Positions 1 through 64,000 of a DNA stretch of 64,000 nucleotides are shown here, piece by piece. Every line of letters begins with the position of its first letter. The first letter of the stretch is position 1. The stretch comes from Prochlorococcus marinus str. MIT 9515 (GTDB taxonomy: Bacteria; Cyanobacteriota; Cyanobacteriia; PCC-6307; Cyanobiaceae): contig NC_008817.1 of NCBI RefSeq assembly GCF_000015665.1, positions 310,001 to 374,000 on the forward strand, given 5' to 3'. The notes below the pieces were generated by a model. The model was not told the DNA's origin. It did no database searches and worked only from the letters and a program-made list of their open reading frames with translations. A program made the translations under genes and the position numbers.

Positions 1-227
1 ATGAATTTTGCTAGATCAACTGAAGATCCTTCAGTAACTATATCTATGTCGATTGGGCTGAAAAAAGTCTTTTTATGAATTTTATTGATTAATAAATCTC
101 GTATATAGCCACCTACTATTGCAACTTTAACGTTGCTATGCAATTTAATATAATTAGAAATTATATTAAATAAGTCAAAAGGAATTTTTAATATTGATTG
201 ATTTATATGAGCCGAAATATCATTCAT
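1..227 (-). CDS. cca: CCA tRNA nucleotidyltransferase / poly(A) polymerase family, N-terminal part (runs off the window)
   Basis: Only the first 75 codons are inside the window; the gene continues to the left of base 1. Translation of the minus strand from the ATG at 227 gives the nucleotidyltransferase-fold signature VGGYIRDLL around residues 38-46, followed by the acidic metal-binding motif DIDIVTEG. Both are hallmarks of class II CCA-adding enzymes and poly(A) polymerases, which add or repair the 3' CCA of tRNAs. The tRNAs in this window have no encoded CCA, so such an enzyme is needed. It starts 7 bp after the stop of the helicase gene on the same strand, so the two are probably cotranscribed. 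CCA-adding versus poly(A) activity cannot be separated from this fragment. Confidence 0.85.
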   Translation of the reverse strand, partial: MNDISAHINQSILKIPFDLFNIISNYIKLHSNVKVAIVGGYIRDLLINKIHKKTFFSPIDIDIVTEGSSVDLAKF

Positions 228-234
228 TTCAATT

Positions 235-2643
235 TCAGTTTATTGCTCTTATTGGAGCTAATCTTGGGTCTAAAATTTTGCTACCTTTATCTCCAAATTT
301 AACTGCTAACGATATTTTTTCTCCACTACCAAAAATATGTATAATTTCTCCCTTACCAAATTTGGAGTGAATTACTTTATCTCCTATTATCCAACTTTTA
401 CCTTTGCTGGGTCCGGAATATAGCTTTCTCACTGCATTGATAGGTTTATTTAAAAATTCATTTGAATTGTTCCTATCTACTCTTGTTAAACGGTCAAGAT
501 GTCGATCCCTTCTAATAGAAGCACCACCAGATTGAGGTAATTCGCCATCAATTAATTCCTCTGGTATTTCTGAGAGAAAGATTGACGGAATTGTTGGTTC
601 TCGCATACCTCCCCACAATCTCCTCTCCCTTGCATGTGATAAGAAAACTCTCTCTTTAGCTCTTGTTATACCTACATAGCATAATCTTCTTTCTTCTTCT
701 AGAAGAGAAGGCGTATCAATGGACCTATGGCTTGGGAACAAACCTTGTTCGAGTCCAGTTATAAATACATTTTGAAATTCTAATCCTTTACTGTTATGGA
801 GAGTCATTAAAGTAACAGAGTTGGGATGATTTTTTTTCGTATCATTATCTGTTGTTAAAGCTGCTGTTGACAAGAATCCTTCTACATTTGCATTCTCTGT
901 CTCTTCTTCGAATTGAGTAGCAGCATTTATTAATTCCTGCAGATTATTTCGTCTGTCTTCAGATTCCTCTGAACCAGACCTTAACAATTCATTTAAATAA
1001 CCGCTTTTTTCTAAAATTAATTGAAGAATTTGAGCAGGTCCTGAGTTCTCTACGTAGCAAAGAAGGTCATTCATCAGGTCTGTGAATTTATTAATGCCCT
1101 TTGACGATCTACCTATAGTCTCATCTAAACTTTGTTTGTCATTTATGACCTCCCATAAAGGAATGTTTAACTTAATTGATAGATCACTAAGCTTTTGAAT
1201 AGTTGTTTTTCCTATGCCTCTTCTCGGCACATTTATGATTCTCAAAAGGCTTACATTATCTGAAGAATTTACTAATACTTTTAAATAGGCAACTGCATCT
1301 TTAACTTCTCTTCTGTCATAAAAACGTAATCCGCCAAAGATTGTATAAGGTATTCTCCATCTTACTAGTGATTCTTCTAATACCCTAGATTGAGCCCTAG
1401 TCCTATATAGGATTGCGAAATTTCTCCAAATTGGTTGATTATTATAATTGTTTAGAGATCTTAATTTTGTTGTTATTGCTTCAGCTTCAGATATTTCATC
1501 ATCACAGCTAAGCAACTTTAAAAGTTCTCCTTCTTCCTTTGTAGGCTTTAAAACTTTATCAATTCTTTCAGTATTATTTTCAATTAAAGAATTTGCAGCG
1601 TTAAGAATATTTGATGAAGATCTATAGTTTTCTTCTAATTTCACCAAAGATGCTTTCTTATCATTATTAGATGGACCTTTAAAATCTTCTTGAAATCCAA
1701 TTAATATTCTAAAATCGGCTGCTCTAAAACTATAAATACTTTGATCAGCATCTCCAACAACAAAAATTGATCGATTATTCCATTCGCAAAATTTATTTGG
1801 TTTAGTATTACCAGCCGTAATTAATTTGATAAGTTCATATTGTGTCCTATTTGTATCTTGATATTCATCAACTAAAACATGCTGGAATCTTTTATGCCAG
1901 TAATCCCTAACTAAATCATTTTGCCTTAATAAAAAAACCGGAAGTAGTAAAAGATCATCAAAATCTAAAGCATTATTTTTAGAGAGAGATATTTTGTATC
2001 TTCTATAAGCATCTGCAATAACTTTATCAAAATGATTATCAGCTTTCTCTTCGAGTTCCTTAGCTGTAAAACATTGATTTTTTGCGTTACTAATTGCTCT
2101 CTTTATTTTCTTGGGATCAAATCTTTTTGGATCAAGACTCATATCTTGACTAATAATTTCCTTTACCAAGGTCTGAGAATCTGTCTCGTCATAAATAGAA
2201 AATTGCCTCGTCCATCTTAACCCTTCAGGATCTTGATATTTTTCAATATCGTATCTTAACAGCCTTGAAAATAGTGAATGAAAAGTTCCTATCCATAGGT
2301 CCTTGAGCCTTTCTTGATCAATATTTGTTCTTAATTGGTTTTGATCAAATTCTTTGAGAGTTGCCCAAGGCTGCCCAAATTGATTGAAAGCTAGTTCTTG
2401 TGCAAGTAGTACTTGAAGTCTTGCTTTCATTTCTTTTGCAGCTTTATTTGTAAAAGTTACTGCCAAGATATTATGAGGATCTACTGAGTGATTTTCTATT
2501 AAATTAGCAATTCGATGAGTAAGAGCCTTAGTTTTCCCACTACCTGCACCTGCTACAACTAGCAGTGGCCCATTGATATGATTGACTGCTTTTAGTTGTG
2601 CATTATTTAAAGAGTTAAAAAGGAAGTTGTGAGTTTGAGACAC
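235..2643 (-). CDS. uvrD: UvrD/PcrA superfamily 1 DNA helicase
   Basis: This is a 3'-5' DNA helicase of the UvrD/Rep/PcrA type, acting in nucleotide excision repair, mismatch repair and removal of proteins from DNA. All expected motifs are present in order: a Q-motif region (NNAQLKAV, residues 13-20), Walker A GAGSGKT (32-38), the fingerprint VTFTNKAAKEMK, Walker B LVDEYQDTN, motif III DADQSIYSFR, motif IV EENYRSS, motif V TLHNSKGLEF and motif VI YVGITRAKER. At 802 aa it has normal length. The basic, Ser-rich linker and the C-terminal segment with the VIHSKFGKGEI pattern match the tail of cyanobacterial PcrA. It appears to be the first large gene of a minus-strand unit leading into the CCA-adding enzyme gene. 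Confidence 0.97.
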   Translation of the reverse strand: MSQTHNFLFNSLNNAQLKAVNHINGPLLVVAGAGSGKTKALTHRIANLIENHSVDPHNILAVTFTNKAAKEMKARLQVLLAQELAFNQFGQPWATLKEFDQNQLRTNIDQERLKDLWIGTFHSLFSRLLRYDIEKYQDPEGLRWTRQFSIYDETDSQTLVKEIISQDMSLDPKRFDPKKIKRAISNAKNQCFTAKELEEKADNHFDKVIADAYRRYKISLSKNNALDFDDLLLLPVFLLRQNDLVRDYWHKRFQHVLVDEYQDTNRTQYELIKLITAGNTKPNKFCEWNNRSIFVVGDADQSIYSFRAADFRILIGFQEDFKGPSNNDKKASLVKLEENYRSSSNILNAANSLIENNTERIDKVLKPTKEEGELLKLLSCDDEISEAEAITTKLRSLNNYNNQPIWRNFAILYRTRAQSRVLEESLVRWRIPYTIFGGLRFYDRREVKDAVAYLKVLVNSSDNVSLLRIINVPRRGIGKTTIQKLSDLSIKLNIPLWEVINDKQSLDETIGRSSKGINKFTDLMNDLLCYVENSGPAQILQLILEKSGYLNELLRSGSEESEDRRNNLQELINAATQFEEETENANVEGFLSTAALTTDNDTKKNHPNSVTLMTLHNSKGLEFQNVFITGLEQGLFPSHRSIDTPSLLEEERRLCYVGITRAKERVFLSHARERRLWGGMREPTIPSIFLSEIPEELIDGELPQSGGASIRRDRHLDRLTRVDRNNSNEFLNKPINAVRKLYSGPSKGKSWIIGDKVIHSKFGKGEIIHIFGSGEKISLAVKFGDKGSKILDPRLAPIRAIN

Positions 2644-2679
2644 TTTCTGTAGGTTGTATGATCAAAGTTTGAACTTACT

Positions 2680-2880
2680 TTAATTTGAAGATTGAGTTTT
2701 AGACTCTAATTCTTCTAATGCTTTTTTTAAATTTATTAGTTCATTATTATTTTTGATTATTTCTTCGAACTTATTTTGAGGCATTTTTAATTTAATACTT
2801 CTTTCAAGAATTTCTTTTTCTAATCTTTTCTTGTAAGAAGAAACAAGTTTTTTTGATAATATTAATTCTTGTTTATCCAA
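2680..2880 (-). CDS. small hypothetical protein, predicted coiled coil
   Basis: A 66-aa, Lys/Glu-rich protein with no recognised family. The sequence is almost entirely heptad-compatible helix (for example KKRLEKEILERSIK and LINLKKALEELESK), which suggests a short coiled coil. It lies 36 bp upstream of the helicase gene on the same strand and may share its promoter. It has no transmembrane segment or signal peptide. Function unknown. Confidence 0.6.
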   Translation of the reverse strand: MDKQELILSKKLVSSYKKRLEKEILERSIKLKMPQNKFEEIIKNNNELINLKKALEELESKTQSSN

Positions 2881-3060
2881 AATTTTTAATCAAAAGTAGT
2901 TTTATCTTAGCGAAAAAATTTTTTTATTTACATTATTTTAAATATCACTTCGAAATGAAGTTTTTGATTAAGAACCATTTCGTTTATTTTCAAATGAAAT
3001 TTTTTTAATTTACTCTGTTCTATAGTGCATAAATAGAAATTTTAAGTTTTTAATTTAGGA

Positions 3061-3588
3061 ATGTCTGTACCAAATAATAATCAAATTTTATCAACCGATA
3101 GAAAATTAGAAAATATAAATAATAAAAATATTGAATACATAAAAGAATTTATAAATACTGCAAACTCAAGGTTAGATGCAATAAATTCGATAACAAATAA
3201 TTCTCACGCAATTGCCGCTGATGCAGTGACCGCAATGATTTGTGAAAATCAAGATTCAATAAATTCAAAAATCTCCATAGATTCCACAAATAAGATGTCT
3301 GTTTGTCTAAGAGATGGAGAAATAATCTTAAGGATTGTTTCTTATCTTTTAATTTCGGATGATGAATCGGTTTTATCTAAAAGCTGTTTAAAGGATCTTA
3401 AAAATACTTATTTAGCCCTTGGAGTGCCTCTGAAAAATGCAATCCGAGTTTTTGAACTGATGAGAGATGCAACAATTTCTGATTTAAAATCCACAGTTAA
3501 TGAAATGTCAGGAGAAAAGAGATTTCTTCAAGATTTAATTAGTAACACAGAGTTTCAATTTGAAAGAATAATCAATCTCTTAAAGTAG
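3061..3588 (+). CDS. cpeB: degenerate phycoerythrin beta subunit
   Basis: This is the remnant phycoerythrin beta chain known from high-light Prochlorococcus. Phycoerythrin normally harvests light in phycobilisomes, which these cells lack. The core globin-like region is recognisable: [14 protein letters not shown] (residues 50-63) and [19 protein letters not shown] (79-97), whose Cys-82 matches the conserved bilin-attachment Cys. The usual C-terminal part with the second attachment Cys (the GDCSAL region) has been replaced by an unrelated Lys/Glu-rich tail, and the N-terminus also diverges. No cpeA lies next to it. The last 17 bp overlap the convergent cpeS. A role as photoreceptor-like protein or minor pigment carrier has been proposed for such proteins; the sequence does not decide this. 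Confidence 0.9.
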
Positions 3589-4123
3589 ATATATTTCTTA
3601 TCTCTGATGCATGTGAGGTTTGTATCACGGTATTGTTTTCTAGATTTCTAATTACTGAAAATCTAGATCTTATATGAGTTGATAAAAAACAAATTCTCTC
3701 TTCAGAAATTGTTGTACTGTAAACAGTTTTAATATTTAAGTTGTTATTCCCATCAATTAAATATTCTGAAGATACAATCACCGATTCAGAATATCCCTTA
3801 TTGCGTATAACAATTCCTTTGTTTTTATCTTTTGGTGAAAATAATAATATAGTCTTATCTTTCTCAATTTTTTGATCCATCTCCCAATCGCTAATAGCCT
3901 GCCAACTTATTGATATTGCAATAACAGAAGGTTTAAAACCTAAATTAGATTTTTCTAAAAGTTCAACTACATTTTTATTATTTATTTCTAATTCTTGTAT
4001 TAATATTCTACTACTTGAATTTTCTACTTCCTGAAAAGCAAGAGAGTGAGTGCTTCTTATGGATTTCCACTCTCCTAAACTTTTTCTTATGAATTCATTA
4101 ATTGTTATGAGATTCTTCGTCAA
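3572..4123 (-). CDS. cpeS: S-type phycobilin:Cys lyase (CpeS/CpcS family)
   Basis: CpeS/CpcS lyases attach a bilin to Cys-82 of phycobiliprotein beta subunits. The family signature [16 protein letters not shown] lies at residues 12-27, and 183 aa is a normal length for this lipocalin-fold family. It is encoded convergently with cpeB, the 3' ends overlapping by 17 bp. The gene keeps exactly the lyase type needed for the one attachment Cys left in CpeB, which argues that a single chromophorylated chain is still made. The start overlaps the end of the upstream 59-aa gene by 26 bp, suggesting translational coupling. Confidence 0.9.
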
Positions 4124-4277
4124 GTTTTTCTTCTACTGAATAATGGTTAGCTTTTTGAATCATCCTTACCATTGAATCTACCATTAATCTTTTTGCAGAA
4201 GTCACTTTTAAGCCGGAAGGCGTAGTTGATATTTGTTCTCCAGGACGATCGTATGATGTTGGTCTAAATGGAGTCAT
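4098..4277 (-). CDS. small protein upstream of cpeS
   Basis: A 59-aa reading frame starting [17 protein letters not shown] overlaps the start of cpeS by 26 bp in another frame. The overlap and shared strand make cotranscription with cpeS very likely. The residue composition is like that of real genes. The middle ([18 protein letters not shown]) could form an amphipathic helix. I do not recognise a family. The company suggests a role around the remnant phycoerythrin, but that is inference from position only. Confidence 0.55.
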
Positions 4278-4386
4278 ATAAAATTTTAGAAATCAACAGA
4301 ATTATATTCTTGCATGAATAGTCATTTTAGATGTTGTTGTTTGCAAAAATGTTATATCTTTTTTCAGGTTTCAGAATTCTTTATTT

Positions 4387-5016
4387 TTAAATTTTTCTTT
4401 TTGCTAAGCCTGAAATAGTAGCTAACGCAAACATACCAAGAAGAGCTATTCCTAAAAATAACCCCGCTCCTTGACTAACTCCAGCTCCAACAGCAACTAA
4501 AATGGAATCACTTATTAGAAGGCTTATTAATAAGGCAGGAGTGAATATTTTCCATCGAGTTCCTCCAATACCTATTGCGTAGCTAAGAAAATCAAAAAGT
4601 CCAGTCATAAGAAGACCTGTCATTAGAAAGAAATTTTCCTCTAATTGGTTTTGATTAAAACTTTCAATTCTTTTCATTGCTTTTGAACCCACTAACCCAC
4701 GAACAGGACCACGACCAAAATATCTTGCTATGAAAAAAGCTGCTTGGCAAAAAACGATATCAGAAAAGACAATTGTTATGTAACCTTTCTGGAATCCTAA
4801 TAAGGAGCCAGCCAGAAGTGAATAGGCTGAGCTCGGTAGAGCAGGTAAAATTATGCTTACTCCCCTAAGAACGAATATTCCAACAGGCGCCCAAATGCCC
4901 ATACTTTCTACCTTGTCCCTAAGAGGATCAATTCCATAATTTTGGATCAAATAAATTAATACAATAAATATTGCTATAAAAAAAACTACTGAAAGGAATT
5001 TCTGAATTTTATTCAT
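4387..5016 (-). CDS. TVP38/TMEM64 (DedA/VTT-domain) family membrane protein
   Basis: A polytopic membrane protein of the VTT/SNARE-associated family, 209 aa. It has an N-terminal membrane anchor (residues about 7-25), the central family region with LPALPSSAYSLLAGSLLGF and FFIARYFGRGPVRGLVG, and hydrophobic segments continuing to the C-terminus. The short re-entrant helix with a Gly/Pro pattern followed by FxxARYxGR is typical of the family. Proteins of this type act in membrane lipid or ion homeostasis; the substrate is unknown. It appears to be monocistronic. Confidence 0.82.
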   Translation of the reverse strand: MNKIQKFLSVVFFIAIFIVLIYLIQNYGIDPLRDKVESMGIWAPVGIFVLRGVSIILPALPSSAYSLLAGSLLGFQKGYITIVFSDIVFCQAAFFIARYFGRGPVRGLVGSKAMKRIESFNQNQLEENFFLMTGLLMTGLFDFLSYAIGIGGTRWKIFTPALLISLLISDSILVAVGAGVSQGAGLFLGIALLGMFALATISGLAKRKI

Positions 5017-5234
5017 TATTTGTCTGACAATTTTTTAAGAAGTAACTTTGGAATTTAATATTTGATTCTATCTATAAAATAAATACTAATCAATAAAATT
5101 TTTTACAAAGTTTTAATCTTATAGTCTGCATCCCAATTTATAATTTAAAAACATTTTAGATCCTAAATAAAAATTTATAACTAAAAATTTTAAAGATTTC
5201 AACTTATAGATTTATAATTGTGTTCAAAAATTTT

Positions 5235-5654
5235 ATGACTCAAATCAAGACTAAACTTTCATCAATAGTTTCCCAGAATACCTTGGCCTTGATTCTTTCG
5301 ATAATTGTCGTTTTTAGCATATCAATAAAACAAACATACGCTTTATCTCATGAGTGGGTTGGAGTACCAATTAGTGAATACGGAGAACAATTATGGGATA
5401 GAAAAAGTATAAAAAGGAATGAAGATGGCTCTGTAAGAGTATTGAGCAAATTCATTCCAAAAACTAAAAGCGAAATTACTCAAGATATCCTTTATACAAT
5501 GGATATAAATTGTTTTGAGAAATCCTTTAGGGATGTTGATGTTTTTACCGATGAGGCTAATAGCCGCTTAAATAATTTAGCTGATTGGAAAGATCCAAAT
5601 GGAGATCAACTGATTTTAGGTGTTATTGGTCAAGTATGTAGAGTTGAAAACTAA
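5235..5654 (+). CDS. exported hypothetical protein
   Basis: About 139 aa from the ATG at 5235; a GTG at 5220 in the same frame is also possible. The N-terminus has Lys residues, a hydrophobic stretch (LALILSIIVVFSISI) and a TYALSHEW region that fits a signal peptidase I site (A-L-S, cut before H/S). The mature part contains two Cys (in INCFEKS and GQVCRVEN) that could form a disulfide. The mature domain ends near LILGVIGQVCRVEN, a pattern seen in small cyanobacterial lumenal or periplasmic proteins. No named family is claimed. Confidence 0.75.
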   Translation: MTQIKTKLSSIVSQNTLALILSIIVVFSISIKQTYALSHEWVGVPISEYGEQLWDRKSIKRNEDGSVRVLSKFIPKTKSEITQDILYTMDINCFEKSFRDVDVFTDEANSRLNNLADWKDPNGDQLILGVIGQVCRVEN

Positions 5655-5874
5655 GATTTTAATTTAGAAATATTTTAATAAAACCATACTTTGGAACAGT
5701 TCTTGAAGGAAATAAATCTTAGTCGAACGGAATCCTTATTTCTTTTGAAATTATTCAAATAATATATTTTGACTTCAATTTATATGAATTTTGACTTGAT
5801 TCATCCACCGCAAAATCGTTCTGTTTCCATGACATTTTTATTGTAAAAAAAAATTATTAGATAATATCTGTTTT

Positions 5875-6069
5875 ATGAAAACAGTAAAGATACCACCTTA
5901 CTTAGTAATAGAGCCTTCAAAGGAGGTAATCTTTTATGTGCCAAACAAGTCTAATGATTTAAAGGATATTGATTCTTGGATAAAAGAACTAAATCTTACG
6001 GATTACAGCGGGATGATTATAAATAGTAAATGTATGTTCAATAGATTGAAAAACAAGGAATGTAACTAG
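5875..6069 (+). CDS. small hypothetical protein
   Basis: A 64-aa frame starting MKTVKIPPYLVIEPSKE. It has no membrane segment or recognised motif. Its last three codons (Cys, Asn, stop) lie inside the first unit of a tandem repeat that begins at 6061, so its C-terminus may have been set by repeat expansion. Plausible codon use but no independent support. Confidence 0.4.
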   Translation: MKTVKIPPYLVIEPSKEVIFYVPNKSNDLKDIDSWIKELNLTDYSGMIINSKCMFNRLKNKECN

Positions 6070-6156
6070 AACAGTTTTTAGAACAGTAAATAGAACATCA
6101 GAAATCTTTTTGTAACTAGAACAGTTTTTGGAACAGTAAATAGAACATCAGAAATC
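6061..6156. repeat. nested tandem repeat: two 50-bp units, each with three 12-bp GAACA subunits
   Basis: Two near-identical copies start at 6061 and 6111 (period 50 bp). They differ at one base in the first 46 positions (A at 6080 against G at 6130). Inside each copy the word GAACA recurs every 12 bp (6069, 6081, 6093 and again 6119, 6131, 6143). The first copy overlaps the stop codon of the preceding small gene. No protein or RNA family is recognised. Confidence 0.9.
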
Positions 6157-6365
6157 ATGTGTAAGCCATAGTAGTACAAAAATCAACAAAAATTTATTTG
6201 GAACTGACTTGATATACAAATTCTCAAAAAATTGTTTTTGATTCTAATAAATATTCCTCCTATTACTAAAGGGGAATTACTATTATCTAATTATTTTGAG
6301 TCATATATTCAATCTATAATGAATCTATAAATAATAAAAACCCAGTCTTTGACTGAGTTTGAAGG

Positions 6366-6438
6366 TGCCAGGACCCAGATTTGAACTGGGGACACGGCGA
6401 TTTTCAGTCGCCTGCTCTACCAACTGAGCTATCCCGGC
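6366..6438 (-). tRNA. tRNA-Phe (anticodon GAA)
   Basis: The minus strand folds as a cloverleaf: a 7-bp acceptor (GCCGGGA with TCCTGGC, one G-U pair), the D-arm TAGCTCAGTTGGTAGAGC, an anticodon loop reading CTGAAAA with anticodon GAA, and the T-arm GTTCAAATC. The discriminator is A and no CCA is encoded. 73 nt. Confidence 0.97.
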
Positions 6439-7164
6439 TCTAACTTATATACTCTAAATTAAGATGTGTAGTTTGTGAAACCCTTTTCATTAAAATTTTA
6501 TATCTTGATTAAAGAAATAACAAATGAATACTATTTTTTTATATCAATTGCTAATTCTGAAGTTCCTAATGAACTTTTTTGCTCGAAACTATGATGATAT
6601 TAGTAATTTTTCTCTTATTACTATCCACTGGGGACTTTTTAACATCTAATAATCCCTATTTTTGGAATGAAACTGTAAGTAAACATATTTAATTTTTATT
6701 ATCCTTTTAATTCAATTTCAGCTAGACCTTCGAATAATGTATGCAAATAACATTAGTCTTCAACTGGTCTAGGGATAAGTATAGATTCTATACAAGGGTC
6801 ATTACTCGAAATTTTTCATCTCTACTATGGAGTGGAAATAGTTAGATGATTTCTTTCAATTATTTATTTGTCTACTAAAATCTTTTATTTCGAAATCAGA
6901 AAAAAGTTCAAATAAAATTCCATTTCTAGGATTTGAGGCGACTCCGTATATCCAATCCTCAAATTTGTAATGATCTTTTTTAATAATAGCGATTGCTAAA
7001 TTTACAATATCGCTTTTTATCTAAATAGGTAAACAATTTAGAAGCTTTTCAAAAAAAGTAATTCAAGAATCGGTATTTTTAATGACTTTTTAAATTTATT
7101 ATGGATATTGTTACACCACTATTCCTAAAATTTAAACCCCAAAAAAATCATCTCGCATAAATTT
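6439..7164. other. 726-bp region with no secure gene
   Basis: This holds one possible very short plus-strand frame (6591-6692) and one open minus-strand stretch without a start codon (6856-7020) that reads like protein. Otherwise only AT-rich sequence is seen. It separates tRNA-Phe from the 3' end of metK. Confidence 0.6.
6591..6692 (+). CDS. possible 33-aa single-span membrane peptide
   Basis: A short frame starting with two Met codons, then a hydrophobic stretch (ILVIFLLLLSTGDF) and a polar tail NNPYFWNETVSKHI. Prochlorococcus genomes are rich in such one-span peptides, but there is no clear ribosome binding site and no family match. Low confidence. Confidence 0.25.
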   Translation: MMILVIFLLLLSTGDFLTSNNPYFWNETVSKHI

Positions 7165-8406
7165 TTACAAGAAATCTTTTGAGGCCTCTACTAGCTGGGC
7201 TGCTTTTACTTCTACACTTTCCCAAGGAAGGTTTAGATCATTTCTACCAAAATGTCCATAGGATGCAGTCTTTCTGTAAAATTCCCCACCCAATTTTTTG
7301 GGTAGATTTCTTAAATCAAATTCTTTTATTATTGCTGCGGGCCTTAAATCAAAATTGTTTTCTATTAGCTCTTTCAAATTATCTTGAGAAATAACACTAG
7401 TTCCAAAAGTGTCAACAAGAATTGAAATTGGTTTTGCAACTCCAATAGCGTAACTTAATTGTACTTCCGCCTTTTTTGCTAATTTTGCTTTTACAATGCT
7501 TTTAGCTACATAACGTGCTGCATAAGCGGCTGATCTGTCAACTTTTGTAGGATCTTTACCTGAGAATGCGCCACCTCCATGCCTCGCATAGCCACCATAA
7601 GTATCCACAATTATTTTTCTCCCAGTGAGTCCCGCATCTCCTTGAGGTCCTCCGACAACAAATTTACCTGTGGGGTTTACCAAGAATCTTGTCTTTTCCT
7701 TGCTTGGTTTGATTTCTAAATCTTCAGTTACCGGTAAAACAACATTGATCCATAAATCATCTGTTATCTTTTGACGAATTTCTTTCTCATTTATGATGCC
7801 ATCAATCTCGGCTCTGTGCTGAGTTGAAATTAAAATGGTGTTTATTGAGACAGGAACCCCTTTTTTGTAATCAATACTTACTTGGGTCTTTCCATCAGGG
7901 AGGAGATATTCAAGCACGTTCTCATGCCTTACTTTTGCAAGCTGTCTTGCTAATCTGTGAGCCAAGCTAATTGGTAATGGCATTAATTCAGGGGTTTCAT
8001 CGCATGCATAGCCAAACATTATCCCTTGGTCCCCGGCACCAGTATTATTTTCCAAATCCTCATTCAGATCATCTGCTTCATTTACTCCTTGGGAGATATC
8101 AGGTGATTGCTCATCAAGAGCTACTAAAACTGCACAGCTATTTGAGTCAAAGCCTCCCGCTTTTGCACCTTCATAACCAATTTCTTTAATTACTTTCCTT
8201 ACAAGTTTTATATAATCGAGCTTTGCTCTTGAGGTGATTTCACCTGTAAGTAAACAAAGACCAGTATTTACTACTGTTTCGCAGGCCACTCTACTTTCTG
8301 GATCCTCTTTCAATAAAGCATCTAAAACTGCGTCACTTATTTGATCACATATCTTGTCAGGATGACCCTCAGTAACGGATTCAGAAGTAAAGATAAAATC
8401 GCTCAT
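7165..8406 (-). CDS. metK: S-adenosylmethionine synthetase
   Basis: Makes S-adenosylmethionine from methionine and ATP, the methyl donor for the cell, including the several methyltransferases in this window. The protein is 413 aa, the normal size. Visible motifs include [12 protein letters not shown] (residues 14-25), the adenine-binding [12 protein letters not shown] (123-134), [14 protein letters not shown] and the phosphate-binding [16 protein letters not shown]. The start ATG at 8406 is followed by the conserved [13 protein letters not shown]. The next gene upstream on this strand is rpsA, 120 bp away. No SAM riboswitch is evident in that gap. Confidence 0.99.
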
Positions 8407-8526
8407 TTATAATTTTAATAATTACTTTTAATCCTAATTTAAATTGCAAATATTAATCAATAGTTATTAAGTTGAAATTACATTAAACATTTGTATTTGT
8501 TGTTAAGACAATTAGCACTTAAAAAA

Positions 8527-9618
8527 TTATTCACTTTCAGGAATATCTGCTGTTTGCTCATCATTCTCATCAGTTTGCTCAAGTAACATTTGCTTATATT
8601 TTGCAGCCATTTCTTCAGCTTTGTCAAAAACTTTTTGTGGGTCGGTTAACATATCTCCTGGTTCAGGTTCTAAAGCTTTTGTTGATAAGGATATTCTCCC
8701 TCTTTCTGAATCTAAATCTATTATCATCACTTTCATTTGATCTGTTACATTCAATACATTATGAGGAGTTTCAATATGTTCATGACTAATTTCAGATATA
8801 TGTAGAAGACCACTTACACCTCCGATATCAATAAAAGCACCATAAGGTTTTATTCCTTTTACAGAACCTACAACTACTTCACCGACTTCAAGCCTATTCA
8901 TTTTTTTCTCAACTAAAGCCCTTCGGTGACTTAGAACTAATCTGTTTCTTTCTTCGTCTACTTCCAGAAATTTCAAAGGTAAATATTCTCCCTCTAAATC
9001 TTCTTTTATTTTCCTTGCACTGATATGAGATCCAGGGATAAAACCTCTTAATCCCTCAACTCTAACTAAAGCACCCCCTCTATTAGTTGCGAAAACCTCA
9101 GAATATATGGTGGCATCCTCTTTTTGTAATTGTCTTACTCTTTCCCAAGCTCTTTGATATTCTATCCTTCTAATTGATAATGCTAATTGACCATCTTCAT
9201 TCTCTTCACTCATTATAAAAAATTCTCTACTTTCTGAAGGCTGCAAAACATCACTAAGTCCTTCAACTCTATTTATTGATACTTCTTGCATAGGCATAAA
9301 AGCAGCAGTCTTAGCACCGATATCTATCATCGCTCCTTTAGGCTCTAATGCAAAAACCGTACCATTAACAAGATCCCCAGGTTTGAAATTGTAATCATAC
9401 TTTCCTAGTAATGATGCAAAATCTTCTTGAGTAAATCCTGCACTATCAAGATCACTATTTCTTCTACTTGATGAAGAATCTGCAGAGGGAATATCCTTGG
9501 ACTCAAATGATAAGTCTTCAATTTTTGGAGTTTCTGAAGTATTTTCTTTTACAGTTGAATTTTCAATTTCTTTATCGTCTGAAATTTCTTTTATGGTTTC
9601 GGAAGAATTTTCAATCAT
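8527..9618 (-). CDS. rpsA: 30S ribosomal protein S1 homologue
   Basis: An RNA-binding ribosomal protein that helps recruit mRNA to the 30S subunit. Three S1 (OB-fold) repeats are seen: about residues 78-147 (FKPGDLVNGTVFALEPKGA), 160-230, and 245-317 (VGEVVVGSVKGIKPYGAFID, with GLLHISEIS). An acidic, Ser-rich N-terminal tail of about 60 aa and an acidic C-terminus flank them. At 363 aa it has the three-repeat size usual in cyanobacteria, shorter than the six-repeat proteobacterial S1. It lies between nrdR and metK, all on the minus strand. Confidence 0.97.
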   Translation of the reverse strand: MIENSSETIKEISDDKEIENSTVKENTSETPKIEDLSFESKDIPSADSSSSRRNSDLDSAGFTQEDFASLLGKYDYNFKPGDLVNGTVFALEPKGAMIDIGAKTAAFMPMQEVSINRVEGLSDVLQPSESREFFIMSEENEDGQLALSIRRIEYQRAWERVRQLQKEDATIYSEVFATNRGGALVRVEGLRGFIPGSHISARKIKEDLEGEYLPLKFLEVDEERNRLVLSHRRALVEKKMNRLEVGEVVVGSVKGIKPYGAFIDIGGVSGLLHISEISHEHIETPHNVLNVTDQMKVMIIDLDSERGRISLSTKALEPEPGDMLTDPQKVFDKAEEMAAKYKQMLLEQTDENDEQTADIPESE

Positions 9619-9724
9619 TTGTTAAAACGCAGACTACCTGGGGTAGTTAGATAGGATTACTTTTAGCCTGCAAACTAAAGAGCAATTTATTGTATTTAAT
9701 ATTCTACACTTTAATATGCTTAAT

Positions 9725-10204
9725 TTATAAAATTGAAGCTAATTCATTTTTTGAACTGCCTTTTAGAGATTCGAGAGTTGAAACAAAGTCTTTTACCCCA
9801 TTAAACTTCCTATATACTGATGCGTATCTTATGTAAGCAACTTCGTTTTCTTTCCTTAAGCCTTTAAGAATTAATTCTCCAATTTGAGAGGATTTAATAT
9901 CTTTATTTGAGTCTTGTATTATTTGCGATTCAATAGAGTCAACAAAATCAATAATCGCTTCTCTAGAAAATGTTGTTTTTTCGCATGCTCTAGAAATCCC
10001 AGTAACTAATTTATCTTTATTAAATAATTCTCTGCTCCCGTCCTTTTTCAGGACAGAAATTGGCATCGTCTCAACTCTTTCATAAGTAGTAAATCTAAAG
10101 CTGCAATTTAAACACTCTCTTCTTCTTCTTACACTTTTTCCTGTATCAGCAGATCTTGATTCTAAAACTCTGCTATCTGTATTTTGACAGGTCGGACACT
10201 GCAT
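9725..10204 (-). CDS. nrdR: transcriptional repressor NrdR
   Basis: Represses ribonucleotide reductase genes by sensing nucleotides. The N-terminal zinc ribbon uses Cys 3, 6, 31 and 34 (MQCPTC ... [13 protein letters not shown]). An ATP-cone domain follows ([19 protein letters not shown] from about residue 48). 159 aa is the family's usual length. It lies about 105 bp upstream of rpsA and downstream of psbB-psbT, from which the hairpin at 10273-10300 separates it. Confidence 0.97.
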
Positions 10205-10272
10205 ATAGTGAATTAATACAATCTTTACCTCTAATAGTAGATTAATATCACGATTATGAAAAGTAGTAAAAA

Positions 10273-10305
10273 AAAACCCTCCTAAATTATGGAGGGTTTT
10301 TTACT
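10273..10305 (-). terminator. intrinsic terminator of psbB-psbT
   Basis: A 10-bp stem (AAAACCCTCC at 10273-10282 pairs with GGAGGGTTTT at 10291-10300) with an 8-nt loop. Read on the minus strand it is followed by a run of T, just beyond the psbT stop codon. It stops read-through from psbB-psbT towards nrdR. Confidence 0.85.
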
Positions 10306-10404
10306 TTATTTTCTATCGAATTTAGGTGGATCTCTAAAAGCGACTGCAAAAAATAGAGTAACAACTGCGAGAGTTAAAATAAGAACGTAAGCAAATGCTT
10401 CCAT
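10306..10404 (-). CDS. psbT: photosystem II reaction centre protein T
   Basis: A 32-aa single-span membrane protein starting [19 protein letters not shown] and ending [10 protein letters not shown], the classic PsbT sequence. It stabilises the PSII dimer near the QA/QB site. It lies 23 bp downstream of psbB on the same strand, the conserved psbB-psbT arrangement, and just ahead of the terminator. Confidence 0.96.
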
Positions 10405-10427
10405 AAGAAATAATAATAAAGTTTAAT

Positions 10428-11951
10428 TTAAACCCTTCCTGGGATTCTTCTGGTGGTTTCGTCACCAAGTTTCTTAAAGAGACCAAACTCAACTTGATCT
10501 CCTATCTCAGCGTCAATACCAGCGAATCTATCTTTATAGAGGGTTCTAGAGGCGTGCCACCAGTGTCCAAATAGGAATAGTAATCCGAAACATAAATGTG
10601 CATATGTAAACCAAGCTCTTGGAGAACTACGGAAAACACCATCAGATTTATAGGTTTCTCTATCAAACTTGAATGCCTCTCCTAACTGAGCTTTACGGGC
10701 TAGTCTTTTAACCACAGCTGGGTCTGTAAATGTTTGACCATTAAGATCACCACCATAAATTGTAGCTGTGATGCCAGTTTGTTCAAAAGAATACTTTGCT
10801 TCAGCTCTTCTAAATGGGATATCAGCTCTTACATTACCCTGTTTATCTTCGAGAATAACGGGGAAGTTTTCAAAGAAATTAGGAATTCTTCTGACTTCTA
10901 AGTCATTGCCTTCTTTATCTGTGAATACAGTATGCCCCTGCCATCCTGTGGGTAATCCATCTCCATTTACAAGAGCTCCAACCCTAAACAATCCTCCTTT
11001 TGCAGGACTATTTCCTACATAGTCGTAGAAAGCTAACTTTTCAGGAATTGCAGCATATGCTTCTTCCCTAGTCGCTCCGTCATCAATAGCTGCTTGTACT
11101 CTTCTATTAATTTCAGTTTTGAAGTAACCAGAGTCCCATTGGTATCTTGTAGGGCCAAATAATTCTACAGGCGTTGTTGCAGATCCATACCACATTGTTC
11201 CAGCGACAACAAAAGATACAAAAAGAACAGCAGCTAAAGCGCTTGCTAAAACACCCTCTAAGCTTCCTAACCTTAATGCTTTGTAGAGCCTCTCACCTGG
11301 TCTATTAGTAATATGGAAAATTCCACCTATAATTCCAAGAAGCCCGGCTGCAATGTGATTTGCAACTATACCACCAGGATTGAACGGATTAAATCCATCG
11401 GCTCCCCATGATGGTGCAACGGGTTCTACATGACCTGTTAAACCATATGGGTCAGAAACCCAAATGCCTACATTTGCACAGTGAAAAGCTCCAAATCCAA
11501 AACAAGTAATTCCAGCTAAAAGAAGGTGAATACCAAATATTCTAGGAAGATCAAGAGCAGGTTCTCCTGTTCTTTCGTCTTCCCATAGATCTAAATCCCA
11601 ATATGTCCAATGCCAGATCGAAGCAAGCATTAGCAGTCCACTAAAAACGATGTGGGCTGCAGCAACACCTTCAAAGCTCCAGAATCCTGGGTCAACTCCT
11701 GTAGCACCAGTAATATCCCATCCGTTCCAACTACTAGTGATTCCTAATCTTGCCATGAATGGCATGACATACATCCCCTGTCTCCACATTGGATTGAGAA
11801 CAGCGTCTGAAGGATCAAAAATGGCTAATTCATATAGAGCCATTGAGCCGGCCCAGCCGGCTAATAATGCAGTATGCATGAGATGCACAGCTAGTAGTCG
11901 ACCGGGGTCGTTGATAACTACTGTGTGAACTCGATACCAAGGCAATCCCAT
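10428..11951 (-). CDS. psbB: photosystem II chlorophyll-binding protein CP47
   Basis: Inner antenna protein of photosystem II with six membrane helices carrying chlorophyll a (divinyl chlorophyll in Prochlorococcus, from general knowledge). The start [18 protein letters not shown] is the family's conserved N-terminus. Chlorophyll-ligand His residues are visible in [14 protein letters not shown] and in [10 protein letters not shown]-like segments. The large lumenal loop occupies roughly residues 255-430. 507 aa is normal. Divergent from the ferredoxin gene across a 224-bp spacer that must hold both promoters; cotranscribed with psbT. Confidence 0.99.
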
Positions 11952-12175
11952 CGGTTAAATTCTTGTGACGATGCTGAATGAACAGCTAAACATCATGATA
12001 TTAGGGTTTTTTTTGACTTTGAGAGAGTTTTGTAAATAAATTAATTTTCTTAGTAAAACTAGTCAGATACAACTGCACAACTGCATTATTAGGGAATTTT
12101 CAACAAAAATATGTTAATATTTTGGTCACAATTCTCAAGGTAAAACGCCAAAATAGTTGAAAATAACAAAAAAAA

Positions 12176-12538
12176 ATGACAACTATCAGATTTATCCGAG
12201 AAGGAGTGGACATCAAATGCAAACCTGGAGAAAATTTGAGAGAGTTAGTAATTAAAGAGAAATTACAACTTTATGGATTAAAGGGATTATTAGGCAATTG
12301 TGGGGGAGTTGGCCAATGTAGTACTTGCTTTATTTCTTTGGAAGGAGGAACGAAAAATTCGCTTAGTCCTATTACTGCAGTTGAACAGGAAAAACTCAAA
12401 AATAGACCTGAAAACTGGAGGCTTGCTTGTCAAACCCTAATAAGTTCATCTGCGATAATACTCACTAAACCTCAATCTCCTCCACCAAATTTGAAAGAAT
12501 TGAAAGAATCAGCTGAAAATAAAAAACTACCTAGATAA
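12176..12538 (+). CDS. plant-type [2Fe-2S] ferredoxin
   Basis: A 120-aa ferredoxin with the four cluster ligands Cys-42, Cys-48, Cys-51 and Cys-85 (CX5CX2C...C; visible as NCGGVGQCSTC and LACQT). It carries electrons, but this divergent type with a C-terminal Pro/Lys-rich extension is not the main photosynthetic PetF, and its partners cannot be read from sequence. It is transcribed divergently from psbB, a conserved pairing that suggests a photosystem-related role. Confidence 0.9.
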   Translation: MTTIRFIREGVDIKCKPGENLRELVIKEKLQLYGLKGLLGNCGGVGQCSTCFISLEGGTKNSLSPITAVEQEKLKNRPENWRLACQTLISSSAIILTKPQSPPPNLKELKESAENKKLPR

Positions 12539-12640
12539 ATTGTTTAAGACTGTTAATGAGTTAGTGTAATTTTCCGACTTTTCCACTTAATTTCCATTTA
12601 AATGTCTATAGTCATAATATTATTGAATTTGTATTTTTAA

Positions 12641-12793
12641 ATGGAAACAACAAATTTTGGTTTCGTAGCAAGCCTTCTCTTTGTGGGAGTACCAACTATT
12701 TTTTTGATTGGTTTATTTATTTCCACGCAAGATGGAGAAAAATCAAGCTTTTACTCAGATTCCGGTAAAGGTAAACTTGGCCCAAAGCGCTAA
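12641..12793 (+). CDS. psbM: photosystem II reaction centre protein M
   Basis: A 50-aa protein starting METTNFGFVASLLFVGVPT, with one membrane span followed by a polar tail ending GKLGPKR. This matches PsbM, which sits at the PSII dimer interface. The extended C-terminal tail is typical of marine picocyanobacteria. It lies 12 bp upstream of prmC, so the two may be cotranscribed. Confidence 0.93.
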   Translation: METTNFGFVASLLFVGVPTIFLIGLFISTQDGEKSSFYSDSGKGKLGPKR

Positions 12794-12805
12794 TTAAGTT
12801 ATTTA

Positions 12806-13675
12806 ATGTTCGAAATTTCTGCTGAAAACTTTTCGGTATGGAAAAAGAAACAACTCTTAAAAGGTGGTGATAAAAAATCGTTTAGTCTTTTGATAGATTT
12901 ATTGGGTGGATTATCAAAAAAAGAATTAAATTCACTCACAATAAAAGCAGAAAAAAATTTAAAATTTAAATTAGATTTAGACTCCCTTGAATTTTTTTGG
13001 GGGAAGCATCTCAGTACTAATATTCCTATTCAATATTTAAGTGGTATTTGTTATTGGAGAAATCTCAAATTAGAGGTTTCAGATAAGGTTCTAATACCAC
13101 GTCCGGAAACAGAACTTGTGGTTGAGATAATATCGAGAAAATTTGATAATAATAAAGGACAAATTATTTTTGCAGATTTAGGAACTGGTTCAGGTGCAAT
13201 TAGTATCTCGTTAGCTTTAGAAAATCCAAGCTGGAATGGAATTGCAACGGATATTAATAAAAATGCTGTAGAGATAGCCTCGAGAAACTTTGCTAATAAC
13301 TCTAATCAATCTAATTTGAAATTTTATAGTGGGAATTGGTGGGAGCCTCTAACATATCTCAAAGGGGAGATAGATTTTGCGGTAGCTAATCCTCCATATA
13401 TTCCAAAAAATACTTATGAAGAATTACCAATAGAGGTAAAGAATTTTGAACCTAAGAATGCTCTTTTGGGAGGAGAAGATGGTTTGGATCACGTAAGGGA
13501 AATAGTTAAATATGCCCCTTTATACTTAAAAGAAAAAGGTTGGTTATTAATTGAGAATCATTTTGATCAAGGTGCCAGAGTAAAACAATTATTTATTGAA
13601 AATCAATTTACTGATGTAGAAGTATTAAAAGATTTGTCTGGAATTGGAAGATTTACAATTGGAAGATATAAATAA
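12806..13675 (+). CDS. prmC: release factor glutamine N5-methyltransferase
   Basis: Methylates the Gln of the GGQ motif in peptide release factors 1 and 2. The 289-aa protein has the N-terminal helical domain, the SAM-binding motif DLGTGSGAISISLA (about residues 124-137) and the catalytic NPPYIP motif that binds the target Gln. The substrate-recognition sequence LIPRPETELVVE, conserved in PrmC/HemK, is present. Sua5/YrdC follows 18 bp later, a common neighbour. Confidence 0.96.
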   Translation: MFEISAENFSVWKKKQLLKGGDKKSFSLLIDLLGGLSKKELNSLTIKAEKNLKFKLDLDSLEFFWGKHLSTNIPIQYLSGICYWRNLKLEVSDKVLIPRPETELVVEIISRKFDNNKGQIIFADLGTGSGAISISLALENPSWNGIATDINKNAVEIASRNFANNSNQSNLKFYSGNWWEPLTYLKGEIDFAVANPPYIPKNTYEELPIEVKNFEPKNALLGGEDGLDHVREIVKYAPLYLKEKGWLLIENHFDQGARVKQLFIENQFTDVEVLKDLSGIGRFTIGRYK

Positions 13676-13693
13676 TTTATTAGGAGAAAACGA

Positions 13694-14275
13694 ATGAATG
13701 TTATTGCTAATAAATTAGCTGTAGAAAAACTAAATATTGGCTTACCTATAATTTTTCATACTGATACTTTACCTGCTATTGGATGCCTCCCAAAGTTCTC
13801 AGAGATAATTTATAAGATTAAACAAAGAGATGTAAAGAAACCTTTGATTTTGATGGGAGCTGAAAGTTTTCAATTAAATGAGTTTGTTCATAAAACTGCT
13901 TTTGAGGATTACAAATATATGGCTTCTAGGTATTGGCCGGGACCATTAACAATGATTATTCCTATTTCTGAGAAAAGTAAACCATTGTTTTCTAATAAAA
14001 ATTTGACATTAGGTTTAAGAATTCCCAATTCAATTATGGCCAATTACCTTATAAAGGAAAGTGGCCCTTTGTTAACATCAAGTGCAAATATCTCAGGTTT
14101 ACCACCCTCTACAAATGCAAAAGATATTTCATTTGACTTGCCTAATGTGGATATTTTAGGACCTGTTCCTTGGCCAAAATGTAGTGGAAAAGCAAGTACA
14201 ATTATATCTTGGGTGAATAATGAGAAATGGAAACTCATTAGGGAAGGGGAAGTTTTCATTCCAGGAATAAAGTGA
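13694..14275 (+). CDS. Sua5/YciO/YrdC family protein (threonylcarbamoyl-AMP synthase type)
   Basis: A 193-aa YrdC-domain protein. Family members make threonylcarbamoyl-AMP for the t6A37 modification of tRNAs reading ANN codons. Typical features are FHTDTLPAIGC near the N-terminus, a KxRDxxKPLILM-type stretch, RYWPGPLTMII and the TSANISGLPP motif that binds the nucleotide. It follows prmC with 18 bp between, and its TGA stop shares a base with the ATG of the next small gene. Confidence 0.92.
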   Translation: MNVIANKLAVEKLNIGLPIIFHTDTLPAIGCLPKFSEIIYKIKQRDVKKPLILMGAESFQLNEFVHKTAFEDYKYMASRYWPGPLTMIIPISEKSKPLFSNKNLTLGLRIPNSIMANYLIKESGPLLTSSANISGLPPSTNAKDISFDLPNVDILGPVPWPKCSGKASTIISWVNNEKWKLIREGEVFIPGIK

Positions 14276-14433
14276 TGCTTTCTCTTTTCTTTTTTATTTT
14301 TTTAATACAATTTTTTTTTTATTGGATATTTGCACCTTTATCTAGATTGTTAACTAATCTAATTGAGCTGAGGTTTTTAACATTTTTTATTTTATTAGGT
14401 TTTATTTTTCTATTTTCAACAAAAAAAGAGTGA
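14275..14433 (+). CDS. small two-span membrane protein downstream of the YrdC gene
   Basis: A 52-aa, very hydrophobic protein: a Phe-rich N-terminal span (MLSLFFFIFLIQFFFYWIFA), a short polar link with RLLTNLIELR, a second span and the tail STKKE. Its ATG overlaps the upstream stop (TGATG), strongly implying translational coupling with the Sua5/YrdC gene. No named family recognised. Confidence 0.65.
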   Translation: MLSLFFFIFLIQFFFYWIFAPLSRLLTNLIELRFLTFFILLGFIFLFSTKKE

Positions 14434-14454
14434 GTAGATTTGTAACTATATGAA

Positions 14455-14526
14455 TGCCGGCTAACAGATTTGAACTGATGACCTTCGCTTTACAAAAGCG
14501 CTGCTCTACCGCTGAGCTAAGCCGGC
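14455..14526 (-). tRNA. tRNA-Thr (anticodon TGT)
   Basis: A cloverleaf on the minus strand: acceptor GCCGGCT with AGCCGGC, D-arm TAGCTCAGCGGTAGAGC, anticodon loop TTTGTAA with TGT, T-arm GTTCAAATC. Discriminator A, no encoded CCA. 72 nt. Confidence 0.96.
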
Positions 14527-14591
14527 ATAAATTTTATTTTACATACAGTTAGGTGTAAATTGATAATTTATTAATTTTGATTTTGGAAATT

Positions 14592-14909
14592 TTATTTCTT
14601 TTTTGGGTTATCGTGATTTTTTTTGAATTCTATTTCTCCAGTGAGAGTTCTTTTTATAGGAAGATTAGCAACCAATGCAGTCATTCTATCCTCTGTTTCT
14701 AGACTGACAGCAACCTCTTCAAAATCAATTTCAACATATTTAGCAACTACATCAAGGATTTCTTTTCTCATCTTATCCAATAGATCAGTGGTCAATGAGC
14801 TCATATCAACTCTGTCATGAGCTAAAACTAGTTGCAATCTTTCCCTTGCTGTATTGGCACTGGACGTTTCTCTGCCTAGCAATTTGTTTATAAGGTCTCT
14901 AAGAGTCAT
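14592..14909 (-). CDS. minE: cell division topological specificity factor MinE
   Basis: MinE stimulates MinD's ATPase and keeps the division inhibitor away from mid-cell. The 105-aa protein has an N-terminal anti-MinCD segment ([15 protein letters not shown], residues about 19-33) and the C-terminal topological domain with [11 protein letters not shown]. It is the last gene of the minC-minD-minE run, 6 bp after minD. Confidence 0.95.
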
Positions 14910-14915
14910 AATTTT

Positions 14916-15731
14916 TTAAAAAATCTTTGTTTGCATTAATCTCATGAATTTATCTTTTATGCTTTGTCCTTCATTTTTTGGATCGATAATAGGAATATCT
15001 TTTCCCGTTAGCCTTTGAGATACATTTAAATAGCATTTTTTAGCTGGAGATTTATTATCAGATAGTGTCAGAGGCTCCCCTCTATTTGTACTTATTATTA
15101 CTTGCTCATCCTCTAAAACAATACCAAGTAAGGGCAAAGAAAGGATACTCTGAACATCTTCTATTGATAGCATTTCTTGATTAGCCATCATATTAGGACG
15201 GACTCTATTAATTACTAACTGTATTGGCTTTATGTCGGAAGTATTTAAAATTCCTATAACTCTATCTGCATCTCGAACAGCTGATAATTCAGGATTCGTT
15301 ACTACTATTGCTTCTTTACAGGCTGACAGAGCATTTTTAAAACCATCTTCAACTCCGGCAGGACAATCTACTAGAACATAATCAAACTTTTCACTCAGTA
15401 ATTTACTGATTTGTTTCATATCTTCAGGTTTCATCCAATCAAGCATTCTAGGATCACCAGCTGGTAATAAAGCTAAATTAGGCTCCTTTTTATGTCTAAC
15501 TAAGGCTTGGTCAAGGCGACAATTTTTGTCGAGAACATCTTGAGCAGTATAAATAATACGATTTTCTAAACCTAAAAGAAGGTCTAAATTCCTCAATCCA
15601 AAATCAGCATCTAGAACAGCTGTTGTTGCACCACTATTTGCTAGAGCAATGCCTAGGTTTGCTGTCAGTGTGGTTTTACCTACCCCACCCTTACCTGAAC
15701 AAACTAAAATGGTGCGACTATTTTCCGGCAC
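14916..15731 (-). CDS. minD: septum site-determining ATPase MinD
   Basis: A ParA/MinD-type ATPase that recruits MinC to the membrane. It has the deviant Walker A CSGKGGVGKTTL (residues 11-22), switch regions VLDADFGLRNLDLLLG and LVDCPAGVE, and a C-terminal amphipathic stretch (IKDKFMRLMQTKIF) expected to be the membrane-targeting sequence. At 271 aa it has normal length. It lies between minC and minE on the minus strand. Confidence 0.98.
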   Translation of the reverse strand: MPENSRTILVCSGKGGVGKTTLTANLGIALANSGATTAVLDADFGLRNLDLLLGLENRIIYTAQDVLDKNCRLDQALVRHKKEPNLALLPAGDPRMLDWMKPEDMKQISKLLSEKFDYVLVDCPAGVEDGFKNALSACKEAIVVTNPELSAVRDADRVIGILNTSDIKPIQLVINRVRPNMMANQEMLSIEDVQSILSLPLLGIVLEDEQVIISTNRGEPLTLSDNKSPAKKCYLNVSQRLTGKDIPIIDPKNEGQSIKDKFMRLMQTKIF

Positions 15732-15840
15732 AAATTAATGAATAATTCTACAAATAATAAGCTAGATTTTAAAGGTTAAATTTTAGAAAAGTTAAGTAAT
15801 TCTTAAATTTATTTTTTTTTATTAGTTTATTTCAAAATAT

Positions 15841-16509
15841 TTATTTATTACAGTCTCTTATTGGCTCATAAGGCTTAATGATTATTTTTTTGGCTTCCAA
15901 AATTGCAATTTCAGGATATTGATGCTTTGGTTTCTCTTTTGGCCCTATGGCTATAATTTCACAAATCCTTAATTGAATAGGGTTTAGCCAAAGTGAGGCA
16001 ATTGAGGCGTTTTTATTACCATTTTCGCCAGCGAAAGCGGTACCTAATAATTTTCCCCAGACATAAACGTTATTATTTGCTGAAACTATAGCTCCAGGGT
16101 TGACATCTCCCATAATAAAAAGATCACCATTTGAAGATATTCTGTCCCCTGATCTAATTGTACCTTTGTGAAGAATATCTTTTTTTTGAGACTGGTTATC
16201 CAGAAATGATTTATTTATATTTTTTTTATTATTTAATAAGCTTGAGTTGATTTTTAAAGACTTTCCACTCAAGACTGTTTCTCTATTATTTGAATATATA
16301 TCTGAAAACTTGATATTTAGTTGTTTTAGGTGGAATTTCAGTTTTGCTAATTCATTAGAAGTAATTCTTTCATTTGCTGTAAAAAGATGCGCTTCGACTG
16401 GTTCTTTGATGCTACTTAACTCCGATATGAAATTTTGATAAGCCTCAAATTTAGCGAAAGATATTGATTTTATAAAATCGTTATTGGAGTTTCTCAAAAT
16501 TAATTTCAT
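15841..16509 (-). CDS. minC: septum site-determining protein MinC
   Basis: The FtsZ inhibitor of the Min system. The C-terminal beta-helix domain is clear: KGTIRSGDRISSNGDLFIMG followed by the repeats GDVNPGAIVSANNNVYVWG and KLLGTAFAGENGN, then the MinD-binding region NPIQLRICEI. The N-terminal FtsZ-inhibiting domain (about residues 1-100) is divergent, as is common. It starts on the stop of the upstream HD-domain gene (1-bp overlap) and sits 109 bp upstream of minD. Confidence 0.93.
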   Translation of the reverse strand: MKLILRNSNNDFIKSISFAKFEAYQNFISELSSIKEPVEAHLFTANERITSNELAKLKFHLKQLNIKFSDIYSNNRETVLSGKSLKINSSLLNNKKNINKSFLDNQSQKKDILHKGTIRSGDRISSNGDLFIMGDVNPGAIVSANNNVYVWGKLLGTAFAGENGNKNASIASLWLNPIQLRICEIIAIGPKEKPKHQYPEIAILEAKKIIIKPYEPIRDCNK

Positions 16510-17768
16510 TATGGATCATCTCTTAATATTGCTATTTGATTTTCAATCTCTCTTCTGAACTCCCCTGGATAAATAATAAGAGAACTATTATTTGATGTCA
16601 TCAATGTTTTTATTAATGCTGAGTGATTTTCTAATAAGTTTTGATAGGTCCCATCCCATATCTTAAGAGAGTTATTAGATTCAAAACCTTTAAAAGATCT
16701 TTCTTTGATTCCACAAAATATCTCTGAGTCGTAATTATTTAATTTGCATTTCTTCCTAGCGAAAGCTAAGACTTCCATTCTTTTTAATTTAGAGAGGAAA
16801 CTTATATTGGATGCTTTTAGTAAATTTCTATCGATAAACATTTTACAAAGAGTTTCTAAAGGTTCAAAAGATTTATCTTTCCATTTCATTAAATGAAAAT
16901 AAAAAACTATATCGTCATTAGCAAGGAATTCTCTTATTTCAAGATCTTTTGGAGTAAATATCCACTTGTACATTATTTCATCTATCCAGATGCTTTTTTT
17001 TCTGGAATTATTTTTTATCGAATAAATAATTTTTTCTAAAATCCAAGTTGAAATTTCGTTAATTCTATGGTTATAAATAGTTCTATACATTATGTTTCGT
17101 AGAACTAAAAAATGTTCAATAGCTATAACCCCTTTTGGCTTGATGGCGATATTTCCGTCAGGAGAAAAAGTGAGAGCTGAAATAATTCTCTCCAAATCAA
17201 CTAATCCATATTTTGTTCCAGTGTTGTAACTATCGCGTAATAAATAATCAAGACGATCACAATCAATTTCGCTACTAATTAAAGTTTTTAAAGGATTAGA
17301 AAATAGATTTTGAGTCGTAAATAAGTCTCCAATTTGTTTGGGTAATTCGTCTCCAAAATTTTTAAGAATTGAGGTTATTGGTGAATAATTTTCAACTAAA
17401 TTTTTAGACCAGTACTCATGGTTATGAGGAAATATAACCTCACTAGTATGACTTAAAGGGCCATGACCTAAATCATGGAGAAGAGCAGCTCCGAAAAGTA
17501 TAAATTTACTTTTACTAAATTCAGGTTTTGTCTCAAGTAGTCTCCTATAAATTTTTCTAGCAACGCAAAATACACCAATTGAGTGTGTAAATCTACTGGA
17601 TTCTGCCCCATGGAAAAGAAGAGAGGCGGCACCTAATTGTTTGATCCTTCTCAATCTCTGAAATGCTAGCGTATCAATAAGCTGCATTATCATTAATTCC
17701 TCGGGTTTATCGGAATCAATAATTATTTCTTTATGTATTGGATCATGGAAAATTCTTTTTTTATTCAT
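16509..17768 (-). CDS. HD-domain phosphohydrolase (dGTPase/SAMHD1-like)
   Basis: A 419-aa HD hydrolase. The metal-binding residues are visible in SSRFTHSIGVFCVARK (His), LLHDLGHGPLSHTSE (HD pair) and SEIDCDRLDYLLRDS (Asp). This order is typical of SAMHD1/dGTPase-like proteins that cleave nucleotides, probably dNTPs; the true substrate is not shown by sequence. The stop overlaps the minC start by one base, so it is in the same unit as the Min genes, and ctpA lies 34 bp upstream. Confidence 0.88.
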   Translation of the reverse strand: MNKKRIFHDPIHKEIIIDSDKPEELMIMQLIDTLAFQRLRRIKQLGAASLLFHGAESSRFTHSIGVFCVARKIYRRLLETKPEFSKSKFILFGAALLHDLGHGPLSHTSEVIFPHNHEYWSKNLVENYSPITSILKNFGDELPKQIGDLFTTQNLFSNPLKTLISSEIDCDRLDYLLRDSYNTGTKYGLVDLERIISALTFSPDGNIAIKPKGVIAIEHFLVLRNIMYRTIYNHRINEISTWILEKIIYSIKNNSRKKSIWIDEIMYKWIFTPKDLEIREFLANDDIVFYFHLMKWKDKSFEPLETLCKMFIDRNLLKASNISFLSKLKRMEVLAFARKKCKLNNYDSEIFCGIKERSFKGFESNNSLKIWDGTYQNLLENHSALIKTLMTSNNSSLIIYPGEFRREIENQIAILRDDP

Positions 17769-17802
17769 AACTATTAAATGATCTTTACATAAAAAATATT
17801 TT

Positions 17803-19092
17803 TTAATGTTCAGGATCTTTTTTTTCTAATTGATTCACAGTTTCTTCGACTTCATTTTTATCAAACAAAGAGTTTAGGTATATTTCGGCGTTTTTAACCC
17901 ATTTATCTTCAGAATTGCCATATTCCCTAGCCTCTGGAAGATCTAAAAGTTTATCTGGAGTTATGCCCGTACCTTGGATATTATTTCCTTTCGGTGTTAA
18001 ATAACTGGCAACTGTAATAGCTATACCACTATCATCTCCTAAACTTTTAAGAGACTGGATAAGTCCTTTCCCATAGGTTTGTTCACCAATTAAAGTTGAT
18101 CTCTCGTTATCTTGAAGGGATCCGGCAAGAATTTCACTTGCGCTTGCGGTCCCTTTATTTACTAAAGTTACCATTGGACCATCAAAATAAGTCTTTTTTT
18201 GAGAGATTATTGCATCCTTAATTCCATTCCTGTCTTTTGTTTCTACGATAGGCTGCTCGCTTAAAAATGAATCTGCCACTGCAATACCAGAACTTACTAG
18301 CCCACCAGAGTTATTTCTTAAATCAAGAATTATCCCTTCAACTTCTTTATCTTTTAATTCCTCTAAAGCCTCTTCAATTTTTTTTGGAACACTCTCACTA
18401 AATTGAGTTATTCTTAGGTAACCAATAGTGTGAGAATCATCTCTTAATCTTTTTGTCCTTACTGGTCTAAGGTCAACAGATCTTCTTTCTAAATCAATCT
18501 CTTTAATTTCATCAGACATGGATGTTATTTGGACAAGAACTTTTGTTCCGGATTCTCCTCTGAGCTTTGAAGCAGTATTTGCAAGGCCTAATTCAGATGA
18601 AGATATTCCATCAACCTTATCAATTACATCACCACTAATTATGCCTGCTTCTTCGGCAGGGGAACCTGCCAATGTTGAAATAACTTTGATTTTTTTAGTC
18701 ATCTCATCTTTTCCTAATTGAAGACCTACTCCATTAATTTCGCTCCCAAAATTACTTGTTTTTAGAAGTTCATAATCTTTTGGCCTTAATATCCTTGTGA
18801 AAGGATCTTCAAGTGGCTTCAACATATCTTCAATTGCGGAATAAGCCTCATCACTTGTTTCAATTTGTTTCTGTAATGTTTTTTGTCTAATTCTCTTCCA
18901 TTGGATTTCATCGAGCCTTTCTGGATCATAATATCCTTCATTTATTAGAGTCCATGCGTCTAGTACAAATTGCCTGCTATCACTAAGCGCATTAACGCTT
19001 TGGATATGCAAAAAATTGGTAGAAAAAATGCAGATCATAATAATAATGATCCATCTTTTGAATATTAAAAATTTGTTAAATGATGAATTCAT
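17803..19092 (-). CDS. ctpA: carboxyl-terminal processing protease
   Basis: An S41-family serine protease; in cyanobacteria such enzymes trim the C-terminus of the PSII D1 precursor. It has an N-terminal signal or anchor (FLIFKRWIIIIMICIFST), a PDZ domain (about residues 105-190, NGVGLQLGKDEM... AGSPAEEAGIISGDVI) and a catalytic region with the Ser of NKGTASASEILAGSLQDN and the Lys of GEQTYGKGLIQS. I prefer the ATG at 19092 over the one at 19113, since the longer start runs towards the divergent petB and adds residues ahead of the anchor. First gene of the minus-strand run leading to the Min genes. Confidence 0.95.
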   Translation of the reverse strand: MNSSFNKFLIFKRWIIIIMICIFSTNFLHIQSVNALSDSRQFVLDAWTLINEGYYDPERLDEIQWKRIRQKTLQKQIETSDEAYSAIEDMLKPLEDPFTRILRPKDYELLKTSNFGSEINGVGLQLGKDEMTKKIKVISTLAGSPAEEAGIISGDVIDKVDGISSSELGLANTASKLRGESGTKVLVQITSMSDEIKEIDLERRSVDLRPVRTKRLRDDSHTIGYLRITQFSESVPKKIEEALEELKDKEVEGIILDLRNNSGGLVSSGIAVADSFLSEQPIVETKDRNGIKDAIISQKKTYFDGPMVTLVNKGTASASEILAGSLQDNERSTLIGEQTYGKGLIQSLKSLGDDSGIAITVASYLTPKGNNIQGTGITPDKLLDLPEAREYGNSEDKWVKNAEIYLNSLFDKNEVEETVNQLEKKDPEH

Positions 19093-19161
19093 TGGGTTAA
19101 GTGTTAACACCAAGTAAGTGAATTTTAAGTAAGCTCTTTATATCAAAGCTTTTTTTTTTGG

Positions 19162-19818
19162 ATGTCGAATTCCTCATCTGTTTACGACTGGTTTCAAGAG
19201 AGACTTGAAATTCAAGACATAACCGACGACGTAACTTCCAAGTACGTACCCCCTCACGTAAATATTTTTTACTGTTTAGGAGGCATAACTTTAGTATGCT
19301 TCCTAATTCAATTTGCAACAGGTTTTGCAATGACTTTTTACTATAAGCCAACTGTTACCCAAGCTTATAACTCTGTAAGCTACTTAATGACTGATGTAAG
19401 TTTTGGTTGGTTAATAAGATCTGTTCATAGATGGAGTGCATCTATGATGGTTTTGATGTTAATTTTACATGTTTTTAGGGTTTACCTTACCGGTGGATTT
19501 AAAAGACCAAGAGAATTAACTTGGGTAACAGGTGTTGTCATGGCAGTTATAACAGTTGCTTTTGGAGTCACAGGTTATTCACTTCCATGGGATCAAGTTG
19601 GATACTGGGCGGTTAAGATTGTTTCAGGTGTGCCTGCAGCGATTCCAATTATTGGTGATTTCATGGTTGAACTTCTTCGTGGAGGAGAAAGTGTAGGGCA
19701 ATCAACTCTTACAAGATTTTATAGTCTCCATACTTTCGTTCTTCCTTGGTCCTTAGCAGTATTTATGCTTATGCATTTTCTTATGATTCGTAAACAAGGT
19801 ATTTCAGGTCCGCTATAA
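19162..19818 (+). CDS. petB: cytochrome b6
   Basis: Core subunit of the cytochrome b6f complex linking PSII and PSI. The 218-aa sequence has four membrane helices with the bis-His haem ligands (in [11 protein letters not shown] and [12 protein letters not shown], and in SLHTFVLPW and [17 protein letters not shown]) and the Cys near CLGG that binds haem cn ([12 protein letters not shown]). It is divergent from ctpA across roughly 70 bp and is followed by petD 43 bp later. Confidence 0.99.
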
Positions 19819-19861
19819 CCCCTTATAATTCTAATAATTTAAATTTTAAGTATAGTTTTAT

Positions 19862-20344
19862 ATGTCTACTCTAAAAAAACCCGATTTATCAGATCCGAAA
19901 TTAAGAGCTAAATTAGCTAAAGGTATGGGTCACAATTATTACGGTGAACCAGCTTGGCCAAACGATCTTTTATACATTTTCCCTGTTGTAATACTGGGAA
20001 CAATAGCTTGTGTTGTGGGGCTGGCTGTTCTAGATCCGGCCATGTTGGGAGATAAGGCTAATCCATTTGCCACTCCTTTAGAAATACTTCCTGAATGGTA
20101 TCTTTATCCTGTGTTTCAAATACTTAGGGTAGTTCCAAATAAGTTACTTGGAATAGCTCTTCAAACATTAATTCCTCTTGGATTAATGATCTTGCCTTTT
20201 ATAGAAAATGTAAACAAATTCTCTAATCCTTTTAGAAGACCAGTAGCGATGGTGGTTTTTCTTTTTGGAACTTTTTTAACTATTTACCTTGGAATAGGTG
20301 CTTGCTTACCAATTGATAAGTCTCTAACTTTAGGATTATTTTAA
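19862..20344 (+). CDS. petD: cytochrome b6f complex subunit IV
   Basis: A 160-aa, three-helix subunit that forms the quinol oxidation site with cytochrome b6. The conserved [19 protein letters not shown] start and the PEWY motif ([14 protein letters not shown], about residues 77-90) are present. It is the second gene of petB-petD. It converges with the invertase-like gene, leaving only 6 bp between the two stop codons. Confidence 0.99.
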
Positions 20345-20350
20345 GGTCAT

Positions 20351-21790
20351 TTAGAGGTCAAACATATCCAAATCATTATTCTCTTCTCTTAGGAAATGAT
20401 GCATTAATAAAAAACCAACTATTGTCCATGTTTGATAAGTTCTTGATTGCTGTCCAACCCATGTACCAGTAGGCCCATCAAAATATTCTGCCCACTCTTG
20501 TTTTGGTAATTGATTTAGTTGACACCAATAAGATTCTTCAATTAAGGATCTCATCTCTTCCATTAAAATCACATCTTCAGTAGGAAATCTTTTTTGATGT
20601 AAAAGAACCGAAGTCCCGAAAAACCAAAGTAAACTTGGCCAATGCCCTCCATTGTGGTAGCTCCAAGGCCAATTTTTAGGATCTGATCCCGTTTTATTCT
20701 GCCATTCTTCTACATCCATATGAGGATGACATATCCTCATTGGCATTTGTGCTATTAGATGTTGCCTGTTGTGAAGTACTAGTCTAAAAAGTGCTCTTTG
20801 TTCTGAAGAAGGTAACACTCCGAACATACATGCTAAAGAGTTTCCTAAGCTATAAAATCTAAAATCGGGTCTACCTGTCCTAATGTTCCCTATCAAATAC
20901 CCACCTCTGTTCTCCAACCACTCTTGAAGCCATGATGGCACCACTTGAGGCTGAACATTAAATTCATTGAAGTGTTGGTCCTCTCCATATTGTTCTGTAG
21001 GCCTTCTTCTTAGGATTTGCATCGTTTGGCTTGTAACCCAGTAATGTTTTAAAAGAAAACTTCTTAGATCTTCAACCCATTGACTAGTAAGAATTAGTCT
21101 TTGATCTAATAACCTACTAACGTGATCTTCACGACTTAATTCCATAAGGTTAATACAGCTTTTCAAACATCCATGAAGTAATACCTCTACTTCCAAAGGA
21201 GCCCCCCATACATCCATTGGTCTATCAATCATGAATGCACAATCGGGTACGAAAAGAACAGGTGTCCCCTCAAATGTTGGATGTAAAACTAAATCTAGTA
21301 AAAGTTGTATTCCTCTCTGCACGCTTTGGCTTTTGCCGAATGAATAATCACCACTTTTATTGACATAATACCAACATAATATAGGCCACCATAAACTTGC
21401 ATCAGCAGAGGTGATTCTCCCTATTGATCTCTGACCATAGTCTCCAATTAATTTTCCTTTCTCTTCAACAAAACTTGTAGGAAATACTCCACGTGTTTGA
21501 TAACTAGTGCTTTGTAGTTCAAGGCATACACTTAGGAACTTTCTAACAATGTCGTACCTTTTTTGTGTGATGAGATAAATCATTACTGGAACATTATCTC
21601 TTAGAAATATTTCTCCATAATTTAATTTGAGGTTTTTGGAAGGATGTTCTAATGCGGCAACACTGCCGACCAGCTCCCCTGATATCTTAATTAAGGTCTT
21701 TTCAAAGTGTTCTTTTGCATTTGTTACAATTTTGTCTTCATCTGAACTTGGACGAACTCTTAAATTTTTTTGACTGAATCTTTCTGCCAT
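20351..21790 (-). CDS. alkaline/neutral invertase-like glycoside hydrolase (GH100)
   Basis: A GH100 protein; characterised members split sucrose into glucose and fructose. The conserved N-terminal block GEIFLRDNVPVMIYLI, the RITSADASLWWPILCWYY region (Asp likely catalytic) and GGHWPSLLWFFG are all visible. The ATG at 21790 (MAERFSQKNLRVRP) gives about 479 aa and fits the family; a longer frame reaches 21946, but its extra 52 residues look non-homologous. It converges with petD. Sucrose or a related compound is the likely substrate. Confidence 0.9.
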   Translation of the reverse strand: MAERFSQKNLRVRPSSDEDKIVTNAKEHFEKTLIKISGELVGSVAALEHPSKNLKLNYGEIFLRDNVPVMIYLITQKRYDIVRKFLSVCLELQSTSYQTRGVFPTSFVEEKGKLIGDYGQRSIGRITSADASLWWPILCWYYVNKSGDYSFGKSQSVQRGIQLLLDLVLHPTFEGTPVLFVPDCAFMIDRPMDVWGAPLEVEVLLHGCLKSCINLMELSREDHVSRLLDQRLILTSQWVEDLRSFLLKHYWVTSQTMQILRRRPTEQYGEDQHFNEFNVQPQVVPSWLQEWLENRGGYLIGNIRTGRPDFRFYSLGNSLACMFGVLPSSEQRALFRLVLHNRQHLIAQMPMRICHPHMDVEEWQNKTGSDPKNWPWSYHNGGHWPSLLWFFGTSVLLHQKRFPTEDVILMEEMRSLIEESYWCQLNQLPKQEWAEYFDGPTGTWVGQQSRTYQTWTIVGFLLMHHFLREENNDLDMFDL

Positions 21791-21946
21791 TTCATTTAAA
21801 TCCCTTTGATATAAGACTAGTTCTTTAAATAGACTTTGAACGAAAATAAAAATTAATAAAAAATTTTGTATAAAAGGTTGCACAATTACAGTCGGATGGT
21901 TTAGTATTTTCTTCTGGGCAAAAATATTTCTTTTTGCATTATTCAC

Positions 21947-22403
21947 GCAATTACCTTAAATCTAATTTTCGGTAAATTAATGAATTTTTTGGAAACTAGA
22001 TTTCGATCATAATTTCCAGCCAGAAGAAGGGTTTTCCCTTCCAATGGGTTACACACTTGTTGTTTAACTCTGCACCTAGAAAACTTAAAACTTAGGAACT
22101 GATGCTTTTATTGCGTCAAGACTTTATCAAATTTTGTTTTGATAATTTTGAGATGTATTTGCAATAAAAGTGTGAGGTCCCGTCAAGAATATATAAATTG
22201 TTTTCAATTGCTAACTTATAGTTTTTTGAAAACCAACGGATCTGAGATCTTGGAAAGTCACTTTGAAATATTTTTAATGTGCACTCAAAGTAATCCTTAA
22301 TTTTTAAGGAGGCTGAACCTAAATAATTTAAGTCTTTCTTATTTTTATTTGGGCAACGCAATTCATATTGAGTAGATTTTTTTCTACAAAAGGATTTGAA
22401 CAC
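21947..22403. other. upstream/leader region of the rRNA operon
   Basis: Non-coding sequence between the invertase-like gene and 16S rRNA. It should hold the rRNA promoter and leader. A small perfect hairpin (GAAGGG, TTTT, CCCTTC) lies at 22026-22041. A 95-codon minus-strand frame from 22403 exists but starts at the 16S 5' end and reads like chance. Confidence 0.6.
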
Positions 22404-23885
<1,482 letters not shown>

Positions 23886-24008
23886 ACAGGGAGACAACAA
23901 AATGTAAATATTAATTTTGTCACCTTAGGTCGATCGGTATCTCAGGTTCTTAATATTAAGAATTTCAGTTTCTAAGTTTTTTCTAGGTCACACCCATCAC
24001 TTTTTCCT

Positions 24009-24082
<74 letters not shown>

Positions 24083-24094
24083 TATCTCTATGTT

Positions 24095-24167
24095 GGGGGT
24101 ATAGCTCAGTTGGTAGAGCGCCTGCTTTGCAAGCAGGATGTCAGCGGTTCGAGTCCGCTTACCTCCA
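24095..24167 (+). tRNA. tRNA-Ala (anticodon TGC)
   Basis: Second spacer tRNA. Acceptor GGGGGTA with TACCTCC, anticodon loop TTTGCAA with TGC, T-arm GGTTCGAGTCC, discriminator A. 73 nt. Confidence 0.98.
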
Positions 24168-24433
24168 CTGAATACCACCTCTTACATATAAATAAAGAGG
24201 GAAATTGTTTTGAGTCGTGTCCTATAGCTCTGAGCGAATCTAGCTTCCTATTTCTTTAATTAAATAAGATGCTGGACTCATTGAATTATTATTCATTGTT
24301 TTCAGAGAACCTTGACAACTGCATAGATTATTTTTGAAGACAATAAGCATCTTTAATGATGCAGATTTATTATTTGTGCGAATGCATCAAATAGCAATTC
24401 TATTAAGCTGATGCTTCAATTATTGAAGTTATT

Positions 24434-27308
<2,875 letters not shown>

Positions 27309-27373
27309 AAATAAACTTAATTTATTGTCTTTGATTTATATAATTTTCTATGCAGTTCTCAAGGTTCATACTA

Positions 27374-27491
27374 TCCTGGTGTTCATGGCGATGTGGAACC
27401 ACTCCGATCCATCTCGAACTCGGTTGTGAAACGCATCAGCGGCGAAAATATTTAGGGGGTAGCCCCTTGAGAAAATAGCTCAATGCCAGGT
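27374..27491 (+). rRNA. rrf: 5S ribosomal RNA
   Basis: About 118 nt starting TCCTGGTGTTCATGGCG and closing with CAATGCCAGGT, whose ends pair. The CACTCCGATCCATCTCGAAC loop is characteristic. It follows 23S by 65 bp. Confidence 0.97.
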
Positions 27492-27502
27492 AAAAATATT
27501 TT

Positions 27503-27537
27503 AAAGGGTTTACTTTTTTAAAGTAAGCCCTTTTTTA
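27503..27537 (+). terminator. terminator of the rRNA operon
   Basis: AAAGGGTTTACTT pairs with AAGTAAGCCCTTT (one G-T pair) with a short T-rich loop, followed by TTTTTT. It lies 12 bp after 5S rRNA and overlaps the stop codon of the convergent mutM, so it may work in both directions. Confidence 0.88.
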
Positions 27538-28416
27538 TTTCTGACATTTACGACACCAATGTGTACTTCTTCCTGAAATTTTTTGTCTTTCAATCAAATT
27601 TTTGCATGCATGACACTTCTTACCAGTTCTTCTATAGACATTAGTTTGTAATCCAAAATTACCATTTTCTCCTTCTAAGTCTCTAAAGTCGCTAAAAGTT
27701 GTTCCGCCTGCACCAATACTTTTTTTTAAAACTTCGATTATTGCTATCCTAAGTTTTATTAGTTCATGTTTTTCAATTGTTCTAGCCTCTCTAAAAGGGG
27801 ATATCCCAGCGGAATAAAGACTTTCATCTGCATATATGTTTCCAATTCCAGCTACGATTGTTTGATCTAATAAAATAGATTTTATGGATCTTGTTTTGTT
27901 TAAAATTATTTTTGTAAGATAACTGATATTAAATTTTTCAGAAAATGGCTCAGGTCCTAATGCTCCTAATCCTTTAATAATATTTTTTGGTGATAATCCC
28001 TCTCTAACCCACCACATTTGTCCAAAACTTCTTACATCAATATATCTGAGTTCATTATTGTTGTTATCAAAAAGCCTTATTCTTGTATGTTTGCAAGGGC
28101 TAGTAGGATTTTTATTAAACGTAAAGTAACCAGTCATTCTTAGGTGAACCACAAGGCTACCATTGTTTTTTAATGACATTTCATTTTCGATATATGTGTG
28201 ATTTCTATCAGCTTTCTTTAGTTTCGCGATCAAATATTTTCCTCTTCTATCCCACTTATTTATAAGTGAGTTCTGAAGACCTTTTACAAAGTCTTGTTTA
28301 TCGATGGGATAAGCAACAGTTGATTCTCTACAGATTTCAACTCTTTTGATAATAAAATTCTTAAGTTTTTGCTCTAAACCTTTTCTAACAGTTTCAACTT
28401 CAGGTAACTCAGGCAA
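27535..28416 (-). CDS. mutM: formamidopyrimidine-DNA glycosylase
   Basis: A base-excision repair enzyme that removes oxidised purines such as 8-oxoguanine. It begins [14 protein letters not shown], with the catalytic Pro-2 and Glu-3. The lesion-recognition and helix-two-turn-helix region is present ([20 protein letters not shown]), and it ends in a zinc finger ([11 protein letters not shown]... HWCRKCQ). 293 aa, slightly long owing to a central insertion around [11 protein letters not shown]. It is 4 bp downstream of psaE, so probably cotranscribed. Confidence 0.98.
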
Positions 28417-28420
28417 ATTT

Positions 28421-28630
28421 TTAAATTTTTTCTAATTCAACTTCAGCAAAGTTATTTGTCACGTTTCCACCGTCAGTTCCACTTATTCCATAGAAATTAA
28501 CTCTATCAAATTTAACAGTCACATTATACTTAATCCCTGATTTATCTATAGAAGCCACCTTCCCTGTATCGTTATACCAGTAAGATTCCTTTCTTTTAAT
28601 ACGAACAAAATCCCCTCTTGCAATTGTCAT
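28421..28630 (-). CDS. psaE: photosystem I subunit IV
   Basis: A stromal-side PSI subunit that helps dock ferredoxin and supports cyclic electron flow. The ATG at 28630 gives [20 protein letters not shown], the usual PsaE start, and 69 aa; the ATG at 28645 would add five residues with no counterpart in the family. An SH3-like barrel is expected, ending [11 protein letters not shown]. Confidence 0.97.
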
Positions 28631-28710
28631 AAATTTGAATTTCACTAATAAGACAATACCTCAAAAGGTATATCCAATGAAAAATTATTCACACATATTA
28701 ATCAAAACGA

Positions 28711-29472
28711 TTAGCAGAAATCATTTATTAAATTTTTTTCAAATTCTTCTTTAGCAGGTATCCATCCTCTCCATTTTCTTCCAGGAATTCTTACGTCTAA
28801 ATCTTTTGTTTCACACTTAATGGAGATAATTACCTTTTTATTATTTTGATTTAGAGCGTTCAAAATTTTTCTACCATTTAGTTCTTCTAATTCATTTTGT
28901 TGAGTTGTTATAGGTCCATAGTTTTTTTTCTTTTTACTTATCAATTGATCAATCTCTTCTTCTTTGTAAGAAGCTTTAACTTTCTTACTAATAATATTCT
29001 TTTTTCTTAAAAATAATTTTGAACTAACCTGTAATGAATCTGGATTTTTGAGATTATTAATTTCAATTAGGTCTTTAAAGTTTAAACCATATTTAGCAGA
29101 GATTTCTGTAAGACTCTCCCCTTCTTGGACAATATGATAACTATTGTCTAAACCATCATTATGTTTAATTTCCTGACTAGGATCAGAAATTTTTAAATTT
29201 TGCCCTACATATATATAATTTTCATCTTTTAAATTATTTAATTTAATAATTAAATCTTTTTTTAATGAATAAAACTTTGAGATGCTAGTAATAGTATCGC
29301 CCACTTGGACAATATGAATTTTGTTAAAGTCTGATATTTCAGTTTTAGTTGATTCTGCATTCGTAGCATTTTCTATTTGATTATTTGATGAATCTATTAT
29401 TTCTTCAGCCTTTATGAAATTAGGATTGAAAAAATTAATAATGCAGGCAAATAAAATAAATGTTGATTTCAT
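28711..29472 (-). CDS. exported protein with two LysM domains
   Basis: LysM domains bind peptidoglycan. After a signal peptide (MKSTFILFACIINFFNPNFI, Ala at the likely cut in KAEE) come two LysM modules, IVQVGDTITSISKFYSLKK (about residues 54-97) and IVQEGESLTEISAKYGLNF (about 113-156), and a C-terminal domain with RIPGRKWRGWIPAKEEF. No catalytic domain is recognised, so a cell-wall anchoring or structural role is most likely. Confidence 0.88.
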   Translation of the reverse strand: MKSTFILFACIINFFNPNFIKAEEIIDSSNNQIENATNAESTKTEISDFNKIHIVQVGDTITSISKFYSLKKDLIIKLNNLKDENYIYVGQNLKISDPSQEIKHNDGLDNSYHIVQEGESLTEISAKYGLNFKDLIEINNLKNPDSLQVSSKLFLRKKNIISKKVKASYKEEEIDQLISKKKKNYGPITTQQNELEELNGRKILNALNQNNKKVIISIKCETKDLDVRIPGRKWRGWIPAKEEFEKNLINDFC

Positions 29473-29544
29473 TAATTTATCTATTTTCTTAAAGATAATG
29501 TGTGTATTTAAAACCGCTAGACTTTTGAAACCAAATTAATTAAT

Positions 29545-30936
29545 TCAAATCTTGAAAATAAATTTTATAATTTTCATCACATTCTCATAAGGGGGATATC
29601 TCAAATCTAGATCAAATAAAAAGCCTTTATAAGTAATGGATTTTTGATTTGAAAAATTCTTAAATCCCTCCTCTCCATGAAATTTACCCATTCCACTTTT
29701 TCCCACTCCTCCAAATGGCAAATTTGGAATCAGTACCGGCAACATAACATCGTTAATACAAACGGTCCCAGAACTTGTAACTTTTGAAATATGATCATGA
29801 ATTTTTTTATTTCCTCCAAAAATATATATTGCTAAAGGTTTTGAAGCTTGATTAATTTTTTTTAATGCCGATTCCTTAGTTTCAATCCCAATAACTGGAA
29901 GAAGGGAACTAAATAATTCTTTTTGAAAAATATTTTTATCTTGTAATTTTACTTTTAAAATTGTGGGTGATATTTTCATTCTTTTTTTGCTAGAGGTTCC
30001 TCCGAATAAAATAAGTTTCTCTTTTTTAAATCTCTTGAGAAGTTCTGAAGTTTTGGAAAATTGATTTTTTTGTAATTTTGATAAGTTTTTCGAGATTAAT
30101 GGATTTTCGCCATAAAAAATAGTGATAAATTTCTTTAACTCCTCAACTAATTGTGTTTCAATTTCTTTTTCCACAAATATATGATTGGGGGCCATACATG
30201 ATTGCCCTGAATTGAAAAATTTACCCCATACAATTCTTTTTGCTGCAATTTCTAAATTTGCATTTTTGAAAATAATTACTGGATTTGTTCCACTAAGTTC
30301 AAGTGTTAAGGGAGTTAAGTTTCTTGATGCTGATTTCATAATAGATTTTCCCGTTTCAGTACTTCCTGTGAAAAAAATATGATCGAAATTTTGTTCTACC
30401 AGTTTTATTGACTCTTTATAATCTCCTTCAATTGTTAATAAAGTATCTTTTTGGAAATATTTATCAGTTAATTTTTTGATTAGTGTAGATATAGTGGAAC
30501 ATTTTTCTGATGGTTTTATTACAGCAGTATTTCCTGCAGAAAAAATATTTACGAGAGGCTTTAAAAGATATAACAAGGGATAATTATATGGTCCTAATAT
30601 AAGGACGCAACCAAGAGGTTCGTAGATTACTTTTGAGAATGATGGAAAAAGATATATTGGAGTTTTCACCTTTTTAGGTCGAATCCATGATTTAAGATTC
30701 TTCTTTGTCAATGAAATTTCTTCTTCAATCAAGAGAATTTCTGAAAGAGCTTCAATTTCTGATTTCCCGAGATCAAGGTAAAGAGCTTTAATGATTTCTT
30801 TTTTATTTTCATCTAAAAGTTGGGCAACCTTACTGATCTGCTGGATCCTCCAACTTATACTTTCTGTTTGACCTGTAATTACTTTATTTTTTAATGCATT
30901 AAGATTTGATTTATACGATTTATCTAAAATATTCAT
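29545..30936 (-). CDS. aldehyde dehydrogenase, class 3 type
   Basis: NAD(P)-dependent oxidation of an aldehyde, probably fatty or long-chain, judging by class 3 similarity and a hydrophobic C-terminal tail (MKIIKFIFKI). The active-site Cys lies in FFNSGQSCMAPNH and the general-base Glu in LELSGTNPVII; the Rossmann motif is FFTGSTETGKSIM. 463 aa is normal for this class. The natural substrate cannot be told. Confidence 0.93.
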   Translation of the reverse strand: MNILDKSYKSNLNALKNKVITGQTESISWRIQQISKVAQLLDENKKEIIKALYLDLGKSEIEALSEILLIEEEISLTKKNLKSWIRPKKVKTPIYLFPSFSKVIYEPLGCVLILGPYNYPLLYLLKPLVNIFSAGNTAVIKPSEKCSTISTLIKKLTDKYFQKDTLLTIEGDYKESIKLVEQNFDHIFFTGSTETGKSIMKSASRNLTPLTLELSGTNPVIIFKNANLEIAAKRIVWGKFFNSGQSCMAPNHIFVEKEIETQLVEELKKFITIFYGENPLISKNLSKLQKNQFSKTSELLKRFKKEKLILFGGTSSKKRMKISPTILKVKLQDKNIFQKELFSSLLPVIGIETKESALKKINQASKPLAIYIFGGNKKIHDHISKVTSSGTVCINDVMLPVLIPNLPFGGVGKSGMGKFHGEEGFKNFSNQKSITYKGFLFDLDLRYPPYENVMKIIKFIFKI

Positions 30937-31022
30937 CTAGAAAAAATTTTATATATTTGTTAATATATCAGATCGATAATATTAAATATCGATAAATTAT
31001 TTAAATAAAAAAAGGGTTTCTT

Positions 31023-31643
31023 TTGTTGTTTAATAATAATATTATTAAATCATTTTTTATTTTGAGAAATATAAAAAAAGAAGCACAATTTATTATTCCT
31101 TCTTGTTTATGTTTTTTATTATTTATCGTAGTTAATTTAACTCACTTTTATTTGGTCTCAGATCTTTCCTATTGGTCGAGTTACATTATTAATCAACCTT
31201 ATCGGATATTAAGTTATAGTTTTGTGCATAAAGATATTAATCATTTATTATCTAATTTATTTGGCATAATTGTAGTTAGATATTGTTTTATAAATCTGAA
31301 ATTGAAGAATATATTTCTTTTTCTTTATCTAATTATTTTATTAATACCAATTCAGACTTTTTTATTATTTATGATGGATAGTTTTTTATTTTATGAAAGA
31401 AATCGAGCGTTAGTTGGTTTTAGTGGAATTATATTTGGTACAGTTTCCTTCATATTGCTATCTTCTCTTTATGGGAAACAATACATTTTTAATATTTTTA
31501 TTGGTTTGAATAAGAATAATGAAATTTATAGGTTAACGACTGTTTTTTTATCTTTAGGGGTTGTTTATTCTTTTTTGCCAAGCATTAGCTTATCTGGACA
31601 TATCGCAGGAATATTGAGTGGCTTCATAATTTTTATTTTTTGA
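31023..31643 (+). CDS. rhomboid-family intramembrane serine protease
   Basis: A 206-aa polytopic membrane protein with the rhomboid catalytic dyad: Ser-134 in GFSGIIFG and His-193 in SGHIAG. The conserved HxxxxH...N block, HKDINHLLSN (residues 69-78), is also present. It cleaves membrane-spanning substrates within the bilayer. The only start in frame ahead of the first helix is TTG at 31023 (or 31026), so it uses a non-ATG start. Divergent from the aldehyde dehydrogenase. Confidence 0.85.
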   Translation: MLFNNNIIKSFFILRNIKKEAQFIIPSCLCFLLFIVVNLTHFYLVSDLSYWSSYIINQPYRILSYSFVHKDINHLLSNLFGIIVVRYCFINLKLKNIFLFLYLIILLIPIQTFLLFMMDSFLFYERNRALVGFSGIIFGTVSFILLSSLYGKQYIFNIFIGLNKNNEIYRLTTVFLSLGVVYSFLPSISLSGHIAGILSGFIIFIF

Positions 31644-31730
31644 TGCCAAAATATATTATTACTAAGCATTTATTCAATTAACGTCCTCAAAATCTTAAAA
31701 GTCTTATTTTATTAAGCTAATATATTTCTA

Positions 31731-32621
31731 ATGAATAAAAATTTTTCAATCAGATTAATATCTAATAATGAGATTCAGAAAGTTACTGATTGGGCTAAGC
31801 TAGAAGGATTTGCTCCTGGATTTGATGACATATCAATTTATAAAAATACCGATAAAAAAGGGATATGGGTTGGATGCCTTGATAATGATCCCATAGGTTC
31901 TATTGCTTGTGTTAAATATAATTCTTCATATGGATTTATAGGATTATTCATCGTAAAAAAAGAATTCCGTAATATGGGTTATGGAGTGAGATTATGGAAA
32001 CATGCATTAGATTATTTGAAAAATGTTGATTGTATTGGTTTAGAAGCAGCTCCAAACAGATTAGATGATTATCAAAAGTGGGGGTTTAAAAAATCCTCCA
32101 TAACAAATAGATGGAAATCAGAGGGTATTCAAGATTTACCAAATGGCAAATTTTATAAAGATGAAAATAATGCTTTTAAGGTTGTCCCAGGTAATCAGAT
32201 TTCGCCAGAAGCTGTTTTGATATATGACTCTCAGAGAGAACCTAGTCCTAGACCACATTTCTTGAACGATTGGCTGAAGAATTCTTTTGGAAATGTTAGC
32301 GCTCTTGTTGATAATAATGGAATGTGCCATGGCTTTGGAAGGATAAGACCCTGCATTCTTCAAGATAATAATCAAGGATGGCGAATTGGACCTCTTCTTG
32401 CTGATACTCCTCCTTTAGCAGAATTACTTATTAGAAAATTAGTTAGGAATCTAGAGGCTCAAATCTTGTTAGATTGTTCAAGTCTTAATCCTTATGCAAA
32501 TTACCTTTTATCTAGTATGGGGTTTAAAGAAATCTCACAAACTTATAGAATGTATAAAGGCATTCAGCCTTCATGTCCAATGAACCAGGTATATGGGCTT
32601 GCTTGTTTAGAGCTAGGCTAG
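31731..32621 (+). CDS. GNAT-family N-acetyltransferase with two domains
   Basis: A 296-aa protein. The N-terminal half is a clear GNAT domain: GLFIVKKEFRNMGYGVRLWKHAL carries the acetyl-CoA loop (R/QxxGxG type), followed by GLEAAPNRLDDYQKWGFKK. The C-terminal half (GFGRIRPC... GFKEISQTYRMYKG) resembles the second, degenerate GNAT domain of the YitI-like two-domain family. The substrate is unknown. Confidence 0.87.
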   Translation: MNKNFSIRLISNNEIQKVTDWAKLEGFAPGFDDISIYKNTDKKGIWVGCLDNDPIGSIACVKYNSSYGFIGLFIVKKEFRNMGYGVRLWKHALDYLKNVDCIGLEAAPNRLDDYQKWGFKKSSITNRWKSEGIQDLPNGKFYKDENNAFKVVPGNQISPEAVLIYDSQREPSPRPHFLNDWLKNSFGNVSALVDNNGMCHGFGRIRPCILQDNNQGWRIGPLLADTPPLAELLIRKLVRNLEAQILLDCSSLNPYANYLLSSMGFKEISQTYRMYKGIQPSCPMNQVYGLACLELG

Positions 32622-32718
32622 TCATTTCTCCAATACAGAACATTTTTCTCTTATTTCTATTTATCTTTTCATAACTAGAAACTTTATAGAGTTATTTCTT
32701 GATTCGCTTTTGGGAAGG

Positions 32719-32973
32719 TTAATGCTCAGCTTTTTTTAATATTCTTTCTACAGTATCTGCGTTGATTATTTTGATCTCTCCATTATCAATATCGGCGACT
32801 TGAAACAGGGTCCATGAATTTGGATTTCTTGCTCCTCCTATACAGTTAATCACTTGCCCAATCCAATAATTATTCTGGCCGTTTTGGACATTCTCTAGAG
32901 TGTTATCATTTCTAACCATGACATAATCACCAGGGTTGACGAAAAGAAATTCATAAACTTCGGAAGATACCAT
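32719..32973 (-). CDS. DUF3104-type small protein
   Basis: An 84-aa protein of a picocyanobacterial family I know as DUF3104, recognised by VNPGDYVMVRNDN, WIGQVINCIGGARNPNSW and LFQVADIDNGEIKIINAD. It is probably a compact beta fold. Function unknown. Confidence 0.75.
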   Translation of the reverse strand: MVSSEVYEFLFVNPGDYVMVRNDNTLENVQNGQNNYWIGQVINCIGGARNPNSWTLFQVADIDNGEIKIINADTVERILKKAEH

Positions 32974-33445
32974 AATGCAAAGACTTGTTAGTACAAATAT
33001 ACTACAGAACTCATGCCTCTGGTCTTGCCTTGGAGGGGATAGCTATCTTCTTAATCATGAAAAAATAAAAAAAGGGGAATCTTTTTGAATTTAGGATTAA
33101 TTTTTAGCTATGACAAATATTTGTATGTATAGATGATGATTAGATTAAAAATTTTTGACTGAGAATTAAATTAACTGATTTTTAAAAAATTCAAATAGTT
33201 TTTATTTTATCAAGGACATTATCATGGTTGGAGACTAGTTTTGTAAATAATAAAAAGCTGACCTACCAATAGTAATTAATCCTTTACTTTTTTAAATTTA
33301 ACTTTCTCTCGAAAGTTTTATTGAATCTTGTATAAATTAGGAATGAATTATAAAAAGGCAAATATTTCTAGAGAAATAATTTTAAATGAGTCACTCAACT
33401 ACATAAAGTTTGAGCAAAAAGGTATTAATTAAACATCGTAATTAA
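32974..33445. other. 472-bp AT-rich gap
   Basis: No convincing gene. A 29-codon frame starting MNYKKANISREIILNES runs 33343-33432 and cannot be excluded as a peptide. A 15-codon minus frame near 33056 is too short to judge. Confidence 0.5.
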
Positions 33446-33580
33446 TTAAAGCCAACCTTCTTTCATTTTTAAATATAATTGCTCTGTTTCCGCGGCATAA
33501 CCATTAAGATCTTGGTATGATTTTTGCTGCTGTTGTGGTTGTGGGGTGGAATCTCTTTCTTGAGTTTGAACTTCGCTCAT
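33446..33580 (-). CDS. small Gln-rich hypothetical protein
   Basis: A 44-aa frame starting MSEVQTQERDSTPQPQQQQK, followed by an aromatic segment ending LYLKMKEGWL. A disordered N-terminus and a short helix are likely. It has a good ATG and gene-like composition but no recognised family. Confidence 0.55.
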   Translation of the reverse strand: MSEVQTQERDSTPQPQQQQKSYQDLNGYAAETEQLYLKMKEGWL

Positions 33581-33686
33581 TAGTCCAATAAATTAATGTG
33601 TTTATTCTCTCATATTTAAAGGTTTTTTTGTTTGGCTGAATTCTTAAATTTTATTTAAATTTTATTTATCTATATTTACGCAGATA

Positions 33687-33788
33687 TTACTTAGCAGCAG
33701 TTGTTTTGGAGTATAGAAATTGAACCTCCCAATATACTATTCCAAGAAAAATTGCACTTGCAAGAAGAATTTCAGAGATTGTAAGCAT
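33687..33788 (-). CDS. small single-span membrane protein
   Basis: A 33-aa protein: MLTISEILLASAIFLGIVY, then WEVQFLYSKTTAAK. One transmembrane helix with a short polar tail, of the type of small photosystem- or NDH-associated subunits, but it matches none that I can name. Confidence 0.55.
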   Translation of the reverse strand: MLTISEILLASAIFLGIVYWEVQFLYSKTTAAK

Positions 33789-33932
33789 GGCTTTATCTAC
33801 GCTAATTTAATTTTCATATCAATTTATATAGAAGGCAATAGGTACTACTTACATTTTAATTTCATATAAATCTTATTTAGTTAAATAAATAATTAAATAA
33901 TATAAGATTAAAAATAAATTCAAAATTCTTTC

Positions 33933-34367
33933 GTGGAAAATTCCATAAACATATCTATCTTGATCCCTTTAATACCAATGGGTATGTCTTTATTCATATT
34001 AATTCTGTTATTAAGTTTTAATAGAACGATGAATAGACTTACTAAACCAGTGAGTGCTCTATTGATCTTTTCTTTATTGAGTTCTGCTTTGATTAGTTCA
34101 TTCCTCTATTTAAAAAAAATTGAGGGCGAAGTCTTTTTGTCTAATTATCTAAAACTCTTTGAAAATTCAAATTTAGTACTTCACCTAAATTCTTTAACTG
34201 AAAAAATCGTAATATTTTTTACAGTAATAATGGCAATAGTGATTGGATTTCTCTTTTACAAATTGCCAAGGCAAAAAGGTTATGTCTCAATGATTGTAGG
34301 AATTATCTTGATTTCTTCATCGGTAATTTTTGCATTAATGTTTTTGGACTTTTCAGTTTTAATTTAG
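33933..34367 (+). CDS. membrane protein resembling the N-terminal part of an NDH/MrpA-type subunit
   Basis: 144 aa with about four membrane helices, starting from GTG at 33933. LIPLIPMGMSLFILILLLSF followed by LNSLTEKIVIFFTVIMAIVIG resembles the first helices of NdhF/NdhD-like antiporter subunits, but it lacks the catalytic core (the Lys/Glu helices of full-length proteins). It may be a separate small subunit of a respiratory or ion-transport complex or an old fragment. Its stop overlaps the 3' end of the PTOX pseudogene by 4 bp. Confidence 0.6.
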   Translation: MENSINISILIPLIPMGMSLFILILLLSFNRTMNRLTKPVSALLIFSLLSSALISSFLYLKKIEGEVFLSNYLKLFENSNLVLHLNSLTEKIVIFFTVIMAIVIGFLFYKLPRQKGYVSMIVGIILISSSVIFALMFLDFSVLI

Positions 34368-34833
34368 GATTGAGTTATCACCGCAGAGGCTCCAGTAAGT
34401 TCTTCAACGTGATTAACTCATCTTGTGCAATTCCTTTTATCCTTTGATCATCAGGGTGTGTTTTTAAGAATTTTGTATAAGTATTTAATGAATCCTCTTC
34501 GATCTTGATGTTTACTTCATAAGCATTTGTTGGAGAACAGAAATAATAAATAATCATGATCCAATAATAGATTAAGTACAAGATGCCTCGTTAAAAAATA
34601 ATCGATCCAAAACTTGTCTCCTTCCCTTCTCTCCATTTCTTTAAGGTGCTACGTTTCATTAATGTCTTGGTAAAAATGTTCTTTCATTAAAAACATTTTG
34701 ATTCCATTTCTTATTCCAAGTGATTCTTTGAAATGAAGAACAGAAACAAAAGCAAAATAAGGAGAACTTGCAATAACTTCTAATACCCAAAATCTCTTTA
34801 AGTGCTTGTCATAATAAACAAGTCAAGAATTTT
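34364..34833 (-). pseudogene. plastoquinol terminal oxidase (PTOX, AOX family), broken
   Basis: PTOX passes electrons from plastoquinol to oxygen as a safety valve. Read across frames, the minus strand gives the family's blocks in order: ILDL, VYYDKHLKRFWVLEVIASS, PYFAFVSVLHFKESLG, MKEHFYQDINET, HLKEMERREGDKFWIDYF, RHLVL, IYYWIMIIYYFCSPTNAY, NIKIEED, HPDDQRIKGIAQDEL, HVEELTGASAVITQS. Joining them needs a frameshift near 34822, read-through of a TAG at 34649-34651 inside the NExxH metal motif, an extra base near 34573, and a lost base near 34412 that destroys the final ExxH. The N-terminus is missing. The open 67-codon piece (34378-34581) is only the C-terminal fragment. The assignment rests on remembered PTOX motifs but is strong. 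Confidence 0.88.
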
Positions 34834-35024
34834 AAAGGTATTATTTACTATTAATCAATTCAAATACTTCATAATGAGCCCCTTTTTTATAGATATAATT
34901 ACCTAAACATTAGATATCTCAACTTTTAACTGATAATTAATATTGTTAAAGGTTAAGCAAATTTACAATTAGGTATTGAAAAAAAATTTTTTTAATGCAT
35001 ATTTTATATAGTTAATTTGTTTAA

Positions 35025-35165
35025 ATGACTTCAACTGAAAAGATTGCCAATGCAAAAAAAAGAATTAATGAGTTAGAGAGACTTATTAAATATTGGGATG
35101 ATTCAGAAGAGAAAAATATCAAGAAAATCGGTTTTAAAGTTAATAATGAAAAAATAGCTGCTTAA
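35025..35165 (+). CDS. small helical hypothetical protein
   Basis: A 46-aa frame: MTSTEKIANAKKRINELERL, then IKYWDDSEEKNIKKIGF and a short tail. Probably one amphipathic helix. It starts with ATG and has gene-like composition. No family recognised. Confidence 0.6.
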   Translation: MTSTEKIANAKKRINELERLIKYWDDSEEKNIKKIGFKVNNEKIAA

Positions 35166-35323
35166 TTCTGTCGAGATTGAAATTATCTTTATTAGTTTTT
35201 ATATCTTTAGTACATTATTTACTTTTTAAATATTCATATCATTCGTTTTTGATAATTTAGAGCATTTAAACCTATTTTCAAAATTCAAAATTACAAATAA
35301 TCTTATTAGTTATTAGGTTTTCT

Positions 35324-35437
35324 ATGAATACATTTTCTAACAAATACTTGTTTCCTATAAAGTTACTTCCTTGGCTATTTTGGGGAATTATCTCAGTTGT
35401 TAGTGTTTATTTATTCTCTAATGCATGGATAAATTAG
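35324..35437 (+). CDS. small single-span membrane protein
   Basis: A 37-aa frame, MNTFSNKYLFPIKLLPWLFW then GIISVVSVYLFSNAWIN. One transmembrane helix with a basic N-terminal side. Function unknown. Confidence 0.5.
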   Translation: MNTFSNKYLFPIKLLPWLFWGIISVVSVYLFSNAWIN

Positions 35438-35452
35438 AGATTGAATGGTTGC

Positions 35453-35761
35453 TTAGCTCCTTTTAATCCAATCAGGTGAGCCTCCAAACCAGTGAGGAAT
35501 TTCATCTTTATTTGGATTGAAATGATTCTCTCCATCTAAACCATCGATGCCAAGCGATTGAATAAGTTCATTAATACTGCCTTTGCTCTGTGCTCCATAT
35601 CTTCTGATACTAGTTGCTTTTTTTAACCAAAGAGATATTGTCGAATTTTTTTTTGCATATTGTTCAACGTATATTCTCTCTTTTAATGTCACTTCTTCAT
35701 TTAAAGAAATTCTCCTAACTATTTCTTGAATTTTTAACCTTTTTAATTTACTTAAAAGCAT
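35453..35761 (-). CDS. conserved-looking hypothetical protein
   Basis: 102 aa, with a basic helical N-terminus (LSKLKRLKIQEIVRRISLNE) and a Trp-rich C-terminus (EIPHWFGGSPDWIKRS). No membrane segment. No family recognised; the composition and the ordered look of the sequence support a real gene. Confidence 0.65.
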   Translation of the reverse strand: MLLSKLKRLKIQEIVRRISLNEEVTLKERIYVEQYAKKNSTISLWLKKATSIRRYGAQSKGSINELIQSLGIDGLDGENHFNPNKDEIPHWFGGSPDWIKRS

Positions 35762-35956
35762 TAGATGATAAATAACTTAATTTCTGAAGGATTCTATTTA
35801 AAAGTATATTGATTTTAATAGATTTCAACTTTTAAAAGTTTTTCAGGAGTATTTGGTTGTGAATTGTTCAAATAAGAGGTTAATTACCTTTCTTCATAGC
35901 AAGAAATATAAAAAATTTTATTAGGACGTGCGCTTTCAGAAACCCTAACTTGCGAA

Positions 35957-35996
35957 AATAGTATTCATGTACTAGTATTAGTACATAAATACTATT
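35957..35996. promoter_or_regulatory. 40-bp dyad with two LexA-box-like half-modules
   Basis: An inverted repeat: 18-bp arms (AATAGTATTCATGTACTA at 35957-35974 and TAGTACATAAATACTATT at 35979-35996) around GTAT, with a single mismatch. Each arm contains a 14-mer one base away from the cyanobacterial LexA consensus as I remember it (RGTACNNNDGTWCB). It ends 3 bp before the ATG at 36000. A different repressor or an RNA hairpin is possible. Confidence 0.55.
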
Positions 35997-35999
35997 GAA

Positions 36000-36200
36000 A
36001 TGAAAATTCTTTCCTCTTCCCCCTACGCTGCATTTGATCCGAAAGAGTGGAACTCGTTGTCAAAAGCTAATCGCAGTTTCTCTAACACTCCAATAAAAAT
36101 TAAAAAAAAGTTTTTTAGTACCTTTAACAAGGAAAAATCTTCTAAAAATCCGCAATTAAATAAAGACCTCCCTAAACAAATACAACTTGCTTTTACTTGA
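36000..36200 (+). CDS. small basic hypothetical protein downstream of a LexA-like dyad
   Basis: 66 aa, starting MKILSSSPYAAFDPKEWNSL, followed by a Lys/Ser/Asn-rich, probably disordered part with KIKKKFFSTFNKEKSSK. No recognised domain. Its ATG lies 3 bp downstream of a near-perfect 40-bp dyad, so its expression is likely tightly controlled, perhaps by DNA damage. An SOS-type small regulator (for example of division) is a guess from context only. Confidence 0.5.
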   Translation: MKILSSSPYAAFDPKEWNSLSKANRSFSNTPIKIKKKFFSTFNKEKSSKNPQLNKDLPKQIQLAFT

Positions 36201-36290
36201 CTAAAAGTTTAACTAATATTCAGTTTTCTGAAAAATATTTTAAGAATCCCTATTCTTTGTTAGATTAATATAAATACAAAAGGTTTTAAT

Positions 36291-36590
36291 TTGTCTGTAG
36301 ATCGTGAACTTTTGAAAGAAGTTACCCAAGAACTTTGGAATACCGTTAAAAAACTAAGGCCTGAAATTGATAGGGAAACACGCCTTCAATTGGTTTTAAA
36401 AGCCTTATTAACTATTGGTGATTTACCAGATCAACTGCAAGCAGCAATGGTAGTAGGAGTTTGCGCCGAAATGGATAAAAGTGATAACAAAAATGTTGAT
36501 GGTAATTCCAGCATCAAAGAAGATAATAGTTCTTCCTCCGTTGATACTTCTACTGGAAGAAAAGTTTTTAGAAGAAGTTCAGCAAAATAA
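36291..36590 (+). CDS. hypothetical protein with helical domain and Ser/Asn-rich tail
   Basis: 99 aa from a TTG start at 36291. The N-terminal about 65 residues (VDRELLKEVTQELWNTVKKL... GDLPDQLQAAMVVGVCAEMD) look like a compact helical domain; the tail (about 66-99) is low-complexity and ends in GRKVFRRSSAK. I do not recognise a family name. Confidence 0.65.
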   Translation: MSVDRELLKEVTQELWNTVKKLRPEIDRETRLQLVLKALLTIGDLPDQLQAAMVVGVCAEMDKSDNKNVDGNSSIKEDNSSSSVDTSTGRKVFRRSSAK

Positions 36591-36607
36591 AAGCTTCTTC
36601 TATAAAG

Positions 36608-36841
36608 TTAACCTTTAACTTTTTTTGATTCTTCTTTTGATAATTTTAGAAATAGAAAATATGAAATTACTAATAAAAGTGGTACAAAGATAGAATGTAA
36701 GGTCATCATCAGCTCTGTTTGACTCATTCCTATTAAATTTGAATCTTTTGGTAGCTGCTCTGACCATGTACCAGCTAAATGCCAAGCTTGAGGAATAGAT
36801 AAGAAAAACATATAAAAGCTATAAGTAAAAATTATATTCAA
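36608..36841 (-). CDS. small two-span membrane protein
   Basis: 77 aa, or 67 from the internal Met at residue 11. Two hydrophobic segments (FFLSIPQAWHLAG and FVPLLLVISYFLFLKLS) flank a polar loop with EQLPKDSNLIGMSQTELM; a basic C-terminus KLSKEESKKVKG follows. Function unknown. Confidence 0.6.
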   Translation of the reverse strand: MNIIFTYSFYMFFLSIPQAWHLAGTWSEQLPKDSNLIGMSQTELMMTLHSIFVPLLLVISYFLFLKLSKEESKKVKG

Positions 36842-36926
36842 ATAAAGAATATCATCCTCAAAAAAAATTTCTTTTTTTCTTCTTATTTCTTAACTAAAGA
36901 TCAATTAATTAATATTGCCGTATGTT

Positions 36927-38456
36927 TTAAAGATCTATCATTTTAAGAAGATTTTTATATTCTTTCTTTCCAATAATTTTTTCAGCAGCATATGCTCCAC
37001 TTGCTGAAACTGCCGGTATGCCTATTCCTGGAAAGGTACTGGCGCCACAAGTAAGCAAATTTTTAATAGGAGTTTTACATCCGGGAAACAACCCTTGAGC
37101 TGCCGATAAGGCTGGACCGTAGCTACCGCAGTAAGTATTTGTAAATTTTTTATGTGTTAGAGGGGTTCCAAGCAACTTGATCTCAATTCTGTTATCTATA
37201 TCAGGAATTATTTTTCTCAAAGATTTGAGGAATATTGAGCATCTTTCTTCTTTAAGCTTTTTGTAAGTTAAATCATTTGAGTTTAAATTCTCCCATATTT
37301 CCCATGGTTCATTGGCTGGAGTGTATCCATGAAGAACATGTTTCCCTTTTGGAGCCATACTCTTATCTAGTACAGAAGGAATTGAAAAGACTACTACATT
37401 TCTTTCTGCAGTAATCCCTCTCCCCCAATCATCAACATGTATTGAATGAATAGGTAAATTTTGTAAACCTGAGGCATCAAAACCTAGATGAAGGTGAAGA
37501 AAGGAACCACATTTATTTATATTTTTAGCCTTTGGCTTCCATTTTTTTTGGAGTTCTTGTGGAATTAATTTGCGAGAAGTCCAGATATCGGTATTCAGTA
37601 CGACAAAGTCTGAAGTGAATTTGGAACCATTTTCTAACGTTACACCTAAGGCAATATTTTTCCTAAAGTTTATAGCTTCTACTTTAGATGAAACAATTAG
37701 TTCACCACCATTTTTTTTGAAAGCATTAATCAGAGCCTTTACGATGCTTTCACTTCCTCCCTTTGGATATTCTAAATAAGATGTAGGTTTAAACCATTCA
37801 TCAAATAGGGTTGCCATTGCAGCAGAATTTGTATCATGCATTGGCATCCCACTTATTAAAAAACTAAGCAGATCTACCCAATTTCTAAGGAAAGGATCTT
37901 TAAGATGATTGTCGACAATATCCCCAAAGCCTCCATTAAGTTTTGGTAATAAATTTAGGTTTGGTAAGAATTTGGATGCTAACTTTATGAATCCTAAAAT
38001 ATTAATTGTTTCAGGTGAACTAGATAGGAGAGGAATCTCACTAACTAATTTACTAAGGGGTTTTATTGCTGACATCAATGAATCCCACTCTTCAACTGAT
38101 CTATTACCTCTCAATAGCTTTATTCTTGATTTAAATGGCTCTTCGCCTACTTCTAGGTTAAAGTTGCCCTCAGGAACGTTTACTAGCCATCCTTGATATT
38201 TAATAAGTTCAACTTTTTCATCAATTAATCTAAGTATTTGTCCTAAAGGATTTGTAGTAGGCCACCTACCTAAACCACTCCATAATGAAGGGCCTGATTC
38301 AAATTTATAACCTTTTAAATTGAAGCTATGAGCAACGCCACCGGGTTGTGAATGTGCCTCACAAATTAAAACTCTCTTCCCAGCTAAGGCTAATATAGAT
38401 CCACAACATAAACCCCCTATACCACTACCTACAATAACTACGTCATATTTATTCAT
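36927..38456 (-). CDS. CrtISO/CrtD-like FAD-dependent carotenoid oxidoreductase
   Basis: About 509 aa from the ATG at 38456 (MNKYDVVIVGSGIGGLC); a Met three codons upstream is also in frame. The dinucleotide-binding motif VGSGIGGLCCGSILALAGK with a following acidic residue (CEAHSQPGG) and the C-terminal GASTFPGIGIPAVSASGAYAAE are signatures of the phytoene-desaturase-like superfamily. YLEYPKGGSESIVKAL and FESGPSLWSGL fit the carotenoid isomerase/desaturase branch. It should act on a carotene; isomerase (CrtISO) versus C-3',4' desaturase (CrtD)-like activity is not resolved. Confidence 0.87.
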   Translation of the reverse strand: MNKYDVVIVGSGIGGLCCGSILALAGKRVLICEAHSQPGGVAHSFNLKGYKFESGPSLWSGLGRWPTTNPLGQILRLIDEKVELIKYQGWLVNVPEGNFNLEVGEEPFKSRIKLLRGNRSVEEWDSLMSAIKPLSKLVSEIPLLSSSPETINILGFIKLASKFLPNLNLLPKLNGGFGDIVDNHLKDPFLRNWVDLLSFLISGMPMHDTNSAAMATLFDEWFKPTSYLEYPKGGSESIVKALINAFKKNGGELIVSSKVEAINFRKNIALGVTLENGSKFTSDFVVLNTDIWTSRKLIPQELQKKWKPKAKNINKCGSFLHLHLGFDASGLQNLPIHSIHVDDWGRGITAERNVVVFSIPSVLDKSMAPKGKHVLHGYTPANEPWEIWENLNSNDLTYKKLKEERCSIFLKSLRKIIPDIDNRIEIKLLGTPLTHKKFTNTYCGSYGPALSAAQGLFPGCKTPIKNLLTCGASTFPGIGIPAVSASGAYAAEKIIGKKEYKNLLKMIDL

Positions 38457-38496
38457 TGATAACAAATTAAGCTCTAGAAATTGTAAGAATTAGGGC

Positions 38497-38607
38497 TTAA
38501 ACGAAAGTATTTGTTGTGGTAGTGATGCTTAAAACAACTGCAAGAAAGAAGATGTAAGGAACCGCCTTAAGTGGTATATGCTTCTGTCTTTTTGAAATAA
38601 AATCCAT
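38497..38607 (-). CDS. small single-span membrane protein
   Basis: A 36-aa frame, MDFISKRQKHIPLKAVPYIF then FLAVVLSITTTTNTFV. A basic N-terminus and one hydrophobic helix. Just upstream of the carotenoid enzyme gene, same strand. Function unknown. Confidence 0.5.
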   Translation of the reverse strand: MDFISKRQKHIPLKAVPYIFFLAVVLSITTTTNTFV

Positions 38608-38759
38608 TTGCTTGGTTAACTAATGTTAAGATAATAGCGAAAATTTGTTACGTATGTGTGACTCAAATCCATTTTTTTAGAAATATTATGAAACATGGAA
38701 GAAGGTTTAAAACTTTTTTTTGAAAACTTTCTTTATTATTAGTTAAATTTGCAATTGAA

Positions 38760-39260
38760 ATGATTTTAGGGCCAAAAAATTTACCACAATATAAAGAGAT
38801 AAAACTTTTAGAAAGTATTTCTATCAAAGAAGGTAGTGGTATAGATAATGAAGATTTAATAGGAACATGGAAATTTAATTCTGTTTGGAAAAAAGGTTCG
38901 GAAGAAATAGACAATATATCTAGTTCCATTCTCCAAGTATTATCTGCAAAATTAGAATTGAAGAAAAATAATTCTCAAAATAAAAGCTTTGATTTTGAGA
39001 TTATCAATTCAATTAGTTTTGGGATATTATCGATTATTTTTTGTGGTCAAGCATCATTAAAAGGTAAAAGACCTTTATTGCCCTTTTTCTTTGAAAAACT
39101 AATCATAAATATTGGAAATTTCACTTTAGTTAATAAGCCTTTAAAAAAAATAATAGAAAAGCAAAGACCTTTTTTCTCCTTAATAGCTCTCAGTAAAGAA
39201 AATAATTGGATGTGTGCTAGAGGAAAAGGGGGAGGACTTGCAATTTGGATTAAGTCTTGA
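38760..39260 (+). CDS. conserved-looking cyanobacterial protein
   Basis: 166 aa, soluble, starting at ATG 38760. LIGTWKFNSVWKKGS followed by a beta-rich central part (FCGQASLKGKRPLLPFFFEKL) and the glycine-rich end ARGKGGGLAIWIKS. The GTWxL-like start with later beta strands recalls plastid lipid-associated (PAP/fibrillin)-type proteins, but the match is too weak to name it. Confidence 0.7.
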   Translation: MILGPKNLPQYKEIKLLESISIKEGSGIDNEDLIGTWKFNSVWKKGSEEIDNISSSILQVLSAKLELKKNNSQNKSFDFEIINSISFGILSIIFCGQASLKGKRPLLPFFFEKLIINIGNFTLVNKPLKKIIEKQRPFFSLIALSKENNWMCARGKGGGLAIWIKS

Positions 39261-39264
39261 TCTT

Positions 39265-39480
39265 TTAGTGATATTCCCCTGGATGATCAACTTTTCTGAC
39301 AGTAACTTTATCTACTGTTTGGCCATTGAATCTTAAGAGATCATCTCCGGAAAAGTTATAACCAAGTTTTTGCGCAATAAGTGCTACATCATCGGCAGTT
39401 GCAGAAGAAGTTACATCTTTTTTTAAATTATCTTCTGATTGCATTTGTTTTAAAAATTTTCTTATTTCAGAGAAACTCAT
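39265..39480 (-). CDS. Nif11-domain small protein
   Basis: A 71-aa protein with the Nif11 pattern: MSFSEIRKFLKQMQSEDNL, SATADDVALIAQKLGYNFSG and DDLLRFNG. Nif11 domains are also used as leader peptides of ribosomal peptides such as prochlorosins. This one has no Gly-Gly cleavage site and no Cys-rich core, and no LanM-type enzyme lies nearby, so it is a stand-alone protein of unknown function. Confidence 0.78.
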   Translation of the reverse strand: MSFSEIRKFLKQMQSEDNLKKDVTSSATADDVALIAQKLGYNFSGDDLLRFNGQTVDKVTVRKVDHPGEYH

Positions 39481-39578
39481 TTTAACTTTTAATAATAACT
39501 TTATATTAAAGCCTTAGAAAAAAATTAAATTGCTTCTTTTAAAGACCACTCAACCTAAATAAATACTATATTAAAAGC

Positions 39579-39899
39579 ATGACTTACTTATTTTTATATG
39601 TAGTTGGGTTGGTTTTAATATGGTGGATATATCGTGTCGGTTGGATTGAGGCTTTAAAAACAGTAATTAAAGTTTTAGTACCTTCAATTTTAATAATTTT
39701 ATTCAATATTAAAGCTGGAAGATTACTTTTCAAAAATCCCTTAGTTGGTATAGTGAGTGCTCTTCCCACTTCGATTTTTATTTATAAAGGATCTCTTCCA
39801 TTAGTTGCATCTATTAATAACTGGATTGATACTAAAAGAAGCAATTATGATGAGTCCAAAGACGTAATAGATACAGAATCCGTTCCTTTAGATGATTAA
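39579..39899 (+). CDS. membrane protein, hypothetical
   Basis: 106 aa with two or three hydrophobic segments (LFLYVVGLVLIWWIYRVGW, VIKVLVPSILIILFNI, LVGIVSALPTSIFIYKG) and an acidic tail ending DTESVPLDD. Function unknown. Confidence 0.7.
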   Translation: MTYLFLYVVGLVLIWWIYRVGWIEALKTVIKVLVPSILIILFNIKAGRLLFKNPLVGIVSALPTSIFIYKGSLPLVASINNWIDTKRSNYDESKDVIDTESVPLDD

Positions 39900-39908
39900 T
39901 TAACTTAG

Positions 39909-40316
39909 CTAATCAAAACCAAGAAATAATTCTTTGTGTACTACAAGAACATCGAATAAAGATGTTCCATGGGTAGGACTTATTGGGACTTTATCAACAT
40001 TTAATGCCTCTGCGCATATTAGATGACCATCCCATCTTGTATTGTGTTCACTTATTTGAACTGACCAATCAATTACTTTGGTAAAATGTTCAGGCATTTC
40101 TGATCCAATTTTCCTGCATATTTGGCATAGATTTGTTAACAAAGGTGGTTTGGAGGGCCTTTTTAAATCTTTAACAAGACTTGGTTGGGTAAAAACACTA
40201 GTGTATCTAATGTAGTCAATCAACTCATAATCTGCCTCTGAAAGTTCTGCTTTATTTAATGCTATTTCAAATTCTTCGACAGGGGTAATTGGCCTCTGAA
40301 TTATCTCATTTATCAT
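39909..40316 (-). CDS. hypothetical soluble protein
   Basis: 135 aa. It has a CQIC pair (LTNLCQICRKIG) and a further Cys in GHLICAEALN, which could bind metal or form a disulfide. No named family. Its start overlaps the 3' end of tatA by 11 bp, implying coupled translation with the Tat gene. Confidence 0.68.
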   Translation of the reverse strand: MINEIIQRPITPVEEFEIALNKAELSEADYELIDYIRYTSVFTQPSLVKDLKRPSKPPLLTNLCQICRKIGSEMPEHFTKVIDWSVQISEHNTRWDGHLICAEALNVDKVPISPTHGTSLFDVLVVHKELFLGFD

Positions 40317-40593
40317 TATCTGATTTTGATAAATCGGTTTGTTCTGATTCTTTAGTTAGTTGATCGAGATTATTTGTAAAATTTTCCCGTGGAGATTTTG
40401 GTAAATCTTCTTTTCCTGACTCGTTAATTACTTGATCGATCTCTTGTTGAAATTCGTTAGATGCTTTCTTTAGGCTTTTCAAAGTTTTGCCCAATTGCTT
40501 TCCTAATTCTGGTAATTTTTTAGGACCAAAAATTAATAGAGCTAAAATTAAAATGACTGTTACTTCTGGTAAACCTACTCCAAAGATGTTCAT
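40306..40593 (-). CDS. tatA: twin-arginine translocase subunit TatA/E
   Basis: A 95-aa TatA-type protein: an N-terminal span (FGVGLPEVTVILILALLIF), the conserved FGPKKLPELGKQLGKTLK hinge with amphipathic helix, and an acidic tail. It forms the pore for export of folded proteins across the thylakoid or plasma membrane. Confidence 0.95.
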   Translation of the reverse strand: MNIFGVGLPEVTVILILALLIFGPKKLPELGKQLGKTLKSLKKASNEFQQEIDQVINESGKEDLPKSPRENFTNNLDQLTKESEQTDLSKSDNDK

Positions 40594-40685
40594 GATAGAA
40601 GTCTATTTAATCCATTATTAAAACTACTATTTAATATAATCTAACGATTTGGAAATATCTTTTTTTAAAATTGCTTTGTTACTCT

Positions 40686-40931
40686 TCAAAAAAGTTTGTT
40701 AAAAATAATTGTGATTAGTATGCCCTTAAAAAAAACCAACCAAAGTAGTTGATAATCGCTTAAATTAAATTTTTTCTGATACCAGTTTATGAATAAGCGG
40801 TGTCTTTTAAAAATTCTTTTGATTAATTTCAAAAACATACATTTATTACTTAATTTTAATTTTATATCAGAATTTATAGGATTAAATTGATTAATTAATA
40901 AATTTTTATTATCAATTAGACAATTTTTCAA
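40686..40931 (-). CDS. small membrane-associated hypothetical protein
   Basis: 81 aa, or 50 aa from the internal Met at 40838. The C-terminal half has a basic stretch (KRIFKRHRLFINWYQKK) and one hydrophobic helix (QLLWLVFFKGILITIIF). The N-terminal half looks like low-information AT-rich sequence, so the shorter start is favoured. Confidence 0.5.
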   Translation of the reverse strand: MKNCLIDNKNLLINQFNPINSDIKLKLSNKCMFLKLIKRIFKRHRLFINWYQKKFNLSDYQLLWLVFFKGILITIIFNKLF

Positions 40932-41042
40932 TAAGGAATCATATTTTGAAAGTAATTCTTTTTAGTCCCTTATTTTATAAAAATTAGCTTATTGTAAAAT
41001 TAGTTATATTAAAAAAACTTTAATTAAATTATTTCAAATAAC

Positions 41043-41282
41043 ATGAAAATTTTATTGGTTCCTTTTTTATTATTTGCCTTTATCTCTCCATCAAAAGCTG
41101 TTACTACTAAAATGTTTAAAGTATTGGATACATGTGCTAGATACAGGCTTAAAGAAATTGATGCTAAAGCAGCTGTAGAAAAATTAAAATTAGAATCTAA
41201 CAATTTCTCTGAACTTGGCTTAAGGAATATAGTAAGCAAGTACTGCTCTGTATTTACACCAAATCAAAAAATAGAATTCTAG
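41043..41282 (+). CDS. small exported hypothetical protein
   Basis: 79 aa with a signal peptide (MKILLVPFLLFAFISPSKA, cut before VTTKM). The mature part has Cys in LDTCARYRLKE and SKYCSVF, which may form a disulfide. About 60 residues after processing. Function unknown. Confidence 0.7.
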   Translation: MKILLVPFLLFAFISPSKAVTTKMFKVLDTCARYRLKEIDAKAAVEKLKLESNNFSELGLRNIVSKYCSVFTPNQKIEF

Positions 41283-41583
41283 ATCTCATTATTATAGATA
41301 TTAAATTCTTATAAACCAAGTAAAATTTTTTTATTTTTTTATTTCACTAAGTCTCTTTTTTCAGTTTATTTAAATGAAAAAGTAATTCAACAAATACAAC
41401 AAGAAAGAAAATAAACCAATACTGTGAACTCTATGAGAATAGATTCATTGAATAGGTTAGTAAATTAAAAGAATCTTTTGGTATCTTTTAGTACAATCTA
41501 TGAAAAATTTATCCAAAACTTTGTTGTTTTAGGCCACAGAAAAATATTAGTTGCTTCTACAATAAAGTTTTATATAAACTACT
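41283..41583. other. 301-bp gap without an intact gene
   Basis: On the minus strand, 41347-41448 reads as a 33-codon membrane-peptide frame (MNLFS, stop, then SSQYWFIFFLVVFVELLFH and LNKLKKET) broken by a TAG at codon 6 (41431-41433). Possibly a decayed small gene. Nothing else seen. Confidence 0.4.
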
Positions 41584-42033
41584 TTGAAGATTGGAGATAA
41601 AGTTCCACTTTTTTCTTTATTAGATCAGAATGGAACTAGAAGAACAAATGAAGGGTTAAAAAGTCCACTAGTTTTATTTTTCTACCCAAAGGATGACACC
41701 CCAGGATGCACTATAGAAGTTTGCGGATTTAGAGATAAGTATGACCTTTTTAAAGTACTTGGCGCTCAAGTTTGGGGTGTAAGTAACGGCACTTCATCAA
41801 GCCACTTAGCATTTGCTAATAAAAATAAATTACAATATCCTTTGTTGTGTGATATTGATGATTCATTAAGAAAAACATTTAAAGTGCCAAAAGTACTTGG
41901 TTTATTAGATGGGCGCGTTACTTATGTTATTGATAGAAACGGATTTGTTAAGCATATCTTTAGAGATTTGTTGAATGGCCCTGAACATATAAAAGAGGCT
42001 ATAAGAGTCTTAAAAGAAATTCAAAATCAGTAA
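41584..42033 (+). CDS. bcp: thioredoxin-dependent peroxiredoxin (Bcp/PrxQ type)
   Basis: Reduces hydrogen peroxide and organic peroxides. The peroxidatic Cys-42 and resolving Cys-47 are in FYPKDDTPGCTIEVCGFRD, the PrxQ pattern CxxxxC. Translation starts at TTG 41584 (KIGDKVPLFSLLDQNG follows); 149 aa is normal. Prochlorococcus has few peroxide defences, so this is likely important. Confidence 0.95.
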   Translation: MKIGDKVPLFSLLDQNGTRRTNEGLKSPLVLFFYPKDDTPGCTIEVCGFRDKYDLFKVLGAQVWGVSNGTSSSHLAFANKNKLQYPLLCDIDDSLRKTFKVPKVLGLLDGRVTYVIDRNGFVKHIFRDLLNGPEHIKEAIRVLKEIQNQ

Positions 42034-42101
42034 ATTACTTACCCAAAATTTAAAAATTAATATCTTTTCATATAAGATAAATTCTGGAACCAAATTGATT
42101 T

Positions 42102-42374
42102 ATGAAAAAAAAAGGGATGCAAGCGGTAGACGATGCAATAAAAAAAGGCATTGATTTAGATGGGACTCCAATTCCTTCAAAAATGCTTGAACTTTATAGC
42201 AGAATTATGAATGCGGAAAATCAAAGAGAAAGAAGCGGAGTCAAAAAATCTATGCGAAATAGATGCGTCAAAACAGGTTCTAAGCATTTTGATAAAGAAA
42301 CATTAAATCAATTATTAATTGATTCTGGTTGGGAAGGATTAAAAGAAAAAGAAATTTTATTTTTCTACAATTAA
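42102..42374 (+). CDS. hypothetical basic protein
   Basis: 90 aa, rich in Lys, starting MKKKGMQAVDDAIKKGIDLD. A central KSMRNRCVKTGSKHFDKETL stretch may bind nucleic acid. No recognised family. Monocistronic. Confidence 0.65.
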   Translation: MKKKGMQAVDDAIKKGIDLDGTPIPSKMLELYSRIMNAENQRERSGVKKSMRNRCVKTGSKHFDKETLNQLLIDSGWEGLKEKEILFFYN

Positions 42375-42550
42375 TTCCACTTGAATAATATATTTAATTA
42401 AACTAACTAATTTTGATATCCAAATAGTTTAGGTATCGATGATTTTGAATAAAAGACTATGTAAAATATATTATCTTGAAAAGGAATCAAAAATATTTTC
42501 AAAATTGAATTGACTGCTATTACTTAGATATACCTAATTTCATTATTGAT

Positions 42551-42715
42551 ATGGATCTTACTGAGTATTTATCCAAAATTTTTTTAGGACAGGAGTCAGT
42601 AATGATGAGTAACTTTATTTATGTAGTTTTTCCTGTTTTATCATTAACAGTTTTGATGTTTAGTTTAAGAAGTATTTTTCAAGGTTCTTATACTTCAAAA
42701 ATGAAAAAAGAATAA
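42551..42715 (+). CDS. small single-span membrane protein
   Basis: A 54-aa frame, MDLTEYLSKIFLGQESVMM, then a transmembrane helix FIYVVFPVLSLTVLMF and the basic tail RSIFQGSYTSKMKKE. Good ATG. Function unknown. Confidence 0.6.
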   Translation: MDLTEYLSKIFLGQESVMMSNFIYVVFPVLSLTVLMFSLRSIFQGSYTSKMKKE

Positions 42716-42759
42716 TTAACTAGACTTGTCTAAACTTTTGGAAGTTAAGGTGAATTGAT

Positions 42760-43104
42760 TTATTTAAACCAACCTTTTTTAGTAGGAGAATTTGTTTCTT
42801 GCACTTTAATGTTGGCTATTTTTACAGCCTTTTTAAAGGCTAAGTTGGCTTCTACTAAAGTTATTGTTGATATTAAGAATAAACCTGCGATCCCTATTAG
42901 TTGGTTTGTTTGAGTTGGCTCTTTATCGCCTTGCAAGATTATCCCAATTGTGAACCATGCTGTTACTGCTCCTGCAGTTAAAAAGTATGGTATCCATCTT
43001 CTTTGGTAGAGATATCCGGTACCTACTCCTGGAAAGAAATTTAATAGGGATGCAACCCATCCGCTTGAAGTTGCAAGAACTTGTTCTCTTGAAAGTTTGT
43101 CCAT
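42760..43104 (-). CDS. hypothetical membrane protein
   Basis: 114 aa. VASLLNFFPGVGTGYLYQRRWIPY resembles the start of TM2-like membrane proteins, followed by two spans (FLTAGAVTAWFTIGIIL and LIGIAGLFLISTITLVE) and a basic tail. Function unknown. Confidence 0.68.
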   Translation of the reverse strand: MDKLSREQVLATSSGWVASLLNFFPGVGTGYLYQRRWIPYFLTAGAVTAWFTIGIILQGDKEPTQTNQLIGIAGLFLISTITLVEANLAFKKAVKIANIKVQETNSPTKKGWFK

Positions 43105-43110
43105 TAATAT

Positions 43111-43215
43111 TTATGTGTTTACTAAATGGTTATTAATGTAAGCGAAAGAGATGGCAGCACAAATTATCCAACTGAAAGGTAAAAACATTCTTACTCGCTC
43201 TTTATTTATATTCAT
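43111..43215 (-). CDS. small single-span membrane protein
   Basis: A 34-aa frame, MNINKERVRMFLPFSWIICA then AISFAYINNHLVNT. It ends 6 bp before the start of the preceding membrane protein gene, same strand. Function unknown; modest support. Confidence 0.4.
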   Translation of the reverse strand: MNINKERVRMFLPFSWIICAAISFAYINNHLVNT

Positions 43216-43760
43216 GATTTTATTATGTATAAGATTTAATGAATTCGTGGTTAATTAAATTAAAAAAAAGACAGGTAAAAAAAACCGTTTTACTATTAAA
43301 TGATTAAATGACGAAAAAACTATGCTTTTCCTTTAGTCCCAGAAATGAATTTAAGTTCATTCTTGACTTCTTTTCTCTTTCTTAAAGATGTTTTAGTTAT
43401 GAATTAGAAGCATCTTCAAGTCTTTTCTTTGGGAAACAATATCATCAAGTTCTTTTTGCTGATCGGTTTCTTTAGTTCTTTCATGTCGCTATATGAGATG
43501 ACATATAGGGGAAGATATGAAAGATTTTAAGAGCAGCAGATCAAACATTGAAGAAATAGTGCTATTTTTTTAAGAATATTTCAAATATCTTATAAAAATT
43601 TGAATATTGTAAGAATATAAACTGAAGAAAATAATACTCAAAATCAATCGAATTTCGATTTGCAATTCAAGACCGGCCAGTATTTATAGGCCTATATTTA
43701 ATTGGTAATCAAACTCCTCTGTATATTTAGAAAGGAACTGAGAATTTTTTAGAAATAAAA
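43216..43760. other. 545-bp gap with no secure gene
   Basis: The minus strand has an open stretch (43393-43485) reading ERTKETDQQKELDDIVSQ and so on, without a start codon. A 12-bp perfect palindrome, TATAGGCCTATA, lies at 43685-43696. Nothing else is recognised. Confidence 0.5.
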
Positions 43761-44177
43761 ATGGATTTAATTATTACACCTAAATTAGTAATTCCTTCAA
43801 GGGAATTAAAATGGCTTTTCTCAAGATCCTCTGGGCCGGGAGGTCAAAAAGTAAATAAAACTAATACTAAAGTAGAGATAATTTTTAATATCGAAGAATC
43901 AATAATATTAAATGATTATCAGAAGATGGTTATAAAGAAAAATCTGAAAACCAAATTAATAAATAATTGTATACGTCTAACCGTTCAGGATCAAAGAAAT
44001 CAATTAGTAAATCGTCAGATAGCAATAGTAAGGATTAGCTCTCTTATTAGAAATTCATTAAAAAACTCATCCAAAGTAAGAAAATTAACTAAACCATCTT
44101 ATGCTGTACAAAAAAGAAGAATCGATGCAAAAAAAAAACGAGGAGAATTAAAGAAAAATAGACAAAGAAAATATTAA
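43761..44177 (+). CDS. arfB: peptidyl-tRNA hydrolase ArfB-like (RF-1 GGQ domain)
   Basis: Rescues stalled ribosomes by hydrolysing peptidyl-tRNA. It has the catalytic GGQ in RSSGPGGQKVNKTNTKVE (GGQ at residues 27-29) and the long basic tail (AVQKRRIDAKKKRGELKKNR) that enters the mRNA channel. 138 aa fits ArfB/YaeJ. Confidence 0.9.
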   Translation: MDLIITPKLVIPSRELKWLFSRSSGPGGQKVNKTNTKVEIIFNIEESIILNDYQKMVIKKNLKTKLINNCIRLTVQDQRNQLVNRQIAIVRISSLIRNSLKNSSKVRKLTKPSYAVQKRRIDAKKKRGELKKNRQRKY

Positions 44178-44285
44178 ATTAGTTAATTTAATTTTGATAT
44201 AAATATTTTTTTAACTTTTGATATATAGGATTATTAATTTATTATTATCTGTTATTAACTTGTTTGAATTTAACTGCTTAATCAA

Positions 44286-44534
44286 ATGAAAAAAGAAAAT
44301 GATTTTTGGTTAATAGATTCTAACTCTGTAGGAGTTATTCGTTTTTATAAGAAAAATAAAAATAAAAAGGATTTGATCGAATATATGTTTATTGAGGAGG
44401 GTATTGTAATGGGTATTCATGGAGAAAATCCACCATTAATGAAAACGACAAAAGAAATAAAGATTGAGGAAGCAAGAATGTTTTGGGAAAGTTTAATAAA
44501 TCAAGGATGGCAAAAAACTAATCCTCAATGGTGA
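44286..44534 (+). CDS. DUF1651-like small protein
   Basis: 82 aa. The end EEARMFWESLINQGWQKTNPQW and the middle IVMGIHGENPPLMKT match the picocyanobacterial family I know as DUF1651 (a short beta part and one helix ending in GW...PQW). Function unknown. Confidence 0.75.
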   Translation: MKKENDFWLIDSNSVGVIRFYKKNKNKKDLIEYMFIEEGIVMGIHGENPPLMKTTKEIKIEEARMFWESLINQGWQKTNPQW

Positions 44535-44730
44535 ATAAATTTTTAAAAAGCGTTTAAGATCATTTATTCTTAATAATCTTATTTTATGTAGCAGTTTAAA
44601 TTTTAAAATCCATAAAGTAGATTAATTATTATTGAAAAGCCAGTTAAGTATTTAAGAAATGTACTTTACATAAATGGTATAAAAACTTAGAGATAAATTA
44701 TTAATTCAAGTGATTGTAGGATTTATAAAT

Positions 44731-44949
44731 CTATAAATTTATAAAAGTACCTTTAGGATATAAAACTGAAATTTTATTTCTTTGGAAAATTTTTCTTTTC
44801 ATTAGATCATTTTCATATCTTCTTAACATCATTAAGTAATTTATGATTCCAAATAATATCAAAAAAATAATGAACTCAAAACCTGCCTCAAAATTCATAT
44901 TTTTTATTTGATCTTTTTTAAAGATTGCAAATTTGTAATAAAAAATCAT
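44731..44949 (-). CDS. small single-span membrane protein
   Basis: 72 aa, or 55 from the internal Met in MNFEAGFEFIIFLILFG, which is the better start. One helix, then MLRRYENDLMKRKIFQRN (basic). Function unknown. Confidence 0.5.
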   Translation of the reverse strand: MIFYYKFAIFKKDQIKNMNFEAGFEFIIFLILFGIINYLMMLRRYENDLMKRKIFQRNKISVLYPKGTFINL

Positions 44950-45048
44950 CAGTATTTATATCTAGTTAATTGAATTCTTAATATTTTTTCATTCTTTATT
45001 AGTAATTATTTTTTTTAATGTTTAAGATTACAATATCTAAAAATTTAT

Positions 45049-45312
45049 ATGGAAAATATACAAAAAGCTGAAAAAGCTTTTAATCAACTCCTATTGCACA
45101 TAATAGGAAAAAATTTTCTTGAAAACTTATCTACGGACAAATTTGATGCAAAATCAATTATTGAAAAATCCATAGAAGAAATAAAAGAAGAGTATTCTTA
45201 TTCATTATCATTACAAGCTCAATGTGTTCCTGATGCTGGAAGACTGATTAGCCAAGCAAAAAGAAAATTAGAAGGTCTTGAGGCATTACTTACTCTTGCG
45301 AAATTGTTATAA
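45049..45312 (+). CDS. hypothetical helical protein
   Basis: 87 aa, all-helical in look (MENIQKAEKAFNQLLLHIIG ... SQAKRKLEGLEALLTLAKLL), soluble. Its last 23 bp overlap the convergent CPBP protease gene. No family recognised. Confidence 0.68.
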   Translation: MENIQKAEKAFNQLLLHIIGKNFLENLSTDKFDAKSIIEKSIEEIKEEYSYSLSLQAQCVPDAGRLISQAKRKLEGLEALLTLAKLL

Positions 45313-46180
45313 ATTTAGAAATCTTTTTCTTATATTTAAAAAAATTATAAAATAATGTAATTATTAACAATGAGATTCCATAAAAACCTCCTAAGGGGTT
45401 TGTATTTATATAACCCGGACCTATTAACCAATTAGGAGCATCTAATGATATTTCCACTAAACCATTATTCATGAGAAACCATATTCCTACAAGACCTCCA
45501 TGCATTCCGGCGCAACCCCACAAGGAATTATCATCTTTGATTCTTATTATTGATAATAAAATGCCAAGTAAAAATAGTCCAAAAAGGATACTGATCATTT
45601 GCCAAAAAGGCATATCGAAGCCTGTATGAGCCATACTAAATACTAATGATTGAATAATACAGGCCTTTTTAAATCCGTATTGATTTTTTAGTTCTTCTAA
45701 AAGCCAACCTCGAAATATTAGCTCTTCCGCAAAGCCAATCCCAATTATTAAAACTAAAGAATTCAATAATATTTCAGGTGATAATCTACCTAACCAATTT
45801 CCCCATTCATTACTAATAATTGGAATTAATATTAGGGATAACAAAATAAATGCGTATAATAAACCTCTGAGAAAATATATAAATCTTTCTGGCTTTTTAT
45901 CAATTTTATTAATGCCTAGAAGCATCCACGTATCATTTAATCCCCAACGTATTTCAAACCATTTAGGCATTGCTGTAATAAATAATAAGAACGTAATAAT
46001 GGTTCCTATTAGGGATATCTTATCTTCCCCTACACCTGTAAACAATAAAGGATTTGCTAATAGCCAACCTAATAAATAAAGGCAAGGCATGAATAAAATT
46101 ATCGTTAATATTCGAGGTTTTATCAATAAGAATTTTTCATATATTGTTTTTATTGAGTTTAAAATATAAAACATATTCAA
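45290..46180 (-). CDS. CPBP-family intramembrane protease (CAAX-like)
   Basis: A 296-aa protein with about eight membrane helices. It has the catalytic EExxxR (FAEELIFRGWLLEEL; Glu-152, Glu-153, Arg-157) and the FxxxH motif (LVFSMAHTGF, His-185). Family members cut or mature membrane peptides. The substrate is unknown. Confidence 0.9.
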   Translation of the reverse strand: MNMFYILNSIKTIYEKFLLIKPRILTIILFMPCLYLLGWLLANPLLFTGVGEDKISLIGTIITFLLFITAMPKWFEIRWGLNDTWMLLGINKIDKKPERFIYFLRGLLYAFILLSLILIPIISNEWGNWLGRLSPEILLNSLVLIIGIGFAEELIFRGWLLEELKNQYGFKKACIIQSLVFSMAHTGFDMPFWQMISILFGLFLLGILLSIIRIKDDNSLWGCAGMHGGLVGIWFLMNNGLVEISLDAPNWLIGPGYINTNPLGGFYGISLLIITLFYNFFKYKKKISKFITISQE

Positions 46181-46270
46181 GGTTTATCTTTTTTTATAGA
46201 TATCAAAAAAATATAAAAAGTAATCATAATATAATTTATGAAATTTTTCACATTTTATATTAGTACTTAA

Positions 46271-47113
46271 TTAAGTATTTCGATTGAGTATGGTTTCATT
46301 TGGAAGGATTACTCTTTTTTCTTTTAATGAGAAATTTTCTGGTACTATAAATTCTTTCTTTGTAATTGATAGAAAAGATGCCCACCATGAAAAAGTGCTA
46401 TTACTTAAAATCGCAAATTTTGAAGATCTTATGAGATTAAAATCATTTTTAATTGTATCTGAGTTTAACATTGAGATCTTTAAATCAATAAAGCATTTTT
46501 TTATTTCCTTTAAAAATTCTTTTCCATATTGTTGATCTTCCGAAATTAATTTGAAGGATCTATGTCCCTTTGAGATTGCATATTTTATTGATTTTTTATA
46601 GTAATCTAATTTACAAATATTTAAATCTGATATTTTGAGAAAATCACTTCCTCTTAAATGAATAACTACATCATTATCGCGAATCTTAAGATATTCATTA
46701 TTTAATTCAATCGGTCTTAATTTTAATTGACTAAAGTAATTTTTAAGATTGGAGTAAGTCCATTTTTGATTAAAATATCCATCTAAGAACAAAAGTTTTT
46801 TTTCATTAAAATCATAATCCCTTGAATTGAAATTTCTATCATTAACACTTATTAATGGCATGAAACTCCCAAATCTTAAAGACGCTGATGTTTTAGCGAC
46901 AAATTTTTTTAAAATATTTAGATCCTTTGAATTATCATAATAAAGCCAAGTAGGTTTCTCGAAAATAGAATTTAAACAATTAATTCTTTTAGGAATATGA
47001 ATATCACCTAAAAAAGAAATAATGACTTTTTCTCTTGGTTTTCTATACTTTAAACATGCAGCGGTTTGGAATAGTTGATTGCCTAGTCCACCCACCATTC
47101 TTGAAAAAATCAT
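46271..47113 (-). CDS. glycosyltransferase family 11 (alpha-1,2-fucosyltransferase-like)
   Basis: A 280-aa GT11 protein: MVGGLGNQLFQTAACLKYRK at the N-terminus, the donor motif VVIHLRGSDFL and the C-terminal SNSTFSWWASFLS are the family's three blocks. It would add a sugar (fucose-type donor) to a cell-surface glycan. It is divergent from a GT2 gene 98 bp away, a pairing typical of surface-modification regions. Confidence 0.9.
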   Translation of the reverse strand: MIFSRMVGGLGNQLFQTAACLKYRKPREKVIISFLGDIHIPKRINCLNSIFEKPTWLYYDNSKDLNILKKFVAKTSASLRFGSFMPLISVNDRNFNSRDYDFNEKKLLFLDGYFNQKWTYSNLKNYFSQLKLRPIELNNEYLKIRDNDVVIHLRGSDFLKISDLNICKLDYYKKSIKYAISKGHRSFKLISEDQQYGKEFLKEIKKCFIDLKISMLNSDTIKNDFNLIRSSKFAILSNSTFSWWASFLSITKKEFIVPENFSLKEKRVILPNETILNRNT

Positions 47114-47211
47114 TTCAAAAAAAATTATAAAGGGATTTAATTTGTTAATGTAAAAAACTTAATTTTTGGCTTTTTAATATTTAAACTACTATAGAGTAAT
47201 TATATATAATT

Positions 47212-47988
47212 TTGAACAAATTGAAAAAAGAGCTTGATCCCATAGAAGAAAATGAACTTTTATTTAATATCATAGTGCCAATATTTAATGCAGAAAAATA
47301 TATTGAAAAATGCCTTAACTCTATAATAAATCAGTCATATAAAAGATTTCAAGTACAAGTGGTTGATGATTGTTCCGGGGATTCTTCTTATGAAATTGCA
47401 TCCTCGATATGTAAAAATAATAAGAATTTAAAAATCGTAAGGAATCCTAGAAGAATTGGAGCATTGAATAATATATCTAATCTGTTAAATAATAATATAA
47501 AAGAACCTAGCAAAACAGTAGATTTGATAATTGATGGCGATGATTATTTATATAGCGGTGATGTCTTTAATATCCTTAAAGAAAAGTATATGGAAACAAA
47601 TTGCTTAATTACTTATGGTAGCCATATATCTTCCAAAGGCGTACAAGGGAAAAAATATCCTAGATTAATTCGAGAATTTAATTTATTCAGAAAATACTTC
47701 TGGTACGCTTCGCATTTAAAAACATTTAGACATGATTTATGGTTGGCTCTTAATCCTAAAGACTTAATTAATAAGAAAGGGGAATATTTTTCAGTAGCCT
47801 CTGATTTGGCAATAATGTTTCCAATGCTAGAGATGGCAGGCAATCGACAGGAGTTTATAAGTGAAATTTTATATGTTTATAATGATAATAATCCGATAAG
47901 TGATCATAAAATCAGAAGAAAAGATCAAATACTATCAGCAAAAGAGATAAGGCGAAAAAGAATATACAATAAGAGAACTTTTTCTTAA
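47212..47988 (+). CDS. glycosyltransferase family 2
   Basis: A 258-aa GT-A fold protein. It has the nucleotide-sugar domain FNIIVPIFNAEKYIEKCLNS, the QVQVVDDCSGDSS motif and the DxD-like IDGDDYLY. It starts from TTG at 47212 (LKKELDPIEENE follows). Probably adds a sugar to a surface polysaccharide or glycolipid. Divergent from the GT11 gene. Confidence 0.9.
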   Translation: MNKLKKELDPIEENELLFNIIVPIFNAEKYIEKCLNSIINQSYKRFQVQVVDDCSGDSSYEIASSICKNNKNLKIVRNPRRIGALNNISNLLNNNIKEPSKTVDLIIDGDDYLYSGDVFNILKEKYMETNCLITYGSHISSKGVQGKKYPRLIREFNLFRKYFWYASHLKTFRHDLWLALNPKDLINKKGEYFSVASDLAIMFPMLEMAGNRQEFISEILYVYNDNNPISDHKIRRKDQILSAKEIRRKRIYNKRTFS

Positions 47989-48253
47989 ATATTTGAATTA
48001 TGTAATTCTCGATTACTGTAAGAAAAATCTTATTTGGAAATTTTTAATTTTCTGATAAATTTCACCTCTCGGTATTTTTTATCTCTGATTAAGTAAAGTA
48101 CTTTGTCAAGAAAAACTTATTTTTTTTTTCTATAGTCAAAAGAAATTATGAGAATTTTTAATATATTTCTTTTATATGTCAACAATAGAAATTCTACTTA
48201 TTGCCAACACCTCAAATTAGTGTTTACTTAATTTGTATATTTACTTAGATTAA

Positions 48254-48343
48254 ATGGAACTTAATTTTAAGACTTTAATGTTTACAGCATTATCTCCAAT
48301 ATTGATTGTGGCAGCTATTGTAGTTGTTTATTTATTCCATTAA
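48254..48343 (+). CDS. small single-span membrane protein
   Basis: A 29-aa frame: MELNFKTLMFTALSPILIVA then AIVVVYLFH. It has the size and look of photosystem- or cytochrome-complex small subunits but matches none I know. Short, so confidence is modest. Confidence 0.45.
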   Translation: MELNFKTLMFTALSPILIVAAIVVVYLFH

Positions 48344-48388
48344 ATAGTATATTTTATTTAAAGCTTTACTTTTTAAAGTTTAAAATTT

Positions 48389-48484
48389 TTAAGGATAAAT
48401 CATCCCTGCTTTTTCTAGAATAAAGGATAAGATTGCTATTGCTGCCATTAGTGAAAGGATCTTGTTTTTTTTAATGAAATCCAT
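48389..48484 (-). CDS. small single-span membrane protein
   Basis: A 31-aa frame, MDFIKKNKILSLMAAIAILS then FILEKAGMIYP. A positively charged start and one helix. Function unknown. Confidence 0.45.
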   Translation of the reverse strand: MDFIKKNKILSLMAAIAILSFILEKAGMIYP

Positions 48485-48652
48485 ATTGAATATAGACAAT
48501 TAATAGCAAGAGATTTTATTAAAAGTTAATTTCGTTTAGTCTCTAAGTTCTATACTTGATTTAATATAAATCAAATTTTATTAAAAATATATTTTTATAA
48601 AGTTATATTCTAATCTTTACATTATATTGTAATTAATTGTAGGTATAGATTG

Positions 48653-48994
48653 ATGGATAAGAAAGGAGCAAAAGGTTATTGGATATCAACGGCAAAAATA
48701 ATTAATCAAGAATTATTTGATGAATATGTTAATCAGGTTGGTCCATGGCTAAAAAATGTTGGTGGAGAAGTATTTGCTAAAGATAAAGAGCCAATTGGAA
48801 AGGAACGAACGGAAGATTCTAATTTAGCCGTTATTTGTGAATTTCCCTCTATGAGGGCAGCGGTTCAAGCCTACGAATCTAAAGAATATGCAGAACTTTC
48901 AAAGCTAAGAAAAAAAGCAACTGAAAACTCTACATTTACCATAATGGAGGGTTTGGATGAAGCTGCAAAGTTAAGAAGAGCCATGGGAAAATAA
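48653..48994 (+). CDS. DUF1330-like protein
   Basis: About 113 aa from the ATG at 48653 (a TTG one codon earlier also fits). GYWISTAKIINQELFDEYVNQVGPWL and ICEFPSMRAAVQAYESKEY fit the DUF1330 family, a ferredoxin-like fold related to EthD/ABM-type small monooxygenase domains. Substrate unknown. Confidence 0.8.
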   Translation: MDKKGAKGYWISTAKIINQELFDEYVNQVGPWLKNVGGEVFAKDKEPIGKERTEDSNLAVICEFPSMRAAVQAYESKEYAELSKLRKKATENSTFTIMEGLDEAAKLRRAMGK

Positions 48995-49061
48995 TTTTAA
49001 ATTAATCATTTCGTAAATTTATATATATAATATTCAATAAAATAAAAATTACAAAATATCA

Positions 49062-49202
49062 ATGGAACCAAATTATGTAGGAGATTTAATACCTTCTATT
49101 GCTTCTTACCAGAAAATTATTGATAAATACGAAAGGGGTTTAAAAAAAGGTGAATTCTATGATGAACCTACTGGGGAAGATTTGATTTATCCAGATTGGT
49201 AA
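49062..49202 (+). CDS. small hypothetical protein, pair with the next gene
   Basis: A 46-aa frame, MEPNYVGDLIPSIASYQKII then DKYERGLKKGEFYDEPTGED and a short end. Only 2 bp separate its stop from the next ATG, so the two are probably translated together. Function unknown. Confidence 0.6.
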   Translation: MEPNYVGDLIPSIASYQKIIDKYERGLKKGEFYDEPTGEDLIYPDW

Positions 49203-49204
49203 TA

Positions 49205-49393
49205 ATGCTTACGACAAAAATTACCTATGCACTAGCGGATTGGATAAGAGAATGGCGAAAATTCAGAAAAGAGAATCCATCTCTAGATGATTGTATAAAG
49301 TTTGCAGAATGGAAAATAAAAAATTATAAATTAACTGATAGTGATCTTATTATAATTGAGAGCATTTTACTTTATGAAACTGAAGAAAGTTGA
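49205..49393 (+). CDS. small hypothetical protein
   Basis: 62 aa from the ATG at 49205 (a TTG at 49196 overlaps the upstream gene and is less likely). It is helical, with WIREWRKFRKENPSLDDCIK and FAEWKIKNYKLTDSDLI. Coupled to the preceding 46-aa gene. No family recognised. Confidence 0.6.
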   Translation: MLTTKITYALADWIREWRKFRKENPSLDDCIKFAEWKIKNYKLTDSDLIIIESILLYETEES

Positions 49394-49797
49394 AACTTTT
49401 AGTAATAAGATTTTAAGTATAGATTGCTCCCTTCCATTGCATCAATATATCTATATAAATTAAGACAATCAGATTATTCATCTTCGTATAAATCGATAAA
49501 TAAGTAAATCAGCATTTTTACGGATTTACTTCAAATCGAGATAGTAGTAATTTATGAATGTTGAGTTGGGAGGCAATCTAAATGATTGATAGTCCGCCTG
49601 AAATTTAGTAAATTTACAAATATAGGAAGCGTATTCCTGACAATGGGATTATTCGAAAAATAAAGTTCAATCAATTAGTCTGATAAGACTTCGCTTTATA
49701 ATTACTAGCGACAAACGGGACTTGAATTTATCGAAAAATATCCCTTAACTCACATATTTTAAAGTTTATGAGTAAATCAACTTTATATTATGTATTG

Positions 49798-49861
49798 CTA
49801 AAATCCTGTAAGTAGGAAATAAGAAATCTAAAAGGGGCTTTTTATTAAAGGCCTCTTTTTT
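49798..49861 (+). ncRNA. candidate short RNA ending in an intrinsic terminator
   Basis: Proposed from TATATTAT (49784-49791, -10-like), a small stem (TCCT at 49804-49807 with AGGA at 49814-49817) and an imperfect hairpin, AAAGGGGCTTT against AAAGGCCTCTTT, with a T6 run ending at 49861. Not matched to any known cyanobacterial RNA. Speculative. Confidence 0.3.
49831..49861 (+). terminator. intrinsic terminator-like hairpin
   Basis: The stem AAAGGGGCTTT / AAAGGCCTCTTT (one wobble, one bulge) around TTATT is followed by TTTTTT. The nearest upstream plus-strand gene ends 438 bp earlier. Confidence 0.6.
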
Positions 49862-49936
49862 CATGATTTATAAAATTACAAACACTTTAGTGTAGATAAT
49901 ATTAATTTTCTATTTGAAATAATTTATATTTATGGA

Positions 49937-50878
49937 ATGAAAGAAAAAAAATTATTCCCCATAATAGAACCAAGAGAAAAGGGTTTTTTGCAAGTAAGTA
50001 GAATTCATTCTATCTATTGGGAAAGATCAGGAAATCAAAATGGTAAAAAGATACTAGTAATTCATGGCGGTCCTGGTGGAGGAAGTCAGCCAAGATATAG
50101 AAGATATTTTAATCCTGAGAAATTTGATATTATTCAATTTGATCAAAGAGGTTGCGGTGCCTCAAGACCTTTTTCAGAATTAAGAGAAAATACAACAAAA
50201 GATCTAGTAGATGATATTGAAAAATTAAGATTAAATCTTAATATAGATTCTTGGCATTTGTTTGGAGGATCATGGGGATCTACGTTAGCTTTGATTTATG
50301 CAATAAAACATCCATCTAGGGTCAAAAGTATGACCTTAAGAGGAATATTTTTATGTAGAAAATTTGAACTCTCATGGTTCTACCAATATGGTGCAAGTGA
50401 AATTTTCCCAGAAGAGTTTGAAAAATATATCTCAGTTATTCCTAAAGATGAAAGGTCTGATTTGGTATCTTCTTTTTATAAATATTTAACATCTCCTAAT
50501 ATCGAACTTAGATCAAAAGCTGCGGCTGCGTGGACAACTTGGGAACTTTCTACAAGTCATCTTATTAAGAGAGATATTGATGTTGGTAAAAGTAAAACTA
50601 ATTCCTTTTCAGATGCTTTCGCAAGAATAGAATGTCATTATTTCATAAACCATATCTTCTTAGAGGAGGATTTTATTATGAAAAATATAAAGACTATAGA
50701 ATCTATTCCAACTAAAATCATTCAAGGAAGATATGACGTGGTCTGTCCTGTGAGAAGTGCTTGGGATCTAAATAAAAAATTAAAAAATTCAGAATTAATA
50801 ATCATTGATGAAGCTGGTCATTCTATGAGTGAAAAGGGAATCACATTGAAATTATTAGAATTAGTTGAAAAGTTATAA
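49937..50878 (+). CDS. pip: prolyl aminopeptidase (proline iminopeptidase)
   Basis: An alpha/beta hydrolase that removes N-terminal Pro from peptides. The oxyanion-hole motif HGGPGGGSQPRYRRYF (residues 43-58), FDQRGCGASRP (68-78), the nucleophile elbow GGSWGSTLAL (Ser-112) and the catalytic His in EAGHSMSE near the end are present. 313 aa is normal. Confidence 0.95.
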   Translation: MKEKKLFPIIEPREKGFLQVSRIHSIYWERSGNQNGKKILVIHGGPGGGSQPRYRRYFNPEKFDIIQFDQRGCGASRPFSELRENTTKDLVDDIEKLRLNLNIDSWHLFGGSWGSTLALIYAIKHPSRVKSMTLRGIFLCRKFELSWFYQYGASEIFPEEFEKYISVIPKDERSDLVSSFYKYLTSPNIELRSKAAAAWTTWELSTSHLIKRDIDVGKSKTNSFSDAFARIECHYFINHIFLEEDFIMKNIKTIESIPTKIIQGRYDVVCPVRSAWDLNKKLKNSELIIIDEAGHSMSEKGITLKLLELVEKL

Positions 50879-50919
50879 AATTTTTGGTAAAACTTTATTT
50901 AATATGATTTCATCAATAT

Positions 50920-51093
50920 TTAGAGACCATTATCTTCAATATTTTTAGCAATACTTCTTAGTAATTCAACAATATCAGAATCTTCACATTCAGTATCCTC
51001 TTTAAGCAGGATACATTCGTCTCTAATACTTACATTAGTACTCCACCAAATTCCAGAACTATTAGTGTCGTCCCATTCAAATCTGTTAGACAT
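50920..51093 (-). CDS. small acidic hypothetical protein
   Basis: A 57-aa frame, MSNRFEWDDTNSSGIWWSTN, then an acidic helix with ECEDSDIVELLRSIAKNIED. Only 4 bp downstream of the next minus-strand gene (51098), so probably cotranscribed. No family recognised. Confidence 0.6.
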   Translation of the reverse strand: MSNRFEWDDTNSSGIWWSTNVSIRDECILLKEDTECEDSDIVELLRSIAKNIEDNGL

Positions 51094-51097
51094 TTTC

Positions 51098-51349
51098 CTA
51101 CGATTTTATATTGACTTCTTCTTGCTCCTTTATATTTTCTTTGATTTCTTCCTTGACTTCTTCTGGCCATTCAATATCAAATCTTGCATACTCTTCTGTT
51201 GCAAATCCTTCAGGATGCCGCTTACAAACTTTTTTTCTTCTTACAAAAACATGATCAACTCTTTTTTCTTCATCCGGAGTAATTATCCTTTCAAGTTCTA
51301 TAACTTCAGTAAATTCTGTTGATTTTAGTTCAATTGTAGGTTTCTTCAT
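51098..51349 (-). CDS. hypothetical protein with Glu/Lys-rich tail
   Basis: 83 aa. The N-terminal part has LERIITPDEEKRVDHVFVRRKK, the tail EWPEEVKEEIKENIKEQEEV is likely a charged helix. Soluble. Function unknown. Confidence 0.62.
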   Translation of the reverse strand: MKKPTIELKSTEFTEVIELERIITPDEEKRVDHVFVRRKKVCKRHPEGFATEEYARFDIEWPEEVKEEIKENIKEQEEVNIKS

Positions 51350-51514
51350 GCTTTGATAACTAACCTTAATACATTAATGCTTGCTAATAAGGATCGTGGA
51401 TTTCAAATTGTAATTTATTTAACTTGAATCATTTTTATAAAATATAAAATTTTTTCTATTAAAAAAAATCAAAGTTTGTTTTGCCTTTAAAGTTTTAATT
51501 TATTTTCAAATTAA

Positions 51515-53026
51515 TTAAATTAGTAAATCAAGATTTAATTGATTTTGAAGTTCTCTTTTTTTTCTCAAATTACTCTTTTTAGGATAATTTTTTCTCTTAT
51601 TTAGAGCTTTTCTTCTTGAGCCATGTTTCATATAAATTCCTTTTGAAATATCCCAGTAACCTTCTCTTTGGGTTATTTCTTGAATTCTTTTTCGTGCATT
51701 TTTAGTTGTTTCTGAGAGGTTAATTATTGGTTTAATGTATTCAGAGTTTTCATATTCTTTGGAATTAAATTTTTCCATCAACCAAGGTTCATGGACGAAA
51801 TTTTCAGGATAATTTTGTATCTCAGGAACCCATTTCTTAATAAAATTTCCTTTGGGATCATGATCTTTCCCCTGCTTAATAGGATTATATATTCTATTTA
51901 CATTTATAGATGTTGTACCTGCTTGCATTTGACACTGATTCCAGTGAATTCCTGGCTCATAATCGAGAAATTTGCTTGCCAATTCAGAACCGGATTCTTG
52001 CCAAGGTATCCATAAATTATAACTTGCAAAAGACATTAGCATTGCACGCATTCTGAAATTAAGCCATCCATGAAAATTTAAAGATCTCATACAAGCATCT
52101 AAAAAAGGAAAACCGGTTTTACCTTCACTCCATAATTTGAGTAAATGACTATCTTTTTTTCTGATTTTTTGGAAATAAGGATGAAATTCTTTAAACTCTA
52201 ATTCTGGTTCACTCTCAAGTTTTTGTATAAAGTGACAATGCCAAGTTAATCTGCTTTTTAACATTTTAGAATTGGGATTTGTTATTGAATTTGCTTTATG
52301 AATAATCTCTTTTATAGAAATACATCCCCAACTTATATAGGGAGATAATCTTGAACAGCTATCGAATGATTTCTCTGGGCTTGAAATATCTTTTGAGTAA
52401 TAACTTAATTTATTACTGAAAAAATATTCCATTCTCTTTAGACCAATTTCTCTTCCACCCTTTAATCTCCCTTTGCAGAAATCATCTTTGAAGCAAAAGA
52501 AATTATCTGGTGGGATTTCTCCAGGATCAATTTCTATAGGATTAATTTTTGAAGGTTCAGTAAATAGTTTTCTCTCCATATTTTTTTTCCATTTTGTTGA
52601 CCAATTATTTCTATCTAGCTTTCCTCTAAATACTGAAAATTGTAAATATTCTTTCCAAATAATTTTTTTCATAGAGGCCCATTTTCTAACTTCTTGATCT
52701 CTTTTATATGTCAAATAGTCTCCAGTTTCTTGATGGCTATAAATAGCTTTAATTTCAAAATTATTAGATATTTGATCAAAAATCTCAATTACTTTACCCG
52801 TTCTAATTATTAAAGGTTGACCAATATTTGCAAGTGAAATTCTTAAGTCTAAAAGACTTTCCTTGCAAAATTGCCATTGTCTATCTGAATAAGTTTTTTG
52901 ACTCCATATTTCTTTTTCAATTATGAATATAGGTATAATGTCTCTATCCTTTAGAGATTCGATAAGAGCCTCATTATCGTTTATTCTTAAGTCTTTTTTA
53001 AACCATAAAATATTAATATTTTTCAT
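51515..53026 (-). CDS. photolyase/cryptochrome family protein
   Basis: About 503 aa from the second Met (MKNINILWFKKDLRINDN). The N-terminal alpha/beta antenna domain (about residues 1-130), and the FAD-binding C-terminal part with SRLSPYISWGCISI, GKTGFPFLDACMRSLN, WLNFRMRAMLMSFASYNLW and ASKFLDYEPGIHWNQCQMQAGTT are present. It repairs UV dimers or acts as a light receptor; the WNQCQMQAGTTSIN sequence is close to the photolyase consensus, but the subfamily is not decided. An unusual basic C-terminal tail (RRKALNKRKNYPKKSNLRKK) could bind DNA. Confidence 0.93.
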   Translation of the reverse strand: MKNINILWFKKDLRINDNEALIESLKDRDIIPIFIIEKEIWSQKTYSDRQWQFCKESLLDLRISLANIGQPLIIRTGKVIEIFDQISNNFEIKAIYSHQETGDYLTYKRDQEVRKWASMKKIIWKEYLQFSVFRGKLDRNNWSTKWKKNMERKLFTEPSKINPIEIDPGEIPPDNFFCFKDDFCKGRLKGGREIGLKRMEYFFSNKLSYYSKDISSPEKSFDSCSRLSPYISWGCISIKEIIHKANSITNPNSKMLKSRLTWHCHFIQKLESEPELEFKEFHPYFQKIRKKDSHLLKLWSEGKTGFPFLDACMRSLNFHGWLNFRMRAMLMSFASYNLWIPWQESGSELASKFLDYEPGIHWNQCQMQAGTTSINVNRIYNPIKQGKDHDPKGNFIKKWVPEIQNYPENFVHEPWLMEKFNSKEYENSEYIKPIINLSETTKNARKRIQEITQREGYWDISKGIYMKHGSRRKALNKRKNYPKKSNLRKKRELQNQLNLDLLI

Positions 53027-53085
53027 CAAAAAAGTTTTTTCTCATTATAAAAAATTAATTATTAATTAGTAACTAAATACGAAAT

Positions 53086-53469
53086 TTAATCTTTTTGGAA
53101 TAATTTTAAAAAATCTTTATTATCCATTCCTGAAAAACTTTTTTCCTTTATGGATTCAATCACTTTTGTGTAGTATCTGTATTTAATTTGATACTCACTC
53201 ATTAAGAGAATAATACGCCAATTTTCCATAGGAAACCTTCTCTGTATTTCATCATATTTTTTTTTATCAGTTTTTTCTAATTCCTCTTTACTACTTAAAT
53301 ATTTTTTTTCTATCCACTCAAATATATCTTTAATTTTCCCGTTAATTTTTCCGTTAGTTATCCATTTTTTTATATAAAATTCATCTCCATCTTCTAATTC
53401 AAAACATTTTTCTGGAGAAGGGAGCGTGTAATTATGAAATCTCTCTGTGTAATCTTCTATTAGCTTCAT
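53086..53469 (-). CDS. hypothetical charged protein
   Basis: 127 aa, rich in Glu/Lys, with KIKDIFEWIEKKYLSSKEE and WRIILLMSEYQIKYRYYTK. It lies 4 bp downstream of the DUF2834-type gene, so the two form an operon. No domain recognised. Confidence 0.6.
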   Translation of the reverse strand: MKLIEDYTERFHNYTLPSPEKCFELEDGDEFYIKKWITNGKINGKIKDIFEWIEKKYLSSKEELEKTDKKKYDEIQRRFPMENWRIILLMSEYQIKYRYYTKVIESIKEKSFSGMDNKDFLKLFQKD

Positions 53470-53473
53470 AATA

Positions 53474-53833
53474 CTAATCCTTCTTATTAAGTTCTATTTC
53501 ACGCATAAACATAAAAGCACCAAATGAAAAAGCAAGTGAGATTAAAAAAGTTAGGGGAAAATAAATTCCCCATAATTTCAATTTTAGTCTTTTCCCCTCT
53601 GCAACATAAAATATAAATATAGCAATGAGTAGTATAACTGTGTCAGCTGATATAAACCCTGAGGTGGGAGTTATCCATGCATCATCAAAAAATGCAGTTC
53701 CTATATCTATTACAGAACCCTGAATATTACCATTTCTCACTAAGCTAATGAATTGAATAATAAAATAAAATGGCCAAAGTAATCCTGCCAGACAAGTGGC
53801 TCCATAAATGCCAAGTCTAATTTTTGTCCACAT
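53474..53833 (-). CDS. DUF2834-like membrane protein
   Basis: A 119-aa protein with three or four membrane segments (YGATCLAGLLWPFYFIIQFI, ADTVILLIAIFIFYVAEG, LWGIYFPLTFLISLAFSFGA). The layout, with the conserved DDAWITPTSGFISADTV loop, resembles DUF2834. Function unknown. First gene of a two-gene unit. Confidence 0.72.
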   Translation of the reverse strand: MWTKIRLGIYGATCLAGLLWPFYFIIQFISLVRNGNIQGSVIDIGTAFFDDAWITPTSGFISADTVILLIAIFIFYVAEGKRLKLKLWGIYFPLTFLISLAFSFGAFMFMREIELNKKD

Positions 53834-54091
53834 AGTTTAATTTTATTTATATATTTATAGCTGATATTAGTAAATATTTGATGTATAAAATAATTCCAAT
53901 CATTAGTTTTTTTTTAATAATACTAAGTTACCCCTAATATCCTTGATGCCATTTTGAATATTATCAATTTAATGATTTATATTCAAAATATACATGTTAA
54001 TGTTTCTATTTTTTTTTAATTTGTTTAAAATTTTCTACAGTTAAGTGGAATTACTCACATCTTAAAATATGACCATCAGCTATAAATAATA

Positions 54092-54220
54092 ATGAATAAA
54101 AAGATATTTATGACCCAAATTTATTTTGTTGATATTATTTTGGCTTGTTTAGGAGTATTGATTTATTTATTTGGTCTGAAAAAATTATTATTTAATCAGC
54201 CAAAGACTTTTCAAGACTAA
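54092..54220 (+). CDS. small single-span membrane protein
   Basis: A 42-aa frame: MNKKIFMTQIYFVDIILACL then GVLIYLFGLKKLLFNQPKTF. One helix and a basic tail. A start at 54110 (MTQIYF) is also possible. It lies 6 bp before the next gene, so they are likely cotranscribed. Confidence 0.55.
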   Translation: MNKKIFMTQIYFVDIILACLGVLIYLFGLKKLLFNQPKTFQD

Positions 54221-54226
54221 TAATAC

Positions 54227-54376
54227 ATGACGAAAAATAGTAAAGGAATGCCAATTGAAATAGGCATTAAACGTCTTTCTTTATTAAAGAAGAGAGGATT
54301 AATAACAGAGGAAATTTTCTCTGATGCAGAGGAATTACTTATTAAAAGTGAAATTGATATTTCTTCGAAAAAATAA
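54227..54376 (+). CDS. small hypothetical protein
   Basis: A 49-aa frame, MTKNSKGMPIEIGIKRLSLL then KKRGLITEEIFSDAEELLIK. The pattern of two helices with LLKKRGLITEEIFSDAEELL recalls short oligomerisation (SHOCT-like) helices, but too little is seen to assign it. Confidence 0.55.
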   Translation: MTKNSKGMPIEIGIKRLSLLKKRGLITEEIFSDAEELLIKSEIDISSKK

Positions 54377-54456
54377 TTTTATTCAAACTAATATTACTCA
54401 AAATTTTAATTTATCCTTTTAAATAATTAATATAAAATCTTACCTAATTAAAATAA

Positions 54457-55080
54457 ATGTTAGTAACGAAGAGATTATGGGAAAGTAATTTAAATCTTGC
54501 TTTATCAAGTTTGCAAACAAATTTTGTGCAAGGTATCAAAAATGGAAACTTGCCAAAAAATATATTTCAAGAATATTTGGCGCAAGATTATTTCTTCTTA
54601 GAAAGTTTTGCAAGGGCATATGGTTTAGCTATTTCTAAATCTAGAGATAAAAATTCAATTAAGGCTTTGAGTCAACTTTTAGTTGGAGTATCAGAGGAAT
54701 TGATTCTTCATGAGACCTATTCAAAAAAATGGGATATTAATCTAAATAATAATCATATAAAACCAGCTACTCAAAATTATACGGACTTCTTAGAAGAAGT
54801 TTCTAAGAAAAAAAGTGCTGTTGAGATAATGTTCGCGATGACTCCCTGTATGCGTTTATATTCTTGGATAGGCAAATCTTTGTCAAGTAAAGTTTTAAAT
54901 AATCCATACAAAGAATGGATAATTACTTACTCTGATGAAAACTTTGATAATCTTGCAAAATCTTTAGAAAATCTTATTGACTCTGCAAAGGAAGAATACG
55001 ATACTAATCAAGCGAATTATTTATATAAGAGAGCAATGGAATTGGAATTAGAATTTTTTAATGCTTATTCCAACTACTAA
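54457..55080 (+). CDS. tenA: TenA family aminopyrimidine hydrolase / thiaminase II
   Basis: Salvages pyrimidine moieties of thiamine. 207 aa. It has YLAQDYFFLESFARAYGLAI (Asp-44 binds the pyrimidine) and the catalytic Cys-131 in FAMTPCMRLYSWIGK. A late Glu (MELELEFFNAYS) is also as expected. thiD follows 30 bp later: the two together take salvaged HMP to HMP-PP. No THI-box (TPP riboswitch) is seen in the 80 bp upstream. Confidence 0.92.
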   Translation: MLVTKRLWESNLNLALSSLQTNFVQGIKNGNLPKNIFQEYLAQDYFFLESFARAYGLAISKSRDKNSIKALSQLLVGVSEELILHETYSKKWDINLNNNHIKPATQNYTDFLEEVSKKKSAVEIMFAMTPCMRLYSWIGKSLSSKVLNNPYKEWIITYSDENFDNLAKSLENLIDSAKEEYDTNQANYLYKRAMELELEFFNAYSNY

Positions 55081-55110
55081 TAAAGAAACTTTTAAATTTT
55101 AAATAAAACT

Positions 55111-55899
55111 ATGTATTCAAAAATTGCTCTTTCTATTGGTGGTAGTGATTCCGGGGGAGGTGCAGGAATTCAAGCTGATTTGAAAACTTTTATGGCTCTA
55201 AATGTTCATGGATGCTCAGCCATAACATGTATTACTGCTCAAAATAGTTTTGAAGTAAGCTGCGTAGAAGCGGTCCAAAAGGAAACTTTAATAAGCCAAA
55301 TTGATACTTTGTTCTCGGATTTTGATATTAATGCTTTAAAAACTGGCATGCTTTTGAATGAGAGTATTATTGATACTACGGCTTTAAAACTAAAATCTTA
55401 TTCTATACCCAAGATTATAGACCCTGTAATGGTTTCAAGAACTGGGTCAAAATTACTTGAGGATGCTGCAATTAATGCTTACAAAAAATTGCTTTTGCCA
55501 ATAGCTGATATTGTTACTCCAAATATTTTCGAAGCAAATCTTTTATCAAATATTGAAATCAAAAATAAGAAAGATATAGAGCTCGCAGCACATAATATTA
55601 TTGAACTTGGAGCCAAAGCAGTATTAATAAAGGGTGGAGGATTAAAAGAGATGCAAGGAAAGGATTTTTATTTTGATGTCACAGGAAAAAGCAAATGGTT
55701 TATTAATAAATTTATAAATACTAAAAATACGCATGGAAGTGGATGTACTTTAAGTTCGGCAATTTGCGGTTATCAAGCCTTGGGATTTGAATTGATAGAA
55801 TCAATTGAAAGAGCGAAAGCATTTATTGAAAGATCCTTGGAGAAATCTTATAAAATTGGTTCTGGTCCAGGCCCCCTTGGACATTATCAATCACTTTAG
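55111..55899 (+). CDS. thiD: hydroxymethylpyrimidine (phosphate) kinase
   Basis: Phosphorylates HMP and HMP-P in thiamine synthesis. The N-terminal GGSDSGGGAGIQADLKTF (residues 10-27), MVSRTGSKLLE and the catalytic C-terminal TKNTHGSGCTLSSAICGYQA are family-typical. 262 aa, ribokinase-like fold. Cotranscribed with tenA. Confidence 0.97.
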   Translation: MYSKIALSIGGSDSGGGAGIQADLKTFMALNVHGCSAITCITAQNSFEVSCVEAVQKETLISQIDTLFSDFDINALKTGMLLNESIIDTTALKLKSYSIPKIIDPVMVSRTGSKLLEDAAINAYKKLLLPIADIVTPNIFEANLLSNIEIKNKKDIELAAHNIIELGAKAVLIKGGGLKEMQGKDFYFDVTGKSKWFINKFINTKNTHGSGCTLSSAICGYQALGFELIESIERAKAFIERSLEKSYKIGSGPGPLGHYQSL

Positions 55900-56323
55900 A
55901 CAAATAATAAGAGAATTTTGTAGCCTAAATTTTTTTGAAATTTTTTTAAAAATCGTTTTTTTATATTTATTATTTTTATAAATCAATAAATTTTTATTTA
56001 CTATCCGCCTATTTTTTATTAAATATATTCCAATAATAATAAATTGCTTTCTCTGCTTGTTAAATAACTGAATATATTATCAAAGGCATCAAACCTAATT
56101 CATATCAAACCACTCTATTTTGAATTTAATCAAAGGTCTAAGCATGTGATTTTTTTCCTAAATAAGCTGTAATGCTTCTTCATTTCAAAGGAATGATTCT
56201 ATGTTTGGATTTAATAATATCTAATTGGTATTAAATGTGACTTAAAAAAATTGATAGTAATTAAGACTTATTTTCATGAAATGCATTATTAGTTATTTTT
56301 AAAAATAATGATTCTGATTTTTT
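55900..56323. other. 424-bp AT-rich gap
   Basis: I see no gene, no strong hairpin and no tRNA on either strand. Confidence 0.6.
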
Positions 56324-56467
56324 ATGAGAAACCAAGAAAAGCCTATGCTAAAAACGATTGTTAATGTCGGATTTTGTGAAAGTAATTCGGAGTGGCTTAA
56401 TCGTATAATGACTGAATTAGCTGATGAAAATAAAAATTTTGTAGATTTATCAGTCTTATGTGCTTAA
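56324..56467 (+). CDS. small hypothetical protein
   Basis: A 47-aa frame, MRNQEKPMLKTIVNVGFCES then NSEWLNRIMTELADENKNFV and a short end. Gene-like composition with two Cys. Alone in a large AT-rich region. Function unknown. Confidence 0.4.
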   Translation: MRNQEKPMLKTIVNVGFCESNSEWLNRIMTELADENKNFVDLSVLCA

Positions 56468-56814
56468 TTTAAATTTTGAAAGTTAATCTTTAATTGTTTT
56501 TTTATGGCTTCTTTTTTTTAATATAAACTCATGAATTTAATAAGTAATCAATTTATATATTCAATAAATTTTCTAAAAATAATTTAGCTAAGCAGGCGCT
56601 CACAGGTTATCTTTACAACAAATTAGTAAAAGTCTTTAAAAATAAAAAATTAATTATTTTATAAATAATTTTTTGATCTTCGAGCTTAAACAGAAAAATC
56701 TTATACTGACGATAATTTATATTATCTGGCTTTTCTAAAATAAATATTAATTTTTTAAGAGTTTTAGTTAATGACTTTAAAAATATTAGGATAAGTAAAT
56801 AAAACTCTTAAAAA
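56468..56814. other. 347-bp AT-rich gap
   Basis: Nothing recognised. It contains the upstream region of the DUF985 gene. Confidence 0.55.
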
Positions 56815-57282
56815 GTGAATTTCGATAAAAATACTTCTGATATTATTAATAAATTCAAATTGTCTATTCACCCGGAGGGCGGATGGTATAGAGAAATCTT
56901 CCGAGGTGAAAATTATGTGACAAGAAAAGATGGTCAAAAAAGAACGAATATTACTAGTATTTATTATTTGCTTTGTAAGGGAGAAAATAGTTCTTGGCAC
57001 CGTGTTAATAATGCTGATGAGATATGGATTTTTCTTCAAGGTTCGCCTCTGAACTTAAGGTGTTTAGATGAGGATAATAAAAAAATCAAAAATCTAAACT
57101 TACATACTAATAATCCAATTGAAATAATTCCAGCAGGATATTGGCAGTGTGCTAGTACAAGTGGAGAATTCACTCTTACGAGTTGTTGCGTTGGCCCAGG
57201 ATTTGATTTTTTGGATTTTGAAATGCTAAGAGATCTAGATCCTTCTTTAAGGCCTAGTAAAGCTATGAAGGATTTTATTTAA
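56815..57282 (+). CDS. DUF985 (cupin_5) family protein
   Basis: 155 aa with the cupin-like fold: IHPEGGWYREIFRGENYVT, ITSIYYLLCKGENSSWHRVN (His likely metal-binding) and IEIIPAGYWQCASTSGEF. GTG start at 56815. The family is related to cupins with a possible metal-sugar or nucleotide role. Substrate unknown. Confidence 0.87.
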   Translation: MNFDKNTSDIINKFKLSIHPEGGWYREIFRGENYVTRKDGQKRTNITSIYYLLCKGENSSWHRVNNADEIWIFLQGSPLNLRCLDEDNKKIKNLNLHTNNPIEIIPAGYWQCASTSGEFTLTSCCVGPGFDFLDFEMLRDLDPSLRPSKAMKDFI

Positions 57283-57313
57283 TAAATTAATTTTTCCTGA
57301 TTATTTTCTTTTA

Positions 57314-57691
57314 ATGAATAAGGACAATATTAAAATCATTGGCAGAAGACAGATCTCAAGAGAAGAAGCTCTATTTTTCAATTTAAGTGAAGTTGAAGGA
57401 CTGTATGATACTTTTGATAAGGATTTTTCTATATGGTCTGATTTTGATAGCTGGAAAAATATTAATGCACAACAATGGATTTTTTCTAGAGCTATAGATG
57501 TTTATGGAGGAAAGAAAATAGATATTAAATGTGAATGCTGTGAGTCTATTTATCTAACTAAAAGTGATTTAAAAATTACTCCGAATCAAAAATGCTATGG
57601 GGTTAAAAGTGCATATATGATTCAAAAAGTTTTGGAAGAAATCATATTGGCTAAAGTCAGAAGAGAGCATGATGGTATATATTCAGCATGA
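57314..57691 (+). CDS. hypothetical protein with a Cys cluster
   Basis: 125 aa. The C-terminal half has KIDIKCECCESIYL and NQKCYGVKSAYM, so four Cys might hold a zinc. A downstream helical end (VLEEIILAKVRREHDGI) follows. It is 31 bp behind the DUF985 gene on the same strand. No family recognised. Confidence 0.62.
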   Translation: MNKDNIKIIGRRQISREEALFFNLSEVEGLYDTFDKDFSIWSDFDSWKNINAQQWIFSRAIDVYGGKKIDIKCECCESIYLTKSDLKITPNQKCYGVKSAYMIQKVLEEIILAKVRREHDGIYSA

Positions 57692-57781
57692 AAACAAATA
57701 GAATGGTGATGATCTATTGAAAAATCAATGAGAATTAATAGTAACTATGCAAAACATTTTATTTGATTCATAGTTAATATT

Positions 57782-58582
57782 TTATTTCCGAATTTTCCTT
57801 AAAAAGTTAACTATGGATTTAGGCATAATCCTTTTTATAAGACCTGATATAGTTGATTTTCTTAATTTAATAATTAATTGAGTTAATTGCTTAGATTCTT
57901 CTACCCTTATTTGATATAAATCTGGATGAATATAGTTCATAAGGGCTGTTTCTCTAATAGGCTCTATACCTTTTTCTTTAAATATTTTTTCAAATTTTGA
58001 ATTACTTTTTAGGTATAAAAAAGTATTTTGACGGTACCAAACTTCTATCTCTTGATTTTCCCATACCTTTGAACGAAAAAGATCATAGGGCAAGTAACCA
58101 TTTTTGATGAAAATTTTAGCCCAGTAAGAATGCGGTCTCTCATTAAAATGATCAGTACCTCCTTGACCACTAAAAGCAGCGCTAAATAGAATTGTTTCAG
58201 AAAAGTTTGTTAAGTAATTGACAAAGGTAGTTGCTTGTTCTGGTTTTAAATGCTCGGCCACTTCAAGTGACATGGCAAGATCAAATTTCTTATTAACAGG
58301 ATTTTTAATGACAGTAGAACTAAGATCTATTGAATGGAATTTGATTTTTTTATCAAGCATATTTTCTTGGCAGACCCAATCACCATCTATCCCAACCAAC
58401 TCTTTTGCACCTGAATCAGCAAATGCCTTTAACCATGGCCCTCGGCCACATCCAATATCAACAACTTTATTAGGTTTTATAAGTACAGAACTTAAAATAG
58501 ATACATAATGCTTGGCACTAATATATGACCCATTTGTTAGTGATTTATAGAATTGATCATTATAGTTACTCCCTACATTCAT
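57782..58582 (-). CDS. class I SAM-dependent methyltransferase
   Basis: A 266-aa Rossmann-fold methyltransferase. SAM-binding motif VVDIGCGRGPWLKAFADSG (from about residue 36), acidic loop ELVGIDGDWV and FDLAMSLEVAEHLKPEQ. The C-terminal part (GLIKRIMPKSIVNFLRK) is unlike housekeeping enzymes. It recalls methyltransferases in surface-sugar clusters; the acceptor is unknown. Confidence 0.85.
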   Translation of the reverse strand: MNVGSNYNDQFYKSLTNGSYISAKHYVSILSSVLIKPNKVVDIGCGRGPWLKAFADSGAKELVGIDGDWVCQENMLDKKIKFHSIDLSSTVIKNPVNKKFDLAMSLEVAEHLKPEQATTFVNYLTNFSETILFSAAFSGQGGTDHFNERPHSYWAKIFIKNGYLPYDLFRSKVWENQEIEVWYRQNTFLYLKSNSKFEKIFKEKGIEPIRETALMNYIHPDLYQIRVEESKQLTQLIIKLRKSTISGLIKRIMPKSIVNFLRKIRK

Positions 58583-59135
58583 ATAATCTTTTCTCGAGAA
58601 ATCATTAACCTAAATAATATAGCTTATTACAAAAGTTTTGATTCAAATAAATACATAATCTACAGGTTCTGCAAAATAAACTATTGATTCTTAATTAATA
58701 ATCTTCTACCTTATTTCGCATCAATAGCTATTATTTCTGCTAAAAAGGTTCTACTTTTACTTATTGCCCTCAATTTTTAGTTAAATTCCTATCTACATTA
58801 AATACATCTTCAAGACTATATTCCAAATAAGAAGAACATTCCCAGTGAGATATTGTGACTAAAACTATTGTAGTCAGGGTGAATTTGATAAGAAAAACAT
58901 AGCACTTTAATTCGCAATAGTTAAATAAATTTAAACTGAGTTTATTTTGCGGTTCAACAACTTCTAAAATATACTGCCTCTTTTAAGAAGTTTATTATTA
59001 TGTTGAGTTAGATAAGTTTTTCATGAAATAATGATCTATAAAACTGTGCTTTTTAAGACCTAATATGGAAAGTCATCCGCGGAAAAAGAATTATCCATGT
59101 AACATAAAAAAGTCTTAATATTTTCTTAATATTTG
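58583..59135. other. 553-bp gap with possible decayed coding sequence
   Basis: This holds the 70-codon open minus-strand stretch listed separately (58770-58982). The rest is AT-rich and should contain the promoter of the SABATH-type gene at 59136. Confidence 0.5.
58770..58982 (-). pseudogene. start-less open frame, possible gene remnant
   Basis: A 70-codon frame without ATG, GTG or TTG at its head. Translation reads like a real protein: KRQYILEVVEPQNKLSL..., a hydrophobic stretch (CYVFLIKFTLTTIVLVTIS) and a soluble end (SLEDVFNVDRNLTKN). The in-frame upstream ATG is cut off by several TAA codons, so the start may have been lost. Could also be chance. Confidence 0.3.
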
Positions 59136-60188
59136 ATGGTTATAGCAATGACAAAGGGCTACAGCGAGCAGACCGCTGGGGCTAAGCTGTGTATTGACCT
59201 CGCAAGTGATTGGGCAGGTCAATGTATCGAAGCTTTAGATATTGAGAATAATTGTTTTCTCATGGATTATGGTGCTGCAGATGGTGGAACAGCTTCTGAA
59301 TTTTGGGGAAAGATAATAAAAGATATTAAAGAACGAAAAACATCATCGCAAATCTCACTCATCGGAAATGATCTTTTTTCGAATGATAATCAATCTCTTA
59401 TAAATAATCTCTCCCTACATTCTTCTGGTCAAGAATCAGCCTTTACTCTGATTTGCGCTGGCAGTTTTTATGAACAGCTTGTTCCAAATGGTTTAATTGA
59501 TTTTGGTTTTTCCGCTACTGCTATGCACTGGCTAAACAAGAAGGTGGACACTCTTGATGATCATACCCATGTACTTGCATCAAATAATAAAGTTGCAAAA
59601 AATGATTTTCTGGAACAGGCGTTGTATGACTGGAATCAAATTCTTGAGATGAGAAGTAGAGAGCTAAAAGTAGGTGGTAAATTACTGACAGTAAATTTAT
59701 CGAGAGATTACGAAGATAGATACCTTGGAAATAATGGGGGAAGAACAGTAAATGTTCATGACCAAATTCATTCAATTTGGAAGGAGTTGCTCAATGAAAA
59801 AATTATTTCTGAAATTGAATATAAGAATGGTACAATTCAAAATTTTTATAAGTCGCCCGAAGAATTTACTTCACCTTTAACCAATGAAAATTCAGCAGCC
59901 TATAAAAATGGCTTAAGACTTTTAAAGGAAAGAACAGTTTATGTAGATTGCCCCTATAGGAAAAAATGGAAGGAAAACCAAAATACTGAAGAATTTTCAA
60001 TTGGATTGATGGAGACCATTCGAAGTTGGAGCAGGCATAGTTTCGTAGCTGCTTTGGATGAAAATAGTGAAAGAAAAGTCAATCCTGTTGATTTGCTTTT
60101 TGATCGATTAACTTGCCGAATAAATTCTGATCCTGAAAATTGGAGTCTTGATTATGTAGAACATCATCTGATGATGGAGAAAGTTTAA
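59136..60188 (+). CDS. SABATH-type carboxyl methyltransferase
   Basis: A SAM-dependent methyltransferase of the plant salicylate/jasmonate carboxyl-methyltransferase family. 350 aa from ATG 59136; MTKGYSEQ at 59148 is an alternative. The SAM loop MDYGAADGGTASEFW and the family-typical AGSFYEQLVPNGLIDFGFSA followed by TAMHWLNK (compare SFYxRLFPxxSLHxxHSxxxLHWL) are clear, and GGKLLTVN aligns with later motif. It should methylate a carboxylate of a small molecule. It is the first of three coupled genes; the next ATG overlaps its stop by one base (TAATG). Confidence 0.85.
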   Translation: MVIAMTKGYSEQTAGAKLCIDLASDWAGQCIEALDIENNCFLMDYGAADGGTASEFWGKIIKDIKERKTSSQISLIGNDLFSNDNQSLINNLSLHSSGQESAFTLICAGSFYEQLVPNGLIDFGFSATAMHWLNKKVDTLDDHTHVLASNNKVAKNDFLEQALYDWNQILEMRSRELKVGGKLLTVNLSRDYEDRYLGNNGGRTVNVHDQIHSIWKELLNEKIISEIEYKNGTIQNFYKSPEEFTSPLTNENSAAYKNGLRLLKERTVYVDCPYRKKWKENQNTEEFSIGLMETIRSWSRHSFVAALDENSERKVNPVDLLFDRLTCRINSDPENWSLDYVEHHLMMEKV

Positions 60189-61231
60189 TGGTTAATTTAC
60201 AAACTCATTTAAAAAGTGAAGTGGGCGTTCTTGCTGAATATATAAGCGAAGAATTATCAGTTTTCATAGTCGCTGAAAATAAACCTGTTCAGTATCCTTC
60301 TAATGGAGGTTTAAGGCTTCTAAATTATGAAACAGATATTGAATGTCTTCAAGATGGATTTAGACTTGCAAATCTTATGAAGAGTAAACATGATATTTAT
60401 TCGACAGGTTTTTCAGGTGGAAAAGTGGTGGCAAGATCACCAAATATTTCATCAGTTAAAGAAAAACTTATCTCAGTAACATCTGAACTTTTAGAAAATC
60501 TTGGTGGCAGAATGATTACTGGATGTGACTTAAATACTGATATGAATGATATGGAAAAATTATTCAAATTAACTCCTCATGTACTTGCCGCGGTCAATAG
60601 TAAGGTTGATGCTAGTACTGCTACTGCAATGGGTGTAATAGGAGCCTTTGAGGCTTTTAAGGAATTTATACCTTACGATCTTCCCAATGGTGTTTTGGTT
60701 CATGGATGCGGATCAGTTGGAAGTAAAGTCGCCTCTGAATTAATTAAACGAGATATAAAGACTTATGTCGTCGATATAGATACCGAAAAAACTTATATTA
60801 ATGGTGCTATTTCCCTTGGGAATGATAAAAATTGGTATCGTAAGACTTTTGATGTTATATTACCTTGCTCTATATCAGGTCTTATAAATACAAATATTTC
60901 TCAATTTCTTCTTAAGACTAAAGCTATAATTTCAGCTGCAAATGCTCCTTTTGGAAATGATGTGATTCCTGAAAAGTTGAGGAATTCAAATGTTATTGTA
61001 ATTCCCGATCCTTTAGTAAATGCTGGTGCGGTGATAGCTGATTCAATTGAAAGATATGCGCCAGTTAAATGGTCTAATACAAGACCTGAAAAGATTTATG
61101 ATTTTGTCAAGAATGAAGTAAGAAAAAAATGTATTTCTTACCTAGCCTTGGAACAGAATGGATTAAGTTCTCTTGAAATTTTAGAACTAATAAAAAATAA
61201 AAAACAGCAAATCATAGGAGAGAAATTTTAA
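60188..61231 (+). CDS. Glu/Leu/Phe/Val dehydrogenase-family protein
   Basis: 347 aa, close to leucine/phenylalanine dehydrogenases in length and layout. The substrate domain has NGGLRLLNYETDIECLQDGF and STGFSGGKVVARSP, with the Lys of the GGK motif. The nucleotide-binding domain has VLVHGCGSVGSKVASELIKR with acidic VVDIDTEK (suggests NAD). ANAPFGNDVIP and PDPLVNAGAVI also fit. Such enzymes interconvert an amino acid and a 2-oxo acid. Starts on the stop of the methyltransferase gene. Confidence 0.85.
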   Translation: MVNLQTHLKSEVGVLAEYISEELSVFIVAENKPVQYPSNGGLRLLNYETDIECLQDGFRLANLMKSKHDIYSTGFSGGKVVARSPNISSVKEKLISVTSELLENLGGRMITGCDLNTDMNDMEKLFKLTPHVLAAVNSKVDASTATAMGVIGAFEAFKEFIPYDLPNGVLVHGCGSVGSKVASELIKRDIKTYVVDIDTEKTYINGAISLGNDKNWYRKTFDVILPCSISGLINTNISQFLLKTKAIISAANAPFGNDVIPEKLRNSNVIVIPDPLVNAGAVIADSIERYAPVKWSNTRPEKIYDFVKNEVRKKCISYLALEQNGLSSLEILELIKNKKQQIIGEKF

Positions 61232-61235
61232 ATCA

Positions 61236-62420
61236 ATGAATATAAAGATCCCTGAACATGTTGATATAGCCATAATAGGTGGAGGTATGGCAGGCTTAAG
61301 TGCAGCAGCATCATTAAGTGAAATGGGAGTAAAAAATATAGCTGTTTTTGAATCTGAAAAACTTGCACATTCCGAAGGTAGCAGTTTTGGGGAGTCCAGA
61401 ATGTACCGCGAAATGTATTCAGATCCTGTGTTATGCAAACTTGCTAAAGAATCAAATAAATTATGGGCCGAACAGGAATCAATAGCAAAATATTCTCTAA
61501 GAAAAGAACATGGATTATTGTTTTATGGTGAATCCTGGGATGAAGAAACCATAGAAGGTTCTATTCCTGGAGCTCAGAAAGTGATGGATGAGCAAAATAT
61601 ACCCTATGAATTTTTAACATCTGAAAAAATTTCTGAAAGATTTCCTATAAAACCTAAAGAACATTTTGTTGGACTTTTTGAACCAAGTGCAGGATCAATT
61701 TTAAGTGATAGAGCTATTGAAAATTGGATTAAAATCATAAGAAGTAATGGTAATCAGATTTATGAAGGTTGCAAAATTAAAAGAATAGAAGAAAAAAATA
61801 ATTCTCTTGAAATAATAGGAAATCAATCTGTAAGTTTTGATCAATTAATAGTTGCATCTGGAATGTGGACTAATGAATTATTGGAACCAATAGGTTTAAA
61901 ACAAGATGTAAAAATCTGGCCAATGCTTTGGGCACATTATCTGGTTGACGAAGATTTCATAAATAGTTATCCTCAATGGTTTTGTTTCCAAAAATCAAGA
62001 GGAGATGATGGTGGATTGTATTATGGTTTCCCCGTCTTAAGTCGAAATAAAAATAATATACCCAGAATAAAAGTTGGAATTGATTGGACCTCTCCAAAAC
62101 TAATTGGTGGTGATGAGGGCGCAATGAAAAAACCTTTTATGGAACCTCTAATAAAAATGCTGGATGATTTCATTATCAACAATTTCGAGGGTGTTATCGT
62201 TTGTGATGAAACTTTTGTAAGTCCTTATACAATGACAAATGATGTTAATTTTATTCTCGATAAACCCAAGTCAAATATTACTGTTTTTTCTGGCGGATCT
62301 GGCCAGTCATTTAAATTTGCACCAATAATTGGTAAATGTCTTGCGGAAAAAGCATTAAATAAAAATTGTAGTTTTGATATAAGTTGCTGGGAATTTGACA
62401 GATTTCTTACAACAAAATAA
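61236..62420 (+). CDS. sarcosine oxidase / N-methyltryptophan oxidase-like FAD protein
   Basis: 394 aa, DAO/MSOX fold. The FAD motif is IAIIGGGMAGLSAAASLSEM (residues 11-30), and GSSFGESRMYREMYSD is the typical MSOX/SolA block. The C-terminal FSGGSGQSFKFAPIIGK fits the family. The covalent-FAD Cys of MSOX/SolA (in C-x-Y-T-x-T-P-D) appears to be Ser here (VSPYTMTND), so flavin is probably non-covalent; this is my alignment from memory. Oxidises a secondary or N-methyl amine. Starts 4 bp after the dehydrogenase gene. Confidence 0.88.
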   Translation: MNIKIPEHVDIAIIGGGMAGLSAAASLSEMGVKNIAVFESEKLAHSEGSSFGESRMYREMYSDPVLCKLAKESNKLWAEQESIAKYSLRKEHGLLFYGESWDEETIEGSIPGAQKVMDEQNIPYEFLTSEKISERFPIKPKEHFVGLFEPSAGSILSDRAIENWIKIIRSNGNQIYEGCKIKRIEEKNNSLEIIGNQSVSFDQLIVASGMWTNELLEPIGLKQDVKIWPMLWAHYLVDEDFINSYPQWFCFQKSRGDDGGLYYGFPVLSRNKNNIPRIKVGIDWTSPKLIGGDEGAMKKPFMEPLIKMLDDFIINNFEGVIVCDETFVSPYTMTNDVNFILDKPKSNITVFSGGSGQSFKFAPIIGKCLAEKALNKNCSFDISCWEFDRFLTTK

Positions 62421-62485
62421 CATTTATTTTGTTTAAGCAATATTTTTACAAATTAAAATTTTCAAATTTATCATTTTTAAAAACT

Positions 62486-62662
62486 ATGTCTACAGAAAAT
62501 AATCTAGAAAAGAGCAGTCAAGATTATAAAAAATCTCAATATGGTAGTTGGTATAAAAAAAATGCTGAAAATAAAAAAAAGGATAAAAAAGAAGAAAAGA
62601 ATAAAAAAGAAGTAAAAATTTCTTTTTTTAAAAAAATAAAGAGCCTTTTTAATAATTCTTGA
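62486..62662 (+). CDS. small Lys-rich protein
   Basis: 58 aa from the ATG at 62486 (a TTG 19 codons earlier gives a less likely longer form). MSTENNLEKSSQDYKKSQYG leads into a highly charged KK/EE run with KNKKEVKISFFKKIKSLF. Probably disordered. Function unknown. Confidence 0.5.
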   Translation: MSTENNLEKSSQDYKKSQYGSWYKKNAENKKKDKKEEKNKKEVKISFFKKIKSLFNNS

Positions 62663-62688
62663 ATCATATTATTTTCTTTGATAGATAG

Positions 62689-63156
62689 ATGAAATTATTT
62701 GATTTTTTTTTCAAAAATTTGAATAAAAGAGCAGAAATTATTTCGGAAGAATCACTTGATAATTCAAATGATCTTTGGGCTGATTCTGTAACAACTGGTT
62801 GGGAATATACCTGTAATTTATCATTAACAACTCCAAAAATTTGTATTGTAAATGATGGTTTTATTACTAACGATACATCAGTCAAACCAAAGTTAATAGG
62901 AGAACCAAACAATTTTGGAAAAGATGGAGACCCCTCAGGTGATTTTGGTTCTTGGATAAGAAGGCATGGACATGAAGAGGAATTTGAAGAATTGGCAAAT
63001 ATTTCTCAAGATATGATTTATGCAAGACCAACTGATATTGGAAGAATCCCACCGAAATCAAAATTAGAAGTTGATTTTAAAAGTTTTTTAATCGATTTTA
63101 GAAGTATAGTTGAGTCCAATATTTCTGTAGAAAAAAAAATTATTTATGATAAATGA
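62689..63156 (+). CDS. hypothetical protein
   Basis: 155 aa, soluble after an amphipathic N-terminal helix (MKLFDFFFKNLNKRAEII). Central ADSVTTGWEYTCNLSLTTPK and GDFGSWIRRHGHEEEFEELA are distinctive. Its last 11 bp overlap the next gene. No family recognised. Confidence 0.62.
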   Translation: MKLFDFFFKNLNKRAEIISEESLDNSNDLWADSVTTGWEYTCNLSLTTPKICIVNDGFITNDTSVKPKLIGEPNNFGKDGDPSGDFGSWIRRHGHEEEFEELANISQDMIYARPTDIGRIPPKSKLEVDFKSFLIDFRSIVESNISVEKKIIYDK

Positions 63157-63400
63157 GGAACTAAGTATTAAATCACAAGCTTATAAAGATATTTATAAAA
63201 AATTAGTAAGGGAAAAGAAATTTCCTGATTCTTTCTTTATCAATATTTTGTGCGAACTGAATGGAGTAGAATCTAAAACTGCTTCAATATTATGGGAATA
63301 TGGATACCTTACAAAAGAACAAGTTTTGAATGCACCTTATAGTGAATTAATAGAGATTAAAGGTCTTGGAAAAAATTTGATTTCAAAAATAAAAAACTAA
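63146..63400 (+). CDS. small helix-hairpin-helix protein
   Basis: 84 aa. Two HhH-like motifs: LNGVESKTASILWEYGY and SELIEIKGLGKNLISKIKN. HhH motifs bind DNA backbone non-specifically. Overlaps the preceding gene by 11 bp; likely cotranscribed with it and the two that follow. Confidence 0.7.
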   Translation: MINEELSIKSQAYKDIYKKLVREKKFPDSFFINILCELNGVESKTASILWEYGYLTKEQVLNAPYSELIEIKGLGKNLISKIKN

Positions 63401-63404
63401 AAAA

Positions 63405-63596
63405 ATGAATACTTGTAGCTCAGTTAATTCAATATCACTAGGAAAACTTTTGAAAAAATATAATTTAACACCAAAAAACAAACAAAAAGTAATACTTTCG
63501 GCTCAAAGAAAAATCTCAACTTGGTCAGGATTACATAGACTAGCGAGAAAGCTAGAATTTAAGCAATCAGCAGAAAATCAAAAACTATTGAATTAA
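63405..63596 (+). CDS. small basic hypothetical protein
   Basis: 63 aa. Basic and helical (GKLLKKYNLTPKNKQKVILS, RKISTWSGLHRLARKLEFKQ), possibly nucleic-acid binding. 4 bp after the HhH gene; its stop overlaps the ATG of the next gene by one base. Confidence 0.6.
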   Translation: MNTCSSVNSISLGKLLKKYNLTPKNKQKVILSAQRKISTWSGLHRLARKLEFKQSAENQKLLN

Positions 63597-63850
63597 TGAC
63601 TGAACAAAAAGATAATTTAGAAAGGATTTATCAGAAATTAAATGAAGAAGAAGATACTGTTTTAAAAAGATGGTATGAATCATTAATTCCCAAGATAATA
63701 TTATTATTCCCCCTAATAGCCTTTGCCTTAACTTTTTTAAAAGTAAATACCGATAAATCGATTTTTGATTTACTTATTTTTATCGCCCTCGGGGTATTAC
63801 TAGTTATGGGAGGAATATTGTTTAATTACTTTTTATCAAAGGGTGAATAA
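63596..63850 (+). CDS. small two-span membrane protein
   Basis: 84 aa: a charged N-terminus (MTEQKDNLERIYQKLNEEED), then two helices (IILLFPLIAFALTFLKV and FDLLIFIALGVLLVMGGIL). Starts on the stop of the upstream gene. Function unknown. Confidence 0.6.
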   Translation: MTEQKDNLERIYQKLNEEEDTVLKRWYESLIPKIILLFPLIAFALTFLKVNTDKSIFDLLIFIALGVLLVMGGILFNYFLSKGE

Positions 63851-63911
63851 AGTCATAGAACCAAAGTGAACATAATGTAATTTCTATTCCATTTAAAAAA
63901 TTTAAACTTCA

Positions 63912-64000
63912 TTAATTGGTGGATTTAAGATACTTCCTATCAATCAGATTTCTTATAATCCCCATACTAAATATCAATATTACGCTTACTATAAATACAA
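63912..64000 (-). CDS. C-terminal end of a membrane protein (runs off the window)
   Basis: The minus strand reads VFIVSVILIFSMGIIRN, then LIDRKYLKSTN and a stop at 63912. This looks like the last transmembrane helix and basic tail of a membrane protein that starts beyond base 64000. The protein cannot be named from 29 residues. Confidence 0.45.
   Translation of the reverse strand, partial: VFIVSVILIFSMGIIRNLIDRKYLKSTN

What the first reader, a model, noticed from the sequence alone, without database searches (positions are those of the whole stretch)
59136..62420. Uncharacterised cassette: SABATH methyltransferase, amino-acid dehydrogenase and MSOX/SolA-like oxidase
Three genes overlap or nearly touch (1-bp overlap, then a 4-bp gap) and so are very likely one operon. 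A plant-type carboxyl methyltransferase next to a Leu/Glu-type dehydrogenase and an N-methyl-amine oxidase is not a combination I know. It suggests a route that methylates, deaminates or oxidises one small acid or amino-acid derivative. It is the best candidate for an undescribed system here.
Basis: partly seen in the sequence, partly recalled or inferred. Interest (0 to 1): 0.82.

Follow-up and report, generated by a model that had tools for sequence, protein, structure and literature searches.

The report
Probable homarine synthesis operon, ocean cyanobacteria
Three neighbouring genes in this ocean cyanobacterium probably turn the amino acid lysine into homarine, a common salt-balancing molecule in marine plankton whose genetic origin is not reported in any paper I could search.

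Summary
Window 59136-62420 carries a tight three-gene operon in a complete 1.70-Mb Prochlorococcus genome: a SABATH-family methyltransferase (MT), a Leu/Phe/Trp-dehydrogenase-type enzyme (DH) and a NikD/sarcosine-oxidase-type flavoenzyme (OX). All three occur in the same 9 of about 120 Prochlorococcus genomes, and as MT-DH-OX in Synechococcus-type genomes. In all 43 of those, a BCCT-family betaine transporter follows on the same strand, a family otherwise nearly absent from the group. The window genome carries the transporter's relative elsewhere.

The best reading is homarine (N-methylpicolinate) biosynthesis. DH oxidises L-lysine to piperideine-2-carboxylate, OX aromatises that to picolinate as NikD does, and MT methylates the ring nitrogen. 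No enzyme activity was tested. No paper I could search names homarine synthesis genes, but a 2026 homarine-catabolism paper was not readable.

The parts
59136..60188 (+). MT: SABATH/Methyltransf_7-family SAM-dependent methyltransferase, 350 aa; proposed picolinate N-methyltransferase (homarine synthase)
   Evidence: PF03492 86 bits; nearest solved structure M. marinum fatty acid O-methyltransferase 5f2k, then plant O- and N-methyltransferases; start chosen from conserved M-x-I-x-M
60188..61231 (+). DH: ELFV (Leu/Phe/Trp dehydrogenase-type) NAD(P)-dependent amino-acid dehydrogenase, 347 aa; proposed L-lysine 2-dehydrogenase giving piperideine-2-carboxylate
   Evidence: PF00208; model pLDDT 87 matches PheDH 1bw9, TM 0.82; invariant K67, K79, D114 at LeuDH K68, K80, D115; pocket N39 and D285 at LeuDH L40 and V294
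61236..62420 (+). OX: NikD/monomeric-sarcosine-oxidase-type FAD oxidase, 394 aa; proposed piperideine-2-carboxylate oxidase (aromatising)
   Evidence: profile best PDB hit NikD 2oln 150.9 bits > MSOX 133.8 > MTOX 110.9; E107 = NikD E101, D283 at MSOX H269, covalent-FAD Cys replaced by S329
59114..59132 (+). direct repeat CTTAATAT-TTT-CTTAATAT, 3 bp before the MT start; candidate promoter or regulator site (role unproven)
   Evidence: sequence; similar element upstream in all trio-bearing Prochlorococcus loci compared; the promoter scan finds no excess of sigma-70-like sites

Best explanation
The operon makes homarine (N-methylpicolinate), a zwitterionic betaine used as a compatible solute. Proposed steps: (1) DH oxidatively deaminates L-lysine at the alpha carbon, and the 2-oxo-6-amino product closes spontaneously to delta1-piperideine-2-carboxylate. 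(2) OX oxidises this cyclic imine/enamine with O2 in two 2-electron steps to picolinate, as NikD does in nikkomycin synthesis. (3) MT transfers a methyl group from SAM to the ring nitrogen, giving homarine; the order of steps 2 and 3 could be reversed. In marine Synechococcus the operon also encodes a BCCT transporter that probably recovers or exchanges the betaine; in this Prochlorococcus genome the related transporter is unlinked. Shown: gene families, operon, linkage, residue patterns. Inferred: all substrates and products.
For: (a) Strict linkage: MT, DH and OX strong hits in the same 9 Prochlorococcus genomes of a 197-genome search; MT and DH adjacent in 43/43 Synechococcus-type genomes, OX adjacent in every such locus read. 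(b) A BCCT transporter (PF02028, E about 1e-126) follows on the same strand in 43/43; over the cut-off it occurs in 44 of 48 trio-bearing and 1 of 174 trio-less genomes at least 95% complete, which points to a betaine product. (c) OX profile is nearest NikD; E107 = NikD E101 (Ala in MSOX), D283 at MSOX H269, carboxylate-side residues R55, R58, K360 and Y263 kept. (d) DH specificity pocket: LeuDH specificity residues are L40, A113, V291, V294 (PMC2723916); DH has invariant N39 and D285 at 40 and 294, as expected for a positively charged side chain. (e) Metabolite match: homarine in both Synechococcus strains assayed, up to 18 mM (the original 400 mM, corrected 25-fold) and about 0.2 mM in WH7803 (PMC8269262; correction PMC10134881). 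G352, whose contig is 2,366,980 bp (WH7803's size, from memory), carries the full set. WH8102's BetT SYNW0229 is in predicted operon SYNW0229-0233 (PMC2874817), the same five-gene layout as seen here in relatives: BCCT, OX, DH, MT, Ham1.
Against: No enzyme was assayed and no homarine measurement was found for any trio-bearing Prochlorococcus. OX lacks the Cys that covalently binds FAD in MSOX and NikD (S329) and NikD's Trp355 (Q357). D283 matches NikD D276 only by motif; automatic alignment of that NikD stretch is poor. Foldseek on the OX model (pLDDT 75) cannot separate NikD from MSOX or MTOX. SABATH enzymes mostly methylate carboxylates; N-methylation here is inferred from the product. WH8102 itself was not read. 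Homarine also occurs in diatoms, which may make it another way. Most BCCT proteins import betaines, so the transporter alone does not prove synthesis.
Confidence: 0.74

Rival explanations
1. The same enzymes act on another basic amino acid or make another small N-heterocycle: for example ornithine to pyrrole-2-carboxylate, or picolinate methylated on its carboxylate to a volatile methyl ester.
For: The DH pocket argument (N39, D285) fits any cationic side chain; SABATH enzymes are mostly carboxyl methyltransferases and the nearest structure is an O-methyltransferase.
Against: Those products are not betaines and would not explain the BCCT partner in 43/43 genomes; homarine is the product actually measured in Synechococcus.
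Confidence: 0.12
2. An indole/tryptophan route: a ScyB-like tryptophan dehydrogenase gives indole-pyruvate, a SolA-like enzyme oxidises N-methyl-tryptophan, and MT methylates an indole acid such as IAA.
For: DH's best NCBIfam hit is Trp dehydrogenase ScyB and OX's is N-methyl-L-tryptophan oxidase; SABATH includes IAA methyltransferases (own knowledge).
Against: Both hits are below cut-off (100/600 and 188/257 bits); the DH pocket carries invariant Asp and Asn, unsuited to an indole; OX is nearer NikD than MTOX; no role for a betaine transporter.
Confidence: 0.05
3. A catabolic cassette: BCCT imports a betaine or choline, and the sarcosine-oxidase-like enzyme and DH break it down.
For: BCCT proteins are usually importers; OX belongs to the sarcosine oxidase superfamily.
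Against: A SAM methyltransferase and an amino-acid dehydrogenase are not part of betaine demethylation as I know it; MSOX His269 and the covalent-FAD Cys are replaced; trio-bearing Prochlorococcus such as G040 lack BCCT.
Confidence: 0.06

Closest known systems
Nikkomycin picolinate pathway (NikC lysine 2-aminotransferase + NikD piperideine-2-carboxylate oxidase; CrmC/CrmD in caerulomycin)
   Same: Lysine to cyclic piperideine-2-carboxylate, then a NikD-type flavoenzyme (pathway text in PMC11446937; picolinate as NikD's product from own knowledge); NikD is OX's best PDB match by profile
   Different: An NAD(P)-dependent ELFV dehydrogenase in place of the aminotransferase; OX lacks NikD's covalent-FAD Cys321 and Trp355; the proposed product is N-methylated and free, not built into a peptide
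Leu/Phe/Trp dehydrogenases (ELFV family; ScyB)
   Same: Fold and catalytic Lys-Lys-Asp
   Different: Pocket residues 40 and 294 are Asn and Asp; about 21-24% identity to solved members
SABATH methyltransferases (plant SAMT and caffeine synthase; M. marinum FAMT)
   Same: PF03492 domain
   Different: A distinct branch found, among genomes searched, only in Prochlorococcus and Synechococcus; acceptor unknown, proposed pyridine N
Glycine betaine synthesis and uptake sets of marine Synechococcus (GsmT/SdmT next to ProVWX)
   Same: Osmolyte synthesis genes next to a betaine transporter (PMC2874817)
   Different: Different enzymes, and a BCCT instead of an ABC transporter

Membership tests
NikD (piperideine-2-carboxylate oxidase) | Closest to NikD among solved MSOX-superfamily structures | tested here: met
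   Profile: NikD 150.9 bits, MSOX 133.8, MTOX 110.9; single-sequence phmmer puts MSOX slightly ahead
NikD (piperideine-2-carboxylate oxidase) | Acidic pair Glu101 and Asp276 | tested here: inconclusive
   E107 = E101 in three alignments; D283 aligns with MSOX H269 in all three, and with NikD D276 only by the shared motif
NikD (piperideine-2-carboxylate oxidase) | Covalent FAD at Cys321 and Trp355 at the flavin | tested here: not met
   S329 and Q357; so not filed as NikD, only as working like it
NikD (piperideine-2-carboxylate oxidase) | Oxidises piperideine-2-carboxylate to picolinate | not testable with these tools
   needs an enzyme assay
ELFV amino-acid dehydrogenase | Fold and catalytic Lys, Lys, Asp | tested here: met
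   K67, K79, D114 invariant in 22 sequences; TM 0.82 to PheDH
Tryptophan dehydrogenase ScyB | NCBIfam NF035922 at or above 600 bits | tested here: not met
   100 bits
N-methyl-L-tryptophan oxidase SolA | NCBIfam NF008425 at or above 257 bits | tested here: not met
   188 bits
Monomeric sarcosine oxidase | Cys315 (covalent FAD) and His269 | tested here: not met
   S329 and D283 at these positions; Lys265 is kept as K279
SABATH methyltransferase | PF03492 above gathering score | tested here: met
   86 bits vs 29.8
Homarine biosynthesis operon | Present in strains shown to contain homarine | tested here: inconclusive
Homarine biosynthesis operon | Produces homarine from lysine | not tested

The most novel reading that the evidence does not exclude
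This is a previously unassigned complete pathway to homarine: an ELFV-type lysine 2-dehydrogenase, a non-covalent NikD-like aromatising oxidase and a SABATH enzyme acting as a pyridine N-methyltransferase, bundled with a dedicated betaine transporter in marine Synechococcus and kept by a minority of Prochlorococcus strains.
Probability: 0.68. Interest if true: 0.9.

Novelty: new variant of a known kind. Interest (0 to 1): 0.84.

Why it matters
Homarine is an osmolyte and a notable carbon and nitrogen pool in ocean plankton. In 2021 the authors of a diel metabolite study named the lack of genetic information on its synthesis and degradation as the obstacle to tracing it (PMC8269247). Catabolism genes were reported in 2026 (cited in PMC13390433); synthesis genes for a main group of producers would complete the cycle. 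They would let metagenomes be read for homarine production, explain strain differences, and predict which Prochlorococcus feed it to heterotrophs. The set also offers an apparent lysine 2-dehydrogenase and a pyridine N-methyltransferase of an unexpected family.

Tried and rejected
Viral contigs: no relatives of DH or MT. Plasmids: only about 30%-identity DH relatives in unrelated settings; one Rhizobium plasmid has a SABATH MT (30% over 97%) next to a FAD oxidoreductase, but that enzyme is glycine-oxidase/DadA-like, not NikD-like, and the neighbours are a B12/radical-SAM protein and a predicted membrane transporter: a different system. Wider cyanobacteria: only LeuDH/ScyB-level DH matches outside the family. 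Structure search on the OX model did not discriminate. Flanking genes (divergent SAM-methyltransferase, cupin, tenA-thiD) are not constant neighbours of the trio and were set aside. Promoter scan no better than shuffles. Literature searches found no homarine synthesis genes. The 2026 homarine catabolism paper (PMC13236597) is not held, so a mention of synthesis there cannot be excluded.

Full report
OBSERVATION. The window is part of a complete 1,704,176-bp genome of a Prochlorococcus (the size equals that of strain MIT 9515 as I recall it). Three ORFs lie head to tail: MT 59136-60188, DH 60188-61231 and OX 61236-62420. Pfam puts them in Methyltransf_7 (SABATH), ELFV_dehydrog and DAO. None passes a curated NCBIfam cut-off.

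CONSERVATION. A 197-genome search of relatives gave strong hits to each gene in the same nine Prochlorococcus genomes and in no other member of the genus. The 11 genome-contig loci, all Prochlorococcus, keep the order MT-DH-OX. In a search of 222 genomes at least 95% complete from the family, DH gave strong hits in five Prochlorococcus and 43 Synechococcus-type genomes, and the same 48 hold MT; one further genome, G256, holds a DH relative alone. MT is adjacent to DH on the same strand in 43/43 Synechococcus-type genomes, and OX follows in every such locus read. Protein identity between the two groups is about 46-57%. Pairwise distances of the three proteins correlate at 0.97-0.98 overall and 0.60-0.82 within Synechococcus.

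THE FOURTH GENE. In the Synechococcus loci the next gene downstream is a 518-538-aa BCCT transporter, PF02028, E about 1e-126. A family-wide search found BCCT over the cut-off in 45 of 222 genomes: 43 are the trio-bearing Synechococcus-type genomes, with BCCT beside the trio in all 43. The other two are the window genome, where the gene lies elsewhere at about 1,401,973-1,403,532 and is about 61% identical to the operon copies, and one Prochlorococcus without the trio (G072). The association is 44 of 48 against 1 of 174, Fisher p about 1e-40 without correction for shared ancestry. The BCCT family carries betaines, carnitine and choline, so the product is probably a betaine.

OXIDASE. A profile of 21 OX sequences finds NikD first in the PDB (150.9 bits), then sarcosine oxidase (133.8) and N-methyltryptophan oxidase (110.9). 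Three MAFFT alignments agree that E107 matches NikD E101 (Ala in MSOX), R55 and R58 match NikD R50 and R53, Y263 matches Y258, K360 matches K358, and K279 and D283 match MSOX K265 and H269. NikD has Asp276 at the end of a like strand motif (VRCGPD against IKVGID); that equivalence is by motif and, for the NikD-MSOX correspondence, from memory. The covalent-flavin Cys is Ser and NikD Trp355 is Gln, so OX works like NikD but fails part of the NikD definition.

DEHYDROGENASE. The model (pLDDT 87) matches phenylalanine dehydrogenase at TM 0.82. The catalytic residues are invariant. The literature gives L40, A113, V291 and V294 as the specificity residues of leucine dehydrogenase, with 40 and 294 decisive in glutamate dehydrogenase (PMC2723916). 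The ungapped alignment to 6acf puts N39 at 40 and D285 at 294; both are invariant in 22 sequences. One other printed alignment (8gxd) places a two-residue gap there, so the D285-294 match rests on the ungapped reading, which also lines up a conserved Glu three residues on. An acidic residue deep in the pocket suits lysine.

METHYLTRANSFERASE. The nearest solved protein is a fatty acid O-methyltransferase of M. marinum, then plant O- and N-methyltransferases. The acceptor atom cannot be told from sequence.

PATHWAY AND METABOLITE. Lysine to piperideine-2-carboxylate, then oxidation by a NikD-type enzyme, is the published chemistry of nikkomycin-type pathways (described in PMC11446937; picolinate as the NikD product is own knowledge). 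Adding an N-methyl group gives homarine. Homarine was found in both Synechococcus strains tested, up to 18 mM and about 0.2 mM in WH7803 after a 25-fold downward correction (PMC8269262, PMC10134881). The genome with WH7803's length carries the operon and transporter. In WH8102 a 2010 study predicted operon SYNW0229-0233 with BetT at SYNW0229 and suggested the other four genes were missing transporter subunits (PMC2874817); the layout matches BCCT-OX-DH-MT-Ham1 seen here in relatives, though I did not read WH8102 itself. Boysen et al. 2021 state that genetic information on homarine synthesis and degradation is lacking (PMC8269247), and no later paper in the library fills the synthesis half.

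LIMITS. Everything about substrates is inference. Strain names for G handles rest on contig lengths that I recall. The literature library holds only openly licensed papers, and a 2026 homarine catabolism paper could not be opened, so priority is uncertain. Shared ancestry inflates the linkage statistics, although the all-or-none pattern across scattered Prochlorococcus strains and two local settings argues that the genes are kept or lost together.

Noticed in passing
L143:6974-8533 (window genome, about 1,401,973-1,403,532, - strand); L144:6347-7915 (G072): BCCT betaine transporter in the window genome, unlinked from the trio; a 93%-identical copy in a Prochlorococcus without the trio, which may scavenge the betaine.
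   Followed up: partly
L098, MT region about 6198-7229 (- strand), genome G260: MT carries a 4-bp deletion (slippage in CGCACGCA) that breaks the frame while DH, OX and BCCT remain: a natural test strain for the homarine claim, if not a sequencing error. G356 (L094) has a 1-bp break in a draft contig.
   Followed up: partly
L104:5049-6080 (G256, - strand): Orphan DH relative (47-50% identity, same N39 and D285 pocket) with no MT, OX or BCCT match in the genome; it may serve lysine oxidation alone.
   Followed up: partly
   Followed up: no
upstream of MT in L110, L111, L120, L126-L128, L132, L133, L135: Imperfect palindrome TGTCA-N8-TGACA, like a CRP-family site, and a strongly conserved TGTACGGTG...CGCTGACGAGGTC leader in Synechococcus.
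   Followed up: no
window 62689-63156: Hypothetical protein with no Pfam match that sits beside the trio in several Prochlorococcus loci and is absent from ten trio-less genomes; a weaker second copy lies at 1,074,984 in the same genome.
   Followed up: partly
L145:5944-8339 (Rhizobium sp. CB3171 plasmid): A SABATH methyltransferase 30% identical to MT, next to a DadA/glycine-oxidase-like enzyme, a predicted membrane transporter and a B12-radical-SAM protein: an unrelated, undescribed-looking cassette.
   Followed up: partly
window 57782-58582 (- strand): Divergent class-I SAM methyltransferase upstream of the trio, not found beside the trio in relatives.
   Followed up: no
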